Positions 1 through 64,000 of a stretch of DNA of 64,000 bases are shown here, in pieces; within the stretch, counting starts at the first letter, position 1; each line of letters opens with the position of its first letter. The position numbers and the translations under genes are program-made. Source of the stretch: Haladaptatus paucihalophilus DX253 (GTDB taxonomy: Archaea > Halobacteriota > Halobacteria > Halobacteriales > Haladaptataceae); contig NZ_AQXI01000001.1 in the NCBI RefSeq assembly GCF_000376445.1, positions 528,962 through 592,961 of the forward strand. The letters are read 5' to 3'. The notes under the pieces are model-generated. The model did no database searches, was not told the DNA's origin, and saw only the letters and a list, made by a program, of their open reading frames with translations.

Positions 1-839
1 CCCGTCCCGTAGGTGTTCTTGGCGTCCCCGGCGTCGAAGCAGGTCTGGCCGAACAGCGCCGCCTGCTGGTCGCCGAGCGCTCCCGCGACGGGGATTTCGG
101 CACCCAAAAAGCCCTCCGGGTCGGTCGAACCGTAGGTCTCGTCGTCGCTCGACGGACGGACCTCGGGCAACATCTCGCGCGGGACCCGGAACTCCTCGCA
201 GAGGCCGCCGTCCCAGTCCATCTCGTGGATGTCGAACAGCATCGTCCGCGAGGCGTTCGTCACGTCCGTGATGTGCTCGCCCGTCAGGTTGTATATCAAC
301 CACGAGTCGATGGTTCCGAACAGGATTTCGCCGGTCTCGGCGCGGTCGCGCAAGTCCGCCGGGCGAGCGCGCTGGGTCTTGATGGGTTCGGCGTTGTCGA
401 GCAGCCATTCGGCTTTCGTCGCCGCGAAGTACGCGTCCGGTTGGAGTCCCGTCTTGGCTCGAACCGCGTCGGCTTTGCCGTCCTCCTCCAGTCGTTCGAT
501 GCGGTCGGTCGTTCGGCGGTCCTGCCAGACGATGGCGTTGTGGACCGGTTTGCCGGTCTCCGCGTCCCACAGCAGGGTCGTCTCGCGCTGGTTGGTGACG
601 CCGAGCGCGGCGAGTTGGTCGGCTTCGATGCCCGCCTCCGCGAGCGCGGATTCGATGACCGACTGCGTGTTCTCCCAGATTTCGAGCGGGTCGTGTTCCA
701 CCCATCCGGGTTCCGGGTATATCTGTTCGTGTTTTTCGTAGGCGTTCGCGACCACCGTCCCGGCGTGGTCGAACACCATGAATCGAGTGCCTGTCGTTCC
801 TTGGTCGATAGAGCCGACGTAGGTTTCGTTCGTTTTCAT
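1..839 (-). CDS. glpK: Glycerol kinase, N-terminal 279 codons (partial)
   Basis: Phosphorylates glycerol with ATP to sn-glycerol 3-phosphate in the cytoplasm, the entry step of glycerol catabolism. The minus-strand translation opens with MKTNETYVGSIDQGTTGTRF, the FGGY-kinase phosphate-binding loop, followed by the glycerol-contacting NQRETT and the IVWQDRRT segment typical of GlpK. The C-terminal half lies beyond base 1, so the ATP-binding domain is not visible. ATG is at 839-837; a palindrome sits 26 bases upstream and a TATA-like element about 105 bases upstream. The next loci upstream are a Cdc6-like gene and glpABC, so the region is a glycerol-use locus, a key carbon route for haloarchaea living with glycerol-producing algae. 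Confidence 0.97.
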   Translation of the reverse strand, partial: MKTNETYVGSIDQGTTGTRFMVFDHAGTVVANAYEKHEQIYPEPGWVEHDPLEIWENTQSVIESALAEAGIEADQLAALGVTNQRETTLLWDAETGKPVHNAIVWQDRRTTDRIERLEEDGKADAVRAKTGLQPDAYFAATKAEWLLDNAEPIKTQRARPADLRDRAETGEILFGTIDSWLIYNLTGEHITDVTNASRTMLFDIHEMDWDGGLCEEFRVPREMLPEVRPSSDDETYGSTDPEGFLGAEIPVAGALGDQQAALFGQTCFDAGDAKNTYGT

Positions 840-864
840 TGGGGTAGCCTCCGTGCGATTGCTG

Positions 865-886
865 CTGAATGACCGGTACCATTCAG
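865..886. promoter_or_regulatory. Inverted repeat CTGAATG-N8-CATTCAG upstream of glpK
   Basis: A perfect 7-base inverted repeat with an 8-base spacer lies 26-47 bases before the glpK ATG. Size and symmetry fit a dimeric operator. It lies between the likely TATA element and the start codon, so a bound protein would block transcription. No second copy was seen before glpA. The binding protein is unknown. Confidence 0.5.
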
Positions 887-943
887 TGTGGCCCGCCCAT
901 TTTTACTGGTTCAGGGCCATTGGCTGTAAACATCAAACACTTT

Positions 944-953
944 CATTATAAAA
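944..953 (-). promoter_or_regulatory. TATA-like element of glpK
   Basis: Minus-strand TTTTATAATG stands out in AT content. A start site about 25 bases downstream would give a 5' leader near 80 bases that contains the 865-886 palindrome. Inferred from composition and spacing only. Confidence 0.4.
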
Positions 954-1033
954 GTTCCCCCTTCAACGATGACTCATCGGGGTCGAAAGCGGAAATCCTC
1001 GCCAACGTTCCCGTCGAGACGCTCTAAAACTCG

Positions 1034-2173
1034 TCAATCTTCGTGGAGTGCGCGGAACACGAGCGTCGGAAACCGTGGTTCGAGTCTGCTCGGTTGTCGT
1101 CCGCTCCGCCGCCCGTTTCTGGTCGTGATCCGTTCGAGAACGCCCGCTTCCGCCAGTTCGTAGAGGTAACGGGTGACGGTGCCGGGGGAGAGGTCCGTCT
1201 CGGTGGCGATGGCGGCGGCGCTGGATTCGACCGACGTTCGCGCGTCGGTGTCGAGTTCGAGCAGTTCGGCGAGGACGCGACGACGGTTCTCGGGGAGGGA
1301 AAGGACGATACCGAGCGAAACCCCGTCGCGCGGAACCGCGTCCATCGCCGCCTCCAGATACTCGTCCAGAATCCTGTCGGCGTCGGCATCGACCGCGAGC
1401 GTCACCGCGCCGAACAGCGCCGCGAGGGCGTCGTGGGCGTCGCCCTCGGCCCACTCCGCGATGGTCTTCACTCGCGCGTGGTCGAGGATGCCCTGTCGCA
1501 ATCCGCGCGACGCACGCTCCGTAACGACGTCGGTGAGTTCGTGCGTGCTGTAGGCCGGTATTTCGAGCGCGTGTTCTTCCCTGCCGCGGGTTCTCCCGAC
1601 GGTGAGCACGGAGAGCGACCCGCTCATGTCCTCGAACAGCGCGGTCACCTCTTCGGCGGCGAGCGTTTCGTCCTCGCCCACGTGGTCCACCGCGACGACG
1701 ACCTTGTTCGAACGACTCACGGCCGTCGCCAACTTCCGTTGCAGGACGCCGGTGCCGACGCCACGCTCGGGCACGTGGTCGTCGGTGAGCGAGTCGAGAA
1801 CGGTGCGATACAGTCGGAACGCCGTACTCGCCGTCCGTGCGTCGATGTACACGAAGTCGAAGCCGTCTTCGTCGACGGCCCGCGTGGTTGTCAGTATCGT
1901 CCCGCGTTCGGGGGACAGTTGCGTTGCGAGTTGACTGAACAGCGCGGAGACGAGCGCGGATTTTCCGGCTCCGGGCGGGCCGTAGAGATGAACGTTCGGC
2001 GGAAGATGCCCGGAGAAGAGGGGGTCGAGCGCGTCGAGCAATCGCTCCAAGGTCGAACCGCGTCCGACCGGATTCGAGACGTGTGTCACCGGACTGAGTG
2101 CACTCCACTCGACGACGAGGTTGGCGGCGGGCGGTGTCGCCCGTCGTCGCTCGATGCGCTCACCAATGTCCAT
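1034..2173 (-). CDS. Orc1/Cdc6-like AAA+ ATPase with winged helix
   Basis: A 379-residue protein with a Walker A loop GPPGAGKS near residues 65-72, a Walker B-like strand VVVAVDH near 155-165, and a C-terminal winged-helix region (about 285-350). Gene order of domains matches Orc1/Cdc6 initiators. The Walker B ends in Asp-His instead of Asp-Glu, so ATP hydrolysis may be weak, and no origin recognition box was seen beside it. It lies between glpK and glpA on the glpK strand, and may act as a regulator or an accessory Orc paralogue. From memory, a Cdc6-like gene also neighbours glp genes in Haloferax volcanii; this is unverified. Start is the ATG at 2173. Confidence 0.7.
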   Translation of the reverse strand: MDIGERIERRRATPPAANLVVEWSALSPVTHVSNPVGRGSTLERLLDALDPLFSGHLPPNVHLYGPPGAGKSALVSALFSQLATQLSPERGTILTTTRAVDEDGFDFVYIDARTASTAFRLYRTVLDSLTDDHVPERGVGTGVLQRKLATAVSRSNKVVVAVDHVGEDETLAAEEVTALFEDMSGSLSVLTVGRTRGREEHALEIPAYSTHELTDVVTERASRGLRQGILDHARVKTIAEWAEGDAHDALAALFGAVTLAVDADADRILDEYLEAAMDAVPRDGVSLGIVLSLPENRRRVLAELLELDTDARTSVESSAAAIATETDLSPGTVTRYLYELAEAGVLERITTRNGRRSGRQPSRLEPRFPTLVFRALHED

Positions 2174-2356
2174 TATCGCGGTCTAACCGGTCGGATATAG
2201 ATAACAGTTGTCTCTCCGCTGTAGCGTTGGGGGGCTTCGACCGGACCGCTTCGTGCGTATCCGGCCACTATCCCCGCTGTCAACGGCCGTTCCGTATTTT
2301 ATCTATACTACCCTCCTTGGCGGTAAACTAAAGTGCGTTCCAACTAACCCACATCC

Positions 2357-4024
2357 ATGGCAACTGACGCCGATGTGCTCGTCGTCGGGGGTGGTTCGAC
2401 GGGCACGGGCATCGCCCGGGACCTCGCAATGCGGGGACTCGACGTGACGTTGGTCGAGAAGGGAAATCTCACCCACGGGACGACGGGCCGAATGCACGGC
2501 CTGCTCCACAGCGGCGGCCGATACGCCGTCTCCGACCAAGCCAGCGCCGAGGAGTGTATCGAGGAGAATCGCGTCCTTCGGGACATCGCCAGTCACTGCG
2601 TCGAGATGACCGGCGGGCAGTTCGTCCAGTTGGAGGGCGATTCCGACGACTACTTCGAGGAGAAGTTAGAGGGCTGTCGGGACTGTGGCATCCCGGCCGA
2701 GGAGTTGACCGCGCGGGAGGCCCGCGAACAGGAACCCTACCTCACCGAGGACGTAAAGCGCGCCATTTCTGTCCCCGACGGGGCCATCGACCCGTTCCGG
2801 CTTTGCGTCGCCAACGCGGCCGACGCCGAGATGCACGGGGCGCGAATCGAGACGCACGCTGAAGTGACGGACGTGCTGGTCGAGGGAAGCGACGTGACCG
2901 GCGTCGAAGTGCGCCACGCGAGCGGGCCGGGCAAGCGGGACCACGCGAAACCCGGAACGACCGAGGAGATTCGCGCCGAATACGTCGTCAACGCGACGGG
3001 CGCGTGGGCCGGACAACTCGGCGACATGGCGGGCGTCGACGTCGAAGTCCGTCCGTCGAAGGGTGCGATGGTGGTGATGAACTGCCGACAGGTGGATACC
3101 GTCATCAACCACTGCCGTCCGAAAGGCGACGCCGACATCATCGTTCCCCACGAGACGACGGCGATTCTCGGGACCACGGACGAGGAGGTAGACGACCCGG
3201 AGAACTACCCCGAGGAAGGCTGGGAAGTCGATATGATGATAGACGAGTTGTCGAACCTCGTCCCCATCCTTCGGGACTCCCGAACGATTCGCTCGTTCTG
3301 GGGCGTCCGGCCGCTCTACGAACCGCCGGGGACGGGGACGACCGACCCGACGGACATCACCCGCGACTTCTTCCTGCTGGACCACGAGGAGCGCGACGAC
3401 CTCGGCGGCATGGCGAGCATCGTCGGCGGCAAGTTCACCACGTACCGGATGATGGCCGAGCAGATTTCGGACCACGTGTGCGACAAACTCGGCGTCAGGG
3501 CGACCTGCCACACCGCAGACGAACCGCTCCCCGGAAGCCACGATTTTACCCTCCTGCACGACTACATGGAGGAATTCGGGCTTCGGTCCCCCATCGGACG
3601 GCGGAGCGTCCAGCGACTCGGCAGTCGGGCCGAAGGCGTGCTCACGAGCACCGACCCGAACCCCGTCATCTGCGAGTGCGAGGCCGTCACCCGCGCGGAG
3701 ATTCAGGACGCGATAGAGGGTGCGGGAACCGATTTGAACTCGGTTCGCATCCGCACCCGTGCCTCGATGGGCAACTGTCAGGGCGGCATCTGCTGTCAGC
3801 GCATGGCGAGCGAACTCCACCCGGAGTACGACGAACCAACCGCCCGCGACGCGCTGGACGAACTGTTTCAGGAGCGCTGGAAGGGCGAACGGCACGGTCT
3901 CTGGGGCGAACAGCTCTCGCAGGCCGCGCTGAACTACGCGCTTCACGCGACCACCATGAACCGCGACGGGGACACCGAAAACATCGATTTCGCGGCGTTC
4001 GACGGGGGTAACCGTGGCGATTGA
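2357..4024 (+). CDS. glpA: Anaerobic-type glycerol-3-phosphate dehydrogenase subunit A
   Basis: FAD subunit that oxidises sn-glycerol 3-phosphate to dihydroxyacetone phosphate at the membrane, passing electrons through GlpB/GlpC to the quinone pool. The 555-residue product starts with the dinucleotide-binding motif [16 protein letters not shown] (about 9-24), has the DAO-family GGK-FTTYR segment, and ends with a BFD-like [2Fe-2S] domain whose cysteines are CEC and CQGGICC (about residues 437-477). The C-terminal cluster is what separates GlpA from aerobic GlpD. It overlaps glpB by 11 bases. An AT-rich stretch at about 2295-2308 could be its TATA region. Confidence 0.97.
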
Positions 4025-5294
4025 GGACGACGTTGTGGTCGTCGGCGGCGGCATCGCCGGGATGGCGACCGCGCTTTCCGCCGCCCGCGAGGGCGCGCAG
4101 GTCAGACTCCTCTCGCACAAGGAGAGTACCCTCCGGCACGCGAGCGGTCTCATCGACGTGCTGGGGTACGCCGACGGACTGGTGGCGGACCCGTTCGAGG
4201 CCATCTCCGGGCTTCCCGAAGAGCACCCCTACCGAACCGTCGGCGAGGAGGGAATCCGAGACGGTCTCGACCTCCTCGATTCCGTGACCGACTACGCGGG
4301 CGGCCACACCGACAGGAACGCCCTCGTGCCGACGTTCGGCGGGCGAATCAAACCGACGGCGCGGTATCCCAAAACCAGCGCCAGCGGACTGGCGAGCGAC
4401 GACCGGGACTCCCTGTTGGTCGGCTTCGAGACGGTGGTCGATTTCGACGCGCCGTTGGCGGCCGAGCGACTGTCGGCGGACGTGCCGTTCGACGCGCGCG
4501 GCGTCACCGTCGCGTTCCTCGGCGACTTTCGGACCGACGCCCGAATCACCCGACTCGCTCACGCGCTGGACGAAAACGAGCGAATCGAACGGACGCGAAA
4601 CGGGATTTCGACGTCCCTGCCCGCCCGAACCGCACTCGCCGAACGGGTTAAACCCCACCTCGGCGACGCGGAACGCGTCGGGTTCCCCGCGATGCTCGGC
4701 GAGGAACGACCCGGCGAGGTGATAGCGTCACTGGAAGCCGAACTGGGGGCGGACGTGTTCGAGGTGCCGATGGGTCCGCCGAGCCTTCCCGGCATGCGCC
4801 TCGAAACCGCGTTCCACGACGCCCTCAAAGACGAAGGCGTGCGAACCACGTCCGGGAATCCCGTCGTGGATTTCGAAGGGGGCGACGAACTCGAAGCCGT
4901 CGTCGTGGAGCGAAACGGCGCGGAAATCCCGTTTTACGGCGACCAGTTCGTGCTGGCGACGGGCGGCTTGGTCGGCAAGGGAATCGATTCGACGCGCGAG
5001 CGCGTGTCCGAGCCAATTTTCGACTGTCACGTCCCCGCGCCCGAGGACCGGTACGACTGGTCGGACCCCGAGGCGTTCGGCGAGCACTCCTTCGCCCGAT
5101 TCGGGGTGGAAACCGACGACGAACTGCGGGTGCTCGACGCGGACGGCGAACCGGAATTCGACAACCTTCGCGCCGCCGGTGGCGTTCTCGGCGGCTACGA
5201 TTTCGCGGCGGAGAAGTCAGGTAGCGGCGTCTCGCTCTCGACCGGCGTCGTGGCGGGACGGATTGCGAGCGAACAGGTGAATGTGAATCCATGA
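4014..5294 (+). CDS. glpB: Anaerobic-type glycerol-3-phosphate dehydrogenase subunit B
   Basis: Second flavoprotein subunit of the GlpABC complex, 426 residues. The N-terminus has the FAD/NAD-binding loop [17 protein letters not shown] (about 8-24), and the C-terminus carries the second flavin strand [21 protein letters not shown] at 4014 is chosen because it gives the nucleotide-binding fold at the normal distance from the N-terminus and an 11-base overlap with glpA, a usual sign of translational coupling. Its stop overlaps the glpC start as ATGA. Confidence 0.95.
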
Positions 5295-6619
5295 GTGAGA
5301 AGCAAGCAGACCGACGAGACGCGGCAGAACTCCGAGACGTGTTTACAGGCGAACCGCTCGACCTCAGACCGGGGTCCGACGACTGCTATAAATGCTCGAC
5401 GTGCGACACGGAGTGTCCCGTCGCCGAAGTGGACGACGACTTCCCCGGACCGAAGTTCCAAGGTCCCGAGCAGTGGCGACTCAAGCGCAAGGAGGACCAG
5501 GACATCGACGACTCCATCATGTCGTGTTCGAACTGCATGCGCTGTGATAGCGTCTGTCCCTCCGACGTGCCGCTCTCCGGGATGCACAACACGGCTCGCG
5601 GGGAGTACGTGGAAGAAGAGATGTCGAAGTTCTCGCGGGAGTACATCCGCAACCGAATTCTGGCGAACTACGGCCGACTCGCGCCGCTCGGCGCGAAGTT
5701 CCCCCGCCTCGCCAACTTCGTGATGGGTCTCTCGGTGACGAAGACGGTCTACGAGAAACTCCTCGGCATCGCGGGAGAACGCGAGTTCCCCGCCTTCGCC
5801 GAGCAGACGTTCACCGACTGGTGGGAGGAGCGAGGCGGCAACGCCGCCTCGAAAAAGCGAGCGGAGCGCAACCGGGGCGAAGAAGAGTCGGACGACAAGC
5901 GCGTCGCCTACTTCCACGGCGACTACTCGAACTTCAATACGCCAGAGGTCGCAAAGTCGATGGTCCGCGTGTACGAGGAGTTCGGCTACGAAGTCGTCGT
6001 GCCCGAACAGCGCTGTTCGGGGACGCCGATGTTCGCCAACGGCATGCTGGACGATGCGAAGCGCGCCGCGAAGTTCAACATCGAGACGTTCGCCGCGCTG
6101 GTCGAACAAGGGTACGACGTCATCTGCTCGTGTACCTCCTGTTCGATGGCGCTCCGGCAGGAGTACCCCGAACTCTACTCGTTCGACGGCACCGCGAAGG
6201 TCGCCGCGAACACCTACGAGGCCCTCGAATTCCTCCGCATCAACGAGGACTTGGACGGCGCGCTCGCGGACGCCTCCGTCCCGGAATCCGAGTTCGGCTC
6301 GCTCGCCTACCACGCGCCCTGCCACGCCAGAAATCAGGGACTCGACGGGCAGGCCGTCGAACTGCTGTCGGCGCTCGACGGCACCGACCCGGTGGACGTC
6401 GGCGACTCCTGTTCCGGCATCAGCGGCACCTACGGCTGGAAGGAGGAGAAGTACGACACGTCGATGAAAATCGGCGAGGAGATGTTCGAACACATGGAGG
6501 ACACGGAGGGCGAGACGGGCATGACCGAGTGTCCGACCTGCGCGATGCAGATGAATCACGGGACGGGCTACGATATCCGCCACCCGCTCGAAGTGCTGGA
6601 CGCGGCGCTGGTCAGTTGA
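5291..6619 (+). CDS. glpC: Anaerobic-type glycerol-3-phosphate dehydrogenase iron-sulfur subunit C
   Basis: Membrane-anchoring electron-transfer subunit of GlpABC, 442 residues. Two ferredoxin-type [4Fe-4S] motifs, CYKCSTCDTECP and CSNCMRCDSVCP, lie at about 34-46 and 78-89. Two CCG-type domains follow, recognised by QRCSGTPM, CSCTSC, APCHARNQG, DSCSGISGTYG and CPTC, which bind further cofactor and likely contact quinone. ATG overlaps the glpB stop (ATGA). The 3' end overlaps the convergent membrane-protein gene by 8 bases. Confidence 0.96.
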   Translation: MSEKQADRRDAAELRDVFTGEPLDLRPGSDDCYKCSTCDTECPVAEVDDDFPGPKFQGPEQWRLKRKEDQDIDDSIMSCSNCMRCDSVCPSDVPLSGMHNTARGEYVEEEMSKFSREYIRNRILANYGRLAPLGAKFPRLANFVMGLSVTKTVYEKLLGIAGEREFPAFAEQTFTDWWEERGGNAASKKRAERNRGEEESDDKRVAYFHGDYSNFNTPEVAKSMVRVYEEFGYEVVVPEQRCSGTPMFANGMLDDAKRAAKFNIETFAALVEQGYDVICSCTSCSMALRQEYPELYSFDGTAKVAANTYEALEFLRINEDLDGALADASVPESEFGSLAYHAPCHARNQGLDGQAVELLSALDGTDPVDVGDSCSGISGTYGWKEEKYDTSMKIGEEMFEHMEDTEGETGMTECPTCAMQMNHGTGYDIRHPLEVLDAALVS

Positions 6620-7283
6620 ATTCGCGCTGAACTCGTTCGGCCATTTTTCCCGCGTCGGTCGTCTCCCCCGTGGCAGCCGTTTCTTCCGCGATGTCCCGTG
6701 AACGGCGTTCGATGTGCTCACCCACCTCGGCCAGCAACTCGTCGGGACGGTCGTTCGCGTAGTATCGAATCGATTCTCCGCTCGTCAGTTCGAGGCGCAC
6801 GTACGGTTTCTCGTACTGTATCGAAGAGAGCCACTCGTAGCGTATCTCGGTCGCTTCGTCCTTCGAATACGGAACTCGTGCCACCATATCGACGCCGACG
6901 CCCTCGTGGAACGTGACCGCCTCGTCGCCGACGAAGACGGTCGTGGTGAAGTAGCGTTCGTCGGGCGTCACGAACAGGGACGCGCCGGAACTGTAGTTCA
7001 GCGTGTACGTCGATTCGTGGGGCGTCGTTCCCGCCACGGTTCGACGCACCTGCTTCGTGTACTCCGCGTAGGGGTCGAGCAGGGTCCAGTACGACCGGTC
7101 TATCTCCTTCGTCCCGAGATACCAGAGGCCGAGTCCGCTGGTGAGTCCGACGAGGTAGCCGATGCCCGTTCCGGTCGTCGCGCCGAAGAGAATCGAGAGT
7201 ACGACAGCGAGCGCGACGCCCATTTCGAACCGCCACCCGAGCCACCAGAGGAACGTGCTCACGTCCCCTATCGTGTCGTCCAT
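6612..7283 (-). CDS. Membrane protein with two N-terminal helices and a PH-like domain
   Basis: A 223-residue product from the ATG at 7283 (a 34-residue upstream extension looks like noise). Two hydrophobic segments (about 18-40 and 43-60) precede a cytosolic part with alternating strands, including a WLSSIQYEKPYVRLELTSGESIRYYANDRP stretch that resembles bPH/DUF304-like folds; the last 40 residues are charged and helical. No family is recognised with certainty. It runs convergent to glpC with an 8-base overlap and shows no operon partner. Confidence 0.75.
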   Translation of the reverse strand: MDDTIGDVSTFLWWLGWRFEMGVALAVVLSILFGATTGTGIGYLVGLTSGLGLWYLGTKEIDRSYWTLLDPYAEYTKQVRRTVAGTTPHESTYTLNYSSGASLFVTPDERYFTTTVFVGDEAVTFHEGVGVDMVARVPYSKDEATEIRYEWLSSIQYEKPYVRLELTSGESIRYYANDRPDELLAEVGEHIERRSRDIAEETAATGETTDAGKMAERVQREFN

Positions 7284-7435
7284 TCTTTTCGTGACCGGAT
7301 TACGTTCTCGCCGATTGAATAGTTTCGTATCCGACCGGAATCGAATCGATGATTCGCGGGCTCTATCGATGTCACTGTCCCTCACAGTAGCGCTTCGAAG
7401 GAACGCTTTAGCCCGGCGGGTTGTTGTGTTCAGGC

Positions 7436-7747
7436 GTGTTCGATACTCTCCACAGCGAACTCGAACTGATAGAGCGGGCGCTCGGGACCCTCCTGCTCGT
7501 CTCCGAACACGGACCTATCGGGATTCGGCGCCTGTCGCGTATCACCGAACGAGAACACCACGAAATCCGCGCCGCCCTCAAACTCCTCGAAGAGGAGGGG
7601 TACGTCGAATCGACGCCCGACGGAGCGACGAAAAACCCCGAAGCCCAGACGTTTCTCGCCGGGCTAGACGACGATATCGACGACATGACGGCACGCATCG
7701 ACGCGCTCCCCTCTCGATCGACGGTGCCTACTCGCGCGGAACGCTGA
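7436..7747 (+). CDS. Small winged-helix DNA-binding protein
   Basis: 103 residues from GTG at 7436. The segment ALGTLLLVSEHGPIGIRRLSRITEREHHEIRAALKLLEEEGYVE has the helix-turn-helix plus wing layout of small archaeal regulators. An upstream TTG at 7421 is also in frame but less likely. The 3' end overlaps a convergent zinc-ribbon microprotein by 20 bases. Target unknown. Confidence 0.75.
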   Translation: MFDTLHSELELIERALGTLLLVSEHGPIGIRRLSRITEREHHEIRAALKLLEEEGYVESTPDGATKNPEAQTFLAGLDDDIDDMTARIDALPSRSTVPTRAER

Positions 7748-7844
7748 CGTTCCGCATCTCCGAATCGCAGTCCGGACACTCCCCGGGGTGCTGAAGCGCG
7801 CTCACCCGCTTGCCGCAGTTCTCACATTCGTACGTTGCAGTCAT
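7728..7844 (-). CDS. 38-residue zinc-ribbon microprotein (rubrerythrin-like fold)
   Basis: Reads MTATYECENCGKRVSALQHP and continues GECPDCDSEMRNV to a TAG at 7730. Two CxxC knuckles (C7/C10 and C24/C27) with one aromatic residue before the first match the free-standing rubrerythrin-like zinc ribbons common in haloarchaea. ATG is at 7844. The gene runs antisense to the last 20 bases of the winged-helix gene. Likely a zinc-binding regulator or RNA/protein contact module; partner unknown. Confidence 0.8.
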   Translation of the reverse strand: MTATYECENCGKRVSALQHPGECPDCDSEMRNVSVPRE

Positions 7845-7903
7845 CTCGGAGACCCTATGCCATGCAGTAAGTTAACAGTAGTTATTGTCGGAAAATCGAA
7901 CGG

Positions 7904-8926
7904 TCAGTAGTCCAAATCGTCGGTGGTGTGGTCGAGCAACAGCACCGCGCCGCCGCCGACGAGGATGGCGACGAGCGCCCCGCCGATGACCGTCGGCGTC
8001 CACGCGAACGTCGACGCCGCGACCGTCTTCTCGACGGGGAAGCGAAGCGCTCCGACCATCAGGCTGACGAGGAAGGTCAACGTCGCCGCTCGGTAGTGCT
8101 CCAGTGCCCACGCGACGACCTTCGAAATAGTCAACAGCCCGACGAGGGCACCGACCATGAACGTCACGACGACGATTCCCGGCGTGACGACGGCCGCGAC
8201 GGACCCGCCGTCAGCGAGTCCGACGAGCGCGTCCTTGACTCCGTGCAGACTTTCCGAGAGGTAGTTGTACTGACCGAGGAGCATGAGGATGAGCGCCCCG
8301 GACACGCCCGGGAGGATCATCGCACTGATGGCGACCATCCCGGTCACGAAGACGAGCGGGAGGGGCGTCGCACCGGTCGCCGATTCGGTCGCACCGGCTA
8401 TCAGGAAGGCGACGGCGAAGCCAGCGATGGCGGCACCGACCTGCCCCGGCGTGCTCACCGACACCTCGTCGTAGAGGACGATGGCCGACGCGGCGATGAG
8501 TCCGAAGAAGAAGCCGTACAGCAGGACGGGATGCTGTTCACTTCCCCACGTGACCAGTCCCGTCACCGCCACGACCGCCGTTGCGATTCCCGCACCGAGT
8601 GCGAGCAGAAACGGGATGTCCATCTCGGAAAGGATTCGGCGGGCGTTCGCGCGTTCGTCGGGGTCGTACGCTCGGAGGATGTTCAGCACGATTCGCGGGT
8701 CGAACGACGCGACGGCCGAGATGAGTCGTTCGTAGATGCCCGTAATGAGGGCTATCGTCCCGCCGGAGACGCCGGGGACCGCATCGGCGGACCCCATGCA
8801 GACGCCTTTCAGGTAGACAGTCAGCAGGCCACGCATTGCACCCGGGTTTCCGGTCGAATCAAAAAACGATTCCCATCCGCGGTCGACGCCAGCAGGCTCT
8901 CGCTCGTCACCAGTCACGCCCGGCAC
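7904..8926 (-). CDS. DUF368 (PopT-type) polyprenyl-phosphate translocase candidate
   Basis: About eight to nine membrane helices with the DUF368 double signature: GSADAVPGVSGGTIALITGIYERLI in the first half and ILPGVSGALILMLLGQYNYL in the second, an inverted-repeat transporter layout. Bacterial DUF368 members were shown to move undecaprenyl phosphate back across the membrane. Here the gene lies 87 bases downstream of aglB on the same strand, whose reaction releases dolichyl (pyro)phosphate outside, so a dolichyl-phosphate recycling role is a fair inference. Start may be ATG 8926 (340 residues) or ATG 8836 (310), the latter placing the family motif closer to the N-terminus. Confidence 0.9.
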   Translation of the reverse strand: MPGVTGDEREPAGVDRGWESFFDSTGNPGAMRGLLTVYLKGVCMGSADAVPGVSGGTIALITGIYERLISAVASFDPRIVLNILRAYDPDERANARRILSEMDIPFLLALGAGIATAVVAVTGLVTWGSEQHPVLLYGFFFGLIAASAIVLYDEVSVSTPGQVGAAIAGFAVAFLIAGATESATGATPLPLVFVTGMVAISAMILPGVSGALILMLLGQYNYLSESLHGVKDALVGLADGGSVAAVVTPGIVVVTFMVGALVGLLTISKVVAWALEHYRAATLTFLVSLMVGALRFPVEKTVAASTFAWTPTVIGGALVAILVGGGAVLLLDHTTDDLDY

Positions 8927-9013
8927 TACGGGCCACTCGAATATGAGAATGTGGGCTGGCGGGGTGGAATCAAGCGAACGGAAAAACGAAATCGAAACCG
9001 CAACCGACGCGCT

Positions 9014-12000
9014 TCAGTCGCGGCGCGCCACGACCATCGCGGCCGCGAACGTGCCGACCAGACCGGCGCGGGTTGACGGTGCGGCGGGACTCGGCAGCGA
9101 ACTGCTGTTCGTCGAGTCGTTGGCTCCGACGGTGCCGTTTCCGGCCGTCGTATTCCCGCTCGTCGAGTTACCGGCGTTCGCCGGACCTGACGAGGAGTTG
9201 CCGGTGGAGTTGTTCGCGCCGCCGACCGGAAGCGTCTGCTGTTGGTCCACGGAGACGGTCACCGGGTTCGTGTTCTCGCCGATGACTTGGCCTTCCGTGA
9301 CCTGTGCCGTCGCGTTTTTGAACGTGATGCCGTCGTCGCCGAACGTCTTCGGCGTCGAGAACTCGTAGGGACCGACCGCACGAACGCTGACGTTCGTGTA
9401 GCCTTTCTCCGTGCCCCACTTCTCGTAGCCGGTCGTGGAGTACGGAAGCGTCATCGTGAACGTCCCGTCATCGTCGGTTTTGGCCTGCTGGGTGTAGGTG
9501 AACGTGCCACCGTCGGGGGAGTTCATCTTCACCGAGGCGGTGATGGTCGTATCTGCCGGGCCGGTTCCCTGCACCGTCGCGCCGGGGACGCGTTCGAACG
9601 TCTTCACCCACGCGGGCGAGGTGCGCAGGAAGTCCTGTCCCGAGGCACCGCCCTGCTGGAGCAACTGTAGTCGCTGACTCAGCACCTGATAGTGCGAGTA
9701 GACGCTCGTGGACTGCGACTTGCTCTCCTTGACGACGCGGTAGTGTTGGAGCGCCGGAATCCGCTCGCTCGGATACGGGCCGATGCCGCCGATTTGCGAG
9801 CTTCCGTCCTTTGCGACGAACTCACGCGCCTCTTTCATCGTGTCGAACGTCCGAACGACGGTTTCGTTCGGACCCTGCGGATTCTGCTTGTACGTTATCT
9901 GCTGGCCGTTCTGCGTCCCGGTGCCGACGTCCCAGTCGAGGACGATGGGTTTCGGTTCGACTGAACTACCGCCGTACTTGTACAGACGGACCATCTGCGT
10001 CTCGTAGTACGCCTGTTTGTGCTGGACGACGTAGTTGCCCTGACCGCCGACCAGGATGTAGTCCATGAACGTCGATTGCGAGACGTTCTCGTTGAACACC
10101 GTCGGCGCGAAGAACTTGACGTTGCCCTGTCGGCCCTTCGTTTCGACCATCTTCCAATCGACCATCACGTAGCGCGTCTCCTCGTTCTTGTCGCCGAGCG
10201 AGTCGAGGACGGCGTTCGCCTGCGACTCGTTCTGTGCGAGGAGGTAGTTTGCGGCCGTGGTTGCACCCTCCTGGAACGGGTTCGCGTTGGGGATGCGCTC
10301 CCCGTTTACCGTAATCCAGTGACCGTAGTCCCACCACGACATGACGCCGTACGACCCGTCAGGATAGTCGAAGTCGCCGTCGTCTTGGGTGTACGTGCCG
10401 TAGTAGTTCATCGAGTTTCCGGCACCGCCCAAATTACCTTCCTGTGGGGTGTTCTCCTGCATCCACTGCAGGGAACCCTCCCACTGGGTGACCGAACCGG
10501 GGCCGGTGTTGTTCCCGACCGTCTGTGCGGTGTACGTCTGCGTACCGCTGACTTGGACGGGGACGACGAGCGCCGGGACGACGAGCATAACGACGAAGAC
10601 CACCGCGAGTACCTGATACGCCTCGACGTTCCGAATCGTCTCGCTGGCCGAGTCGCCGATACCGACGAACCCGAGTACCCACCCGAGCAGGTAGGCGTTC
10701 AGCACCGCGACCGGAACCGCGAGGTAGTAGTTGAAGCGTACCTGCGTGAACGCCGCGGCCACGATGAACGCCGACCAGACGAGCACGAGGAACTTCTCCC
10801 CCTCGTGTTCGTCCGCCGATAGCGCGCGCCAGACCATCACCAACGCGCCGACGATCGCCGTGAAGAACATCAGGCCGTACTGCGGAACGACGGCCGCCGT
10901 GAGCGATTGGCCACCGTTCAAGAACGGTTTCGCTTCGCCGATGGTTCGCTGTGCCGCGCCCGCATTGAATCCGACGAACCGAACGAGATTGTTCTGAATC
11001 AGGTTAAAGAGGTTCGGCAGGGCGACGTAGACGCCGAGCGCGCCGACCACGAGAATGCCGAAGATGGCGACCGGGTAGCCGGTCGTCATGAGGTCCCGGT
11101 CGTCCCATTCGCGTGCCAGCCACGCCATGAATCCCGAACCGACGGCGATGGCGAACGCCATGAGCGGTTGCAGGAGCGAGAACTTCGTCGCGCTGAATGT
11201 GGCGGTTCCGAACGGCACGAGAAGGAGAAGCCCCGTGACGCTCATGCTGACCGACGCGACGAACGCGAGGTGATCTGGACTGACACCGCGCACGTAATCC
11301 GCGGTCAGCTTCAGCAGGAAGAACACGCCGAAGATACCGATGAGGAGCACGCCCGGTGGCCACACCCACAGATAGAGAGCGGTTGCGATTCCCGCGAGAA
11401 TGCCGTAGCCGAGGGGCCGTCTCACCGCCGCGAAGTCGCGGTCCGCGAGCAGTTCGAAGACCGGACGCTCCCGTTCCGCGACCGAGACGGCGACCATCAT
11501 CGCCAAGACGGCGAACGCTTGGAAGAACGGCTCGACGATGTTGTGGTCCGAGAAGCCGACCAGTCCTCGGTTGAGGAAGACGCCCGGAATGAGTGCCAAC
11601 ACGAGAACGCCGAAGAGACCGCCGAGTCGGCCGCTCAACCGCTTCCCGATGAGGTAGGTCGGGACGGCGACGAGCGTGCCGAACACCGCCGGTGCGACCA
11701 GCAGCGTTAGTGCGACCGTTTTTTGCGATGGATCGCCCAATCCGACGATCAGTGCCACTGTGGCGACGATCTGGTCGTAGAGCGTGCCGAATTGTCCGAC
11801 GCTCGTTCCGAACGGATAGTACGTCCACGGGTCGAACGGCATCGTCGCGGGCCAGTGACTGACTGTATACTGTACCTGTCTAAGGTGATACCACGCGTCG
11901 TTACCTGAGAAGAACACTTCGCCGTTCCTGACGAAGTTGTCGTAGGACTGCAACCGAACCCACAACATGAATCCCAGCAACACCGCGAGTACGGGGACGT

Positions 12001-12079
12001 GGTACCAATCTTCTATCTGGTCGAGGACTGAATCGGTAGGAGTGGAGGAGTCCTCGACCTGTTCGGTGCCTTGGCTCAT
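9014..12079 (-). CDS. aglB: Archaeal oligosaccharyltransferase (STT3/AglB), sequon-rich tail
   Basis: Transfers the lipid-linked glycan to Asn in N-X-S/T of exported proteins, including the S-layer, on the outer face of the membrane. 1021 residues. The first external loop carries the acidic motif GNDAWYH, some 11-13 membrane helices follow (about 25-520), and the globular part opens with the catalytic signature WWDYGHW. Downstream is a Gly/Asn/Ser/Thr-rich stalk and a final short hydrophobic stretch with an ARRD end, reminiscent of a PGF-CTERM tail but without the PGF motif. A TATA-like stretch about 29 bases before the ATG suggests a leaderless mRNA. Confidence 0.97.
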   Translation of the reverse strand: MSQGTEQVEDSSTPTDSVLDQIEDWYHVPVLAVLLGFMLWVRLQSYDNFVRNGEVFFSGNDAWYHLRQVQYTVSHWPATMPFDPWTYYPFGTSVGQFGTLYDQIVATVALIVGLGDPSQKTVALTLLVAPAVFGTLVAVPTYLIGKRLSGRLGGLFGVLVLALIPGVFLNRGLVGFSDHNIVEPFFQAFAVLAMMVAVSVAERERPVFELLADRDFAAVRRPLGYGILAGIATALYLWVWPPGVLLIGIFGVFFLLKLTADYVRGVSPDHLAFVASVSMSVTGLLLLVPFGTATFSATKFSLLQPLMAFAIAVGSGFMAWLAREWDDRDLMTTGYPVAIFGILVVGALGVYVALPNLFNLIQNNLVRFVGFNAGAAQRTIGEAKPFLNGGQSLTAAVVPQYGLMFFTAIVGALVMVWRALSADEHEGEKFLVLVWSAFIVAAAFTQVRFNYYLAVPVAVLNAYLLGWVLGFVGIGDSASETIRNVEAYQVLAVVFVVMLVVPALVVPVQVSGTQTYTAQTVGNNTGPGSVTQWEGSLQWMQENTPQEGNLGGAGNSMNYYGTYTQDDGDFDYPDGSYGVMSWWDYGHWITVNGERIPNANPFQEGATTAANYLLAQNESQANAVLDSLGDKNEETRYVMVDWKMVETKGRQGNVKFFAPTVFNENVSQSTFMDYILVGGQGNYVVQHKQAYYETQMVRLYKYGGSSVEPKPIVLDWDVGTGTQNGQQITYKQNPQGPNETVVRTFDTMKEAREFVAKDGSSQIGGIGPYPSERIPALQHYRVVKESKSQSTSVYSHYQVLSQRLQLLQQGGASGQDFLRTSPAWVKTFERVPGATVQGTGPADTTITASVKMNSPDGGTFTYTQQAKTDDDGTFTMTLPYSTTGYEKWGTEKGYTNVSVRAVGPYEFSTPKTFGDDGITFKNATAQVTEGQVIGENTNPVTVSVDQQQTLPVGGANNSTGNSSSGPANAGNSTSGNTTAGNGTVGANDSTNSSSLPSPAAPSTRAGLVGTFAAAMVVARRD

Positions 12080-12260
12080 CGAATGAAAGGTTCGGCAAAG
12101 TGGGGATAAGCCTTATGATAGTATAGCGGGAGAACCGTATACTCGCTGTTTCGCTTCGACAGAGCGGCTTGTTCCTGATTAGAACAGTATCGATTGAAGC
12201 CATATAAAGAGCCGTTCAGCATATCGCTTGATTAATGACTGATGTGTCTGTGGCAGACAT

Positions 12261-13175
12261 ATGAGCGTTATTGACTGGGTAGTAGAATCCAAGAACCGAA
12301 TAGCTCGGGACGGACTCGTTTCCGGTCTTACTGAAAGTAGCTATAAATTCTATATCGGTGCCGCAGGTCGACTTGACTGGATCGCATCTGGAACGCCGAT
12401 TTACGAGCGGGATTGGGACGTGTTGATAATTCTCGATGCTTGTCGTGCAGATCTGATGGCACAATCGATTTCGGACTATACTTTCCTCGAATCGTTCGAA
12501 ACGATCACCTCAGTTGGTTCGACTTCGGAAGAGTGGATGGAAAAGAATTTCACCGAAACCTACGGCAGGGAAATGTCCGAGACGGTTCATGTGACCTCAA
12601 ATCTCTACTCCGAATCGAAACTCGACCCAAACGCGTTCGCGGAACTCGACGAAGTATGGCGATATGGATGGGACGAAGAACTACGGACAATACCCGCGCG
12701 TGCCGTCACTGACCGAGCGATACATCACGGACGAAATAGCGACTTTGATCGGCTGATCGTCCATTATATGCAACCGCATTATCCATTCATTCCAAATCCG
12801 GATATCGGATCCGGTATGCGAGCCGACGAATCCGAACCAAGCGTGTGGAAGCAACTTCGTGACGGGGCTGTCACGAAGGGAACCGTCTGGGATGCTTATA
12901 AAGCGAATCTCCACTATGTTCTCGACGATCTCGAACTACTTCTGACGAATCTCGACGCCGAACGGGTCATCGTTTCTGCTGACCACGGAAACAGTTTCGG
13001 GAAGTTCGGGATCTATGGTCATCCTGGTGGTGTACCGCTTCAGTGTCTACGAACTGTTCCATGGGTCGTCACTGAAGCATCCGATTCCGGCGAGTACGAG
13101 CCAGAAGGAAAAGAGGAAGCAATCGAGCAATCGATGAATGAAAGGCTTTCCGCGTTAGGGTATGCCGAAAGGTGA
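12261..13175 (+). CDS. Alkaline-phosphatase-superfamily (sulfatase-like) enzyme
   Basis: 304 residues with the metal-binding pattern of the superfamily: LIILDACRADL (about 50-60), a Ser/Thr nucleophile candidate in SVGSTSEEW (about 87-95), HYMQPHYPF, VSADHGNSFGKFG and GHPGG. The usual formylglycine signature (C/S-x-P-S-R) is absent, so a true sulfatase is unlikely; phosphodiester transfer or hydrolysis on a glycan is more plausible. No signal peptide is seen. It opens the AT-rich glycan island, divergent from aglB with a 181-base shared promoter region. Confidence 0.75.
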   Translation: MSVIDWVVESKNRIARDGLVSGLTESSYKFYIGAAGRLDWIASGTPIYERDWDVLIILDACRADLMAQSISDYTFLESFETITSVGSTSEEWMEKNFTETYGREMSETVHVTSNLYSESKLDPNAFAELDEVWRYGWDEELRTIPARAVTDRAIHHGRNSDFDRLIVHYMQPHYPFIPNPDIGSGMRADESEPSVWKQLRDGAVTKGTVWDAYKANLHYVLDDLELLLTNLDAERVIVSADHGNSFGKFGIYGHPGGVPLQCLRTVPWVVTEASDSGEYEPEGKEEAIEQSMNERLSALGYAER

Positions 13176-13190
13176 ACTGTAGAATTGGTG

Positions 13191-13895
13191 CTATCGTACT
13201 AACGATTGGAGATCGTCTACCGTCCGTAAATCCGTCTGAAAAAACTCTCGGTTGCGCTGTATCTTCTGCTCGCTCCACTCCCACCACTTCTCCTCTAGCA
13301 ATTGTTCTCTGATATGTTCGGAAAATCTCCATTTCTTGTGTTGTGCTGGAACCCCGGCGACGACTGAATACGGTTCCACATCGTCTGTCACGATAGAGCC
13401 CGCTCCGATAACGGCCCCACTCCCGATTTCAACATCCGAAAGGATGATCGATTCTGTCCCAATCCAGACATCGCTTCCGATGACTATGGGTCCGTTTGTC
13501 ACTTCCTCCAGTCGATCATCAAGCTTCTCACGATAAAACCGCATTTGGATTCCCGGATTATGCATGAGGTGGTTGCGTCCTTGGAATGTGACTCTCCGTG
13601 CAATGGCGCAATATTTTCCAATTTGGACGGTGCCGATTACCTCGTTCCTGTCGACTAAATTCGTCCCATCCTCTATCGTTACCTTCCCGTCAAGCGTTGT
13701 GTTTGAACCGATCCGAACTTCATCTCCTAGAGAGATGTCTCCTTGTATCTTACACCCTCTCCCGATGTCAACATTTTCTCCTGCTTGGATCGATGTTTCT
13801 ACCGGCGCGAGATCCAGTAATGCTCTGATATATTTGGAATAGGTCGTATATTCTAGCACTGTGTGACCCCACGAATATAGCTTAGAATGATTCAT
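13191..13895 (-). CDS. Hexapeptide-repeat acyltransferase (WbbJ-like)
   Basis: 234 residues dominated by left-handed beta-helix hexads (about 36-100 and 135-180: for example [30 protein letters not shown]), with the insertion loop [14 protein letters not shown] carrying the catalytic-type His, and the family ending [10 protein letters not shown]. Such enzymes O- or N-acetylate sugars of surface glycans. A C-terminal Trp-rich helix ([14 protein letters not shown]) follows. It is convergent with the sulfatase-like gene and lies downstream of the flippase on the same strand. Confidence 0.88.
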
Positions 13896-13997
13896 GTGTG
13901 TCAGTCTATAGAACGGGTGGTAATAACGTTTCCATCCGATACTGTGTCAGACGGTTGCTAGGGTGCTTTCGCATGACTAGCTATCGACCATATGTCA

Positions 13998-15473
13998 TCA
14001 CCAATTTAACATCCACTTTGGTACCATCTGTTCGATACGTGACCCTCGAAGGACGCTTCCGATTGTCAGTCGAAGTTTTCGACTCATTACCAAAAGACAA
14101 ACACCGTAGACAACTACACCCGTCATTAGAAGCGTTCCGAGGCGTATCCAAGAATCGGTACCGAGAATCGGTCGTGAAAAGGAAACCACGCCAAACATAA
14201 TTGCCCCAGCAAGAAATTGCTCGAGAAGTTCCCGTGGCAGCAAGACGACTCTCGACATCTCTGATCGAACTAGAAATGCAAGACCGAGATACCGAACCGC
14301 TTCAGAGACGACGGTGGCAATAACAACACCGACTGCGCCTAATTCTATCGTCAGAACCACTCCCAAAATGAGATTCACTACCAGCGTAATCGAAGAAATG
14401 CGGAAATTAGAATCGGGCATGTCAAAACCATTGATTGCTTTGTAGAGTGGAACTGTCTGTGTCGTTAGAATGCGATATAGTGACAGTCCAATGAGTAGTA
14501 TCGAAGCGCTAGCGTACTCGGAGCCATATAACTTGATTACAAGTGGTCGGGCGACTACGAGTGCACCAAAAAAAAGTGGGATCGATAGGATACTGGAGAA
14601 CGAGATAACGTTCGAAATATCACGGACTGCGCTTTCTCCTTTACTCCGTAGGTTACTTACCCGAACCATTAGTCCTGAGCCTGAAATTTCTGCAACGAAC
14701 ATCGCTGGGAACGTGAGTTTAGCTGCAACCTCGTAATCACCGACTGCGGCAGGCGTCATCAACGCGCCCAACAACAGGACATCGAATCGGTCGTACGTTT
14801 TCCAGAGCATACTGGTTGGGATACTGTATCGAGCATATTCCCAAAGGCTTCGGAGTAGTTCAACCGATGGTTTTGTCGGGAGTGTCTGATGGTAGTATAG
14901 TGCGACCGGAATCACAAGTAGTGTTGCTCCTGCTAACCCAGATACCATTCCAGCGACGCCAAAGCCAACGATGACTAAAATGAGTTGAAGAGGGAACGTG
15001 AAATACGAGCGAAGGGCGTCTATTCCTACCGCAGTTCCGATATGGCCCTGTGCCTGTATAATCGGTACGAAACATGAGTACAACACCTTTGCCGAGAGTA
15101 GAAGGAGAAACAATGGCACGGCCGCTTCGACACCAGTATATCGTCGTAACCAATCTCCCGCGATGATAGCGATTCCGCCTAACGCAAGTATCCAGACGAT
15201 GCCGACTAAGAGTTGTGCGCCGATGACTTCTCGGTTCGAAAACTTGATTTCTGACGCTCGCTTTGTCGCAGCACTTGTCCAGCCTCCGCTGATCGGTCGT
15301 TCGGTAAGCAAGACGAGTGACAGTAGCAGGTGATACTTCCCGAAGAGAGTCGCCCCGAGTTTTTGAGCAAATATTACGGTTCCAATGAACCCGATAGCAG
15401 CCATCGAAGCTTTTGCGATGCTTCCCTTTACTGTTTCCCCGCCGAGGCTTACATTGGATGCGTCGTCAGTCAT
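13998..15473 (-). CDS. Wzx/AglR-type polysaccharide flippase
   Basis: 491 residues with about 12-14 membrane helices spread along the whole length and the usual N-terminal GSIAKASMAAIGFIGTVIFAQKLG segment of the MATE/MOP flippase superfamily. Members translocate lipid-linked glycans, or dolichyl-phosphate sugars, to the outer face before AglB acts. Codon use is AT-richer than in aglB or aglJ. ATG at 15473; a 249-base AT-rich gap separates it from the divergent glycosyltransferase. Confidence 0.9.
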   Translation of the reverse strand: MTDDASNVSLGGETVKGSIAKASMAAIGFIGTVIFAQKLGATLFGKYHLLLSLVLLTERPISGGWTSAATKRASEIKFSNREVIGAQLLVGIVWILALGGIAIIAGDWLRRYTGVEAAVPLFLLLLSAKVLYSCFVPIIQAQGHIGTAVGIDALRSYFTFPLQLILVIVGFGVAGMVSGLAGATLLVIPVALYYHQTLPTKPSVELLRSLWEYARYSIPTSMLWKTYDRFDVLLLGALMTPAAVGDYEVAAKLTFPAMFVAEISGSGLMVRVSNLRSKGESAVRDISNVISFSSILSIPLFFGALVVARPLVIKLYGSEYASASILLIGLSLYRILTTQTVPLYKAINGFDMPDSNFRISSITLVVNLILGVVLTIELGAVGVVIATVVSEAVRYLGLAFLVRSEMSRVVLLPRELLEQFLAGAIMFGVVSFSRPILGTDSWIRLGTLLMTGVVVYGVCLLVMSRKLRLTIGSVLRGSRIEQMVPKWMLNW

Positions 15474-15722
15474 CGATACCCTTGCTTCGGAACGGTTGTA
15501 CTGTTTATTTCGAATTCAACAGAAGCGCCCTGACGATAGAAGAGGTCACAACTGCTCCGAACGCTATTGATGGCTATTGTTTCCCGTCTGATACCCCCCC
15601 TTTGTGCCATAGCTCTCCGGTTCGTTCGTCCTGTCCCTCGTTTAAATCCATCTTTCATCTGGTCGTTCACCCCATCCTTCATACTGAGGTATAGAAAAAT
15701 TACCGTTTAGTATCGTACGACC

Positions 15723-16868
15723 ATGAAGTATATACTCTCTCCATCAACTTCATCAAACATGAGTATTTCACCTGGAACGTTGGATCCAAATCCTAACGGG
15801 AATCCGACAAACACGCTGTTCGTTGGGACCTTTTTTCACGACATTCATTGTGCATTCGCGGAGGCAATCGGAGCCGATGTATTTTCGCTCTTTGGACCAA
15901 AGTACGAAGAATGGGATTCTGTGGCTGAGAGCACGCAAGCACGCCTACGACACTACGTCCGCAAAGCCCGAGAAATACCAAGTGGCTATGACAACTACCT
16001 GCTGGAAGGTGGAACGTCACTTATTCCGGCCGCTCTGTTCACTCTTCGAAATCGAAATGCGAACACAATCCTTCTTAACGCTGATGAGACCTTTATCAAT
16101 GTAATCGATGGTGTCGAACACTACGGCAAGATGGACGCATATGTCCACCAACTTTGCTCTCGGTCACTCGATGGGTTAGTGAACGTCGGCGATTTCGCGG
16201 GTATGTATGCTCGACGCGCTAATCTTGATGTACAAAGTGTGACAGTCTATCCAGGCATCAAAGACGAGTTGTATCGACGGTTAGGAACCATCCCTGTCTC
16301 AGTCGGGTCGAAAAATATCGTCGTCGTTGGTTACGGCAAAAATCATGCACGCAGAACCGGCGGTTCCTCAACCGGATTCGATCTACTCGTTGAAGCGATG
16401 CCGGACATTCGAGACGTGCATCCCGAGTCGGAGTTACATATCGCGGGCAAGGGTCATCCGAAAGCTTGGGAAAAGCATGCAGGAGTCGTACTCCATGGTT
16501 GGGTGGCTGATCTGGCCGAATTTTTCTCCCACGGAGAGGTGTCTGCTCATCCTGGACGGTCGGAGTCTTTCTCTGTCGCAGCGCTTGAACCAATGCGTGC
16601 TGCCCGCCCGTGTATCGTGAGCAATATGGTTGGCGCTAAGGATGTCGTCGAAGAAGTTTCTGAAACCCTTGTCTGTGAACCAACTGTCGCAGGAGTACGT
16701 GAGACACTCATCGATTACTTCGACCGCTCCGAAGAAAAGCGGCGTGAGATGTGCGAGCAAGCACGGGTAACGGTTGAGGGTTTCGATGAAAGTAGCGTCG
16801 TCACGGACTTCGTTAACGAGTATACAAAACTCTGCGAACAACTTAGCGAGACGGCCAAGGCTAAGTGA
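15723..16868 (+). CDS. Glycosyltransferase family 4 protein
   Basis: 381 residues (ATG 15723; ATG 15759 is an alternative giving 369). The C-terminal Rossmann half has the nucleotide-sugar motif ESFSVAALE (an EX7E pair, about residues 280-288) and the HGW strand typical of GT4 retaining transferases. The N-terminal half lacks a signal peptide, so it acts on the cytosolic face, adding a sugar to the dolichol-linked glycan. Followed closely by a second GT4. Confidence 0.85.
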   Translation: MKYILSPSTSSNMSISPGTLDPNPNGNPTNTLFVGTFFHDIHCAFAEAIGADVFSLFGPKYEEWDSVAESTQARLRHYVRKAREIPSGYDNYLLEGGTSLIPAALFTLRNRNANTILLNADETFINVIDGVEHYGKMDAYVHQLCSRSLDGLVNVGDFAGMYARRANLDVQSVTVYPGIKDELYRRLGTIPVSVGSKNIVVVGYGKNHARRTGGSSTGFDLLVEAMPDIRDVHPESELHIAGKGHPKAWEKHAGVVLHGWVADLAEFFSHGEVSAHPGRSESFSVAALEPMRAARPCIVSNMVGAKDVVEEVSETLVCEPTVAGVRETLIDYFDRSEEKRREMCEQARVTVEGFDESSVVTDFVNEYTKLCEQLSETAKAK

Positions 16869-16890
16869 GTGGCCTATCATAGTCAGGTCA

Positions 16891-18018
16891 ATGACACTCC
16901 GTGTGGCAGTCGTCACCGAGTTCTGTCCACCATATCGGACAGGATTCTATGAAATGTTAGCAAATAAATATGAAGTGAAGATATTTTTCTGCAATTCTAA
17001 AGAATCATGGAGAGCATACGGTGATTTCGACTATTCAGAACTGTCCGGGTATCTGTTCAGAGATCGGTATAAAATCACGCCGACGGTATTTACTCACCTC
17101 TACCGGTTTGATCCAGACGTGATTGTTGGTGCTCCTGTCGAGGGGTTCGGTGGACAGTCTTCATTCCTGTATGCTCGAGCGACTAATACGCCGTTTGTCC
17201 TGTGGACGGGAGAATGGCATCTTCCTTTGACAACACTCCGAACTGTGACGTTCCCACTCATTCGTCGAATCTACATGGAAAGCGATGCTATCGCGGTGTA
17301 TGGTCCACATATTTCGGACTATCTCGTCGACCTCGGTGTGGAAGAGGACAAAATATCCATCGCTTGGAATACTGTTGACACGGGCCAGTTCTCTACTTTT
17401 AATCAAGACCGTGTAGCTGACTTACGCAAAGAGTGGGGTATCCCTGATGACGCCTCTGTCGCCTTGTTTGTTGGGAGATTAGTCAAAGAAAAAGGTGTGA
17501 AATACCTACTCGATGCTTATAAAACGGCACGAGCAGTGTCTGAAAAGCCGACCTATCTTCTTATCGTTGGTGATGGTGACCAACGAACAGAGTTGACAGA
17601 ACAAGTGGACGATGATCACGATGTAATCTTTACTGGTTACATAAACAATGAGTCACTTCCAGAATACTATGCACTTGCGGATGTCTTCGTTCTTCCATCC
17701 GTTGTCACGGCCGAATTTCGAGAACCGTGGGGGTTGGTGATTAACGAAGCGATGAGCTCCGGAACAGCAGTTATTACGACCGGACAGGTAGGTGCATCGT
17801 GTATCATCGACGAGGGAAAGAACGGATTCGTCGTCCCAGAGCGGAACGAGGCAGCACTTGCAGATAGGTTAGCAGAAATATTCGAAAACCCAACAATGGC
17901 GTCGGAAATGGGAGTACAGGCGAAAAAAGACAGTAAATTGTATGATTACGAACGGATGCTCGACGGTTTCGATGAGGCTGTTCAAACAGCAGTCGTGCGT
18001 AGTAAAAACAACGGATAG
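16891..18018 (+). CDS. Glycosyltransferase family 4 protein
   Basis: 375 residues from ATG 16891, chosen because MTLRVAVVTEFCPPYRTGFYEML is a standard GT4 N-terminus; in-frame upstream codons overlap the previous gene. The catalytic EX7E pair is EPWGLVINE (about 285-293), preceded by ALFVGRLVKEKGVKYLLDAY and VGDGDQRTEL, the nucleotide-sugar half. Starts 22 bases after the preceding GT4, so the two are probably co-transcribed and act in sequence on one glycan. Confidence 0.9.
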   Translation: MTLRVAVVTEFCPPYRTGFYEMLANKYEVKIFFCNSKESWRAYGDFDYSELSGYLFRDRYKITPTVFTHLYRFDPDVIVGAPVEGFGGQSSFLYARATNTPFVLWTGEWHLPLTTLRTVTFPLIRRIYMESDAIAVYGPHISDYLVDLGVEEDKISIAWNTVDTGQFSTFNQDRVADLRKEWGIPDDASVALFVGRLVKEKGVKYLLDAYKTARAVSEKPTYLLIVGDGDQRTELTEQVDDDHDVIFTGYINNESLPEYYALADVFVLPSVVTAEFREPWGLVINEAMSSGTAVITTGQVGASCIIDEGKNGFVVPERNEAALADRLAEIFENPTMASEMGVQAKKDSKLYDYERMLDGFDEAVQTAVVRSKNNG

Positions 18019-18093
18019 TGCTGCAATACACCACTAATGTAGTTGTTCATATGTCCCGATACATATTTGCATAATCAGTGGTGTTCTCCGATA

Positions 18094-19338
18094 ATGACGA
18101 ACGTTCTGTTGTTAACGATCGACTCACTTCGTGCGGACCGATGTTCAGAGAAGTATTTTCCAAAGTCATGGTCGATTTTAGAACGAGAATTTGACCGATT
18201 TACCGAAGCATATTCCCATGGCGTTGCAACCCCGTTTGCCTTCCCAGGAATTATCACTGGACAACTTCCAAAAAATGATGGAACACTTCCGGGAACACCG
18301 ACGCTTGCAGAACTGTGCTCCGGGAAGTCAGTAGCATACGCAAATAACCCACACCTTCGACCAGACAGGGGATATGATCGTGGGTTTGACGAATTTTCGT
18401 ACCTTGGTGGTTATTCCGGGAACACGTTAAAGCAGAGAGTTTTCCACCACCTCGGTCAAGTAGAAGTGATAAAATGGGTATACGATTCAATAAACAAAAT
18501 CGTAGCGACAGTCAACGAGGAACAGTTTAAAGAGCCATATCGTTCGGCCATGGAACAAGTCCAGCGCGTTGATTCCGCGCTATCTAACGACGTTTCATTC
18601 TGTTGGGCTCATTTTCAGGATCCCCACTTCCCTTTTTCTATTGAATCCGTTGCAGATGGGATGATACGTGATAATTTCGACACGGAACATGTACGAACTC
18701 TCAATGACGAGTACATCAGCGGTGATATTTTAGATGACACAGATTCCCTCTCGAAATTGGTTGAGATGTACGATGAGAATATCCGATATCTCGACCGCCA
18801 ACTCTCGAAGTTGCTCGAGAAACTAGATAAACAGGGTTGGTTTGAAAACGGTGTAGTTGCGATAACCGCGGACCACGGCGAGGTGTTCGGTGAGTCAGGT
18901 ATGACGAACCACCCGTGGGATGCGCTTCCACTCGATGCACTCACCCAAATTCCCCTTCTTATTTCTACGCCGAGTAATGAAGCCACAATACACGACCAAC
19001 TGGTACAGCATTCGGATTTGTTCAGATTCCTTGCTGGACATTTAACCGACGATATTCCGTCGGCAGATCACCGATATAACCTCTATGACGATACTCACCG
19101 CTATGTCGTCTCGAAATCGAATGCAGTCGTCCGCTGTCTTTCATCGGATGGTTCCGTGGTGAACTTCCGCGACGGGAGGATGGATATCGACGGCAGTCCA
19201 TCACAATCTCAAATCGAGTATACGAAAGAAATATCATTCCCAAGTATCGAGAAATCATCGGGTACTATCCCCGGTGTTCCAGATTCGAACCATCAAGAGA
19301 TCGAGAAACGACTGGAGGCACTTGGATATGTGGACTAG
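18094..19338 (+). CDS. Sulfatase-like / phosphotransferase-like enzyme of the alkaline-phosphatase superfamily
   Basis: 414 residues from ATG 18094. Metal-site motifs are LLTIDSLRADRC (about 5-16), AITADHGEVFGESG and TNHPWDALP. At the nucleophile position it reads SHGVATPFAFPGI: Thr-Pro with no Cys/Ser-x-Pro-x-Arg, so formylglycine chemistry is not expected. No signal peptide or membrane helix. The C-terminus (RLEALGYVD) resembles that of the 12261 gene (RLSALGYAER). Both probably modify the N-linked glycan or its sugar donor. Third gene of a run with the two GT4s. Confidence 0.75.
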   Translation: MTNVLLLTIDSLRADRCSEKYFPKSWSILEREFDRFTEAYSHGVATPFAFPGIITGQLPKNDGTLPGTPTLAELCSGKSVAYANNPHLRPDRGYDRGFDEFSYLGGYSGNTLKQRVFHHLGQVEVIKWVYDSINKIVATVNEEQFKEPYRSAMEQVQRVDSALSNDVSFCWAHFQDPHFPFSIESVADGMIRDNFDTEHVRTLNDEYISGDILDDTDSLSKLVEMYDENIRYLDRQLSKLLEKLDKQGWFENGVVAITADHGEVFGESGMTNHPWDALPLDALTQIPLLISTPSNEATIHDQLVQHSDLFRFLAGHLTDDIPSADHRYNLYDDTHRYVVSKSNAVVRCLSSDGSVVNFRDGRMDIDGSPSQSQIEYTKEISFPSIEKSSGTIPGVPDSNHQEIEKRLEALGYVD

Positions 19339-19357
19339 CCGACGGACAGACAAATGA

Positions 19358-20395
19358 TCACTTCAGATAGAGTGTTTCCAGTTGATCAGTAACGGCACCC
19401 CACCCCATGAGATTCACCGTATCTGGTTCGTTTCGCCTCGCTTTTTCAACCGCAGTGGCGATGGTATCCGGTTCGATATTCGTAACTCCGATAACCCCCT
19501 CGTACTGCACCCACTGTGTTAGCGCTCCCGATTCCTTAACCACACAGGGGGTTTTGCTGCACAGTGCCTCCCCAACCGTCATACCATAGGCTTCGAACGA
19601 AGATAAAGTGATGAAGACATCCGCGCCAACGTATAACCGAGTGAGATCATCATCTGAAACGTATCCTGTGAACTGAATGCGATCTCGGACATCACAATCG
19701 TGTGCGACATCTTCTAGTGTTTCTCTATAGGGTCCGTTGCCGACAATCATGAGATTGTATGCGTCTATCTTTTTCAAGGAACGGATAATATGTTGAACCC
19801 CTTTATATTCTTCCAGTCGGCCCACATACAAAAGATAGGGTTGATGCTGGCTCTCCGTGGTTACATCTCGAAATCGTTCGAGATTCAGACCGTTTGGTAC
19901 GACCGTTGAATCGATATCGAAATCCGTTTGTAACAAATCATGCTCCCACTCACTTACGGCGACGACTTCCGTTGCACGGTGAAGCGACCACTTTCCCACG
20001 GGTCGGTAGGCTCGTAGTAGATGGTCACGAATACCACTAGCACTCTTTCCATGATAATGTGGTGTGATGATAAGTGGGGCATCAGCGCTGAGTGACCCAA
20101 GCACCATCGGAAGCGAGTGATAGTTGTGGGCATGTATAATATCCCCATCGCTACGTCGGACTACCGGCACAATCCCCGGCGCAATGTGAAACGCACCCCC
20201 TGGTGCAAATCCACGACATCGACGAACACGAACTCCATTTCGAACGTCCTGGTTTGAAACGTCCTTACCCGCATCGGCGGTAACTACCGTAACTTCGTGC
20301 CCCCGCTCGACGAGACGCTCGCTGATCTCCTTCACATGTGTCTCGACGCCACCGACGCGAGGTGGATACCGCGGCGTTACCTGTACTATTTTCAC
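19358..20395 (-). CDS. Glycosyltransferase family 4 protein
   Basis: 345 residues. The N-terminus MKIVQVTPRYPPRVGGVETHVKEISERL is the GT4 glycine-rich acceptor half; the catalytic pair is EAYGMTVGE (about 262-270), with YVGRLEEYKGVQHII and IVGNGPYRETLE between. GTG at 20395 overlaps the stop of the upstream GT2 gene (GTGA), so the two are translationally coupled. Convergent with the sulfatase-like gene. Confidence 0.9.
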   Translation of the reverse strand: MKIVQVTPRYPPRVGGVETHVKEISERLVERGHEVTVVTADAGKDVSNQDVRNGVRVRRCRGFAPGGAFHIAPGIVPVVRRSDGDIIHAHNYHSLPMVLGSLSADAPLIITPHYHGKSASGIRDHLLRAYRPVGKWSLHRATEVVAVSEWEHDLLQTDFDIDSTVVPNGLNLERFRDVTTESQHQPYLLYVGRLEEYKGVQHIIRSLKKIDAYNLMIVGNGPYRETLEDVAHDCDVRDRIQFTGYVSDDDLTRLYVGADVFITLSSFEAYGMTVGEALCSKTPCVVKESGALTQWVQYEGVIGVTNIEPDTIATAVEKARRNEPDTVNLMGWGAVTDQLETLYLK

Positions 20396-21534
20396 TCGAA
20401 CGCCTCCCGCAGTTCCTCATCTATCTCCCACGTTCCATCCCCTTCGCCACGCAACAACTCCACGCTCGCCCGGAACAGCGACACTTGCGTGTCGAAGATG
20501 GCGTACACCGGCTGCAGTGGTCCGAGACAATCACTCCCACCGAGTTTGATAAACACTCCAAGCCCCGCCGGAACGACCAACCCGAACGGCCCGGCCGCGA
20601 CCAACGCACCACCAGTCAGCAATCCGATTCCGAGCGCGACCAACCACGGCGAGACGATCATGAACCACCAGTTGAACGGCAACACGACGCCGCCGTACTT
20701 CCCGTGTCGGCCGAGTGCGTCTCGGTGCTGGACGAGCAGGCGGATCAGTCCCATTCCACGCCGGTCCTTTTGGAGACGGCGTTTTCCGAAATTGGAGTGC
20801 GATGCCTCGCTGTAGCGGATTTCGGGGTCGTAGATGACTCGCTTTCCGTTCCGGCGAATCTTCAACGCGAGTTCCGTGTCGTCGGCGAGCGACTCGGGGT
20901 CGATGGGGACGATGGCGTCGTTTTCGAAGGCGGAGAACGGACCGTGGAAGATAAGGGTGGAATCGAGGTGCGATTCGAGCGTCTGGATGTGCGCCTGCAC
21001 GCCGCGATATCCTTCCTCGACTTCGCTCCCTCCGAGAACGTCGGTGTTCTTCCCCGTCACTGCCGCGACGTCCGGGTCGGCGAGGTTCGCGGCGGCGACC
21101 CGGAGCACGTCGTTCGCGGTGAAGGAGTCGCAGTCGGTTTTGACCACCATCTCGTTCTCGGCGGCCGCATAGGCGTCGTTGAGCGCGGGAGCGAGTCCGC
21201 GCCGTTCCTTCTCTTCGATGAGGTTCAGCGAGGGATGTTCTCGGTCCGCGAAATATTCTCGGATCAGGTCCGGCGTCTCGTCGTCGCTCGAATCCACGAC
21301 GACGAGTTCGATGTTCTCCATCGGATAGTCGAGTTCGAGCAAGTCGTCCAGTTTCTTCTCGATGATGTCGGATTCGTTGTACGTCGGCAGAACGATACTA
21401 ACTGTCGGTTCCGCATCCCGTTTTCGGGCCGGTGAGCCCTCCGGGCGAATCAGTCCGTACAGCGCGAGGAAACAGAAATACGGAATCGCGGCCACGGCGA
21501 TGACGACGGCGGCAGCCTTGGCGAGCCGGTTCAT
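20392..21534 (-). CDS. Membrane glycosyltransferase family 2 protein
   Basis: 380 residues from ATG 21534 (a 25-residue upstream extension is unlikely). One N-terminal membrane helix (about 5-24), a GT-A domain with IVLPTYNESD, VVDSSDDETPD and the metal-binding KTDCDSF, then C-terminal helices (about 290-350). This is the processive-type, membrane-bound GT2 layout. GC content returns to the genomic norm here, marking the edge of the AT-rich island. Coupled to the downstream GT4. Confidence 0.9.
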   Translation of the reverse strand: MNRLAKAAAVVIAVAAIPYFCFLALYGLIRPEGSPARKRDAEPTVSIVLPTYNESDIIEKKLDDLLELDYPMENIELVVVDSSDDETPDLIREYFADREHPSLNLIEEKERRGLAPALNDAYAAAENEMVVKTDCDSFTANDVLRVAAANLADPDVAAVTGKNTDVLGGSEVEEGYRGVQAHIQTLESHLDSTLIFHGPFSAFENDAIVPIDPESLADDTELALKIRRNGKRVIYDPEIRYSEASHSNFGKRRLQKDRRGMGLIRLLVQHRDALGRHGKYGGVVLPFNWWFMIVSPWLVALGIGLLTGGALVAAGPFGLVVPAGLGVFIKLGGSDCLGPLQPVYAIFDTQVSLFRASVELLRGEGDGTWEIDEELREAFE

Positions 21535-21673
21535 AGCCGGTCGTTTGTCGCTTTGTTTTAAACATCTATGGATTGCCAGGCAGTTGTTCGACACTGACAG
21601 TTCGAGCACCTATCCCAACACTGACAGACTCAAAAGGTTGGGCTTTTAGACCCCGGTACCCATTTCCCCGACA

Positions 21674-22582
21674 ATGCCCGACAGAGAGGACGTGTGCGTG
21701 CTCATCCCCACGCTGAACGAGGCTGAGACGATTGGCGAAGTCATCGACGGCTTCCGCGAGCAGGGCTTCTCGAACGTCCTCGTAGTGGACGGTAACTCCG
21801 ACGACGGGACGCGCGATGTGGCGACGGAGCACGGCGCGCGCGTCATCGAACAGAGCGGCGTCGGAAAGGGGCAAGCCGTCCGCGAGGGCTTGGAACACAT
21901 CGAAGCGGAGTACGTGCTGATGTTGGACGGGGACGGAACGTACAAACCGTCGGACGCCGAGACGATGCTGGAACCGCTCGACGACGGCTACGAACACGTC
22001 ATCGGCAACCGGTTTGCGGGCATGAACGACGGGTCGATGCCGCGGCTGAACCACTTCGGCAATCGCGTTATCAACCGAGCGTTCTCGATCATCCATCGGT
22101 CGGATTTCAAGGACATTCTCAGCGGCTATCGGGCGTTCACGAGAAAATCCGCGGAGCGTTCATACCTCACCTCGGACGGCTTCGGCGTCGAAACCGAACT
22201 GGCGGTCGAATGCGTCAAACACAGCGTTCCGACGGCCGTCGTGCCGATTCAGTACGAAGAGCGGCCGGACGACTCGGAGACGAACCTCCATCCGCTTTGG
22301 GACGGGGGGGACATCATCATGACGCTCTACCAACTCGCGAAGACGAACAATCCGCTATTCTACTTCGGGAGCATGGGTATGTTGAGCGGTCTCATCGGGG
22401 TTATCTTGGGGGTTTACGTCGCCGTCGAGTGGGTGACGCGCCACATCTCCCACGAGGTTATCGCGGTCGTCGCCGGTATCTCCATCATCTTCGGCCTGCA
22501 GTTGCTCATGTTCGGCGTCCTCTCGGATCTGATCGTCACGCTTCACCGCGAACAGATGCGTCGAATCGACGAACGCCGCTGA
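21674..22582 (+). CDS. aglJ: AglJ-type dolichol-phosphate glycosyltransferase
   Basis: 302 residues, the size of Haloferax AglJ, which puts the first hexose on dolichyl phosphate. GT2 motifs are CVLIPTLNEAETIGEVID (about 8-25), VVDGNSDDGTRD and the metal motif MLDGDGTYKP; the acceptor region is DILSGYRAFTRKS, as in DPM-like enzymes. Two C-terminal membrane helices (about 233-258 and 265-290). A TATA-like GCTTTTAGA about 29 bases before ATG suggests a leaderless transcript. It closes the glycosylation locus opposite aglB. Confidence 0.9.
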   Translation: MPDREDVCVLIPTLNEAETIGEVIDGFREQGFSNVLVVDGNSDDGTRDVATEHGARVIEQSGVGKGQAVREGLEHIEAEYVLMLDGDGTYKPSDAETMLEPLDDGYEHVIGNRFAGMNDGSMPRLNHFGNRVINRAFSIIHRSDFKDILSGYRAFTRKSAERSYLTSDGFGVETELAVECVKHSVPTAVVPIQYEERPDDSETNLHPLWDGGDIIMTLYQLAKTNNPLFYFGSMGMLSGLIGVILGVYVAVEWVTRHISHEVIAVVAGISIIFGLQLLMFGVLSDLIVTLHREQMRRIDERR

Positions 22583-22615
22583 GACGAGAGACGGGTTCAC
22601 AACGTGCCGAAATTC

Positions 22616-23266
22616 TCACGCGATATCCCGACTGGTGTCGATTGCCACCGACTCTGTGAGTTCGAGTTTGATGGTTTCGGGAAGCGCCCGTCCGCCGCGG
22701 AACTTCGGCACGGCGAGTCGATTTTCGACGCGGTCGCCCGAAATTTCGGTGTTGAGTTGAAACACCACATCGACGGCGTGTTCCGTGATGTCCCGCTGGT
22801 CGGGAACCCACCGTCCGTCGAGACAGTGGAGGATTGCGAGGCTGTCCGTTCCGCGGAGGTGGGACTGCAGGTCGTGGAGGAAGTTCCGATACCGAGTCGG
22901 GTCCTCCCGCTCCAGTAGGTTCATCGGGTCGATGATGAGCGTCGAATCGCTCCGGAGCCGCTGGAACAGTCGTCGCGCGTGGTCCAGCGGTGCATCACCC
23001 GGTATGTATCTGACTTCCGGCGTCCGACGGCTGGATTCGCGTCGAAATCCGGCACTCACCGTCTCCTCGTCGCGGTCGGTCGTCAGGTACAACGTGGGGC
23101 GACTGGCGGTGAACTCGGTCAACAGGAGTTCTGCCTGACTGGCCGGAGGTGCACAGAGCGCGACGGTGCTCCCGGGCGGGATACCCCCGTCGAGTTTCCG
23201 GTCGAGCACCGGAATTCCGGTCGAAAGCCGCGATACCATAATTGTGACAACTCCAACAGCGTTCAT
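22616..23266 (-). CDS. RAD55/KaiC-like protein with degenerate P-loop
   Basis: 216 residues (or 207 from ATG 23239). The N-terminus MVSRLSTGIPVLDRKLDGGIPPGSTVALCAPP matches the RecA/KaiC lead-in, but the Walker A position reads APPASQAELL with no GK[ST]. The Walker B-like TLIIDPMNLLE (about 105-115) persists. ATP hydrolysis is therefore doubtful. The ATG at 23266 overlaps the minD-like stop as ATGA, so the two proteins are likely made together and may work as a pair. Confidence 0.7.
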   Translation of the reverse strand: MNAVGVVTIMVSRLSTGIPVLDRKLDGGIPPGSTVALCAPPASQAELLLTEFTASRPTLYLTTDRDEETVSAGFRRESSRRTPEVRYIPGDAPLDHARRLFQRLRSDSTLIIDPMNLLEREDPTRYRNFLHDLQSHLRGTDSLAILHCLDGRWVPDQRDITEHAVDVVFQLNTEISGDRVENRLAVPKFRGGRALPETIKLELTESVAIDTSRDIA

Positions 23267-23901
23267 AAGTGTTTTGTCAGGAGTGCCGACGCGAGACAGT
23301 CGTACGCCCGCCGAACCGATTCGTCCGAGAGGACGGCGACGCCGCCGTCGGGAATCGAGGCAAGAACGGGACCGCCGAGGAGGCGCTCGATTCCTGTTGG
23401 CGGGTTCTCCGTTCGGGTGAGGGCGACCCCGACGATAGTCGTCCCGAGTGCACGGGCCATCGCGGCGGTTTTGGCCGTGTCACGGAGGCAGGCCGGGTCG
23501 GTCGTCGTCACCAGCAGAACGTGGTCCGCGAGGCGAAGCGGCGTCGCCGCGTCCGGTCCCGCTCCCGCCGGGCAGTCAACGAGAACGTGGTCGGCGGCGT
23601 CGGCGAGACGGGAGAGCGCGCTCGGGAGGTGAACGGAGTCGCCCATCGATTGTGGCGCGGGAACTACTTCGACGCCGGAGAGCGTCGGCGGTGGGTGCGT
23701 GGCGATTTCGACCGCCTCGCCGTTTGCGACGGCGGAGAGGTTCGGCGTCCCGTCCACGTTGGCGAGGTGATGGAGGTCGGGCATGTCCACGTCGGCGTCC
23801 GCGGCGAGGACTGACCGGCGCATCCGGCCGAGCGCACCAGCGAGTCCGAGCGTCGTCGTCGTCTTTCCACAGCCTCCTTTTCCACCGGCGATGGCGAGCA
23901 T
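23263..23901 (-). CDS. MinD/ParA-family ATPase
   Basis: 212 residues from ATG 23901, where [25 protein letters not shown] gives the deviant Walker A (KGGCGKTT) at the normal N-terminal place. [12 protein letters not shown] is switch I and [14 protein letters not shown] is Walker B. No membrane-targeting amphipathic C-terminal helix is obvious. Haloarchaeal MinD paralogues are known to affect motility and cell shape. Overlaps the RAD55-like gene (ATGA); divergent from pyrB with 82 bases between starts. Confidence 0.88.
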
Positions 23902-23983
23902 GCCGGGTGTGGTTCCGTCATCCGATTTAAACTTCGGGGGCGACCCGTGCCTTTCAAGGCGCGTGACAACCCCTCTTCGAACG

Positions 23984-24895
23984 ATGCGGCACGACCACCT
24001 CATCGACACGAAACAACTTTCGCGGCAGGATATCGAGGACGTCCTCGACCGCGCCGCCGAAATCGACGCCGACCCGGCGGCGTTCGGGGACCGACACGCG
24101 GGAAAACTCCTCGGGTTGCTGTTTTACGAACCGAGCACGCGCACGAAGATGAGCTTCGAGACGTCGATCAAACGTCTCGGCGGCGACATCGTGGACATGG
24201 GTTCCGTCGAATCATCGAGCGTGAAGAAGGGAGAGAGCCTCGCCGACACGACTCGCGTCATCGAGGGCTACGCCGACGCGCTCGTGTTGCGCCACCCGAG
24301 CCAAGGTGCGGCGAAGATGGTGAGCGAGTTCGTCGATGTCCCCCTCCTCAACGCCGGGGACGGGGCAGGCCATCACCCGACACAGACGCTCCTCGACCTC
24401 TATACGATTCGGGAGAACGCGGGACTGGACGACCTCACCATCGGCATCATGGGCGACCTGAAGTACGGACGGACGGTCCACTCGCTCGCCCACGCGTTGA
24501 CCAACTTCGACACCCGCCAGCACTTCATCAGTCCCGGAAGCCTCAAACTCCCGCGAAGCGTTCGCTACGACCTCCACGAAGCGGGTGCGAACGTCCGCGA
24601 ACACACCGACATCGAGGACGTGCTTCCGAACCTGGACGTGCTCTACGTCACGCGCATCCAGCGCGAGCGCTTCCCCGACGAGAACGAGTACCGCGCCGTC
24701 GCGGGCGACTACCGTATCGACCTCGAAACGCTCGAAGGCGCGCGGGATGATTTGACCATCATGCATCCGCTTCCCCGCGTCGACGAAATCGCGCCCGAGG
24801 TGGACGAGACGGACCACGCGAAGTACTTCGAACAGGCACACAACGGCATTCCAGTGCGTATGGCACTGCTCGACTCCATGCTGGAGGACCAATGA
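23984..24895 (+). CDS. pyrB: Aspartate carbamoyltransferase catalytic chain
   Basis: Condenses carbamoyl phosphate and aspartate in pyrimidine synthesis. 303 residues from ATG 23984; upstream in-frame codons are antisense to minD. The carbamoyl-phosphate site [15 protein letters not shown] is at about 47-61, HPSQ and [12 protein letters not shown] in the middle, and the aspartate-site HPLPRVDEI near 262-270. The stop overlaps pyrI by 4 bases (ATGA), as expected for the allosteric holoenzyme. Confidence 0.98.
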
Positions 24896-25353
24896 GCGAC
24901 CACGAACTCCGCGTCAGCAAGATTCGAAACGGCACCGTTATCGACCACATTCGCGCCGGGCAGGCGCTCAACGTCCTCGCAATCCTCGGCATCGACGGAA
25001 GCGACGGCGAGGAAGTGAGCGTCGGCATGAACGTACCCAGCGACCGGATGGGCCGAAAGGACATCGTGAAAGTCGAGGGAAAGGAGTTGAGTCAGAACGA
25101 GGTGGACGTCCTCTCGCTCATCGCCCCCGACGCGAGCATCAACATCATTCGGGAGTATGAAGTGGCAGAAAAGCATCGCTTGGAGCGCCCCGAGTACGTC
25201 GTCGGCATCCTCTCCTGTCCGAATAGCAACTGCATCTCGACGGAGGACGAACCCGTCGATTCGAAGTTCGAGGTGCTCTCCGATGGCGTCCGCTGTGAGT
25301 ACTGCGAAACCATCATCCGCGACGACCTCGCCGCACATATCAGCGTGAAGTGA
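24892..25353 (+). CDS. pyrI: Aspartate carbamoyltransferase regulatory chain
   Basis: 153 residues. The N-terminal allosteric domain has [24 protein letters not shown], where nucleotides bind; the C-terminal zinc domain has CPNSNCIS and CEYCE (about 106-141), the four zinc cysteines that contact PyrB. Coupled to pyrB by a 4-base overlap. Confidence 0.98.
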
Positions 25354-25429
25354 GAAACGACGGCCTAATCCGCCGAACTGGGAAAAACGGTCGAAGCGGT
25401 TTATGCCGTCGCTCGAATTCGTGGCGTGT

Positions 25430-26101
25430 ATGGGAACTCGAATCGGCGCACACGCCGCTGTCGTCGTGTCGCTTTTCGTCGTCTTCTCGGGTGGGGTAGC
25501 CGTCGCTGGCAGCGGGCTGACCGGGGCGGCCGCGGCAAATCCGTCGTTACAGCTCGGCCAGTACAAGGTGTCAACCAAGGACGTGACGGTCAGAACGTGG
25601 GCGCTCCGGAACACCACGGTGAACAACGCGACGGTGGACGAAGTTCACGTCGACACGCTACAGACCGAAAACGGAACCAAGCGCGACGTCACCCTCCGCA
25701 ACGTCTCCATCGCGACGGTCCACATCCGCAACGGCACGCTGAAAAACGTGAGCGCGGACCGAATCGTCATCAGAAACCGCTCGATTTGGGACGTTCCGGG
25801 CGGCGACCTGTTCGACCCAGGCGTGAGTAACCGCGTTATTAAGCGACACGTGCTCGCAAACGTCACCGTCGAGGGAGCGAACCTCGACACGCTGAACGTG
25901 ACGAAACTGACCGTCGTCAACACCACGGTTCCGAGACGCTCCGCGAACCCGCCCGTGTCGCCGGACGTGACGAACCCCGATACGGAGCCGAAACCCGCCG
26001 TCGAAATTCAAAACGCGAGCATCGAGTCCGGAATCGTTCGACAGGCCGACGCCGGTGAGTGGTCGGCCAGAACCGTCCGGTCGCGGAACGCGACGAACTG
26101 A
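25430..26101 (+). CDS. Secreted beta-solenoid-like protein rich in N-glycosylation sequons
   Basis: 223 residues from ATG 25430; a TATA-like GGTTTATG lies about 28 bases upstream, supporting this start over ATG 25403. A signal peptide covers about residues 1-28. The body repeats short strands of the type TVxNxTVxxVxVxT, suggesting a right-handed beta-helix. By eye there are about 12 N-X-S/T sequons. No C-terminal anchor is seen, so it may be released or bound to the S-layer. Function unknown; it is a likely target of the AglB system encoded nearby. Confidence 0.7.
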   Translation: MGTRIGAHAAVVVSLFVVFSGGVAVAGSGLTGAAAANPSLQLGQYKVSTKDVTVRTWALRNTTVNNATVDEVHVDTLQTENGTKRDVTLRNVSIATVHIRNGTLKNVSADRIVIRNRSIWDVPGGDLFDPGVSNRVIKRHVLANVTVEGANLDTLNVTKLTVVNTTVPRRSANPPVSPDVTNPDTEPKPAVEIQNASIESGIVRQADAGEWSARTVRSRNATN

Positions 26102-26713
26102 TCAGAGGAACGACGTACTTTCGACCGTTTCTCCCGCGGAGAACGCCGAACCGCCGAGTTCGAACCGTGGAACGCGTACGCCATCATCGTCGGTATCCTG
26201 CCGAAACACCAGTCCCGGTATCTCCCCGAACACCGCTCGGAATTCGTCTTCGGCGTCGGGGTCGGAAACAGCGAGTTCGACGCGCTCGAACCGCGCGTCG
26301 TCCCACGACCCGAGGTCGGCCTCCACGTCGCTTCCGTCGCGGTGCAGTTCGACGCGGAACCCCCACGGTGTCATGACGAACGTGCGTCTCCCGTCGCGGT
26401 CACGGACCGACCACCCCGCTTCGTTCGCCCGGTCACAAATCGCGTCGAAGTCGGAGGTACAGAGTCCGAGATGGTCGAAGTGCGGTCGCCGTCCCGGCGC
26501 AATCGTGACGTTGACGTAGCCGCGTTGGGCGTTCTGGAGGCGAAGGCGGAACCCGTCCGGAACCGGGTCGCTCGCGTCGAGTGAGTGAAATTCGCCATCG
26601 ACCTGCCCGAAGCGCTGGTAGGGCGGCAGTCCGTGCGCGTCGAGTTCGGCTTCCGCGTGGCTCACGTCGGGCGTGTTGAAATGGAGATGAAAGAGTCGCG
26701 TCGGGGAGTGCAT
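26102..26713 (-). CDS. VOC (glyoxalase/dioxygenase fold) protein
   Basis: 203 residues from ATG 26713. The stretch LFHLHFNTPDVSHAEAEL opens one beta-alpha-beta-beta-beta module, and HFDHLGLCTSDFDAICDRANEAGW with FVMTPWGFRVELH opens a second, the paired layout of VOC metalloenzymes with His/Glu ligands. Substrate cannot be read from sequence. It lies 37 bases downstream of the FKBP gene on the same strand. Confidence 0.85.
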   Translation of the reverse strand: MHSPTRLFHLHFNTPDVSHAEAELDAHGLPPYQRFGQVDGEFHSLDASDPVPDGFRLRLQNAQRGYVNVTIAPGRRPHFDHLGLCTSDFDAICDRANEAGWSVRDRDGRRTFVMTPWGFRVELHRDGSDVEADLGSWDDARFERVELAVSDPDAEDEFRAVFGEIPGLVFRQDTDDDGVRVPRFELGGSAFSAGETVESTSFL

Positions 26714-26750
26714 ACCCGACACTGCTCGGCCATCTAAAAAGACGATTCGA

Positions 26751-27677
26751 TTACTCTTCGACGTCTTCGGCTTCGTCGTCGCCTTCCTCTTCGAGTTCCT
26801 CGACGAGTTCGTCCTCGTCGATATCGACGTCTTCGAGGGCTTCTTCGAGGTCGGCACCGCCCATGCCACCCATTCCGCCCATGCCGCCCATCATACCGGC
26901 ACCGGCGCCGTCGATGGTCTCCTGCACGATAACGCGGTCGAGGTCGAGGCGGTCGATGACGTCCTGTGCGATCTGCTGCTTCTGGAACATCCACTGCTGG
27001 TTCATCGACAGCTGCGGCGTCGCCTCGATGTAGAGGGTTTCCTTCTCGACCGTCTCGGTCTCCGTTTCGCCGTCCTCGTTCTCGACTTCTTCCTCTTCCT
27101 CGTCCGTCTGCAGCCACATGTCGAGGTCGGCGTCGATGTACATCGAGAAGAGGCCCTTCGCCTTCTCCTCTGCGTCCTCCACTTCGTCGACGATTTCGTA
27201 CTCGTATTCGAGGTCTTCACCCGCGAGCGGGTGGTTGAAGTCGACGCGTGCGCGGCCGCCGATGATGGTCTCGACGTAGCCCTGCTGGCCGTCGACGTTG
27301 ACGTTTGCGCCGGGGTAGCGGTCCTCCTCGGAAATCTTGTCGGCGCTGACCGTGCGGACCTCCTCGTTGTCGTACTCGCCGAACGCGAGTTCGACGGTAG
27401 CGGTTCCCTCGTCGCCCGCTTCCTTGCCGAAGATTTCCTCTTCGACGTCTTCGAAGATGTGACCGGCACCGAGGACGATGGTTCGGGGACCGAAGTCGCG
27501 GCCCTCCGTCTCTACGTCCTCTTCCTCGGCGACCTCTTCGCTGGTCGTGTCGACGAGATCGCCGTCCTCGACGGTTCGTGCGGTGTAATCGAGGTTGATG
27601 AAGTCTCCTTCCTGCAGCCCCTCCTGTGTTTCTGCGGTCTCTTCCTCGGTCGCGTCAGCCTCTTGTTCGTCACTCAT
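26751..27677 (-). CDS. Large SlyD-type FKBP peptidyl-prolyl isomerase with GGM tail
   Basis: 308 residues from ATG 27677. Acidic N-terminus, then an FKBP domain with the IF-chaperone insertion (FINLDYTARTVEDGDLVDTT, RTIVLGAGHIFEDVEEEIFG, RVDFNHPLAGEDLEYEYEI), then a C-terminal domain (about 180-255), then MMGGMGGMGGMGG and a strongly acidic end. It folds and holds proteins in the cytoplasm. The Gly-Met repeat resembles the C-terminal tails of thermosome and GroEL subunits and is unusual for an FKBP. Confidence 0.93.
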   Translation of the reverse strand: MSDEQEADATEEETAETQEGLQEGDFINLDYTARTVEDGDLVDTTSEEVAEEEDVETEGRDFGPRTIVLGAGHIFEDVEEEIFGKEAGDEGTATVELAFGEYDNEEVRTVSADKISEEDRYPGANVNVDGQQGYVETIIGGRARVDFNHPLAGEDLEYEYEIVDEVEDAEEKAKGLFSMYIDADLDMWLQTDEEEEEVENEDGETETETVEKETLYIEATPQLSMNQQWMFQKQQIAQDVIDRLDLDRVIVQETIDGAGAGMMGGMGGMGGMGGADLEEALEDVDIDEDELVEELEEEGDDEAEDVEE

Positions 27678-27782
27678 ACCCCAAACGACACCCGTTCGGC
27701 CCTTAAGAATCACGTTTCGCCTTCGCGAGGGAATTCGGTCCAAGGGGGACGTTTACATCGTCCCCACGAGTACTCTCGCCCG

Positions 27783-28547
27783 ATGGAAACGCCAGAGACG
27801 GTCGCGTTTCTCGCGGGATCGCCGGAGCGGTTGCGCTTGCTCACCCATCTCCGCGAGTCACCCGGGTCTCCGCGCGACGTCGCTGATTCGCTCGACGTCT
27901 CTCGCCGGAGCGCCCAACGGAACCTCTCGGAGTTCGCCGACCGCGGATGGGTGCGAAAACGTGACGGAAAGTACGCCCTCACCCCGAGCGGCGAACTCGT
28001 CACGCGAACGCACGCGAACTACGTCGAGACGCTGGGGACCATCGAGCGGTTCGACGCGTTCTTCCGCCATCTCCCAGACGCGACCCACCTTCCCGACCCT
28101 GCGTGGTTGCACGACGCCACCCTCGTCGTCGCGTCGGCGGACCAGCCACAGGCTCCGGTGAGCCACTACGTGAGCCGACTCCGCTCGCGGAAGACCGACT
28201 CGATTCGGATGCTCGCGCCCGTCCTGAGCCGCCTGTATCACGACGTTCACGCGGAACTCGTGTTCGAGGGCGTCGAGACGGAACTCGTCATGCCCGCCGA
28301 CACGCTCGAAACCGCGCGCTCGCTCAACCCGCTCGAATTCAGGCTCGTTCGCCGCGCCATCGACATCTACCGACACGATGGTCCCGTCGAGTTCGGGGTG
28401 ACGCTCGGCGACGGGTGGGCGCTCGCGGGGGCCTACAACGACGACGGACAGCTTCGGGCGCTCGTGGAGTGTACTCATCCCGCCTTCTTCGAGTGGGCCG
28501 AGGAACTGTACCGACGGTATCGAAAGGAGTCCCGACCCGTCGGGTGA
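27783..28547 (+). CDS. Winged-helix transcriptional regulator with C-terminal sensor-like domain
   Basis: 254 residues from ATG 27783. The N-terminal segment FLAGSPERLRLLTHLRESPGSPRDVADSLDVSRRSAQRNLSEFADRGWV (about 8-56) is an ArsR/MarR-like helix-turn-helix. The C-terminal two-thirds matches the haloarchaeal HTH family whose second domain ends in a WALAGAYNDDGQLRALVECTHPAFFEWAEELYRRY segment. Ligand unknown. Divergent from the FKBP gene and upstream of coaD. Confidence 0.85.
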   Translation: METPETVAFLAGSPERLRLLTHLRESPGSPRDVADSLDVSRRSAQRNLSEFADRGWVRKRDGKYALTPSGELVTRTHANYVETLGTIERFDAFFRHLPDATHLPDPAWLHDATLVVASADQPQAPVSHYVSRLRSRKTDSIRMLAPVLSRLYHDVHAELVFEGVETELVMPADTLETARSLNPLEFRLVRRAIDIYRHDGPVEFGVTLGDGWALAGAYNDDGQLRALVECTHPAFFEWAEELYRRYRKESRPVG

Positions 28548-28597
28548 CGGCACGCCGTTCCGAAGGTGATAAACCACGCGGAACCATTCGCCGGAGT

Positions 28598-29077
28598 ATG
28601 GACGTTGCGTTGGGTGGGACGTTTGATCCGGTTCACGACGGACACCGGGCGTTGTTCGAGCGAGCGTTCGAGTTGGGCGACGTCACCGTCGGATTGACGA
28701 GCGACGACCTCGCCCCGGCGACTCGAAACGTGGATAGATACGTCCGCCCGTTCGAGGAGCGGAAGCGCGCCCTCGAATCCGAACTCCGAGATTTCGCGGA
28801 CGACTACGACCGCGAGTTCGACGTACGGAAACTCACCGAACCGACCGGCATCGCCACGGAGGAGCAGTTCGACGTGCTCATCGTCTCCCCCGAGACGAAA
28901 CACGGCGGCGAACGAATCAACGAACTCCGTGCTGAGCGCGGCTTCGACCCCCTCGAAATCGTCGTGGTCCCGCACGTCACGGCCGAGGACGGCGACATCA
29001 TCTCCAGCACGCGCATCGTCGCCGGGGAAATCGACGAACACGGAAACCTGACCCCCGACAGCGACGGGCGCAACTGA
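28598..29077 (+). CDS. coaD: Archaeal phosphopantetheine adenylyltransferase
   Basis: Makes dephospho-CoA from 4'-phosphopantetheine and ATP. 159 residues from ATG 28598. The nucleotidyltransferase motif GGTFDPVHDGH (about 6-16) and the C-terminal ISSTRI motif (about 134-139) are both present. Starts 50 bases after the regulator gene, probably in its own leaderless transcript. Confidence 0.95.
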   Translation: MDVALGGTFDPVHDGHRALFERAFELGDVTVGLTSDDLAPATRNVDRYVRPFEERKRALESELRDFADDYDREFDVRKLTEPTGIATEEQFDVLIVSPETKHGGERINELRAERGFDPLEIVVVPHVTAEDGDIISSTRIVAGEIDEHGNLTPDSDGRN

Positions 29078-29099
29078 GGTTCTTTCTCTTCCCGATCGG

Positions 29100-29420
29100 C
29101 TACCACGACGGCGGTTGAAGCCCCGCCTCTTCGAGGACCGTCTTCCAGCGCTGTTGAATCGTCAATCGAGAGACGCCGATGGCGTCCGCGACCGCCTGCT
29201 GTGAGCGCTGGTCGCTCTCGATGAGCGACCCCGCGTACAGACTGGCCGCGGCGACCGCGCGTTTCGAGCGGTCTTCGGGGTCCTCGGCATCGGAGACCGT
29301 CGAGAGAAAGAGGTCTGCTGCCCGCGACCGAGCGGCGGTTTCGAGGTCGAGACGGTCGGCGGCCTGTTGGAGTTCGGTGAGCCACGATTCGTTTTCCACT
29401 TGGTCACGAGCCCGATACAC
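29100..29420 (-). CDS. Single-repeat TFB (TFIIB)-like protein
   Basis: 106 residues that look like one cyclin-fold repeat of TFB: helices around RSRAADLFLSTVSDAE, RSKRAVAAASLYAGSLIE, RSQQAVADAIGVSRLTIQQRWKTVLEEAGL. The normal zinc ribbon and the second cyclin repeat of TFB (about 300 residues) are missing. It might modulate promoter recognition or act as a stand-alone DNA-binding factor. Convergent with coaD; its start faces the tRNA-Leu gene 86 bases away. Confidence 0.75.
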   Translation of the reverse strand: MYRARDQVENESWLTELQQAADRLDLETAARSRAADLFLSTVSDAEDPEDRSKRAVAAASLYAGSLIESDQRSQQAVADAIGVSRLTIQQRWKTVLEEAGLQPPSW

Positions 29421-29506
29421 GAGGAAAATTAGCGCGTCATCCGTTATAAACGCTCGTCCGAGGAGAACGACAGTTTCTTATCTCGCACCTGAAAAGCCCC
29501 TACTGC

Positions 29507-29591
29507 GTGCGGGTAGCCAAGCTAGGCCAACGGCGCAGCGCTTAGGACGCTGTCCTGTAGAGGTCCGCCGGTTCGAATCCGGTCCCGCACA
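29507..29591 (+). tRNA. tRNA-Leu, anticodon UAG
   Basis: 85 nucleotides without CCA. Acceptor arms GTGCGGG (29507-29513) and CCCGCAC (29584-29590) pair fully, discriminator A at 29591. Anticodon stem CAGCG/CGCTG (29536-29540, 29548-29552) encloses loop CTTAGGA with TAG at 29543-29545. A long variable arm marks class II. T arm is CCGGTTCGAATCCGG. No intron is needed. Confidence 0.96.
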
Positions 29592-30132
29592 TTTTCATCA
29601 CGAATAACCGGGGAGCACCGCGTAGCGTGTGCTCCCCGCAGCATGAGTGATGAAAATTGCCGAGCAGATTCGAAGTAGACGAGACGCACGCCCGCGCAAC
29701 GTAGTGAGCAGGAACGTCTTGGCGTGGTTCGAATCCGGTCCCGCACATTCTCCGCGAACAACGGTCGTGAGCGGAGAATGCAGCCAACGATTCGAATCCT
29801 GCAAGACACAGCCCGCGGAGTCGAACGGACGTGAGACGAGCAGGACTGTCTTGCTTCGGTTCGAATCCGGTCCCGCACATTTTGCCACGAGCAGCACCGC
29901 GAGTAGCAAAATTGCGCGGTGGATTCGAAGTACGGAAGAAGCAGTCTCACGAGCACCGCGAGTGAGGAAGCGTCTTCAGGTGGTTCGAATCCGGTCCCAC
30001 ACATTCTCCGCGAACAACTGTCGTAAGCGGAGAATGCAGTCAACGGATTCGAAGGAGACCGAACGCAGTCCACAGCGAACGGACGTGAGCGAGCAGAACC
30101 GTTCGGGCGTGGTTCGAATCCGGTCCCGCACA
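29592..30132 (+). repeat. Array of four tandem structured units, each ending in a copy of the tRNA-Leu 3' end
   Basis: The 22-base tRNA end beginning GGTTCGAATCC (tRNA copy 29570-29591) recurs at 29726-29747, 29858-29879, 29982-30003 (one G to A change) and 30111-30132; spacings are 156, 132, 124 and 129 bases. Each unit has hairpin A directly after the copy (arms 29591-29600/29648-29657; 29746-29755/29771-29780; 29879-29885/29906-29912; 30002-30011/30027-30036), then GATTCGAA, which can pair with the next TTCGAATC, enclosing hairpin B. Inner B stems are AGACG/CGTCT, GCAAGACA/TGTCTTGC, GAAGAAGC/GCGTCTTC (one mismatch) and CCGAACG/CGTTCGG: different sequence, same pairing. No gene is seen in this stretch. 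Confidence 0.9.
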
Positions 30133-30229
30133 GTTCCACCGTGAACACCGCAGAGCATGCGCTCGGGGCGAAAATCACATCCCACCGAGCGCACGGGACG
30201 ACAAAAAATCGAAAGAGGCGTTCGCGTGG

Positions 30230-30385
30230 TTAGTGGGCCGAGAAGCCGTCGATCATACCGCCGCAGTCGGGACACGACACGTACTCGGTACCGGTGCTCT
30301 TGTGGCCGGTCGGGTTGCCGTTGCGGGTCGTCCGTGAGTTACCGCCGTGACGAAGGTCAGAATTACAGTATGGACACTCTTGCAT
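30230..30385 (-). CDS. 51-residue zinc-binding microprotein with two CxxC knuckles
   Basis: Begins MQECPYCNSDLRHGGNSRTT and ends YVSCPDCGGMIDGFSAH. Cysteines C4/C7 and C38/C41 form a treble-clef or ribbon pair spaced by a basic, Gly/Asn/Thr-rich loop (residues 12-32). ATG 30385, TAA 30230-30232. Size and layout fit the small haloarchaeal zinc-finger proteins with regulatory roles; exact function unknown. It lies just past the tRNA-derived array. Confidence 0.8.
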   Translation of the reverse strand: MQECPYCNSDLRHGGNSRTTRNGNPTGHKSTGTEYVSCPDCGGMIDGFSAH

Positions 30386-30485
30386 GATACTCATCCACGC
30401 GTTGCGTGGTAACGGTTGTCACAACAATAGGGACTGTGATAAACTTTGTGTCGGCTTAATCGGGATCGAGACCCCGTAATCAGGG

Positions 30486-30905
30486 TTACGACAGCGCTTT
30501 TCGGGCGTTCTCGACCGCGGCGTCCTTCTTCGCGGGGTAGGCTTCGACTTTCGCGCGGAGGGTGATTCCGTCGCCGAGTTCGATTTCGTCGCGGTAGGCG
30601 GCTTGCTTGTCGAGCGAGACGAAAAACGAGCAGTTGTCGTCCACGCGCTGGTCGAGTTCGTCGCGCAGGTCCTCGATGTCGTCGAGTTCGCGGAGTCTGC
30701 CGAGGATGTGACGCATCTCGTCCGCGTTCTCCACCCGCGCCGAGAGGATGAGGATGCGGTCGCCGAGGTGGCCCTCGCTTTTCATTCGCTCGATTTCGGC
30801 GTCTTCGGGGAGGTACGCGCGGAGAGCATCCTCGACGCGCTGGTCGTCTTCGGTCGCATAGCAGAATGCCCGCAGGTCGATGTAGTGAAACGGAACGCTA
30901 GCCAT
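30486..30905 (-). CDS. PF01877-type RNA-binding protein
   Basis: 139 residues. Starts FHYIDLRAFCYATEDDQRVEDALRAYLP and includes GHLGDRILILSARVENADEMRHILGRL and ELDQRVDDNCSFFVSLDKQAAYRDEI, the pattern of the archaeal RNA-binding family often linked with exosome functions. ATG 30905 is 30 bases downstream of the end of the small SH3-like gene on the same strand, so they probably share a transcript. Confidence 0.85.
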   Translation of the reverse strand: MASVPFHYIDLRAFCYATEDDQRVEDALRAYLPEDAEIERMKSEGHLGDRILILSARVENADEMRHILGRLRELDDIEDLRDELDQRVDDNCSFFVSLDKQAAYRDEIELGDGITLRAKVEAYPAKKDAAVENARKALS

Positions 30906-30935
30906 GTTAGTACGTACGAATCGAAGAAAGAAAAG

Positions 30936-31124
30936 TTACTCCTCGTCCTCGACGGCTTCGAGGGAATCTTCGGGGATGCCCGTCTCCTGGCCGTCCTCGA
31001 AGCTGATGGTGTAGGTGGCGTCGCCGAACATGTTCTCCATGACTTGCGTGACCGTGCCTTCTTCGCCGTCGTACTCGCTGTGCTGGTCGTGCAGAATCAC
31101 CGCGTCGTCTTCTTCGAAGCTCAT
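30936..31124 (-). CDS. Small acidic SH3/KOW-like protein
   Basis: 62 residues. MSFEEDDAVILHDQHSEYDGEEGTVTQVMENMFGDATYTISFEDGQETGIPEDSLEAVED has the five-strand pattern with the EGTVTQV turn found in KOW/SH3-like barrels. Such proteins can bind nucleic acid or protein. Precedes the RNA-binding protein gene by 30 bases on the same strand. Confidence 0.75.
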   Translation of the reverse strand: MSFEEDDAVILHDQHSEYDGEEGTVTQVMENMFGDATYTISFEDGQETGIPEDSLEAVEDEE

Positions 31125-31283
31125 ACCGCCGGATAGCCCATCCGGTCGTAAAAACCGACCGATTCACGAGTGTCGCCGTCCGAAGGCTTATTTCGCCCGC
31201 CAGAATATCGTGGCATATGATTGGACTCCTCGCGCACTCGGATTCTCGCTCGTCCTCAGGGGCTGCCCGCGGTCAGTTATACG

Positions 31284-31850
31284 ATGACGCTCGATGAGCT
31301 GTGGTTTCTCGCGACCGAGGCCGAACAACGGGCGGAACAGGCCTATCACCGTCTGACGGAACGACACACGGAGTTTCTGGAGTTCACGCGAAACTACGAG
31401 GTGTCCCGCGGTCGGTTTCGCACGCTCGCCAACCGCGTGTCCGAAAGCGGTGCACCGTACGGTGCACACACCATCGTCTACCGCCCGTCCCGCGAACTCC
31501 TCCTCGTCTGGCACGCCGGGGTAGATATGTGGGTACTCCCCGGCGGCGGCATTCAAGCGGACGAGACCTACCGCGAGGCCGCGGAGCGTGAACTCGGCGA
31601 GGAAGCGGGTGTCGAAGCCGATTACGAGGGATTGGCGATTGCGACCCGGACGGCGATTCGGTGCGGCGACTACTCGACGTGGGGCGTCCTCCCGGTGTTT
31701 CAGGCCTGTGCGGAAACGACGACGCCGACGCTGTGTGACCCCGACGGCGAGATAACGGACGCGAAGTGGTTCGCCGAACTCCCGGAGAACACCCGCGACC
31801 GCGAGCAACTGGTGAAGTGGAGAGAAGAGAAATTCAGTTCCCGTGCGTAA
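31284..31850 (+). CDS. NUDIX hydrolase
   Basis: 188 residues from ATG 31284. An N-terminal helical region (1-50) precedes the NUDIX fold; the box is GGIQADETYREAAERELGEEAGV (about 90-112), complete in all metal-binding Glu residues. Substrate is a nucleoside diphosphate derivative of unknown identity. The 3' end overlaps the convergent TIM-barrel gene by 17 bases. Confidence 0.92.
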   Translation: MTLDELWFLATEAEQRAEQAYHRLTERHTEFLEFTRNYEVSRGRFRTLANRVSESGAPYGAHTIVYRPSRELLLVWHAGVDMWVLPGGGIQADETYREAAERELGEEAGVEADYEGLAIATRTAIRCGDYSTWGVLPVFQACAETTTPTLCDPDGEITDAKWFAELPENTRDREQLVKWREEKFSSRA

Positions 31851-32658
31851 CGCCGTCGCGGGAGTCGGCGTCCATCCGCCGAACCGCGGCGCGGGCGTTC
31901 CCTGATTCGTAGCCGAAGAACACGTCGTTACCGTAGGCGTCGGCGACCTCCGTGGCGTGAATGAGGTCGTCGATGTCGATATCCACCGCGTAGAGTTCGA
32001 TGCTGAACGGCGCGTCGAGGGCGTCTTCGAACCCGCTGGCGATAACTTCGAGCCAGTAGGTGGTCGAATAGGCCATGTCGTACAGCGGAACGACGAACTC
32101 GTCCACGTGTTCGGAGAGCGCGTCCAAATCGAGTCCGGCCCGCTCGTAGAGGTGGCCGGGGTACGGGTCGGGATACAGCGTCAGATACGTCTTGCCGGGG
32201 ATTCTGTCGCTCGCCTCCGCGACGAACTCCGTGATGACGCTCGCGCGCCACGCCTTCCAGTCGTCGTAGTCGCTCGCCGCGAACTCCGATTCGCACTGCT
32301 CGCAGTGGCAGTATTCGGCCCGCGGGAAGCCCACGTCGTCCAATCGAACGTCGGGGTACGCCTCGGCGGCGTCGGAGACCATCTCCAACAGCCCGTCTCG
32401 GTACGCCTCGCGGGTCGGGCAGATGTACCCCCAGTCGAAGTAGGGTTGCTCGCGCGTGGCGAGTTCGCCCTCGTCGCTCACGGGAACCAGCGACGGGTCG
32501 TTTTCGGCGGCGGTGCTGTCGCCGAAGCACGAAATCATGTTTACGCCCGCCTCGACCGGTTCGGTTGCACGTCCCGTCACGTCCTTCATCTCGTAGAACC
32601 CACGCTCGAACTCGGGCCAGTCGAGTTCCTCGGGGTTTCGCGTCACCACGCCGTACAT
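31834..32658 (-). CDS. TIM-barrel protein resembling glycoside-hydrolase-like families
   Basis: 274 residues. Motifs DWGYICPTREAYRDGLLEMV, VRLDDVGFPRAEYCHCEQC, KTYLTLYPDPYPG, VVPLYDMAYSTTYW and FGYESGN lie at strand ends of a likely (beta/alpha)8 barrel, as in uncharacterised GH-like families where a DD(x)GFP...YCxCxxC segment occurs. No signal peptide, so cytosolic. Substrate unknown. Convergent overlap with the NUDIX gene. Confidence 0.65.
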   Translation of the reverse strand: MYGVVTRNPEELDWPEFERGFYEMKDVTGRATEPVEAGVNMISCFGDSTAAENDPSLVPVSDEGELATREQPYFDWGYICPTREAYRDGLLEMVSDAAEAYPDVRLDDVGFPRAEYCHCEQCESEFAASDYDDWKAWRASVITEFVAEASDRIPGKTYLTLYPDPYPGHLYERAGLDLDALSEHVDEFVVPLYDMAYSTTYWLEVIASGFEDALDAPFSIELYAVDIDIDDLIHATEVADAYGNDVFFGYESGNARAAVRRMDADSRDGVTHGN

Positions 32659-32791
32659 GGTTCGCCGTTCGGGTTCGCGCCGGTAAGACGTTTCGAACGC
32701 GGCATTCGACCCTCCGTCGGCTCCCCCCTCTTCAACCCCTTTCGAGTTCGCACCACAGACCTACCCCGGAGGAGACCCAATGCTCTAGTCC

Positions 32792-33082
32792 ATGATTCGA
32801 ACACTACTCGGCATCACGCGAGCCTGTTTGGGCGTCCTCCCGTCCGCGGCCCCCGGCGAGGACCGACCGCTGAAGGCGTTGCAGGGGTCCGGGAGTTCCT
32901 CGTTCGACAAGCTGAACATCCTGTCCCTGCTCGCGCAAGCGGGCTACGCCTTCCAGAAGGGTAACGCGAAGCGCGGCGCGCTCCTGCTCGGTGCGGCGAC
33001 GATCGCCCCGAAGAGCAAGGAAGCGTCGTACCTCGTGCAGGGCGTCGTCACGCTCGACTCCATCCGCAAGCGACTGTCCTAA
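32792..33082 (+). CDS. Conserved-looking small protein, function unknown
   Basis: 96 residues from ATG 32792. Amphipathic helices around FDKLNILSLLAQAGYAFQKGNAKRGALLLGAATIAPKSKEASYLVQGVV suggest a helical, perhaps membrane-associated protein. Separated by 71 bases from the acyl-CoA dehydrogenase downstream. I do not recognise a family. Confidence 0.6.
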   Translation: MIRTLLGITRACLGVLPSAAPGEDRPLKALQGSGSSSFDKLNILSLLAQAGYAFQKGNAKRGALLLGAATIAPKSKEASYLVQGVVTLDSIRKRLS

Positions 33083-33153
33083 ACGGCGGCCGCTGTAAAC
33101 GGGGAGCGGCCGGGATGCGAAAAGTAAAGGATTGACTACCCACATTCTCCCGT

Positions 33154-34296
33154 ATGGACTTCAGTCTCTCCGCAGAGCAGAAACAGATCCGGGATATGGT
33201 CGCGGAGTTCGTTGACGAGGAGATCAAACCTCGCGCGTCGGAAATCGACGAAACCGACGAGTTCCCCAGCGACCTCGTCTCGGAGATGGCAGATCTCGGC
33301 CTGATGGGCATGCCCTTCCCCGAGGAGTACGGCGGGGCCGGACTCGATTACCACTCCTACGCCATCGGTCTCGAAGAGATTTCGCGGGGGAGCGGCGGCC
33401 TCGGCACCATCGTCGCGGCCCACACCAGCCTCGCGGGTAACATGCTCTACGAGTTCGGGAACGAGGAGCAAAAACAGGAGTACCTCACGCCGCTCAACCA
33501 AGGCACCGACATCGGAGCGTTCGCCCTCTCGGAACCCGGCGCGGGAAGCGACGTCCCGGCGATGGACACCACGGCCGAGAAGGACGGCGACGAGTACGTC
33601 CTCAACGGCGGCAAACTCTGGATTTCGAACGGCTCCGTCGCCGACACCGTGACCGTCTTCGCCAAGACGGACCCCGATGCCGGTAACAAGGGAATCTCGT
33701 CGTTCGTCGTCCGCCCCGAGGAGGACGACGGCTTCCACGTCGAGGGAACCGAACACAAACTCGGCGACAAGGGTTGTCCGACGGCGGAACTCCGGTTCAG
33801 CGACCTTCGGATCCCCGAGGACCGCCTGCTCGGTGAGGAGGGCGACGGGTTCGTCCACGCGCTGAAGACGCTCAACGGCGGGCGTATCACCATCGCCGCG
33901 CGGAGCATCGGCCTCGCCCGCGCCGCGCGGGACGACGCGCTCGAATACGCCCAACAGCGCGAGCAGTTCGACCGGCCCATCAGCGACTTCCAGACCATCC
34001 AGCACAAACTGGCCGACATGGACACGAAGGTACAGGCCGCCAAACTGCTCATGCACCGCGCCGCCGACCGCAAGATTCGGGGCGAGGACTTCATCAAGCA
34101 CGCCGCACAGGCCAAACTGTTCGCCAGCGAAATCTCGCGCGAAGTCGCCAACGAAGGGATTCAGATCCACGGCGGCTACGGCTACACGACGGATTTCGAC
34201 GTGGAACGCTACTACCGCGACGCCAAACTGAACGAGATATACGAGGGAACGAGCGAAGTCCTCCGGAACACCATCGCGGCGCAGATGATGGACTAA
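33154..34296 (+). CDS. Acyl-CoA dehydrogenase
   Basis: FAD enzyme for the first step of beta-oxidation or branched-chain acyl-CoA breakdown. 380 residues, standard length. Motifs: FALSEPGAGSD (about 121-131) and WISNG (about 154-158) at the flavin/substrate site, RYYRDAKLNEIYEGTSEVLRNTIA near the C-terminus with the catalytic Glu in IYEGT, and IQIHGGYGYT before it. Stands alone; chain-length preference cannot be read. Confidence 0.96.
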   Translation: MDFSLSAEQKQIRDMVAEFVDEEIKPRASEIDETDEFPSDLVSEMADLGLMGMPFPEEYGGAGLDYHSYAIGLEEISRGSGGLGTIVAAHTSLAGNMLYEFGNEEQKQEYLTPLNQGTDIGAFALSEPGAGSDVPAMDTTAEKDGDEYVLNGGKLWISNGSVADTVTVFAKTDPDAGNKGISSFVVRPEEDDGFHVEGTEHKLGDKGCPTAELRFSDLRIPEDRLLGEEGDGFVHALKTLNGGRITIAARSIGLARAARDDALEYAQQREQFDRPISDFQTIQHKLADMDTKVQAAKLLMHRAADRKIRGEDFIKHAAQAKLFASEISREVANEGIQIHGGYGYTTDFDVERYYRDAKLNEIYEGTSEVLRNTIAAQMMD

Positions 34297-34361
34297 GCTG
34301 AAGAGAGCTGAAAACGAAACGTGCGGTCGGTTCTTACTCCTTCGACACTTCTTCTTTCTTC

Positions 34362-34907
34362 TTACTCCTTCTCGCCGACGGGTTCGACCTGCTTTCCCGT
34401 CTCCTTGGGGATGACGCGCTGTTGGGCGTCCTCCCATTCCCGGTCGAGTTCCCGGCCGTCGAACAACCGGTCGAGGAAGACGGCGAGTCCGGCGACTTCG
34501 GAGTGCGGTTGGTTGGTCACGCCGACGTTCCAGTCGGCGGCTTCGTACACGTCGAACGAAACTTTCTCCGCCCCGACGACGACGAGGAGCGGTTCGTCCG
34601 CGTGTGCGTCCCGAATCTCGGTTTCCACGTCCTGTACGCGCTCGCCGTACATCGTGAGGTGGACGACGGTTCCCTCCCAGTTTCGGATGAGCGCCTTCTG
34701 ACTGCCGGACAGTTCGACCTCGAACGGGCCGCCGAAGCGGTCGGTGATGTCGCGGATGGTCTCCTGCGATTGTCCCGCGTTGTCGGGAAGGACCACGCGG
34801 TCCGCACCCAACGCGCGGGCGGTGAGTCCGACGTGTGTGGTCATCCGTTCGTCGCGTCCGGGTCGGTGGCCGAGACGGACGACCGTGACCGACGGTTCGT
34901 CGTGCAT
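34362..34907 (-). CDS. tRNA (cytidine(56)-2'-O)-methyltransferase, aTrm56
   Basis: SPOUT-class, SAM-dependent enzyme that 2'-O-methylates C56 in the T loop of archaeal tRNAs. 181 residues. Motif regions VVRLGHRPGRDERMTTHVGLTARALGA (about 8-34) and LLVVVGAEKVSFDVYEAADWNVGVTNQPHSEVAGLAVFLDRLF (about 105-147) give the knotted SAM site. Convergent with the acyl-CoA dehydrogenase. Confidence 0.93.
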   Translation of the reverse strand: MHDEPSVTVVRLGHRPGRDERMTTHVGLTARALGADRVVLPDNAGQSQETIRDITDRFGGPFEVELSGSQKALIRNWEGTVVHLTMYGERVQDVETEIRDAHADEPLLVVVGAEKVSFDVYEAADWNVGVTNQPHSEVAGLAVFLDRLFDGRELDREWEDAQQRVIPKETGKQVEPVGEKE

Positions 34908-35031
34908 ACGCTTCGATGGCGGCCGAACGCGTTAGGAGGTTTCGAAATACGGATTGCGGTAACGCGACGTTTTTTCGACGGCGTTCCGGCAGACCGGAAC
35001 ACACTTCCCGGCCACAATCGCAGAACCGTGC

Positions 35032-35964
35032 ATGCAACTCTCCGGTAAACGAGTTCTCGTAACCGGCGGTGCCGGTTTGGTTGGTTCCCAGATGGTCGAC
35101 GACCTCGTCGCGGACAACGACGTGGTGGTCGCGGACGACCTCTCCAACGGAGTCGAGTCGTCCGTTCACGACGACGCCGAGTTCGTTCAGGCCGATTTAA
35201 CCGACGAATCCGCCGTCGAGGCGGTCATCGACGGCTCCTTCGATGCCGTCTTCCATTTCGCCGCGGCGGATAAGTACGTCAACACCGACGACCCGCGGCC
35301 CCAGTTCGAGGAGAACGGCGAGATGACGTACAACATTCTCGAACGCATGGACGAGGTCGGCGTGACGAACTTCGCGTTTACGTCCTCCTCGACGGTGTAC
35401 GGCGAGGCCCCGCGGCCGACGCCCGAAGATTACGCGCCGCTCGAACCCATCAGCATCTACGGGTCGGCGAAACTCTCGGAGGAGGCGCTCCTCTCAACGT
35501 TCGCCCACTCCTACGATTTCACCGTGTGGAACTTCCGATTCGCCAACATCGTCGGTCCGCGGTTCGGCGCGGGCGTCGTCCCGGACTTCGTGGAGAAGTT
35601 GGACGAGAACCCCGACGTGCTGACCATCCTCGGGAACGGACTCCAGGAGAAATCCTACATGCACGTCACCGAGTGCACCGAAGCGATGCGCTACGTCGTC
35701 GAGAACGCCGACGATGCGATGAACACCTACAACCTCGGGACGCGGACGACCACCTCGGTCAACGCCATCGCCGACATCGTGGCGGACGTGATGGACCTCG
35801 ACCCCGAGTACGAGTACACCGGCGGCGACCGCGGGTGGACGGGCGACGTGCCGAAGATGCGACTGTCCATCGAGAAACTGTCCGCGCTGGGGTGGACGCC
35901 CGCACAGAGCAGCGACGAAGCGGTTCGTCGGGCGGCCGAGCAGTTGTACGATAGACTCGACTGA
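35032..35964 (+). CDS. NAD-dependent epimerase/dehydratase (UDP-glucose 4-epimerase-like)
   Basis: 310 residues of the extended SDR type: VTGGAGLVGSQMV (about 8-20) for NAD, VVVADDLSNG, FTSSSTVYGEAPRPTPEDY with the catalytic Ser/Thr, and YGSAK carrying the YxxxK pair (about 143-147). RFANIVGPR follows. Likely makes a nucleotide sugar for surface glycans; the exact epimerisation is not readable. Divergent from the Trm56 gene. Confidence 0.9.
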   Translation: MQLSGKRVLVTGGAGLVGSQMVDDLVADNDVVVADDLSNGVESSVHDDAEFVQADLTDESAVEAVIDGSFDAVFHFAAADKYVNTDDPRPQFEENGEMTYNILERMDEVGVTNFAFTSSSTVYGEAPRPTPEDYAPLEPISIYGSAKLSEEALLSTFAHSYDFTVWNFRFANIVGPRFGAGVVPDFVEKLDENPDVLTILGNGLQEKSYMHVTECTEAMRYVVENADDAMNTYNLGTRTTTSVNAIADIVADVMDLDPEYEYTGGDRGWTGDVPKMRLSIEKLSALGWTPAQSSDEAVRRAAEQLYDRLD

Positions 35965-35995
35965 CCCGGATTCGGTCGAACCTCGTTTTCGAAAA

Positions 35996-36328
35996 TCAGA
36001 CCGAAAAGTCCGTCCGCGCTTCCACGTCCTCGTCCATGATTTCGAGCGTTGCGACGACGGTGTACTGGCCCGGACTGGGGTCCGGCCACTCACCCGGATA
36101 GGTCCGCTCCGTATCCGGGTCGAACGACTCGGATTGGAGCGCCTGCGTGAACATCTTTCCGTCGCTCGCGCGCCAGATCTCCGCACCGTCTTCGAGGACG
36201 GCGAAATCCGCCTTGAGTCCGCTTCTGAACGTCACGTTCCGCGAATCGGCGTCCGGGTTTCGAACCGTCAGTTCGAACTCGACGGCTCCGCCGGTCGGCG
36301 TCGCCGTCACCTCGCTTTCGAGCGTCAT
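35996..36328 (-). CDS. BsuPI-type intracellular proteinase-inhibitor domain protein
   Basis: 110 residues from ATG 36328. The sequence is one immunoglobulin-like beta sandwich: VEFELTVRNPDADSRNVTFRSGLKADFAVLEDGAEIWRASDGKMFTQALQSESFDPDTERTYPGEWPDPSPGQYTVVATL, the BsuPI family (PF12690) named after an inhibitor of Bacillus intracellular serine protease. No signal peptide or lipobox, so predicted cytosolic. It is the next gene after a four-gene subtilisin cluster on the same strand, which makes protease control plausible. Confidence 0.8.
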   Translation of the reverse strand: MTLESEVTATPTGGAVEFELTVRNPDADSRNVTFRSGLKADFAVLEDGAEIWRASDGKMFTQALQSESFDPDTERTYPGEWPDPSPGQYTVVATLEIMDEDVEARTDFSV

Positions 36329-36513
36329 TATTTTCCGTACGATGTCCTGCCTCGAAAAGGTTGTCCTCCGGGTACACCCGGCCACTGCCTACCGTCGGTG
36401 GTTCGCGTCCCGGAATTCCCCCGCTGGTGCCGAGAAGGTGCCGGTAAAAGCGCATCGTCGGTGCGATGCGGTGGTGGTATGCGATGCGATTGGTGGTGGG
36501 GTGAAGTGTCCGT

Positions 36514-37626
36514 TCAGATCGCGGAGTACACGTCGAGCAGGCCGTTACCCTGCTGGTTGCTGGACAGGCCGAGGTTCTCCGCCGTGTTGTTGAGTCGGCT
36601 TCGCGCGCCGGTGTTGGAGTAGCCGAGCTGTCCCATCAGGATGCCCGCGGCACCGGCGACGTGTGGGCAGGCCATCGAGGTTCCCGAGAGAGTGTCGTAG
36701 CTGTCCCCGTAGTAGGTCGAGTAGATGCTGCTGCCGGGCGCGGCGAGTTCGACTTCCGGACCGGTACTGGAGAAGTACGAGAGGCCGTCCGAATCGTTCG
36801 TCGAGCTGATAGCCACGCACTCGCTGTACACCGCCGGATAGCCCACGCAGTTCGAGCACGGACCCGAGTTACCGGCCGCCGTGGCGAGGAACACGCCGTT
36901 ATCGTAGGCGTACGAAACCGCGTCCTTGAGCGCCGAGGAACCGGACGAACCGCCGAGGCTCATACTCCCGACGTCCCAGCCTTGGTTCGCGACGTACTCG
37001 ACACCCGCCGCGATATCGGAGTACGAACCGCTTCCGTTGCTGTTCAGGACTTTGACGGCGTGGAGCGTGGCCTCGGGCGCGACGCCGACGACGCCCTGTC
37101 CGTTGTCTTCGGCGGCCGCGATACCGGCGCAGTGGGTTCCGTGGCCGTTGTCGTCGTCCCAGCTCGACCCGACGTAGGACGTTCCGCTACCGAGGTTGTT
37201 GTCGAGGTCGGGATGCGAGGCGTCGATACCGGTGTCGATGATGGCGATGTCGGCACCCGACCCCGTGTACCCGGAGTCGTGGGCGGCATCCGCGTCCACG
37301 CGGTCGACACCCCACGGAAGCGTCTGTGCGTACGCGTGCATCGTCCCGTCTTCCTCGACGTAGCGTACCTCGCTTCGCTGTTCCAGTGCCGTGATGGCGC
37401 GCTTGGGTACTTCGAGCGTAACCGCGTCGAACGAGAAGTCGTGGTGAACCACCGATGCCGCATCGAGCGCCGCCCGTCGCCCCGATTCGCCCGTATAGCC
37501 GATGTTGACCCGTACTCTATCGCTCGGCTTCGCGTTTGCGAAACCGGTGACGGCGAGTCCTGCCGTCGCACCGCCTGTGACCTTGAGAACGTTACGTCGT
37601 GAAACGCCGTTTTTGTTGCGTGGCAT
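36514..37626 (-). CDS. Halolysin-type subtilisin (S8) 1, Tat-exported, short form
   Basis: Secreted serine protease of 370 residues from ATG 37626. Tat leader (SRRNVLKVTGG), inhibitor_I9-like prodomain (about 38-105, VNIGYTGESG...VRYVEEDGTMHA), then the catalytic domain with Asp in DTGID, His in HGTHCAG, oxyanion Asn in AAGNSG and Ser in GTSMACPH. It stops right after the catalytic domain, without the C-terminal extension of halolysin R4. The Cys pair GPCSNCVGYPA is kept. Upstream DNA is strikingly AT-rich. Confidence 0.94.
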   Translation of the reverse strand: MPRNKNGVSRRNVLKVTGGATAGLAVTGFANAKPSDRVRVNIGYTGESGRRAALDAASVVHHDFSFDAVTLEVPKRAITALEQRSEVRYVEEDGTMHAYAQTLPWGVDRVDADAAHDSGYTGSGADIAIIDTGIDASHPDLDNNLGSGTSYVGSSWDDDNGHGTHCAGIAAAEDNGQGVVGVAPEATLHAVKVLNSNGSGSYSDIAAGVEYVANQGWDVGSMSLGGSSGSSALKDAVSYAYDNGVFLATAAGNSGPCSNCVGYPAVYSECVAISSTNDSDGLSYFSSTGPEVELAAPGSSIYSTYYGDSYDTLSGTSMACPHVAGAAGILMGQLGYSNTGARSRLNNTAENLGLSSNQQGNGLLDVYSAI

Positions 37627-37733
37627 TGCAGGCAAAACGATGAAGTATATTCTCTTAAATTTTTTTCTGAGATTATGAGATTAATTAGAATAGACTAACT
37701 TGTGAAATAATTTGTGGCGTTACCCACCGCCGT

Positions 37734-38867
37734 TCAGTTATTGCTCGAATCGAATCCCAGTGCTGCAGCGACGTCTACGAGGCCGTAGCCCTGTTCGTCG
37801 CTCGATAAGCCGAGGTCCTCCGCGGTGTCGCGCAATCGCTGTCGTGCGCCGGTGTTCGAGTAGCCCGCGGCCATCACTTGGGCGGCCGCGCCGGAGACGT
37901 GTGCCGTTGCCATCGACGTGCCCGAGAGGGTCTCGTAGGTGTCGTCCCAGTACGTCGATTCGATGTCCTGACCGGGTGCGGCGAGTTCTATCTCCGGTCC
38001 TCTGCTCGAAAAGCTGGCGATGTCGTCGCTTTGATTCGTCGCACTCACCGCGATGACTTCCGACGCCGAGGCCGGATAGCCGACGCAACCGCCGCTGCAC
38101 GGCCCGGACCCGCCCGCCGCACCGACGAGGAGACATCCGTTGTCGTAGGCGTACTGCACGGCGGCATCGACCGTCGAGGAACTCGACGACCCGCCGAGGC
38201 TCAGGTTGATGACGTCGTGTCCGTGGTCGGCCGCCCACTCGATACCGGCCGCGATATCGGAGTACGACCCCGCCCCGGTGCTGCTGAGAACCTTCACGGC
38301 GTGGAGCGTGGCCCCGGGCGCGACGCCGACGACGCCGCTGTAGTTATCGACGGCCGCGATAGTGCCCGCGACGTGCGTCCCGTGGCCGTTGTCGTCGCTC
38401 CACGAACTCCCGACGAAGGATTTCCCGGACCCGACGTTCGCCTGCAGGTCGGGATGGTTCGCGTCGATGCCGGTGTCCACGACCGCCACGTCCACCCCGG
38501 TTCCGGTCGCACCGTTCGCGGTTGCGACCTCGCCATCCACGCGGTCCACGCCCCACGGAAGGGTTTCGCCGAGGGCGTGCATCGTGCCGTTCTCCTCCAC
38601 ATAGGTCACGCCCGGTGCCGATTCGAGCGCGGAAATCGCGGCCTCCGGGACACGAATCGTCACCGCGTCGATGCCCGAGAACTCCCGAACGACGTCGTTC
38701 GCCGATTCGAGAGCCAGCCGACGACCTGCCCGACTTTCGAACCCGATGTTCACTCCCCGAAGTTCGCGTTTTCCGGCGGCGACGCCGCTCGCACCGACGC
38801 CAACCATCGATACGCCGGTCGCTTTCAGCACGCTTCGTCGCGTCGCATTCTTGATTTCTTTCGACAT
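37734..38867 (-). CDS. Halolysin-type subtilisin (S8) 2, Tat-exported, short form
   Basis: 377 residues from ATG 38867; an open frame extends far upstream but is coding noise. Leader TRRSVLKATGVSMVG fits Tat, prodomain about 35-100, catalytic Asp in DTGID, His in HGTHVAG, Ser in GTSMATAHV. It is the most diverged of the four paralogues (HGTHVAG instead of HGTHCAG, GPCSGGCVGYPA with an extra Gly-Gly, AAGGSG at the oxyanion site where Asn is expected). The Asn to Gly change could lower activity. Confidence 0.92.
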   Translation of the reverse strand: MSKEIKNATRRSVLKATGVSMVGVGASGVAAGKRELRGVNIGFESRAGRRLALESANDVVREFSGIDAVTIRVPEAAISALESAPGVTYVEENGTMHALGETLPWGVDRVDGEVATANGATGTGVDVAVVDTGIDANHPDLQANVGSGKSFVGSSWSDDNGHGTHVAGTIAAVDNYSGVVGVAPGATLHAVKVLSSTGAGSYSDIAAGIEWAADHGHDVINLSLGGSSSSSTVDAAVQYAYDNGCLLVGAAGGSGPCSGGCVGYPASASEVIAVSATNQSDDIASFSSRGPEIELAAPGQDIESTYWDDTYETLSGTSMATAHVSGAAAQVMAAGYSNTGARQRLRDTAEDLGLSSDEQGYGLVDVAAALGFDSSNN

Positions 38868-39019
38868 CAATTCATATATAAAATACAACCACATAATATT
38901 TTCTAATATTAGATGAAAATATTGTCCGGAGGACGAGAGAGACGCTATTCCCGACTCTATGCGGATCGTTCCTTGCTCAAACAAGACGAAAGAGGGGGTC
39001 GTTCGGGTATCTTCGCCGT

Positions 39020-40210
39020 TCAGTTGTCGCTGGAGTCGTAGCCGAGCGCCGCGGCGACGTCGAGGAGGCCGCTTCCCTGCACGTTGCTCGACAGACCGAG
39101 GTCCTTTGCCGTGTTCAGGAGTCGGCTCTCGGCATCGCGGGCCGAGTACCCCTGTGCGATGAGTTGACCGGCGGCACCGGCGACGTGCGGAGTCGCCATC
39201 GACGTGCCCGAGTACGTGTCGTAGCCGCTGGGAACGGTCGAGTAGATGTCGGTACCGGGTGCGATGATGTTCACCTCGGGACCTTGACTGGAGAACGAGG
39301 ACTGCTGGTCGCTGTCGTTCGAGGACGCGACCGTGATGGTCTCGGAGTACGCCGCCGGATAGCCGACGCAGTCGGTACACTGTCCGTCGTTTCCGGCCGC
39401 GGCGACGATGACGACTCCGTTGTCGTAGGCGTACTGAATCGCGTCGTGCAGGGCTTGCGAGCCCGAAGAGCCGCCGAGGCTCATGCTCGCCACGTCCCAG
39501 CCCTGGTCCGCGACGTACTCGACACCGGCCGCGATGTCGGAGAAGGAACCGCTACCGGAGCAGTCGAGAACCTTCACGGCGTGGAGCGTCGCTTGCGTCG
39601 AGACGCCGACGACGCCCTGCCCGTTGTCCACGGCGTTCGCGATACCGGCACAGTGGGTTCCGTGGTTGTTGTCGTCGGACCACGAGTCGTTACAGGAGTT
39701 ACTGTTGCCGTAGAGGATACAACTCCCGGTGTATCCGCCGCTCCCACAGGAGACAAATGATTTGCCGCTACCGATGTTCGCCTGCAGGTCGGGATGGTCG
39801 TCGTCGATACCGGTGTCGATGATGGCGATGTCGGCACCCGAACCCGTGTCACCGTTCGAGTGTGCGACCTCGGCGTCCACGCGGTCCACGCCCCACGGGA
39901 GCGTCTGACCGAGTGCTTCCATCGTACCGTTCTCCTCCACGTAGCGGATGTTCGGGTTCTTTTCGAGTGCCGTTACCGCGCGCTTGGACACGCGAATCGT
40001 CATCGCCTCGATGGAGTTGAACTCACGGACGATTTCGTCCGCGCTGCTCCGGGCCATCGCGCGACCGCGTGCGCTCTTGAATCCGACGTTGACCTCCACC
40101 TTGTCCGTCGGTGCTGCCGACGCCAGGCCGGTCGCCCCGGCCGCCGCTAGCGAGCCACCTGTTACTTTGAGTACGTTCCGACGTGATACGCCATTGGCTT
40201 TCCTTGCCAT
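39020..40210 (-). CDS. Halolysin-type subtilisin (S8) 3, Tat-exported, Cys-rich insertion
   Basis: 396 residues from ATG 40210. Tat leader GVSRRNVLKVTGGSLAAAGATG, prodomain VEVNVGFKSARGRAM...IRYVEENG (about 40-105), catalytic DTGID, HGTHCAG, AAGND and GTSMATPHV. Between the Asp and His regions lies an insertion of about 20 residues with three Cys (SCGSGGYTGSC then NSC), absent from copies 1 and 2. Leader and prodomain are almost identical to copy 4, so the two come from a recent duplication or conversion. Confidence 0.94.
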   Translation of the reverse strand: MARKANGVSRRNVLKVTGGSLAAAGATGLASAAPTDKVEVNVGFKSARGRAMARSSADEIVREFNSIEAMTIRVSKRAVTALEKNPNIRYVEENGTMEALGQTLPWGVDRVDAEVAHSNGDTGSGADIAIIDTGIDDDHPDLQANIGSGKSFVSCGSGGYTGSCILYGNSNSCNDSWSDDNNHGTHCAGIANAVDNGQGVVGVSTQATLHAVKVLDCSGSGSFSDIAAGVEYVADQGWDVASMSLGGSSGSQALHDAIQYAYDNGVVIVAAAGNDGQCTDCVGYPAAYSETITVASSNDSDQQSSFSSQGPEVNIIAPGTDIYSTVPSGYDTYSGTSMATPHVAGAAGQLIAQGYSARDAESRLLNTAKDLGLSSNVQGSGLLDVAAALGYDSSDN

Positions 40211-40382
40211 ACCATTAGTCAATACATAACATGGGTTTAAAAAATTAACTATTATACTTTATATAAATATAATATCTAGGAAATTATACGTTAATCCGGC
40301 TGCTAAACGTAGAATGATAATGGGTTGGGCCGACAATTACGTGAAAACGGTAGAAAACGTACTGTCGGTGACAGTCGGCCGT

Positions 40383-41540
40383 TCAGTTGTCGCTGGAGTC
40401 GTAGCCGAGTGCCGAGGCGACGTCGAGAAGACCCGAACCGGTCTCGTTGGCGGACAGCCCGAGGTCTTCTGCGGTCTGCTTGAGGGTGTCTCGTGCCTGC
40501 GTGTTCGACGCGCCGTTGGCCATCAACTGTCCGGCGGCACCGGCGACGTGCGGGCAGGCCATCGAGGTTCCCGAGAGAGTGTCGTAACCGCCGGGGACGG
40601 TCGAGTAGATGCTACTGCCCGGTGCGGCGATTTCGACTTCCGGACCGGTACTGGAGAAGTACGAGAGGCCGTCCGAATCGTTCGTCGAACCCACCGCCAT
40701 CACTTCGGGGTAGGCAGCCGGGTATCCCACACAGTCCGTACACGGACCCGAGTTACCGGCGGCCGCGACGAGGAACACGCCGTTGTTCACGGCGTATTGG
40801 CACGCGTCTCGGAGCGTCGCTGAGCCGGACGAACCGCCGAGGCTCATACTCCCGACGTCCCAGCCCTGGTCCGCGACGTACTCGATACCGGCCGCGATGT
40901 CGGAGTACGAACCGCTCCCCCGCGAGCTGAGCACTTTGACAGCGTGAAGCGTCGCTTGCGTCGAGACGCCGACGACGCCCTGCCCGTTGTTCACCGCGTC
41001 CGCGATACCGGCACAGTGGGTCCCGTGTTCGTTGTCGTCGTCCCAGTTGTTTCGGCACGTCTTCTTGCCACCGCGACATTTGACGAACGATTTGCCGCTA
41101 CCGATGTTCGCCTGCAAGTCCGGGTGGTCGGAATCGATACCGGTGTCGATGATGGCGATGTCGGCACCCGAACCCGTGTCACCGTTCGAGTGTGCGACTT
41201 CGGCATCCACGCGGTCGATACCCCACGGGAGGGTCTGGCCCAACGCCTGCATCGTGCCGTTCTCCTCCACGTAGCGGATGTTCGGATTCTTTTCGAGCGC
41301 CGTTGCCGCGCGCTTGGACACGCGAATCGTCATCGCCTCGATGGAATCGAACTCGCGGACGATTTCGTCCGCACTACTTCGAGTCATCGCGCGACCGCGT
41401 GCGCTCTTGAATCCGACGTTGACCTCCACTTTGTCCGTCGGCGCTGCCGACGCCAGGCCGGTTGCCCCGGCCGCCGCTAGCGAGCCACCTGTTACTTTGA
41501 GAATATTCCGCCGTGATACGCCATTGGCTTTCCTTGCCAT
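40383..41540 (-). CDS. Halolysin-type subtilisin (S8) 4, Tat-exported, mosaic copy
   Basis: 385 residues from ATG 41540. Tat leader and prodomain nearly match copy 3; the central catalytic part (TNDSDGLSYFSSTGPEVE, GSSIYST, TLSGTSMACPH) matches copy 1, including a 57-base identical run. A shorter Cys-bearing insertion (VKCRGGKKTCRNN) replaces the copy 3 one. Catalytic DTGID, HGTHCAG, AAGNSG and GTSMACPH are intact. A TTATAT element lies 30-37 bases upstream on the minus strand. Confidence 0.94.
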   Translation of the reverse strand: MARKANGVSRRNILKVTGGSLAAAGATGLASAAPTDKVEVNVGFKSARGRAMTRSSADEIVREFDSIEAMTIRVSKRAATALEKNPNIRYVEENGTMQALGQTLPWGIDRVDAEVAHSNGDTGSGADIAIIDTGIDSDHPDLQANIGSGKSFVKCRGGKKTCRNNWDDDNEHGTHCAGIADAVNNGQGVVGVSTQATLHAVKVLSSRGSGSYSDIAAGIEYVADQGWDVGSMSLGGSSGSATLRDACQYAVNNGVFLVAAAGNSGPCTDCVGYPAAYPEVMAVGSTNDSDGLSYFSSTGPEVEIAAPGSSIYSTVPGGYDTLSGTSMACPHVAGAAGQLMANGASNTQARDTLKQTAEDLGLSANETGSGLLDVASALGYDSSDN

Positions 41541-41647
41541 GCGGCTGTATCAATAAACTACATCGTAATATAATTTCCTGCTATAAATTGAGAAATTAAT
41601 ATTCAGAAGCGTCTCTCGGTCGGGGTTGAACACCGCTCCGACCCCTG

Positions 41648-41875
41648 TCAGGCCCCGGTTTTCCCGTTCTCCTCGACGTACCGTATCTCGGGATGATCGT
41701 CGAGTTCCGCCCAGTCCTCTCGTGAGATTCGAATCGTCACCACGTCGAGCGATTCGAACTCCCGAACGACCTCCACGGCGGCGTCCATCGCCGCGTTCTT
41801 GCCGTCGGTCCCGTCGTAGCCGACGTTCACCTCGACAGTATCCCGGCCGGAATCTCCCTTGCCATGGTTCGCCAC
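41648..41875 (-). CDS. Free-standing subtilisin prodomain (inhibitor_I9-like)
   Basis: 75 residues from GTG 41875. From residue 13 (TVEVNVGYDGTDGKNAAMDA) to YVEENG at about 71 it aligns with the prodomain of the four halolysins, then ends four codons later, exactly where the catalytic domain would start. It has no Tat leader, so it should stay in the cytoplasm. A TATTAAAA element at 41900-41907 is placed correctly for a leaderless GTG start, which argues against a dead fragment. Likely role: trans inhibitor or folding helper for the neighbouring proteases. A decayed halolysin remains possible. Confidence 0.8.
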   Translation of the reverse strand: MANHGKGDSGRDTVEVNVGYDGTDGKNAAMDAAVEVVREFESLDVVTIRISREDWAELDDHPEIRYVEENGKTGA

Positions 41876-41899
41876 ACCATGTTACTACTACACAATAGT

Positions 41900-41907
41900 T
41901 ATTAAAA
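41900..41907 (-). promoter_or_regulatory. TATA element of the free-standing prodomain gene
   Basis: TATTAAAA on the plus strand (TTTTAATA on the coding strand) lies 25-32 bases before the GTG at 41875, the spacing expected for a leaderless haloarchaeal transcript. Confidence 0.55.
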
Positions 41908-42037
41908 CATTCTTCTTCCGTTCAAATATTCCATAATAAATCTATTTTAACACTTCCATCGAACAAATCAAAACTCGAACACGTTCGTCGTCCCTTCGAA
42001 CGACACGTCTTTTACCCGGAAAGACCCAACTACACCC

Positions 42038-42796
42038 GTGCAAATCGTTGGGTACGAGACTGGTGCGGCGGGAGACGACCCGCCAGCGTTGCTGGTGGAC
42101 GACGACGGGACCCTTTCGCGCGAACCGCTCGAACGCGGAGTCGAACTGGAATACACGCTCGGCGACAGACACTGTGCGGGTACGTTCGACGGTTCGACGC
42201 ACATCGCGTGTTCTCGCCCCAACGCCCCCTACTGTGACGCACACACCAGTACGTGGGTGTGTGCCCGGTGTACCGGAACGTGCCTCAAGGCCGAGATGGA
42301 CTGCTACGAGGACCACGCCATCTACCTCGCAGCATTCGGTCCGACGACGGTCAAAGTCGGCGTTACGCGCGAATGGCGACTGCAAACACGACTCCGCGAG
42401 CAGGGTGCGGACCGCGCCGCACACCTCCAAACGGTGAAAGACGGGCGAATCGCCCGCGAACTGGAGGCCGAAATCGCGGAGACGTTCACCGACCGCGTTC
42501 GCGTTCCGGCGAAGATTCGCACCCTCGACCAACCGGTGGACGAGGCGGTCTGGCGGGACGCCCTCTCCCGGTTCGATCCGCTCGACACCTTCTCGTTCGA
42601 CTACGGTTTCGAACTCGAATCGGCACCCGTCCACGAAACCCTCGCCAGCGGCACCGTCCTCGGGACGCAAGGCCGCGTCCTCGTCCTCGAACGCGGCGGA
42701 ACGACCTACGCGACGGACATGCGCGACCTCGTGGGCTACGAACTCGAACGCGGCGCGACCGATCGAAGCCTGCAGGCCAGCCTCGGCACCTTTTAG
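42038..42796 (+). CDS. DUF2797 protein, zinc-cluster plus GIY-YIG-like segment
   Basis: 252 residues. A Cys/His-rich part (HCAGTFDG, CSRPNAPYCDAH, CARCTGTC, DC; about 46-88) is followed by AIYLAAFGPTTVKVGVTREWRLQTRLREQGADRA and ARELEAEI (about 91-150), which resembles the GIY-YIG nuclease core (strand, KVGxT, Arg, Glu). Nuclease activity is inference. It ends 23 bases before the XPB-like helicase gene on the same strand, so the two are probably one operon. Confidence 0.8.
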   Translation: MQIVGYETGAAGDDPPALLVDDDGTLSREPLERGVELEYTLGDRHCAGTFDGSTHIACSRPNAPYCDAHTSTWVCARCTGTCLKAEMDCYEDHAIYLAAFGPTTVKVGVTREWRLQTRLREQGADRAAHLQTVKDGRIARELEAEIAETFTDRVRVPAKIRTLDQPVDEAVWRDALSRFDPLDTFSFDYGFELESAPVHETLASGTVLGTQGRVLVLERGGTTYATDMRDLVGYELERGATDRSLQASLGTF

Positions 42797-42819
42797 GCCG
42801 CGGATTCCCCAGTTTCGGT

Positions 42820-44157
42820 GTGGCCGACGTGACCCTCACGTTCGAGAACGGTACGCTCCGCGTCGAAACCGAGCGCGACGTTCCGTTCGCCGACTCCGAC
42901 CCCCGCTCGAAGACGCTCCGAGCGCCCGCTTTCCGCTACGCCGCTATCCGCGACTACTGCGAGGAACGCGGGATTTCGGTGGACGATTCCGTCCTCGACG
43001 CGCCCGATTTACCGCCGTGTTACTCCGCCTACGAACTCCGGGACTACCAGCAGAAGGCGCTCGATTCGTGGGAAGACGCGGACCGACGCGGCGTCCTCGA
43101 ACTGCCGACCGGAAGCGGAAAGACCGTCATCGGCGTCAAAGCCATCGAACGCTGTCAGGCCGCGACCCTCGTCGTCGTCCCGACTATCGACCTGCTCGAA
43201 CAGTGGCGGCGCATCCTCGACACCGAGTTCGACGTTCCCATCGGCCAACTCGGCGGCGGCGAACAGAACGTCGAAGCCCTCACCGTCTCGACGTACGATT
43301 CCGCCTACCTCCGGGCCGACGACATCGGCGACCGGTTCGGTCTCGTGCTCTTCGACGAGGTTCACCACCTCGGCGGCGAGGGCTACCGCGAAATCGCGCG
43401 CCTCCTCGCCGCCCCCGCTAGAATGGGGCTGACGGCGACGTTCGAGCGACCCGACGGTGCCCACGAAGTCGTCAGCGAACTCGTCGGGGAGAAAGTCTTC
43501 GACGTCCACGTGGACGAACTCGCCGGAACCCACCTCGCACCCTACGACGTGAAACGGTTGACCGTCGAACTCACGCCCGAGGAGCGCGAACGATACGAGG
43601 ACGCCCAAGGCGTGTTCACGGACTACCTCGCCAGTTCCTCGATTCGGATGCGGAGCGGCAGCGACTATCAGGAACTCGTCAAGCGCTCGGGGAGCGACCC
43701 GAAGGCACGCGAAGCCCTCCTCGCAAAACAGCGCGCACGCGACATCATGATGAACAGCGAGGGAAAGGTGACGGCCCTCGCGGACATCCTCGACGCCCAC
43801 CGGGACGACAGAATCATCGTATTCACCGCGCACAACGACCTCGTGTACCGCCTTTCGGAGCGCTTTCTCCTCCCGGCTATCACGCACCGAACCTCGACGC
43901 CCGAACGCCGGGACGTTCTCGATAGATTCCGACGCGGGGAGTACTCGCGCGTCATCACCTCGAACGTGCTGGACGAGGGGGTCGACGTTCCCGACGCCAA
44001 CGTCGCCGTCGTCCTCTCCGGGAGCGGGAGCGAACGCGAGTTCACCCAACGCCTCGGCCGAATCCTCCGAGCGAAGGAGGACGGCGGACGCGCACTCCTG
44101 TACGAAGTCGTCACCGAGGAGACGGCGGAAGTCCGCGTCGCAAACCGCCGCCGATAA
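42820..44157 (+). CDS. XPB/Rad25-like superfamily 2 helicase
   Basis: 445 residues from GTG 42820; longer upstream frames overlap DUF2797. An N-terminal DNA-damage-recognition-like region (1-60) precedes the motor: Q-like motif YELRDYQQKALDSW, Walker A LPTGSGKT (about 98-105), DEVHH box (about 178-182), TATF, then RecA2 motifs VFTAHND, SNVLDEGVDVPDANVAV and QRLGRILR. Archaeal XPB opens DNA during nucleotide-excision repair together with the nuclease Bax1, encoded 1.2 kb downstream. Confidence 0.92.
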   Translation: MADVTLTFENGTLRVETERDVPFADSDPRSKTLRAPAFRYAAIRDYCEERGISVDDSVLDAPDLPPCYSAYELRDYQQKALDSWEDADRRGVLELPTGSGKTVIGVKAIERCQAATLVVVPTIDLLEQWRRILDTEFDVPIGQLGGGEQNVEALTVSTYDSAYLRADDIGDRFGLVLFDEVHHLGGEGYREIARLLAAPARMGLTATFERPDGAHEVVSELVGEKVFDVHVDELAGTHLAPYDVKRLTVELTPEERERYEDAQGVFTDYLASSSIRMRSGSDYQELVKRSGSDPKAREALLAKQRARDIMMNSEGKVTALADILDAHRDDRIIVFTAHNDLVYRLSERFLLPAITHRTSTPERRDVLDRFRRGEYSRVITSNVLDEGVDVPDANVAVVLSGSGSEREFTQRLGRILRAKEDGGRALLYEVVTEETAEVRVANRRR

Positions 44158-44245
44158 TTTTCCTGTCGTCCACCGATAGCGACTCACTCGGCCAACAGTC
44201 GAGCGCTGACCCTAACCGTCGAGGACTGTCTTTCGTCCGCTCCAG

Positions 44246-44270
44246 ATAGTATGCTCTGTTTCTATACTAT
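44246..44270. promoter_or_regulatory. Inverted repeat ATAGTAT-N11-ATACTAT
   Basis: A perfect 7-base palindromic pair (44246-44252 and 44264-44270); the half site ATAGTAT recurs at 44291-44297 and GTAGTAT at 44302-44308. It sits in an AT-rich gap before the 44413 gene and may be an operator. Protein unknown. Confidence 0.4.
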
Positions 44271-44334
44271 ACATTATCTCTATGGTTTTGATAGTATTTT
44301 GGTAGTATTCAATATTCCGATGCACTTTCACTCA

Positions 44335-44386
44335 AACGGGGACGACCCCACTTCCTCTGACATGGCTCTCAGGGGTCGTCCCCGTT
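44335..44386 (+). promoter_or_regulatory. Perfect 15-base-pair hairpin in the leader of the 44413 gene
   Basis: Arm AACGGGGACGACCCC (44335-44349) is fully complementary to 44372-44386 with a 22-base loop. It ends 26 bases before the ATG. Such a stem would be very stable in RNA and could attenuate, terminate or occlude translation. There is no poly-T behind it, which speaks against a simple terminator. Confidence 0.75.
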
Positions 44387-44412
44387 CGACGATTCCGCTA
44401 TGGAGGCCGATG

Positions 44413-44934
44413 ATGACCGACGTATCCACCACCTCGACCGAGGAGTACGAGCTACTGACCGCGAAACAGAAGGAGCGACACGGCAACACCGAGACCGCGA
44501 CGGTGCAAGACGTCCGCGTGAGCCGAGCACAAGTCAGTCTCACGCTCGCCTTCGACTGGACGGCCGACGAGACCCGACTCGTCTACGATTTGGACGACGC
44601 CCGCGACGTGCGCAAACTCGAAGCGCTGACCGACGAACGCGGCTTCGAGTTCGCACAGGTCGGCCACCTCGACGGCCTCACGGTATCCGTCCGGTACACG
44701 AGTCAGGGCTGGGTTCCGACCACTCACCTCCCCTACACGGAGAGCGAAGGCTCCATCGCCGAGACGTTCCGAACGGAACTCGAACTGTTCGGACGGGAAC
44801 TCGCGCGAACGCCCGGTTTCCTTCGCCGATTCGTCACGTGGACCAACTCGCTCTCCACGAAACAGGTCATCATCGGCGTCATCATCATCAAAAAACTGCT
44901 GGTGGTCGCTGTCCTCGTCGGACTGGTGCTGTAA
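44413..44934 (+). CDS. Tail-anchored protein of unknown function
   Basis: 173 residues from ATG 44413 (ATG 44410 also in frame). Soluble N-terminal domain with STTSTEEYELLTAKQKERHGNTETATVQDVRVS and GFEFAQVGHLDGLTVSVRYTS, then one C-terminal membrane helix VIIGVIIIKKLLVVAVLVGLVL (about 150-171). Sits between XPB and Bax1 with a strong hairpin upstream. Family not recognised. Confidence 0.7.
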   Translation: MTDVSTTSTEEYELLTAKQKERHGNTETATVQDVRVSRAQVSLTLAFDWTADETRLVYDLDDARDVRKLEALTDERGFEFAQVGHLDGLTVSVRYTSQGWVPTTHLPYTESEGSIAETFRTELELFGRELARTPGFLRRFVTWTNSLSTKQVIIGVIIIKKLLVVAVLVGLVL

Positions 44935-45321
44935 TTATTTTAGATTGATGCTGATCGAGGTGCTGCTCGCCTCGCTGTATTTCTCGTACGTCACCTCGAA
45001 CGGGACCTCTACGTCTTTCGTTTCCTTTCCGGGAACCGTCACCGTCGGGTTCATTTCGTGTACCACGTCGTTGAGGTCGGCCGTCACCTCGAGTTCCGCG
45101 GACTCCTCGCTGTCCCCGTGATTTTGAATCGTGACGACGACCACGAGCTTGCCGTCGTCGCCTTTCTTCGGTCGAATCTTGAGGCTTTCCAAGTTCCCCG
45201 CTCGACTCCTATCACCGTCGTCTTGGTTACCGCCGCGACCGCCGAGAATGGCCGCACAGCCACCGGTAGAGGCGAGAGCAGCAACGAGGCCGAACTGTTG
45301 GAGGGCGTCTCGTCTTCGCAT
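44935..45321 (-). CDS. Tat-type lipoprotein with CARDB/FxLYD-like beta domain
   Basis: 128 residues. Leader MRRRDALQQFGLVAALASTGGCA has twin arginines and a lipobox ending in Cys22. The mature part is an acidic linker and one beta sandwich (LKIRPKKGDDGKLVVVVTIQNHGDSEESAELEVTADL, VTVPGKETKDVEVPFEV), a common extracellular binding fold in haloarchaea. Convergent with the 44413 gene (adjacent stops) and divergent from Bax1. Confidence 0.85.
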   Translation of the reverse strand: MRRRDALQQFGLVAALASTGGCAAILGGRGGNQDDGDRSRAGNLESLKIRPKKGDDGKLVVVVTIQNHGDSEESAELEVTADLNDVVHEMNPTVTVPGKETKDVEVPFEVTYEKYSEASSTSISINLK

Positions 45322-45399
45322 ACTCCATACAGATTGGAGCGGTTGGAATGAATCTTCTCATTCAGACGCCTTTTGTACACCGGACGTGTATTTTCGGCC

Positions 45400-46911
45400 G
45401 TGCTTACCAAAGACCTGCTCCGGGTGTCCCGCGCCGGGGGAGGCTATCATCCGCGGTTCGCCGGTCGTGAACAGCGACCGCTCGCCGCACGCATCCTCGG
45501 CACGTATCAGGGGCACGTCGGCGAACCGTACGGTCAACTTCGGTCCGCGCTTTCGGACCTCGAAACCGACGCGCCCGACTTCAAACTCGTTCGCGGGTTC
45601 GCCAAACTCCTGGACCGGGAAGCGACGTTCGAGACGTCGGCGGTCGTGCCCCCCGAACGCGCCCGAAGCGTCGCCTTCGAAGCGGCCGAAGCCGTGAACG
45701 TGGTCACCGAGGAGGAGCGGGAAACCGCACTCCGACGTGCGGCAGAGCGCCTCGGTTCGACGCCGGACGACGTGGCCGATTCGTTGTACGCCGACCTCGA
45801 AGAGCGCCAACTGCTGGTCGCGTTCGACTCCCGCTGGGACCCGGACGAACTCGTCTCCCAGTACAACCTGTCGCTCGCCCAAACCGCGCTGTTCGACGCG
45901 ACGGAACTCCGGGTACGAAGTTCGGACCCCCGGGCGCTCGTTTCGGCCGTCAAACGGCTTCGATTGATGTACGAAATCCACGAGACGGACGCCGGACGTG
46001 AAGTCGTCGTCACCGGCCCGGACGCGCTCTTTCGCTCGACGCGGCGCTACGGGACGCGGTTCGCCCGACTACTCCGAACCGTCGTCAAAGCCGAGGACTG
46101 GCGACTCACGGCGACCATCGACGACCGCGGAACCGAACGCCAACTGGTGCTCACCGACGACGACCCGGTTCGACCGCCGGGGACGGAACCCATCGCGGAC
46201 GTATCGTTCGACAGCGAGGTGGAACGGGAGTTCGCCACCCGGTTCGAGGCGCTCGATTTGGACTGGGACCTCGTGCGCGAACCCGAACCGCTGGCGGCCG
46301 GTGCGCGAGTGATGATTCCCGACTTCGCCTTCGACTACCGACACGCCGACTTCCGGGTGTTCTTCGAAATCATGGGCTTCTGGACGCCCGAGTACGTCGA
46401 AAAGAAGCTCTCGCAACTGGACGCCGTGGACGACGTGCAACTGCTCGTCGCGGTGGACGAGAGCCTCGGCGTCGGCGAGGAGATAGCCGCCCGCGACCAC
46501 CGCGCGATTCCGTACTCCGGGTCGATTCGTCTCAAGGACGTCCGCGACGCGCTCCGCCGATACGAGGACGAACTGGTCGCGGAAAGCGCCGCGGCGCTCC
46601 CCGACGAACTCGTCCCGGACGCGGACGTGATTTCGCTCGCCGACCTCGCCACGGCGCACGGCGTGAGTGAGGACGCGTTGGAGGACGCGACGTTTCCGGA
46701 CCATCGACGCGTCGGGAGAACGCTAGTACGTCCCGCCGTGCTCGCCGACCTCGACGCGGAAATCGAGGACGGGATGGCCTACTCGACGGCGAAATCCGTC
46801 CTCGAAGACCGCGGAATCGAAGACGACAGCGCGCTCCTCTCCGAACTCGGTTACGCCGTCGAGTGGGAGGGTTTGAGCGGCGGCGTGATTCGAACACGGG
46901 CCGAAGAATAG
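45400..46911 (+). CDS. Bax1 nuclease (DUF790), XPB partner
   Basis: 503 residues from GTG 45400. Archaeal Bax1 binds XPB and cuts at the bubble edge in repair. A long N-terminal helicase-interaction region (LLRVSRAGGGYHPRF..., 1-250) precedes a PD-(D/E)XK nuclease core: VMIPDFAFDYRHADFRVFFEIMGFWTPEYVEKKLSQL (about 302-338) with Asp, Glu and Lys in register. The C-terminus has a small helix-turn-helix-like end. Partner gene XPB lies upstream on the same strand, separated by two unrelated genes, which is unusual. Confidence 0.9.
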   Translation: MLTKDLLRVSRAGGGYHPRFAGREQRPLAARILGTYQGHVGEPYGQLRSALSDLETDAPDFKLVRGFAKLLDREATFETSAVVPPERARSVAFEAAEAVNVVTEEERETALRRAAERLGSTPDDVADSLYADLEERQLLVAFDSRWDPDELVSQYNLSLAQTALFDATELRVRSSDPRALVSAVKRLRLMYEIHETDAGREVVVTGPDALFRSTRRYGTRFARLLRTVVKAEDWRLTATIDDRGTERQLVLTDDDPVRPPGTEPIADVSFDSEVEREFATRFEALDLDWDLVREPEPLAAGARVMIPDFAFDYRHADFRVFFEIMGFWTPEYVEKKLSQLDAVDDVQLLVAVDESLGVGEEIAARDHRAIPYSGSIRLKDVRDALRRYEDELVAESAAALPDELVPDADVISLADLATAHGVSEDALEDATFPDHRRVGRTLVRPAVLADLDAEIEDGMAYSTAKSVLEDRGIEDDSALLSELGYAVEWEGLSGGVIRTRAEE

Positions 46912-46925
46912 AACGTTCGCCCGTT

Positions 46926-47459
46926 TCAGAGGTCACGCTGTCGTCCGCCGGGAACGAGCGACTGGAGTTCGCCGTGAAGGAACAGTCCGACGCCGAGCGG
47001 TTCGATTTCGCCGGCGATTTCGTGCGCGGCGATGAGGTATCCCCAGTCGCCGTCCCACTCGATTTCTTGGTCCTCGCCGCGGGCGAAGCGACGGGCCTGC
47101 TCGCCGTCGAGTTCGACGACGTTCTTCGTCGCGCGCCGACCGAACCGCTGTGCCGCGTTCGTCGTCGGCTTCCAGTGTCGCTGTCGCGTGCGCAGGAACG
47201 TCATCCCGAGCGCTTCGATGTGGACGGGCGACTCCAAATCGCCGTCGAGTATCCAGATTTTACCTTTCCCCTTCTCCCAAAAGGAGGCTTCCTCGAACGT
47301 CTCCGGCGGAATTCCGAACCGGTCGTCCCACCAGTCGAGGACTTCCTCCCTGCTCGCGCGTCCCGACACCTCTCGGTCTTCCTCGGTGGCCGGGAGGCGG
47401 TCGAACCGCTGGCCGTCGTTCGTCGCCAGTTCCGTCCCGTCGTCTCCGTTTTCGCTCAT
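46926..47459 (-). CDS. PUA-like companion of the RNA methyltransferase
   Basis: 177 residues. After a charged N-terminus comes SREEVLDWWDDRFGIPPETFEEASFWEKGKGKIWILDGD and EALGMTFLRTRQRHWKPTTNAAQRFGRRATKNVVELDGEQARRFARGEDQEI, a layout like the NIP7/PUA modules of NSUN-type enzymes. ATG overlaps the methyltransferase stop (ATGA), so the pair probably forms a split methyltransferase in which this part binds RNA. Confidence 0.8.
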   Translation of the reverse strand: MSENGDDGTELATNDGQRFDRLPATEEDREVSGRASREEVLDWWDDRFGIPPETFEEASFWEKGKGKIWILDGDLESPVHIEALGMTFLRTRQRHWKPTTNAAQRFGRRATKNVVELDGEQARRFARGEDQEIEWDGDWGYLIAAHEIAGEIEPLGVGLFLHGELQSLVPGGRQRDL

Positions 47460-48361
47460 TGGCCCACCTCCAGTTTCGCGCAGAAGAATCCGCCCGTGTC
47501 GTTGTGGTGCGGATAGAATCGTTTCGCCTTCCGGATGCTCTCGTCGAACTCGTCGCCGTGCCACTCCGTGAGGCCGGGTTCGGACCGCAGGCCGATGTCG
47601 TACTCGACCAGTCGGCAGTCCTCGCGCGCGAGAACGTAATCCAGAACCGCCTCGTTCTCTTCGGGCGCGAACGTGCAGGTGGAGTACACCACGGTTCCGC
47701 CTTCCCGCGTGGCCTGCACCGCGCGGCGAAGGATGCCCTTCTGGACGCCCGCGACGCCCTCGATGTGGTCCAATCCCCAATCGTCCAGCGCGGTCGGATT
47801 CTTTCGAACCGTCCCCTCACAGGAACACGGTACGTCCACCAGCGCCGCGTCGAACGCGGAGAGGCCGAACGGCTTGAGCGAGAAGTTCCGGGCGTCCTGA
47901 TTCGTCACCGCGGCGCAGGTGACGCCGAGCCGTTCGGTGTTGAACCGGAGCGCCGACAGGCGACCGAGGTTGCTGTCGTTCGCCACGACGAGTCCCGTAT
48001 CGTCCATCAGCGCGGCGAGTTGCGTCGTCTTGCTTCCCGGCGCGGCACAGGAATCGAGCACGCGCTCGCCCGGTTCCGGGTCGAGGACGAACGCCGGAAT
48101 CGAAGAGACCTCTTCCTGTCCGTGCGTCCAGCCGTGAAACGAGGGCCACGTGTTGCCGGGTTTCCCCTCGATTTCCAGTACGTTCTCGTTCCACTCGCGC
48201 GGCGTCCACTCCACGTTTTCCTCGTCGAACGCCCGTGTCGCCTGCTCTCGGGTCGCTTTGATGCGGTTTACTCGTACGACCGAGGGTAGCGGACGCTCAC
48301 ACGCCGCGCGAAACGCCTCGAAATCGTCGAGTATCGGTTCGTAGCGCTCCAGTGGGTCCAT
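47456..48361 (-). CDS. RsmB/NSUN-family RNA cytosine-C5 methyltransferase
   Basis: 301 residues. SAM motif VLDSCAAPGSKTTQLAALM (about 98-116), motif IV VDVPCSCEGTVRKNP with the Pro-Cys pair, and motif VI VVYSTCTFAPEENE with the nucleophilic Cys: both catalytic cysteines of m5C enzymes are present. Target (rRNA or tRNA) cannot be decided. Coupled to the PUA-like gene by an ATGA overlap; divergent from the PAC2 gene. Confidence 0.93.
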   Translation of the reverse strand: MDPLERYEPILDDFEAFRAACERPLPSVVRVNRIKATREQATRAFDEENVEWTPREWNENVLEIEGKPGNTWPSFHGWTHGQEEVSSIPAFVLDPEPGERVLDSCAAPGSKTTQLAALMDDTGLVVANDSNLGRLSALRFNTERLGVTCAAVTNQDARNFSLKPFGLSAFDAALVDVPCSCEGTVRKNPTALDDWGLDHIEGVAGVQKGILRRAVQATREGGTVVYSTCTFAPEENEAVLDYVLAREDCRLVEYDIGLRSEPGLTEWHGDEFDESIRKAKRFYPHHNDTGGFFCAKLEVGQ

Positions 48362-48455
48362 TGCTCGCCTATGCGGGCGAGAGGTGTTTGTGGGTTTCGA
48401 AGCCGCCGTCGCTCCCGTCCTCGTTTTTAAGGTGAATCCACCCGAATGGACCGGT

Positions 48456-49202
48456 ATGACGAACATCGCCGTGGTCGCGGACGACATCGAACTCGACGCA
48501 CCGACGCTGGTCGAAGGGCTCCCCGGACTGGGGTTGGTCGGTAAAATCGCCACCGACCACCTCATCGAGCAGTTCGACATGACCTACTACGCGGCGGTGG
48601 ACTGCGAGGGAATCCCTCAAATCGCCGTATACGAGGGCGGCGACCGGGACCTGCTCCCGCCGGTTCGGTTCTACGCCGACGAGGAACGGGACCTGCTCGC
48701 GTTGCGAAGTGACGTTCCGATTTCGTCCGAGGCCGCGCCCCAGTTCGCGCGGTGTGTCACCTCGTGGGTCGATTCGCACGACGCGACCCCGCTCTACCTG
48801 AGCGGCCTTCCACACCAGAAACAGGCCGGTGAGGTCCCCGAACTCTACGGCACCGCGACCGGCGACTTCGGACAGTTGCTCGACGAGCACGACATCGGCT
48901 CCCCGTCCGAAACCGGCGCTATCAGCGGCCCGACCGGTGCGCTCCTCCACCGCGCCAGTAGGAGCGGCGTCGGCGCTATCGGCCTCATCGTCGAGTCCGA
49001 CCCCAGGTTCCCCGACCCCGAGGCGGCCCGCATCCTCCTCAAGGACGCCATCGACCCCATCGCCGGAATCGACGTGAACACGGACGAGTTGGTCGAGAGC
49101 GCCGAGGAAATCCGCGAACAGAAAGAGCAGTTCGCCCAGCGGATGCAGGAAACCGAAGAAGCCGAGAGTTCGCAGGCAAAGCCGCTCAGGATGTTCCAAT
49201 GA
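48456..49202 (+). CDS. PAC2-family proteasome-assembly chaperone homologue
   Basis: 248 residues from ATG 48456. The family lead-in DIELDAPTLVEGLPGLGLVGKIATDHLIEQFDM (about 8-40) and the middle GPTGALLHRASRSGVGAIGLIVES are typical of archaeal PAC2 (PF09754). A C-terminal coiled segment (EIREQKEQFAQRMQETEEAE) follows. A TTTTTAAGG element lies about 30 bases upstream. Its stop codon lies in the outer arm of a long hairpin. Confidence 0.93.
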   Translation: MTNIAVVADDIELDAPTLVEGLPGLGLVGKIATDHLIEQFDMTYYAAVDCEGIPQIAVYEGGDRDLLPPVRFYADEERDLLALRSDVPISSEAAPQFARCVTSWVDSHDATPLYLSGLPHQKQAGEVPELYGTATGDFGQLLDEHDIGSPSETGAISGPTGALLHRASRSGVGAIGLIVESDPRFPDPEAARILLKDAIDPIAGIDVNTDELVESAEEIREQKEQFAQRMQETEEAESSQAKPLRMFQ

Positions 49203-49279
49203 ACCTTTTACGACGGTCAGATGTCAACGGTCGCGTGCCGTAGCGCGCGACCGCTGACTGCTTCCCTGTAAAAGGTTCA
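49200..49279 (+). terminator. Three-tier hairpin behind the PAC2 gene
   Basis: Outer stem TGAACCTTTTAC (49200-49211) pairs with 49268-49279; middle stem GTCAG/CTGAC (49216-49220, 49254-49258); inner stem CGGTCGCG/CGCGACCG (49228-49235, 49246-49253). All arms are perfect. It contains the PAC2 stop codon and may end or protect the transcript. Confidence 0.6.
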
Positions 49280-49541
49280 TCAAAAGCAGCAGAAGACGTT
49301 CCTGCTCGCTTCACTCCGCGGGCTGCGACTTCCTGGCCTTCGTTCGCTCCGCTCACGAAGACACTCCTCGCTCGCTTCGCGTTGCTCCGCTCGCTCGTCG
49401 GCCCGGAAAATCTCCGATTTTCCGGAGAGAGTGCTAGCAACCAGTGGTTGTGTCGATTGCTGACTTCTGGTGATTGTGTCAACTGCAACAGTCCACATCG
49501 AAGCCATCGCCTTTTTCCATTCCAACCGCTTTTCCCCACTC
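49280..49541. repeat. Gene-free stretch with a run of small hairpins
   Basis: No gene is seen. Hairpins include CTTCGT/ACGAAG (49338-49343, 49355-49360, loop TCGCTCCGCTC) and CCGGAAAATC/GATTTTCCGG (49403-49412, 49416-49425, 3-base loop). The GCTCGCTTC and CTCCGCTC words resemble, in reverse complement, the loop words GTGAGCGAGC of the array behind tRNA-Leu. Confidence 0.55.
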
Positions 49542-49691
49542 ATGAGCGATACGGACGACGTAGATTTGGACCAGTTCTTCCGCGACGTGGACAAGGTGTA
49601 CAGCGAGTACGACAACGGCTACATGGACGCGGATGCCGCGCTGTCGGTCATCGACGACCATCTCGAAGCGCTCCGCGCACAGGTCAAGTAA
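49542..49691 (+). CDS. 49-residue acidic helical protein
   Basis: MSDTDDVDLDQFFRDVDKVYSEYDNGYMDADAALSVIDDHLEALRAQVK: two acidic amphipathic helices, no cysteines. ATG 49542; an upstream in-frame ATG at 49470 is less likely. Ends 44 bases before the aminotransferase start, so probably expressed with or near it. Function unknown. Confidence 0.65.
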   Translation: MSDTDDVDLDQFFRDVDKVYSEYDNGYMDADAALSVIDDHLEALRAQVK

Positions 49692-49735
49692 CCGAAGCGA
49701 AGAATTATCCTCCCCCGTTACGTGGTCTCCGGCGT

Positions 49736-50857
49736 ATGACCGGCTTTTCGGACAGGGTTGAGCACGTATCGATAAGCGGCATTCGGAAGGTGTTCGAGGC
49801 GGCGGGCGAGGACGCTATCAATCTCGGACTCGGGCAACCGGACTTCCCGACACCGGACCACGCTCGGGAGGCGGCGCTCGAAGCCATCGAATCGGGGGCG
49901 ACGGACGCCTACACGTCGAACAAGGGGATTTCCCAACTTCGTGAGGCCATCAGCGCGAAACACGAACGGGACAACGACCTCGTGGTCCCGCCGGAGAACA
50001 TCATCGCCACGGCGGGCGGGAGCGAGGCGCTCCACATCGCCCTCGAAGCGCACGTCGGCGCGGGCGAGGAGGTCATCTTCCCCGACCCCGGTTTCGTCGC
50101 CTACGACGCCCTGACGCACATCGCTGGCGGAACGCCGAAACCGGTCCCGCTCCGCGAGGACTTGACCCTCAACCCCGCGACGGTCGAGGAGAACATCACC
50201 GACGACACCGCGGCCTTCGTCGTCAACAGCCCCGGCAACCCGACCGGCGCGGTGTCGAGCGAGGAGGACATGCGTGAGTTCGCCCGCATCGCGGACGAAC
50301 ACGACGTGCTCTGCATCTCGGACGAGGTGTACGAACACATAGTCTTCGAGGGCGAGCACTACTCGCCGATGCAGTTCGCCGAGACGGACAACGTGGTCGT
50401 GGTCAACGCCTGCTCGAAGACCTACTCGATGACCGGGTGGCGACTCGGCTGGGTCGCCGGAAGCGAGCGCCGAATCGAGCGCATGCTTCGCGTCCACCAG
50501 TACGTGCAGGCCTGTGCGAGCGCCCCGGCGCAGTTCGCGGCGTTGGGCGCGCTCACCGGCCCACAGGACCCCGTGGACGAGATGGTCGCCGCCTTCGAGG
50601 AGCGCCGCGACGTACTCCTCGACGGGTTGTCCGACATCGGCCTCGAAACGCCGACGCCGCAAGGTGCGTTCTACGCCATGCCGAAAGTCCCCGAGGGATT
50701 CGTGGACGAGGTGCTCGACCGCGGCGCGGTCATCGTCCCCGGCGAAGCCTTCGGCGAGCACGGCGAGGGCTACGCTCGAATCTCCTACGCGACGAACGTC
50801 GAGGAACTCGAAGCCGCGCTCGAAATCATGGGCGAGGCGGCGGACGCTATTCGCTGA
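49736..50857 (+). CDS. PLP-dependent class I aminotransferase (AspC-like)
   Basis: 373 residues from ATG 49736. Motifs: INLGLGQPDFPTPDH (about 22-36), NSPGNPTGAV for the phosphate/ring contacts, ISDEVYEHIVFEG, and SKTYSMTGWRLGW with the PLP-binding Lys (about 226-238). The Arg that binds the alpha-carboxylate is in the C-terminal GEGYARISYA. Amino-acid specificity (aspartate or aromatic) is not readable. Confidence 0.95.
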   Translation: MTGFSDRVEHVSISGIRKVFEAAGEDAINLGLGQPDFPTPDHAREAALEAIESGATDAYTSNKGISQLREAISAKHERDNDLVVPPENIIATAGGSEALHIALEAHVGAGEEVIFPDPGFVAYDALTHIAGGTPKPVPLREDLTLNPATVEENITDDTAAFVVNSPGNPTGAVSSEEDMREFARIADEHDVLCISDEVYEHIVFEGEHYSPMQFAETDNVVVVNACSKTYSMTGWRLGWVAGSERRIERMLRVHQYVQACASAPAQFAALGALTGPQDPVDEMVAAFEERRDVLLDGLSDIGLETPTPQGAFYAMPKVPEGFVDEVLDRGAVIVPGEAFGEHGEGYARISYATNVEELEAALEIMGEAADAIR

Positions 50858-50915
50858 ATTTTCCGATTTCTCCCGGCCTGAGACTTTATCATCGCGGGCG
50901 TTGTGAATCGATTCG

Positions 50916-51767
50916 ATGCCCATCTCGCGCCACGGTTCCGGCGTGGTCCCCGCAGCACGTGCAGTCGCATCGCAGGTGCATCCGGTGTTCATGCTCCCTC
51001 CCGTCGCCGCCTCGTGGTTCGGCAGCATGCTGGCCGGACACTTCTCGCTGGTGACGGGACTCCTCCACATGACCGCCATCTTCGCGGCCGTCTACACGGC
51101 CCACGTCAAGGACGGCTACGTGGATTTCTACTTTCGGGGCGAGGACGACGATCATCCGATTACCGAGCGGGGCTGTAAACTCCTGCTCGCCGCGGCGGGT
51201 GCACTGTTCGCGGCGTGTCTCGCGGGACTCTGGCTCACCGTCGGCATCGGCGCGGTCCTCATCACGCTCCCGACGTGGTTCATCGGCTACCTCCACGCGC
51301 CGCAACTCGACACGAACCCCGTCACGACGACGACGGGCTATCCGCTCGGTATCGCGCTCTCCATCCTCGGCGGCTACTACGTTCAGACGGGGACGCTCTC
51401 GCCCGTCGCGCTGGCGTTCGCGTTCGTCTTCCTCGTCCTCCTCTCGGGCGTGAAGGTCATCGACGACGCGCAGGATTACGAGTACGACCGCTCCATCTCG
51501 AAGCGAACCGTCGCGGTCGTCCTCGGCAGAAATCGCGCCCGGATCGCGGCCTACGGACTCATTCTGACCGCGCTCCTCTGCGTACTCGGATTTTCGGTGG
51601 CGCGGGTGTTCCCGCCGAGTTCCGCTCTCGCGGTGCTGGCCTTCGGCGTCGTGGCCGGAATCGCGTACCGGAGCGGACCGGAACTCGCCACGATGTTGCT
51701 CATTCGAGGGTCCTACGTCTTCCTCGCGCTGTTGCTAACGGCGGTGTGGTTTCGACCGCTCTCATGA
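50916..51767 (+). CDS. UbiA-family prenyltransferase
   Basis: 283 residues, about eight membrane helices. The second Asp-rich motif DDAQDYEYDRSISKRTVAVVLG (about 183-204) is canonical; the first is weakened (HVKDGYVDFYFRGEDDDHP, about 66-84). Members attach prenyl chains to menaquinone, heme or glycerol-phosphate head groups; the altered first motif leaves the substrate open. Separated by 58 bases from the aminotransferase. Confidence 0.85.
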   Translation: MPISRHGSGVVPAARAVASQVHPVFMLPPVAASWFGSMLAGHFSLVTGLLHMTAIFAAVYTAHVKDGYVDFYFRGEDDDHPITERGCKLLLAAAGALFAACLAGLWLTVGIGAVLITLPTWFIGYLHAPQLDTNPVTTTTGYPLGIALSILGGYYVQTGTLSPVALAFAFVFLVLLSGVKVIDDAQDYEYDRSISKRTVAVVLGRNRARIAAYGLILTALLCVLGFSVARVFPPSSALAVLAFGVVAGIAYRSGPELATMLLIRGSYVFLALLLTAVWFRPLS

Positions 51768-51927
51768 GCCAACGGTCGAACCGCGAGACTGGGTTCACTT
51801 TCCTCGTCGATGAGTGCCGTGCTCGACGAATCGTCCCACGACCGCGTTCGATCGTTTCGAATTGGACAGTCCGATAGCAGTGCTCTATATCCCCGTTCGA
51901 CTCCTCCGTCTAGATGGGTGGGATAGA

Positions 51928-52314
51928 ATGGCATCGACACACCAGAGCAACGTTGAGACGGTACGGACGGTGTACGAGGGATTCAACGAGGGCGACCTCG
52001 AATCGGTTCTGGCCACGATGGCCGAGAACGTCGAATGGGTCGAACCAGTGGGGTTCGTCTTCGCCGGGACCTACCACGGCCCCGATGCAGTGCGGGAGAA
52101 CGTCTTCGTTCCGGCCATGGAACGATTCGAGTCGTTTCGGGTCGAACCGGACCGGTTCATCGACGGCGGTGATACGGTCGTCGCCGTGGGGACGTTCCAT
52201 GCGACGACTGAAGACGGCGAGCGAATAGAGAGTCCGTTCGCACACGTCAACGAGCTACACGACGGCCACATCACCCGGTTTGTGAACTATACGGACACCG
52301 CCCTGTGGCGGTAG
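51928..52314 (+). CDS. SnoaL/NTF2-like ketosteroid-isomerase-related protein
   Basis: 128 residues from ATG 51928. NVETVRTVYEGFNEGDLESVLATMAENVEWVEPVGFVFAGTYHGPDAVRENVF and a C-terminal HVNELHDGHITRFVNYTDTA give the alpha+beta cone fold. Such proteins act on small hydrophobic substrates or as binding modules; no specific reaction can be assigned. Confidence 0.88.
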   Translation: MASTHQSNVETVRTVYEGFNEGDLESVLATMAENVEWVEPVGFVFAGTYHGPDAVRENVFVPAMERFESFRVEPDRFIDGGDTVVAVGTFHATTEDGERIESPFAHVNELHDGHITRFVNYTDTALWR

Positions 52315-52557
52315 GCGGTCGACGTGTGGCTCCACGAATCGGCACACTACCGGGCGGACGAGGGTTGCGCGCGATGAGCCCGATACCGCAACCCACCCGC
52401 GTTTCGTTACCACTTCGACCTGCCGAGCCAATCGTATCGACGGAGGCCACTACGGACCGCTCGTTTCTCGAACGTCCGCATCGACACCGCGCAACCGAAT
52501 CGGACACCTGACTGAAGTAACGCTTACGCCCCCGCTCCCCGTTTTGTAACCGTACCC

Positions 52558-52989
52558 GTGACCGACCGACCAGTAACTGAAGACAAAGCCTACGCCTATA
52601 TCACCCGCAGCGGTGCTCAGTTCCGCCAACTGCTCGTGTTCGAACACGCCAACGAGGACGCGGGCGTGCAGGTACCGAAAGGAACCATCGAGGACGGGGA
52701 GGACCCCCGCGAAGCCGTCGTCCGAGAGGTGCGAGAGGAGAGCGGGTTGACCGAATTCGACTCGATCCGACCGCTCTCGACCGACGTGTGGAATCACCAC
52801 GAGAAGCCGAAAGCGTATCGTCGCCACTTCTTCCACCTCGTCGCGAACGTGGAGCGCGACGAATGGCGTCACACGGTCACCGGCAGCGGCGAGGACAACG
52901 GCGTCGTCTACAGCTACTTCTGGGTTCCTCCCGGCGCGTGTTCGCTCGCCCGGGACATGGACGACTACATCGAGCGAATTTTGGATTAA
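52558..52989 (+). CDS. NUDIX hydrolase
   Basis: 143 residues from GTG 52558. The NUDIX box GTIEDGEDPREAVVREVREESGL (about 42-64) is complete. The preceding LLVFEHANEDAGVQVPK and the later WNHHEKPKAYRRHFFHLVANVERDEWRHTVTG suggest a substrate with a bulky nucleotide. The 3' end overlaps the broken ParB-like gene by 4 bases on the other strand. Confidence 0.92.
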   Translation: MTDRPVTEDKAYAYITRSGAQFRQLLVFEHANEDAGVQVPKGTIEDGEDPREAVVREVREESGLTEFDSIRPLSTDVWNHHEKPKAYRRHFFHLVANVERDEWRHTVTGSGEDNGVVYSYFWVPPGACSLARDMDDYIERILD

Positions 52990-53380
52990 TCGCGGTCCAG
53001 AGACTGGCACCGGTCAACCCACAGTCGTTCGAAGGTCGCGTTCGTGACGACCCGCCCAGTGAGGTCGGAAATCTCGGTGACATCTTCGCTTTTGCACCAC
53101 GAGACGCATCGTTCGTACGTCCCCATCGAAATATCGTCCGTGTCCCGGACGACGCGGAGTTCGTCCGCACCGGTGAGATGGGCGGCGAAGGTGCGCGCGT
53201 GTGTCCGTCCGTGAACGTCCATCTGTCGTCGAATTTCCGAACCGGGAGCGGGTCGTAGTTCGGCGCGTCGAAGTCGAACCACTGCGTCACGAGCGAGAGT
53301 TTCAAACCGTCGAGGTACAGCTGACTCGGTTGAACCGCCGTGAGCGGGAGGGTAAACGAATCGGCTACTGGGGAGCCCAT
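52986..53380 (-). pseudogene. ParB-like protein gene broken by a frameshift
   Basis: The first part reads SFTLPLTAVQPSQLYLDGLKLSLVTQWFDFDAPNYDPLPVRKFDDRWTFTDGHTRA in one frame; the rest, FAAHLTGADELRVVRDTDDISMGTYERCVSWCKSEDVTEISDLTGRVV...LWVDRC, continues in another. The join is at about 53191-53197, where five bases separate the Arg codon of DGHTR from the Phe codon, so one base is missing or two are extra. DGHTRA is the ParB/Srx-like core. Either a real pseudogene or an assembly error. Confidence 0.75.
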
Positions 53381-53389
53381 CACGACCGT

Positions 53390-54310
53390 ATGTCAACGCT
53401 TATCCACGAAAATACCGTGGATGAACGCATGCCCGAACTGACCCACGACGACGCTATCGTCAACGGCGTCCGTCTCCACTACGTCGAGGCCGGAGACGGA
53501 CCGCTCGTCCTCCTCCTCCACGGCTTTCCCGAGTTCTGGTACTCGTGGCGCGAGCAGATTCCGGCGCTCGCGGCGGCGGGATATCACGTCGTCGCGCCCG
53601 ACATGCGCGGCTACAACGATTCGGAGAAACCGCACGGCGTCGATGCGTATCGGACGGACGAGCTGGTCGCCGACGTGACCGGCCTCATCGACCACTTCGG
53701 GGAGGAGACGGCCCACGTCGTCGGACACGACTGGGGCGGTGCCGTGGCGTGGCAGGTCGGTATCGACCGCCCCGAGCGCGTGGACAAACTCGCCGTCCTG
53801 AACGCTCCACATCCGGGTCGGTTCCGGGAGGTGCTTCGAACGCCGTCGCAACTCCGACGGTCGTGGTACATATTCTTCTTCCAACTGCCGTGGCTTCCCG
53901 AACTGTTCCTGTCCGCCCGCGGGTACGAGTCCATCGAGAACATCTTCACGGATACCCCGACGAATCCGGATGCGTTCACTGAGGACGACGTTCGGCGCTA
54001 CGTCGAGGCCGCCGCGAAACCGGGGGCGTTGACCGGCTCCATCAACTACTACCGGGCGCTGTTCCGGCAGAGCGTTCCGACCCAGCTTCGGTCCCTCGTC
54101 GGCGGGTCGAACGACTCGTTCGACGTGCGAGTTCCGACCATGCTGATTTGGGGGACGGAGGATTTCGCCCTCGGAAACGAACTGACCGAGGGGCTGGACC
54201 GGTGGATTCCAGACCTCCGAATCGAGCGACTGCCGGGTGCCAGCCACTGGGTACAAAACGACAGGCCGGAGCGAGTGAGCGACCTGCTGGTCGAGTTCTT
54301 CGCGGAGTAG
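53390..54310 (+). CDS. Alpha/beta hydrolase, epoxide-hydrolase-like
   Basis: 306 residues from ATG 53390 (ATG 53429 gives 293). Oxyanion motif HGFPEFWYSWR (about 43-53), nucleophile elbow GHDWGG with Asp instead of Ser (about 110-115), acid in WGTEDFAL, and the closing GASHWVQNDRPE with the catalytic His (about 284-295). An Asp nucleophile with HGxP points to epoxide hydrolases or haloalkane dehalogenases. The start is only 9 bases from the divergent ParB-like start, so one of the two starts is probably wrong. Confidence 0.9.
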   Translation: MSTLIHENTVDERMPELTHDDAIVNGVRLHYVEAGDGPLVLLLHGFPEFWYSWREQIPALAAAGYHVVAPDMRGYNDSEKPHGVDAYRTDELVADVTGLIDHFGEETAHVVGHDWGGAVAWQVGIDRPERVDKLAVLNAPHPGRFREVLRTPSQLRRSWYIFFFQLPWLPELFLSARGYESIENIFTDTPTNPDAFTEDDVRRYVEAAAKPGALTGSINYYRALFRQSVPTQLRSLVGGSNDSFDVRVPTMLIWGTEDFALGNELTEGLDRWIPDLRIERLPGASHWVQNDRPERVSDLLVEFFAE

Positions 54311-54336
54311 CGCGAGAGTCGTCGAAATCCGACGAC

Positions 54337-54825
54337 CTACGTTTTCGCCGCGAGGTACGTCACCGCCAACTCGTGGAGGGCCGGATTCGGCATCGCGTGC
54401 GGCCGAGCGTCCTGCACGATGGCGAGCGCGTCGTGAAATTCTCTGTCTTCCTCGGCGGCGAGCGTGGCCGCGATGAGCGTACTACTCCGCGAAACCCCCG
54501 CCGTGCAATGGACGAGGAGGGACCCGTCCCTGCGAAAGAGCCGCCGTGCGGTGTCCACGGCCGCTTCGAACGCGCGCCACTCGTTTCCCGCGCCGTCGAT
54601 GAGGGGATGGTGGTGCGTGGTGAGCGGCTGTTTCTCCGTCGACGCCGAGAGGACGTACTCGAACGTCCGGTCGTAGCGGTCGTGGCAGTCGGGACGTGCC
54701 GCCGATTCGTTCCCGATGAACAGGTCCCGCGCGCCGATACGCCGAACCACTGGCTCGTCGGCCACGTATCCCAGCGGTCGGACGAAAACGTCCGGCCGAC
54801 CGTCCGCATCGAATTCATCCGGCAT
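54337..54825 (-). CDS. Dual-specificity protein phosphatase
   Basis: 162 residues from ATG 54825. The signature HCTAGVSRSSTL (about 108-119) has the catalytic Cys and Arg of CX5R. The general-acid loop is LTTHHHPLIDGAG. DSP-like enzymes remove phosphate from Ser/Thr/Tyr or from phosphorylated metabolites. Convergent with the hydrolase gene; function in haloarchaea not established. Confidence 0.9.
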   Translation of the reverse strand: MPDEFDADGRPDVFVRPLGYVADEPVVRRIGARDLFIGNESAARPDCHDRYDRTFEYVLSASTEKQPLTTHHHPLIDGAGNEWRAFEAAVDTARRLFRRDGSLLVHCTAGVSRSSTLIAATLAAEEDREFHDALAIVQDARPHAMPNPALHELAVTYLAAKT

Positions 54826-54981
54826 TTTCACAGGGTCGTCGAATACGATAGTTCAACCTTTCGATTTTTCGACTGCTATGGTTGAAAATCGAAATGGGTA
54901 GCGACGAATTGTCAGTAAATTTCGTTTTGAATCGACTCGAACCGGGAAAAGAACAATATCCCTCCGGTTCGTCTACGTGGT

Positions 54982-55356
54982 ATGAGTACCAACGACAGAA
55001 CTCGTGTGAAGGACATGATGTCCACCCCGTTGAAAACCATCCCGTCGGACGCGACGGTTTCCGAAGCCGCGACGGTGATGCGTGACAACGAAATCAGCGC
55101 CCTCGTGGTGACCACTTCGCCGAGGGCGATAATCAGCAGTTCCGACGTGTTGGACGTCGCAGCCGACGGGTTGGACCCGACGGAGGTGCGGGTCGCCGAC
55201 GTGATGACGGAGGACGTCGAAACCGTCACCCCCGACCTCTACATGGAGGAGGTCGCCGCGATGATGACCACCTTCGGCATCAAACACCTCCCCGTCGTGG
55301 ACGAAGAGTACGTGGGAATGGTCTCGTCGACGGACGTTGCCGCCCTCCTCTCCTGA
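54982..55356 (+). CDS. CBS-domain-pair protein
   Basis: 124 residues, exactly two CBS motifs: VKDMMSTPLKTIPSDATVSEAATVMRDNEISALVV (about 8-42) and VADVMTEDVETVTPDLYMEEVAAMMTTFGIKHLPVVDEEYVGMVSSTDVAALL (about 70-123). CBS pairs bind adenosyl ligands and regulate partner enzymes. It stands alone here, so the partner is unknown. Confidence 0.93.
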   Translation: MSTNDRTRVKDMMSTPLKTIPSDATVSEAATVMRDNEISALVVTTSPRAIISSSDVLDVAADGLDPTEVRVADVMTEDVETVTPDLYMEEVAAMMTTFGIKHLPVVDEEYVGMVSSTDVAALLS

Positions 55357-55468
55357 TGGCGACGGTCTGTCCGGCCCGTGAGTCGGACGGTGTCGCACGA
55401 ACGGTGGCGACGGGTCGGTCGCTGCTGCAAGACGAAATCGCTTTACTTCGCCGCTCCCACCGGAAACT

Positions 55469-55933
55469 GTGACCCGCGTCCTGCTCGTCGGTTCGGATGA
55501 AGTCGAGTTGCGCGCCGAACTGTTCTCCCGTGAGACGGCGCGCGACGCGCTCGCCACCTACCAACTCCGCGAACCGTACGGTAACTGCCTCGAACTCGAA
55601 ACCATCAGCGTCGGCTCCGCGACGTCGCTCTTGAACGACTTGAACTGGTATCTGGTTCGGTTCGTGGACGAAGCGCTCGTCCTCGACCCGAGCGTGAGCG
55701 ACGAGGAGTGGCTCTCCCGAAAGCTCGCGGCACGGGTGCGCGACCGCGAGGTGGAAGCCGCCGAGACGGACCCGCTGCTCAAGGTGTACGGCGTGGTGGA
55801 CGGGGAGTTCGGCGCGGAACTCGTGGAACCGATGTACGTCGCCCGGACCGTCGATGGCGTCCCGGAGTACGACCTGCGCGACGTAGACGACACGCTGGTC
55901 GTCCGCGTGACGGAAGACGAGTTCCGAGCGTAG
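55469..55933 (+). CDS. Conserved haloarchaeal protein, DUF5804-like
   Basis: 154 residues from GTG 55469. MTRVLLVGSDEVELRAELFSRETARDALATYQLREPYGNCLELETISVGSATSLLNDLNWYLVRFV is a compact alpha/beta protein without known active-site residues. The assignment to DUF5804 rests on memory of the family pattern. No operon partner; soluble. Confidence 0.7.
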   Translation: MTRVLLVGSDEVELRAELFSRETARDALATYQLREPYGNCLELETISVGSATSLLNDLNWYLVRFVDEALVLDPSVSDEEWLSRKLAARVRDREVEAAETDPLLKVYGVVDGEFGAELVEPMYVARTVDGVPEYDLRDVDDTLVVRVTEDEFRA

Positions 55934-56041
55934 ACGGAAACGGAGAAGGGTTCTGGCGGGGAGAAACGACACGAACTCGGACGAAATCGCTCCCGACGGT
56001 TCCGGCACAATCCTTTTCCACGTTCTCGGCGAGAGGGCTGT

Positions 56042-56515
56042 ATGGTGGGGCCAATCAGCGAGGAGCAGGTAGCGGCGTGGCTCGACGGGACGGTCGTGGA
56101 CGACCTTCGACACGTGAGCGACGAGGGAACCGAGTTCACGATTCGGCTTCGACTCGCACACCAGCCGATACGCATCGTGAAAGAGGAGACGCTGGGTCCG
56201 ATTCGACTGGTCAGTGACACAGCGTTCGACACCGAGGGGACGCAAACGCTCCTCGAAAGCGAGGAGCACCGGACCGAACTACTGACGCGAATCGGACCGG
56301 CGTTGGCGGCGACGCCGGGCTTTTACACCCTCCTCGACGCGGAGGGGGCGTCGTGTGAATTCGCGGATGCGCGGTCGATTCGACTCGAACATCGAATCTA
56401 TCCCGACGGCGCAAATCGACAGGCCGTGATGGAGGGTCTGATGGCTCTCGCGTCCGCCGCGCAATACCTGCAGAATACCGTCGCCGTGCTCCTCGACGCG
56501 GGGCGAGATGGGTAG
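56042..56515 (+). CDS. Protein of unknown function with YbjN-like pattern
   Basis: 157 residues. Strand-rich N-terminal half (EFTIRLRLAHQPIRIVKEETLGPIRLVSDTAF) and a helical C-terminus (RQAVMEGLMALASAAQYLQNTVAVLLDAG) recall YbjN/T3SS-chaperone folds. I do not recognise a family with confidence. Flanked by 108 and 165 bases of non-coding DNA. Confidence 0.65.
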   Translation: MVGPISEEQVAAWLDGTVVDDLRHVSDEGTEFTIRLRLAHQPIRIVKEETLGPIRLVSDTAFDTEGTQTLLESEEHRTELLTRIGPALAATPGFYTLLDAEGASCEFADARSIRLEHRIYPDGANRQAVMEGLMALASAAQYLQNTVAVLLDAGRDG

Positions 56516-56680
56516 GGTGCTTCGGAAGACCGGGAGATCGCTACGTCAGCGGAGCAGGCGATACGGATGGGCCATGGCTAACCCACGCCGGAAACAGCGC
56601 ATCGGGGTACAAAACGTCGGCTCATCGTTCCCAGTTTCTGAAAATCGTCCCGATGTCGAGTTATCCCTGTCGGCACCCCT

Positions 56681-57682
56681 TCAGTCGAACATTCCCGTCG
56701 AGAGGTAGCGCTCGCCGCTGTCGGGGAAGACGGTGACGACGAGCGGACAGTCGTCGTACTCTTCGCCGACTCCGCCATCGGATGCCACCTGTTCGTTCTC
56801 GTCGTGTTTCCCGCCGTCCTGCCACTCCTCCGGGACCTCCGGGCAGTTGAGTTCCGGCCGAGCGAGTCGTTCGGCGACCCGGTAGGCCGCGATGCTCGCC
56901 GCGCCGCTCGACTGGCCCACCAAGATGCCTTCTTCGCGGGTGAGACGCCGACATTCGTCCTCCGCGTCCTCCAACGCGACGCGTTCGACGGAATCGAGCA
57001 GGTCGGTGTCGAGCAGGTCGCTGACGAATCCCGGGCCCATCCCCTGATACTCGTCCTCGCCGGGTTCGCCGGTCGAGAGGACGGCGTTTCGCTCGGGTTC
57101 GACGGCGACGACTTCCATGTCCGGGTACTCCTCCAGCAGGCGCGAGGCGGTTCCGGTTATCGTCCCGCCGGTGCCGACGCCCGCGACGAAGGCGTCTATC
57201 TCGCGGCCATCGACCTGTTCGATGATTTCCTCGGCCGTCGTGCGGTAGTGAGCCTCGGCGTTGGCCGCGTTTTCGAACTGGCCGAGTTGCACCGCGTCGG
57301 CCGATTCGGTGAGCTCGTCCGCGCGCGCCTTGGCGGACTCCATGTTTCCGTCCACGAGTTCGAGGTCAGCGCCGTAGGCTTTGAGAAGCTGTCTGCGCTC
57401 GGGCGACTTCGACGCGGGCATGACGATGGTGAGGTCGTACCCGCGGGCGGCACAGACGACCGCCAAGCCGATGCCCGTGTTGCCGCTCGTCGGTTCCACG
57501 ATTCGGTCGCCGGGCTGGAGCTTCCCCGCGCGCTCCGCGGCCTCGACCATCGCCAGTGCCGGGCGGTCCTTCGCCGACCCGCCGGGGTTGAACGATTCGA
57601 CTTTCGCCGCGACGGTCGCGCCCTCGGGCGACCGGACGTGAACGAGTGGCGACCCCACGGCGTCGAGGATGGAGGATTTCAT
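56681..57682 (-). CDS. PLP-dependent cysteine synthase (CysK/CysM family)
   Basis: 333 residues from ATG 57682. Forms cysteine from O-acetyl- or O-phosphoserine and sulfide. The PLP lysine is in SFNPGGSAKDRPA (about 30-42), the substrate loop is TSGNTGIGLA (about 69-78) and the phosphate loop is GVGTGGTITG (about 172-181). A linker rich in Glu/Asp near the C-terminus (ENEQVASDGGVGEEYDD) is a halophile-type insertion. Divergent from the thioredoxin gene. Confidence 0.95.
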   Translation of the reverse strand: MKSSILDAVGSPLVHVRSPEGATVAAKVESFNPGGSAKDRPALAMVEAAERAGKLQPGDRIVEPTSGNTGIGLAVVCAARGYDLTIVMPASKSPERRQLLKAYGADLELVDGNMESAKARADELTESADAVQLGQFENAANAEAHYRTTAEEIIEQVDGREIDAFVAGVGTGGTITGTASRLLEEYPDMEVVAVEPERNAVLSTGEPGEDEYQGMGPGFVSDLLDTDLLDSVERVALEDAEDECRRLTREEGILVGQSSGAASIAAYRVAERLARPELNCPEVPEEWQDGGKHDENEQVASDGGVGEEYDDCPLVVTVFPDSGERYLSTGMFD

Positions 57683-57780
57683 GGTTTGCGGTACGAATCC
57701 CACGCCTAAACCCCTACTGGACTCCGGCAGTCGGTGCCGGAAGCGGGAATTCTTATCCGCGTTCGCCACCAGTCCCGACT

Positions 57781-58152
57781 ATGGAATCGACAGAACCGAA
57801 TCCCGAGTGGGACGCGAGCGAACACAGCGAGACGATAGACGCCTTCGAATCGGGTCTCGGCGAACTCACCTATCGCGTTTGGGGTGCGGACTGGTGCGGC
57901 GACTGCCGGTCACGCTTGCCCGACTTCTTCGCCGCGCTGGACGCCGCGGGCGTCGAAGGGGAGCAAATTCACGTCTACGAGGTGGACGACGAGAAGGTCG
58001 GAGAACTGACCGAGGAGTACGACGTGACGCTCATCCCGACAATCGTGGTCGAGCGGGCGGGCGAGGAAATCGCCCGCTTCGAGGAACAGGAGGACCGACC
58101 GGCCGCCGAGTACGTCGCCCGCGAACTGCTCGAAAGCGACGCGTTGGCCTGA
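57781..58152 (+). CDS. Thioredoxin-fold protein, CGDC active site
   Basis: 123 residues from ATG 57781. The active site is WGADWCGDCRSRLPDFF (about 34-50) with CGDC, and the cis-Pro loop is VTLIPTIVV (about 80-88). The GD dipeptide differs from classic CGPC and suggests a more reducing or different-partner thioredoxin. Divergent from cysteine synthase and convergent with the YyaL-like gene. Confidence 0.92.
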   Translation: MESTEPNPEWDASEHSETIDAFESGLGELTYRVWGADWCGDCRSRLPDFFAALDAAGVEGEQIHVYEVDDEKVGELTEEYDVTLIPTIVVERAGEEIARFEEQEDRPAAEYVARELLESDALA

Positions 58153-58194
58153 GTTCGACCACCTCTCTTATGAGCTCTCCACGCGATGTGAACG

Positions 58195-60336
58195 CTACTC
58201 CGGCGCGAGGTCGTCGGCCCACTCCAGTCCGGCGTCGATGTCGGTCACGGGCGGCGAGCAGGTAAAGGAGCGACAGACGTAGAGCGTGGGTTCGCCCGCA
58301 GACTCGCGGTCGGCCCAAATCGGTGGCACGTTCTCCACCCCGAGTTTTTCACACCACGCCGCCACGCCGTCCTCGGTCGGCGGCCGCCGGGTCAACACCC
58401 GCATCGGGAGGTACGTCTCCGCGAGTTGGTCGTGCCACGCTTCGGGGAGTTCGTCGCCCGCGACGGTCAGTTCGAGCGAGCCGGTCGCGTTGCGGTCGGC
58501 GGCGAGCACCAGCGTCGCGTACTGGAACGGGTTCGACTCGACGGTCCGGGCGTGGGTTTCGAGCACCGCCTCCGGAATCTCGGCGAACGCCTCGTCCGGT
58601 GCGAACTCCGAGAGAACGGCCAGCACGTCGGTTGCGACCCCGAGGCTTGACGGCGTGGACTGGTCCGCGAGCTCCTGCGGGCGTGCGACCAGTCGCTCGC
58701 CGCTTTCCGGGGTGAAATACAGCGTCTCGCGCTCCGCGTCCCAGAACTCGCGTTCGATGGCGCGCGCGAGGTCGAGGGCGAATTCGAGGTGGTCCGGGTT
58801 CCCCGTCGATTCGTAGAGCGCGAACGCGCCGCGGGCGAGGAAGGCGTAATCTTCGAGGTAGCCGTCGATTGCGACGTCCTCATCCTTGAACCGCCGCGAG
58901 AGTTTCGCGTCCGCCTCGTCCCAGAGCTTCTCGCGGACGAAATCGAGCGCGTCCGCCGCGAGGTCGGTGTAGTGCTCGTCGAGCACGAAGCCGCCCTCCG
59001 CGAGCGCGGCAATCAGTAGCCCGTTCCACCCGGCCAGTATCTTCTCGTCGCGGGGGGGTCGTTCGCGCTCCTCGCGCGCTTCGAACATCGAGTGGCGGGC
59101 GTCAGCGAGCACGTCTCGAACCTCGTCCTCGGACACGTCGTACTTCTCCGCGAGGTCCGGAACGTCCGTGGTCAGGGTCAACACGGTTTTTCCCTCGAAG
59201 TTGCCCGATTGCGTGACGCCGTAGCGTTCACAGACGATATCCGCCCTCGTTTCGGTGTCGATGTCATCGTCGCGTTCGTCTTCCACCGCTTCGTACACGT
59301 CGCTCGGCGTCCAGACGTAGAACGGTCCTTCCTCGTAGTTGCCCGCCTCGTCCTCGCTCCGGGCGTCGAGCGTGCTGTAAAAGCCGCCCTCCGGGTGGCG
59401 CATCTCGCGTTCGAGGGACGCGAACGTCTCGCGGACGAGTTCGGCGTATCGCTCGTCACCCGTGAGTTGGTACCCCGCGAGGTACGCGCGCGGCAGTTCC
59501 GCGTTGTCGTACAGCATCTTCTCGAAGTGCGGCACCGTCCACTTCCGGTCGGTCGCGTAGCGGTGGAATCCCCCGCCGATGTGGTCGTACATGCCGCCGT
59601 CGGCCATCGCGTCGAGCGCCTCGACCGCCACATCGCGGTACTGGGTCGCGCCGGTCCTGTCGTACGCTCGGAGGAGCAGGTGGAGTCGCGCCGGTTGTGG
59701 GAACTTCGGTCCGCCGCGCCCGAAGCCGCCGTACTCGCGGTCGGCGGTGCGGACGGTCTGTTCGGCCGCGCTTCCGAGCAGTTCCGGGCCGGGGGCGTCG
59801 TCCGCCTCGGGCGTGGATTCCAGTTCGCCCTCGATGGCGTCCGTCCACTGTTCGCCCCGGTTTTTCATCTCCTCCGGGTTCTCCTGCCACGTGTTTTTGA
59901 CGTTTTCGAGGAGGTCGATGAACCCCGGCCGCCCCTGCTGGGAGCGCTTCGGGAAGTACGTCCCGACGTAGAACGGTTTCCCGTCCGGCGTCAGCCACGC
60001 CGACAGCGGCCATCCGCCGCCGCCGGTGACCTGCTGGCAGATGCTCATGTAGATGGCGTCGATGTCCGGGCGTTCCTCCCGGTCCACCTTTATCGGGACG
60101 AAGTGCTCGTTCAGTAGCTCCGCGACGTCCTCGTCCTCGAAACTCTCTTCCTCCATCACGTGACACCAGTGGCAGGCCGAGTAGCCGATGGAGAGGAAGA
60201 TGGGCACGTTCCGCTCCTTCGCGGCTTCGAGCGCGGCGTCGTCCCACGGTTGCCAATGCACCGGATTGTCGGCGTGCTGGCGGAGATACGGACTCTCCTC
60301 CTCGTCGAGTCGATTTCGCTCGGTGGGCGCGGTCAT
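58195..60336 (-). CDS. YyaL/SPATS20-type protein: thioredoxin domain plus glycosidase-like barrel
   Basis: 713 residues. The DUF255 thioredoxin-like N-terminus has NPVHWQPWDDAALEAAKERNVPIFLSIGYSACHWCHVMEEESFED with a CHWC centre (about 57-60). The rest is an alpha/alpha-toroid as in cellobiose epimerases (GGMYDHIGGGFHRYATDRKWTVPHFEKMLYDNAEL). Found across all domains of life; biochemical role still unclear. ATG 60336; the gene faces a 366-base AT-rich gap. Confidence 0.95.
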   Translation of the reverse strand: MTAPTERNRLDEEESPYLRQHADNPVHWQPWDDAALEAAKERNVPIFLSIGYSACHWCHVMEEESFEDEDVAELLNEHFVPIKVDREERPDIDAIYMSICQQVTGGGGWPLSAWLTPDGKPFYVGTYFPKRSQQGRPGFIDLLENVKNTWQENPEEMKNRGEQWTDAIEGELESTPEADDAPGPELLGSAAEQTVRTADREYGGFGRGGPKFPQPARLHLLLRAYDRTGATQYRDVAVEALDAMADGGMYDHIGGGFHRYATDRKWTVPHFEKMLYDNAELPRAYLAGYQLTGDERYAELVRETFASLEREMRHPEGGFYSTLDARSEDEAGNYEEGPFYVWTPSDVYEAVEDERDDDIDTETRADIVCERYGVTQSGNFEGKTVLTLTTDVPDLAEKYDVSEDEVRDVLADARHSMFEAREERERPPRDEKILAGWNGLLIAALAEGGFVLDEHYTDLAADALDFVREKLWDEADAKLSRRFKDEDVAIDGYLEDYAFLARGAFALYESTGNPDHLEFALDLARAIEREFWDAERETLYFTPESGERLVARPQELADQSTPSSLGVATDVLAVLSEFAPDEAFAEIPEAVLETHARTVESNPFQYATLVLAADRNATGSLELTVAGDELPEAWHDQLAETYLPMRVLTRRPPTEDGVAAWCEKLGVENVPPIWADRESAGEPTLYVCRSFTCSPPVTDIDAGLEWADDLAPE

Positions 60337-60702
60337 ACCTGTCTAGCAGTGGTTTGGGAGAGGTAAAGATGGGGATTCATTCGATACGAGCCGGTTTTCC
60401 GATGGGATAGTAAAAAATGGTACATTTTGGGATTTTTCAGTAGTTTTCAGTATCTTCAATGAGGATACAGTGCTCTCCGTGAGAGAACAGTACTCATCGG
60501 TACGATTCAGTGTATCCACTGATGTCGATTTTCGATGAAACCGTTTCTCTGTCAGGAGTACCGACGGTCGTCGTCGATTCACCGCCGCGGTGCTGTGGCT
60601 TCACGCTTCGCTCACCGAATCGACGGCGTATCGGCGTCTCGGAGTGGTCACTTTTTTAGGAAATCCAACAACTCATGTGCGTCGCTGGCGTACTGTGATG
60701 AC
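60337..60702. other. 366-base gene-free gap
   Basis: AT-rich in its first 170 bases (for example ATAGTAAAAAATGG at about 60406-60420), holding the phased repeats. The last 170 bases are GC-richer with no credible gene; only short frames occur. It carries the promoters of the divergent YyaL-like and 60703 genes. Confidence 0.7.
60428..60530. repeat. Helically phased 20-base direct repeats (CAGT at exact 10/20-base steps)
   Basis: CAGT begins at 60438, 60448, 60468, 60488 and 60508. Blocks 60451-60470, 60471-60490, 60491-60510 and 60511-60530 share a loose pattern (T at 1, TC or CTC near 4-6, often GA at 11-12, CAG at 18-20 in the first three). Arms GGATACA (60463-60469) and TGTATCC (60510-60516) also pair. 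Twenty bases is near two helical turns and not a multiple of three, so this is not a coding repeat. Confidence 0.55.
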
Positions 60703-61131
60703 ATGTCCGAAACAGGCATCGACGAGGAGTTCGCGGAAGAGATAGCAACGACCTGTCGGACGGGAATCGGGGACACCCTTCGGAGCGTCATCCACTTCAC
60801 GCCGGACGGATTCGACCTGCTGTACCTCCGAAGCGACTTGCACGGGGGGGACCGCGACGTTGCGAAGGAACGAAAGAGCGTCTTCGTGGAGAACGAACGA
60901 CTCGGCTTCGACACTCACGAGACGTACAGACGGCTCGCGGACGAGGGGTTCGAACCGGCAATCGGTGAGTACGAACTCACCATCCGCGCGTTCTCGGACG
61001 GCTTCGTTAGTCGCGTCATCGTGGGCGACCACGGCGTGCTACTGACGAGCGACAGCCTGCACATCGCGGACTTCGAGGACGTCGCGGTGTCGCTCCGCAC
61101 GATGCTGACCCACCGATTCGGCTCGGAATAA
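60703..61131 (+). CDS. Conserved haloarchaeal protein (possible DUF7522)
   Basis: 142 residues from ATG 60703. EEFAEEIATTCRTGIGDTLRSVIHFTPDGFDLLYLRSDL and GEYELTIRAFSDGFVSRVIVGDHGVLLTSDSLHIADFEDVAVSLRTML give an alpha-beta layout resembling roadblock- or PAS-like sensory folds. Family name given from memory only. No operon partner. Confidence 0.65.
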   Translation: MSETGIDEEFAEEIATTCRTGIGDTLRSVIHFTPDGFDLLYLRSDLHGGDRDVAKERKSVFVENERLGFDTHETYRRLADEGFEPAIGEYELTIRAFSDGFVSRVIVGDHGVLLTSDSLHIADFEDVAVSLRTMLTHRFGSE

Positions 61132-61200
61132 CCACGAATATGTATACTTTGCCGCTGTCAAACGACAACGTTTACACCGCTGTGCGCACATCGTGCCCAC

Positions 61201-62490
61201 ATGAGTGAGACCGTACTGCTGGTGGGTGGCGGCGGCCGCGAACACGCCATCGCCCGAGCGTTGGCCGACAGCGACACCGACCTCTACGCCTGTGCAGGCA
61301 ACCGGAATCCCGGAATCGCCCGTCTCGCGGACGGCTTCGAGACGCTGGAGACGACGAACACGACGGCCGTCGTCGCCTACGCCGAGGAGGTCGGCGCGAC
61401 GCTCGCCGTCGTCGGTCCCGAGGGACCGCTCGCCGCGGGTGTCGCGGACGCGTTGGACGAGGCCGGAATCTACGCGTTCGGTCCCCACGCCGACGAGGCG
61501 CGCATCGAGACGGACAAGGCGTTCCAGCGTCGGTTTATGCAGGAACACGACATTCCTGGCTGCCCCGACTTCGAGACGTTCGACGACATGGAGGCGGCCT
61601 GCGAATTCATCGACGCGTACGACGGCGACCTCGCGGTCAAACCCGCCGGGCTGACGGGCGGCAAGGGCGTCAAAGTCATCGGCGACCAAGTGACAGACGA
61701 GGAGGCGAAGGCGTACCTCCGCGACAGCGACTACGACCGCGTGGTGCTCGAAGAGCGACTCGTCGGCGAGGAGTTCACCGTGCAGGCGCTCGTGGCGAAC
61801 GGTCAGTTGCGCGTCACGCCCGCGATTCAGGATCACAAGCGCGCCTACGAGGGCGACGAGGGTCCCAACACGGGCGGTATGGGGAGCTACAGCGACGCGG
61901 GGCTCGAACTCCCGTTCATGACGGAAGAGGACTACCACGAGGCCGTCGAAGTGCTGAAGGAGACCGTCGCAGCGTTGGACGACTACCGCGGTGTCCTCTA
62001 CGGGCAGTTCATGCTCACGGCCGATGGCGTGAACGTCATCGAGTTCAACGCCCGGTTCGGCGACCCCGAGGCGATGAACACCCTGCCGGTTCTGACGACG
62101 GACTTCCTCGACGTGCTCGTCGCGGCACGCGAGGGCGACGACTTGCCGAAACTCTCCTTCGCGCCGGAGGCGACCGTCTGTAAGTACGCGGTGCCTGACG
62201 GGTATCCGACCGACCCTGAAGCGGGGGCGAAGGTGAAGATAACTGAGGAGAACGCGGGCGAGGCCATCCTGTTTTACGCCAGCGTCGACGAACGGGACGA
62301 CGGAATTTACACCACCACGTCGCGCTCGTTCGCCGTCGTCGGCCGCGGCGAGTCCATCGCGGACGCCGAAACAATCGCAGAGGACGCCCTGTCGGTCGCT
62401 GGCGAAGAGGGACTGCACATGCGCCACGACATCGGGACCGAGGAACTCGTACAGCGACGAATCGACCACGTACAGGCACTGCGTAACTGA
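61201..62490 (+). CDS. purD: Phosphoribosylamine-glycine ligase
   Basis: Second step of purine synthesis: couples phosphoribosylamine and glycine using ATP. 429 residues, standard length. LLVGGGGREHAIARAL (about 5-20), PEGPLAAGVADAL (about 79-91), ATP-grasp segments KPAGLTGGKGVKVI (about 149-162), LVGEEFTVQALV, NTGGMGSYSDAG and NVIEFNARFGDPEAMNTLPVL are all in place. Monocistronic. Confidence 0.98.
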   Translation: MSETVLLVGGGGREHAIARALADSDTDLYACAGNRNPGIARLADGFETLETTNTTAVVAYAEEVGATLAVVGPEGPLAAGVADALDEAGIYAFGPHADEARIETDKAFQRRFMQEHDIPGCPDFETFDDMEAACEFIDAYDGDLAVKPAGLTGGKGVKVIGDQVTDEEAKAYLRDSDYDRVVLEERLVGEEFTVQALVANGQLRVTPAIQDHKRAYEGDEGPNTGGMGSYSDAGLELPFMTEEDYHEAVEVLKETVAALDDYRGVLYGQFMLTADGVNVIEFNARFGDPEAMNTLPVLTTDFLDVLVAAREGDDLPKLSFAPEATVCKYAVPDGYPTDPEAGAKVKITEENAGEAILFYASVDERDDGIYTTTSRSFAVVGRGESIADAETIAEDALSVAGEEGLHMRHDIGTEELVQRRIDHVQALRN

Positions 62491-62559
62491 TCGTAACGAC
62501 CACACTACGGGACCGTCAATCGGCCCATACTCAAGCCGTTACATACGGACAGATATGGT

Positions 62560-62856
62560 ATGAAACGAGAGCTGAACACGGACGAAATCTTCGAGGCACT
62601 GGGGCATCGTCAGCGTCGGCATGTCCTCGACGTCCTCTTGAACTGCGACGGTGCGACGACCGTCTCCGAACTCGCCAACAAGACGAGTTCGAAAACCGAC
62701 CGTCAGGTCGACCGTATCAAAACCGGTCTTCTTCACTCCCACCTCCCCCGTCTGGAAGGGATGGGAATCGTCGAATTCGACCGCGACGACGGTACGGTAA
62801 CACCGACCGCGGCCGTCACCGACCTCGAACCATTCTTCGAACTGATAGACTGCTAA
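62560..62856 (+). CDS. Winged-helix regulator
   Basis: 98 residues. DEIFEALGHRQRRHVLDVLLNCDGATTVSELANKTSSKTDRQVDRIKTGLLHSHLPRLEGMGIVEFDRDDGTVT is the haloarchaeal wHTH domain seen in many small regulators (DUF7344-like). Starts after a 69-base gap downstream of purD. Target unknown. Confidence 0.85.
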   Translation: MKRELNTDEIFEALGHRQRRHVLDVLLNCDGATTVSELANKTSSKTDRQVDRIKTGLLHSHLPRLEGMGIVEFDRDDGTVTPTAAVTDLEPFFELIDC

Positions 62857-62937
62857 CGGCTGGCGTGGAACCGTATTCGGTGCTCCGTAGACCGAGAGAA
62901 AGGTAGGTTCAAGCTAATTCGAAAGCAAGTCGATGTC

Positions 62938-63453
62938 GTGAGCGACGACACGACCCGGCGCCACGAGCGAATCGCGCACCACACGACGCCCGGTGGCCTG
63001 AACTCCTTGCAGTACTGGACGAACGCCCGGAGTCCGCTTCGGGTTGCGATACACTACCTCGTCATCTGGCTCGTTCGGATCAATCCGAGCCTTCGGTTGA
63101 AGAGTTGGCTCCTCCGAAAAATCGGCGTCACGGTCGGCCGCGGGGTGTCGTGGGGACTGGAATCGACGCCCGACGTGTTCTGGCCCGACCTCATCACCGT
63201 CGAGGACCACGCCATCATCGGCTACGACGCGACCATCCTCTGTCACGAGTTTCTGCAGGACGAGTACCGAACCGGAGAGGTCGTCATCGGCGAGCGCGCC
63301 ATGATCGGTGCTGGCGCGATTATCCTCCCTGGCGTCGAAATCGGTGCGAACGCACAGGTCGCGGCCAATTCGCTGGTAACTCGGGACGTACCGCCGGGCG
63401 CGACCGTCGCGGGCGTTCCCGCGACGGAGATGTCGAGCGAAACCGTGGAGTAA
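62938..63453 (+). CDS. Hexapeptide-repeat acyltransferase (Maa/NodL-like)
   Basis: 171 residues from GTG 62938. An N-terminal helical region (LNSLQYWTNARSPLRVAIHYLVIWLVRI) that may touch the membrane, then hexads GVTVGR, DLITVED, EVVIGE, AMIGAG, VEIGAN and the closing VPPGATVAGVPA. The His-containing loop is ATILCHEF. Transfers acetyl groups to sugars or similar acceptors. Confidence 0.9.
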   Translation: MSDDTTRRHERIAHHTTPGGLNSLQYWTNARSPLRVAIHYLVIWLVRINPSLRLKSWLLRKIGVTVGRGVSWGLESTPDVFWPDLITVEDHAIIGYDATILCHEFLQDEYRTGEVVIGERAMIGAGAIILPGVEIGANAQVAANSLVTRDVPPGATVAGVPATEMSSETVE

Positions 63454-63572
63454 TCGTCCGACGAACGAGTGTTGACGACTCCGCTCCATCGATTTCCGCT
63501 CTCGCTCTCCGCGCTTCGTCTTCCTGGCCGCGTTCTGTAGCTTTTTTACCTGACCGTGGCGAACGCCGTGGT

Positions 63573-63770
63573 ATGACCACGCTCTCGTTCGATGACGAAG
63601 GTGTCGATGTCGTCTACGAAGGAACCGAATTCCGCCTCTCCAAGGACCTCATCGAGGAGGCGACGGGGAAATCCTACTACGACGTGACCGACCACCAAGT
63701 CCTCCGTATCGTGGAGAAGGACCCCGCGATAGGCGGGCAGGCCCGCCGAATCGGCGACATCCTCCGCTGA
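63573..63770 (+). CDS. Small haloarchaeal protein, DUF5800-like
   Basis: 65 residues from ATG 63573. MTTLSFDDEGVDVVYEGTEFRLSKDLIEEATGKSYYDVTDHQVLRIVEKDPAIGGQARRIGDILR follows the DUF5800 pattern I recall. Single alpha/beta domain, no cysteines. Function unknown; wide in haloarchaea. Confidence 0.8.
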   Translation: MTTLSFDDEGVDVVYEGTEFRLSKDLIEEATGKSYYDVTDHQVLRIVEKDPAIGGQARRIGDILR

Positions 63771-63812
63771 CCACTCCGGTAGCGTTTAGACGGGGGAGAC
63801 GAAACGTTCGGT

Positions 63813-63950
63813 ATGAACCTTCCCGCCGATTTCGAACACCCCGCATGGATGACCGCGGCGAGCACGGTCGGCTCGTACCTGCTCATTCTCGTGTCGATGA
63901 CGATACTGCTGTTCGGCGTTCCCTACGCACTTTTTACGGCGCTGGTGTAA
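63813..63950 (+). CDS. 45-residue single-span membrane microprotein
   Basis: MNLPADFEHPAWMTAASTVG then a hydrophobic helix SYLLILVSMTILLFGVPYAL (about 21-40) and FTALV before TAA. ATG 63813, stop 63948-63950. It follows the DUF5800-like gene by 42 bases and may be co-expressed. Function unknown. Confidence 0.65.
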   Translation: MNLPADFEHPAWMTAASTVGSYLLILVSMTILLFGVPYALFTALV

Positions 63951-64000
63951 ATCGGGGTTCCTCGACGAGTGTTGAGACTCCGGAGCTGACGAGCGCGACG

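What the first reader, a model, noticed from the sequence alone, without database searches (positions are those of the whole stretch)
29570..30132. Tandem array of structured units built on the tRNA-Leu 3' end
Seen: four units of 124-156 bases follow tRNA-Leu(UAG), each ending in a near-exact copy of its last 22 bases. In each unit GATTCGAA can pair with the next TTCGAATC of the copy; inside lies a second stem whose arms differ between units (AGACG/CGTCT, GCAAGACA/TGTCTTGC, GAAGAAGC/GCGTCTTC, CCGAACG/CGTTCGG) yet remain complementary. Hairpin A behind each copy behaves the same way (ATTCTCCGC, ATTTTGC and ATTTTCATCA arms with matching partners). Different sequence with kept pairing is the mark of selection on structure, or of a copying process that makes palindromes. 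Inference: a co-transcribed structured RNA, a new repeat family that reuses tRNA ends, or a string of attachment-site remnants. No integrase is nearby.
Basis: partly seen in the sequence, partly recalled or inferred. Interest (0 to 1): 0.8.

Follow-up and report, generated by a model that had tools for sequence, protein, structure and literature searches.

The report
tRNA-tail hairpin arrays of haloarchaea
Downstream of many tRNA genes in salt-loving archaea lie short repeated DNA units, each ending in an exact copy of that tRNA's own 3' end and folding into hairpins matched to that copy; this looks like an undescribed, order-wide family of modular repeats whose cause is not yet known.

Summary
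tRNA-Leu(UAG) (29507-29591) is followed by four units of 156, 132, 124 and 129 nt, each ending in the tRNA's last 22 nt. It is not a local oddity: 21 of 47 tRNA genes in this genome (probably Haladaptatus) have a copy of their own 3' end downstream; copies of other tRNAs' ends: none. The family occurs in 45 of 59 sampled genomes of the order and in none of about 100 sampled genomes of the phylum outside it.

Each unit is hairpin A, an inverted T-arm copy (IR), hairpin-B body, then tRNA nt 52/53-73. IR tracks the adjacent tRNA's T-arm (222 of 245 units). Hairpin B covaries strongly. A and B modules assort almost independently, with breakpoints at the T-arm copies. Copies next to the tRNA are freshest. 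In the genus, unit number accounts for the intergenic length in a conserved neighbourhood.

Best reading: modular hairpin cassettes exchanged at T-arm sites, kept foldable on the tRNA-sense strand, integron-like in logic but with no recombinase identified (confidence 0.37). A transcribed structured RNA is the main rival (0.28). Plain att remnants, IS200/IS605 and casposon origins are disfavoured.

The parts
29507..29591 (+). tRNA-Leu(UAG) gene, source of the repeated 3' end
   Evidence: ARAGORN; Rfam RF00005 48.3 bits
29592..29747 (+). unit 1 (156 nt)
29591..29657 (+). hairpin A of unit 1 (ATTTTCATCA / TGATGAAAAT)
   Evidence: sequence; fold
29664..29738 (+). hairpin B of unit 1, from inverted T-arm copy (GATTCGAA 29667-29674) to T-arm copy
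   Evidence: covariance model R1, 65.2 bits, E 1.7e-14
29726..29747 (+). tail copy 1: tRNA nt 52-73, 0 mismatches
29748..29879 (+). unit 2 (132 nt)
   Evidence: same unit type in G004
29746..29780 (+). hairpin A of unit 2 (ATTCTCCGC arms)
   Evidence: inverted repeat I2
29786..29870 (+). hairpin B of unit 2
   Evidence: R1 67.7 bits, E 3.8e-15
29858..29879 (+). tail copy 2, 0 mismatches
29880..30003 (+). unit 3 (124 nt)
   Evidence: B module shared with Lys, Ser and Glu arrays
29879..29912 (+). hairpin A of unit 3 (ATTTTGC / GCAAAAT)
   Evidence: sequence
29919..29994 (+). hairpin B of unit 3
   Evidence: R1 42 bits, E 1.8e-8
29982..30003 (+). tail copy 3, 1 mismatch
30004..30132 (+). unit 4 (129 nt)
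30002..30036 (+). hairpin A of unit 4, near-copy of that of unit 2
   Evidence: inverted repeat I3 and direct repeat D4
30043..30123 (+). hairpin B of unit 4
   Evidence: R1 49.3 bits, E 2.2e-10
30111..30132 (+). tail copy 4, 0 mismatches

Best explanation
These are arrays of modular hairpin cassettes anchored on tRNA 3' ends. Every unit has module A (a hairpin starting at the mature tRNA end), an inverted T-arm copy (IR), module B (a long hairpin), and a direct copy of tRNA nt 52/53-73. SHOWN: the anatomy; specificity to the adjacent tRNA; covariation; independent assortment of A and B with breakpoints at the T-arm copies; gain and loss of whole units in a conserved neighbourhood; freshest copies next to the tRNA. 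INFERRED: the T-arm sequences, in direct and inverted orientation, are the exchange points through which units and modules are inserted, duplicated and swapped, by a recombinase acting in trans or by short-homology recombination. Also inferred: the IR:T-arm hairpin on the tRNA-sense strand is what is recognised, as with folded single-stranded attC sites of integrons. The tail stays identical to the tRNA because an insertion regenerates the functional tRNA end and displaces the old one downstream.
For: The copied segment is sharply bounded: about 0.98 identity inside, falling within a few nt of G53 on the 5' side and to about 0.5 just after the discriminator. IR fits its own tRNA's T-arm better than other arms in 222 of 245 units. 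Where units share a B body but differ in T-arm, IR pairs with its own T-arm at 165 of 184 positions against 105 for the other's. A and B shuffle: 297 pairs share A, 156 share B, only 11 share both; worked example Gly-UCC A1B1/A2B2/A1B1 vs Gly-CCC A2B3/A2B1/A1B2. Polarity: first copy 0.28 mismatches, last copy 1.69, in 54 arrays. In the genus, the distance from tRNA to the conserved downstream gene is 121 nt with no full unit, 223-256 with one, 639 with four. Exact tandem triplicates and block duplications exist. Sense-strand C-GNA-G loops: 75 of 118 triloops in units vs 3 of 117 in the rest of the window. Some tail-to-tail intervals carry genes.
Against: No recombinase is linked to the arrays: integrase domains are present in genomes with and without arrays, and none lies within about 10 kb of the Leu locus in four relatives. 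No circular form or mobile carrier was found; phage and plasmid searches gave only tRNA matches. Cassettes moving as whole units would carry the wrong tail to another tRNA, and foreign tails were not seen (control 0.0 in this genome), so exchange between tRNAs must involve modules without tails. Unequal homologous recombination alone could make the tandem duplications. The polarity could partly be edge decay. G-U tolerance in the outer helix is equally expected of RNA. This window's own four units gave no C-GNA-G loop in the strict census.
Confidence: 0.37

Rival explanations
1. Selected structured RNA. The array is transcribed with the tRNA, and hairpins A and B act as an RNA, for example a trailer protecting the tRNA end, controlling termination or RNase Z processing, or giving small RNAs. 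The tail copy and IR are kept paired by selection at RNA level.
For: Strong covariation (score 0.340 vs 0.146 shuffled, 0/500). In the outer helix G-T 83 vs A-C 10 on the tRNA-sense strand. Sense strand folds better than antisense in 123 of 152 units. Orientation is always that of the tRNA.
Against: Units are absent after about half of the tRNAs, and after the same tRNA in related species. Inner helix G-T 11 vs A-C 9 and hairpin A 21 vs 23 show no RNA-type bias. Terminal loops are GNA triloops, hardly ever GNRA or UNCG tetraloops. No Rfam match except tRNA. An RNA role does not explain why the whole tail to the discriminator is copied or why A and B shuffle. No transcription data were available.
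Confidence: 0.28
2. Passive copying. Palindromes and short repeats next to tRNA genes arise by template switching, snap-back synthesis and short-homology recombination in polyploid haloarchaeal genomes; IR is made by copying the nearby T-arm, and gene conversion by the tRNA keeps the tails identical.
For: Exact tandem and block duplications. Repeat-mediated deletions resembling microhomology end joining are described in a haloarchaeon (PMC3119063). IR matches the local T-arm even when bodies are shared.
Against: The copied segment has the same boundaries in many isotypes. The inner helix, which has no template nearby, also covaries. Unit architecture is constant across the order and absent from about 100 sampled genomes outside it.
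Confidence: 0.2
3. Nested remnants of integrated mobile elements: each tail copy is an attR left by a virus or plasmid, later eroded to about 130 nt.
For: tRNA 3' ends are the usual target of archaeal integrases (PMC8371274). In four of nine genomes of the genus other DNA lies between the tRNA and the conserved neighbour.
Against: Erosion would not leave recurrent, covarying A and B modules and a T-arm-matched IR, nor a uniform length (median 120 nt). No integrase within about 10 kb. No unit on phage or plasmid records.
Confidence: 0.08
4. Non-autonomous transposable elements moved by a known hairpin- or tRNA-targeting enzyme: IS200/IS605 TnpA or a casposase (Cas1).
For: IS200/IS605 enzymes act on single-stranded hairpins (general knowledge). 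Casposases integrate at tRNA-Leu 3' ends with a 14-bp target duplication (PMC6977970).
Against: This genome and three other array-rich genomes (G061, G072, G058) have no Y1 transposase domain, while array-free genomes do. The repeated segment is 20-22 nt ending exactly at the discriminator, not 14 bp reaching past the gene, and no terminal inverted repeats independent of the tRNA were seen.
Confidence: 0.03

Closest known systems
Integron cassette arrays with attC sites (IntI, Xer-like tyrosine recombinase)
   Same: Tandem units end in a folded, imperfect palindrome with outer arm, spacer, inner arm and variable terminal structure; strand asymmetry; gradient from an anchor; some intervals carry genes.
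   Different: The anchor is a tRNA gene; the outer arm is the tRNA's own T-arm and differs from tRNA to tRNA; most units carry no gene; no IntI was identified or specifically sought; in integrons the bottom strand recombines.
tRNA attachment-site duplications of archaeal integrative elements
   Same: A piece of the tRNA 3' part is repeated downstream; the T stem-loop and 3' end are known integrase targets (PMC8371274).
   Different: Units of about 100-160 nt without genes, recurrent shared modules, inverted T-arm copy, covariation, no integrase nearby.
REP/BIME and other palindromic intergenic repeats, including haloarchaeal MITE-like elements
   Same: Short palindromic intergenic repeats in many copies per genome.
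   Different: Tied to tRNA 3' ends; ends are copied from the host gene and so differ locus by locus; Y1 transposase is absent from several array-rich genomes.
Casposons and CRISPR arrays (Cas1 integration)
   Same: Polar arrays in which a short repeat alternates with inserts next to an anchor; casposons use tRNA 3' ends.
   Different: Inserts are one homologous structured family, not captured foreign DNA; repeat length and boundaries differ; no tRNA-independent terminal inverted repeats seen.

Membership tests
Integron cassette array | integron integrase IntI next to the array | tested here: not met
   No PF00589 match in the window nor within about 10 kb of the orthologous tRNA in four relatives; IntI-specific model not run
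Integron cassette array | attC-like imperfect palindrome with conserved outer arm and variable terminal structure | tested here: met
   Alignment and pair counts; analogy of shape only, bases were not tested against an attC model
Integron cassette array | newest cassettes next to the anchor | tested here: met
   First copy 0.28, last copy 1.69 mismatches in 54 arrays; edge decay not excluded
Integron cassette array | excision as circles and re-insertion | not testable with these tools
   Needs PCR or long reads
tRNA attachment-site remnant of integrative element | repeat bounds an element with integrase or mobile genes | tested here: not met
   Units of about 130 nt without genes; no integrase nearby; no match on phages or plasmids beyond the tRNA
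tRNA attachment-site remnant of integrative element | direct repeat of the tRNA 3' part | tested here: met
IS200/IS605-type or REP element | Y1 (HUH) transposase available in the genome | tested here: not met
   Zero PF01797 matches in G000, G061, G072, G058, all array-rich
Casposon / Cas1 insertion | 14-15 bp target duplication and terminal inverted repeats | tested here: not met
   20-22 nt repeat ending at the discriminator; PMC6977970 for casposon features
Known structured RNA family (Rfam) | match to a covariance model | tested here: not met
   Only tRNA matches at 29.0-30.6 kb up to E = 1
Functional structured RNA | covariation supporting the structure | tested here: met
   above all shuffles and slid controls on the covariation score; does not separate RNA from single-stranded DNA
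Functional structured RNA | expression of a discrete RNA | not testable with these tools
   No RNA data for these loci; two Haloferax transcriptome papers searched by term mention no such RNAs

The most novel reading that the evidence does not exclude
A dedicated site-specific recombination system of Halobacteriales that uses the T-arm of tRNA genes as its anchor and folded, tRNA-matched hairpins as its recombination sites: an archaeal, tRNA-based counterpart of the integron, mostly carrying empty cassettes and sometimes genes.
Probability: 0.2. Interest if true: 0.92.

Novelty: categorically new. Interest (0 to 1): 0.8.

Why it matters
If right, a large share of haloarchaeal tRNA genes stand at the head of dynamic repeat arrays that my literature searches did not turn up. 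It would be a rare case of a repeat family whose ends are copied from, and co-evolve with, whichever host gene it sits on. It gives a ready system (about 20 loci per genome, many genomes) to ask how tRNA ends become hot spots of genome change, whether archaea have an integron-like process, and whether these hairpins act as DNA or RNA. It also explains recurrent spurious antisense ORFs (such as 'CGTGFEP...') near tRNA genes.

Tried and rejected
IS200/IS605 transposase as resident driver: rejected, absent from several array-rich genomes. Phage or plasmid carriers: only tRNA matches. Known Rfam RNA: none. Integrase presence as a discriminator: uninformative, present in all 15 genomes tested. Casposon target duplication: geometry does not fit. 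Occurrence outside the order: 0 of 35 tRNA loci and no genome outside the order with a model match. RNAalifold on the mixed 75-sequence alignment gave no structure, so a hand-written structure on the main class was counted instead. A simple ungapped test of hairpin A was weak (15% of units with at least 9 of 10 pairs vs 1% shuffled). Two paper searches failed on syntax; the others found no description of such arrays.

Full report
CHECK OF THE OBSERVATION. tRNA-Leu(UAG) lies at 29507-29591. Four units follow, ending at 29747, 29879, 30003 and 30132; their last 22 nt equal the tRNA's last 22 nt with 0, 0, 1 and 0 mismatches. The folded sense strand is far more stable than shuffles (z = -10.2). 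Rfam sees only the tRNA.

NOT A LOCAL ODDITY. A blast of the array against its own genome hit many other tRNA loci. All 47 tRNA genes were fetched. 21 have a copy of their own last 20 nt (at most 3 mismatches) within 700 nt downstream; one has such a copy upstream (a tandem tRNA-Gly); other tRNAs' 20-mers are never found there (0.0 expected by substitution). Two further genomes fetched nearly completely gave 12/33 and 8/37 in the main sets. The genus is probably Haladaptatus: coordinates in relatives equal those of Haladaptatus plasmid records.

ANATOMY. Over 253 distinct units (median length 120 nt) the copied segment is tRNA nt 52/53 to 73: identity is about 0.98 inside, 0.97 and 0.89 at the two preceding bases, then falls off, and is about 0.5 just after the discriminator base. 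Between successive tails lie hairpin A, a reverse-complement copy of the T-arm (IR), and the body of hairpin B, so that IR and the tail's T-arm close hairpin B. IR follows the adjacent tRNA: the score with its own arm beats the mean of other arms in 222 of 245 units, e.g. GGGAATTGAA beside Gly tRNAs with TTCAATTCCC, and CGGAGATTTGAG beside Arg-GCG with TTCAAATCTCCG.

COVARIATION. For 26 diverse hairpins aligned by sequence, a 21-pair structure has 86.9% of cells paired (shuffled 75.9), 57 cells with both sides changed (17.4), score 0.340 (0.146), 0 of 500 shuffles as high; sliding the partner by 1-3 columns gives at most 0.109. The inner helix is the cleaner test because its pairs were not used to choose the IR: pair 18-75 is CG 13, GC 12, UA 1 with no failures. 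Caveats: rows were picked by hand from the main class; IR positions in the larger set were located by pairing, so helix 1 percentages there are inflated; the shuffle control does not remove relatedness.

WHICH STRAND, WHICH MOLECULE. In the outer helix of 120 distinct arms G-T outnumbers A-C 83 to 10, so pairing matters on the tRNA-sense strand; in the inner helix the ratio is 11 to 9, in hairpin A 21 to 23. The sense strand folds better than the antisense in 123 of 152 units with RNA and 114 with DNA parameters. Terminal triloops are C-GNA-G in 75 of 118 cases; GNRA (2) and UNCG (1) are nearly absent among 61 tetraloops. In the rest of the window C-GNA-G and C-TNC-G are 3 each of 117. C-GNA-G is the loop of exceptionally stable DNA mini-hairpins (PMC4686876). 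The strict census finds none in this window's own four units, so this is a family property. Together this favours a folded sense strand and leaves RNA against single-stranded DNA open.

DYNAMICS. In arrays of two or more units the first copy has 0.28 mismatches to the tRNA, the last 1.69 (54 arrays): new units seem to appear at the tRNA. Identical adjacent units (three of 122 nt after tRNA-Phe in G085, two of 125 nt in G068) and duplicated two-unit blocks (Ser in G073) occur. In the window's genus the upstream gene keeps its distance in all nine genomes, while the distance to the downstream gene is 121 nt (no full unit), 223-256 (one unit) or 639 (four) where that neighbour is near; in four genomes other DNA intervenes. 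A and B modules shuffle: 297 unit pairs share A, 156 share B, 11 share both. In G010, Gly-UCC has A1B1, A2B2, A1B1 and Gly-CCC has A2B3, A2B1, A1B2, with near-identical bodies and IR adjusted to the local T-arm. In this genome one B module serves Leu, Lys, Ser and Glu arrays. Tail-to-tail intervals of 2.75 kb (Val) and 1.66 kb (Phe) carry genes, one an MFS transporter.

DISTRIBUTION. A covariance model of hairpin B finds the window's four units (E 4e-15 to 2e-8), 45 places in this genome at E <= 0.1, and 45 of 59 genomes of the order (39 of 44 good ones), up to 38 per genome. In a 120-genome sample of the phylum only members of the order matched. Thirty-five tRNA loci outside the order had no tail copy.

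MECHANISM. The facts ask for a process that adds units at the tRNA, swaps A and B at T-arm copies, and keeps the sense-strand pairing of IR with T-arm. I think recombination at T-arm sites, with folded hairpin B as the recognised object, fits best (0.37); the logic resembles integrons, where folded attC is used (PMC8946536). The enzyme is unknown: tyrosine recombinases are everywhere, none is close to the Leu locus. Y1 transposases are excluded as a general driver. A structured RNA (0.28) and passive copying with gene conversion (0.2) remain serious rivals. Simple att remnants fail on shared modules and covariation.

NOVELTY. No paper found describes such arrays; the closest mention partial tRNA copies with prophages (PMC3119063). 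The library lacks most subscription journals, so priority is not proven. I rate the family as categorically new because I know of no repeat family whose ends are copied from, and covary with, each neighbouring tRNA; if it proves to be moved by a known enzyme class it would drop to a new variant.

Noticed in passing
window 49279-49348 (-); same in G000:C1 at 101888, 1851330, 2593577: A second intergenic repeat family, not at tRNAs, contains the same hairpin-B core (GTCGCAGCCCGCG...GAGCAGGAACGTC) within a larger palindromic element with CTTTTACAGGGA-like flanks.
   Followed up: partly
L364 (G000:C1:2328800-2332700) and L365 (G000:C1:2323300-2326400): tRNA-Val and tRNA-Phe arrays hold gene-bearing intervals between tail copies: 2.75 kb with three small ORFs, two of them without a Pfam match, and 1.66 kb with an MFS transporter.
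   Followed up: partly
window 29522-30178 (-): Antisense of the tail copies gives long spurious ORFs with repeated 'CGTGFEP' motifs, likely source of false gene calls near haloarchaeal tRNAs.
   Followed up: no
G026:C1:2635124-2637763: A tight cluster of about 14 tRNA-like genes on one strand within 2.7 kb, possibly proviral.
   Followed up: no
G010 L221 and L270, between tail copies: A short (about 65 nt) unit of a different type (CTCCCTGYGGTCGTTTGCCG...GTGAACTCCCGGTCGGCGCA) recurs in both Gly arrays.
   Followed up: no
Leu(UAG) locus in G001, G002, G004, G007: Between 1.8 and more than 11 kb of other DNA separates the tRNA from the otherwise conserved neighbour genes, without an integrase within about 10 kb.
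   Followed up: partly
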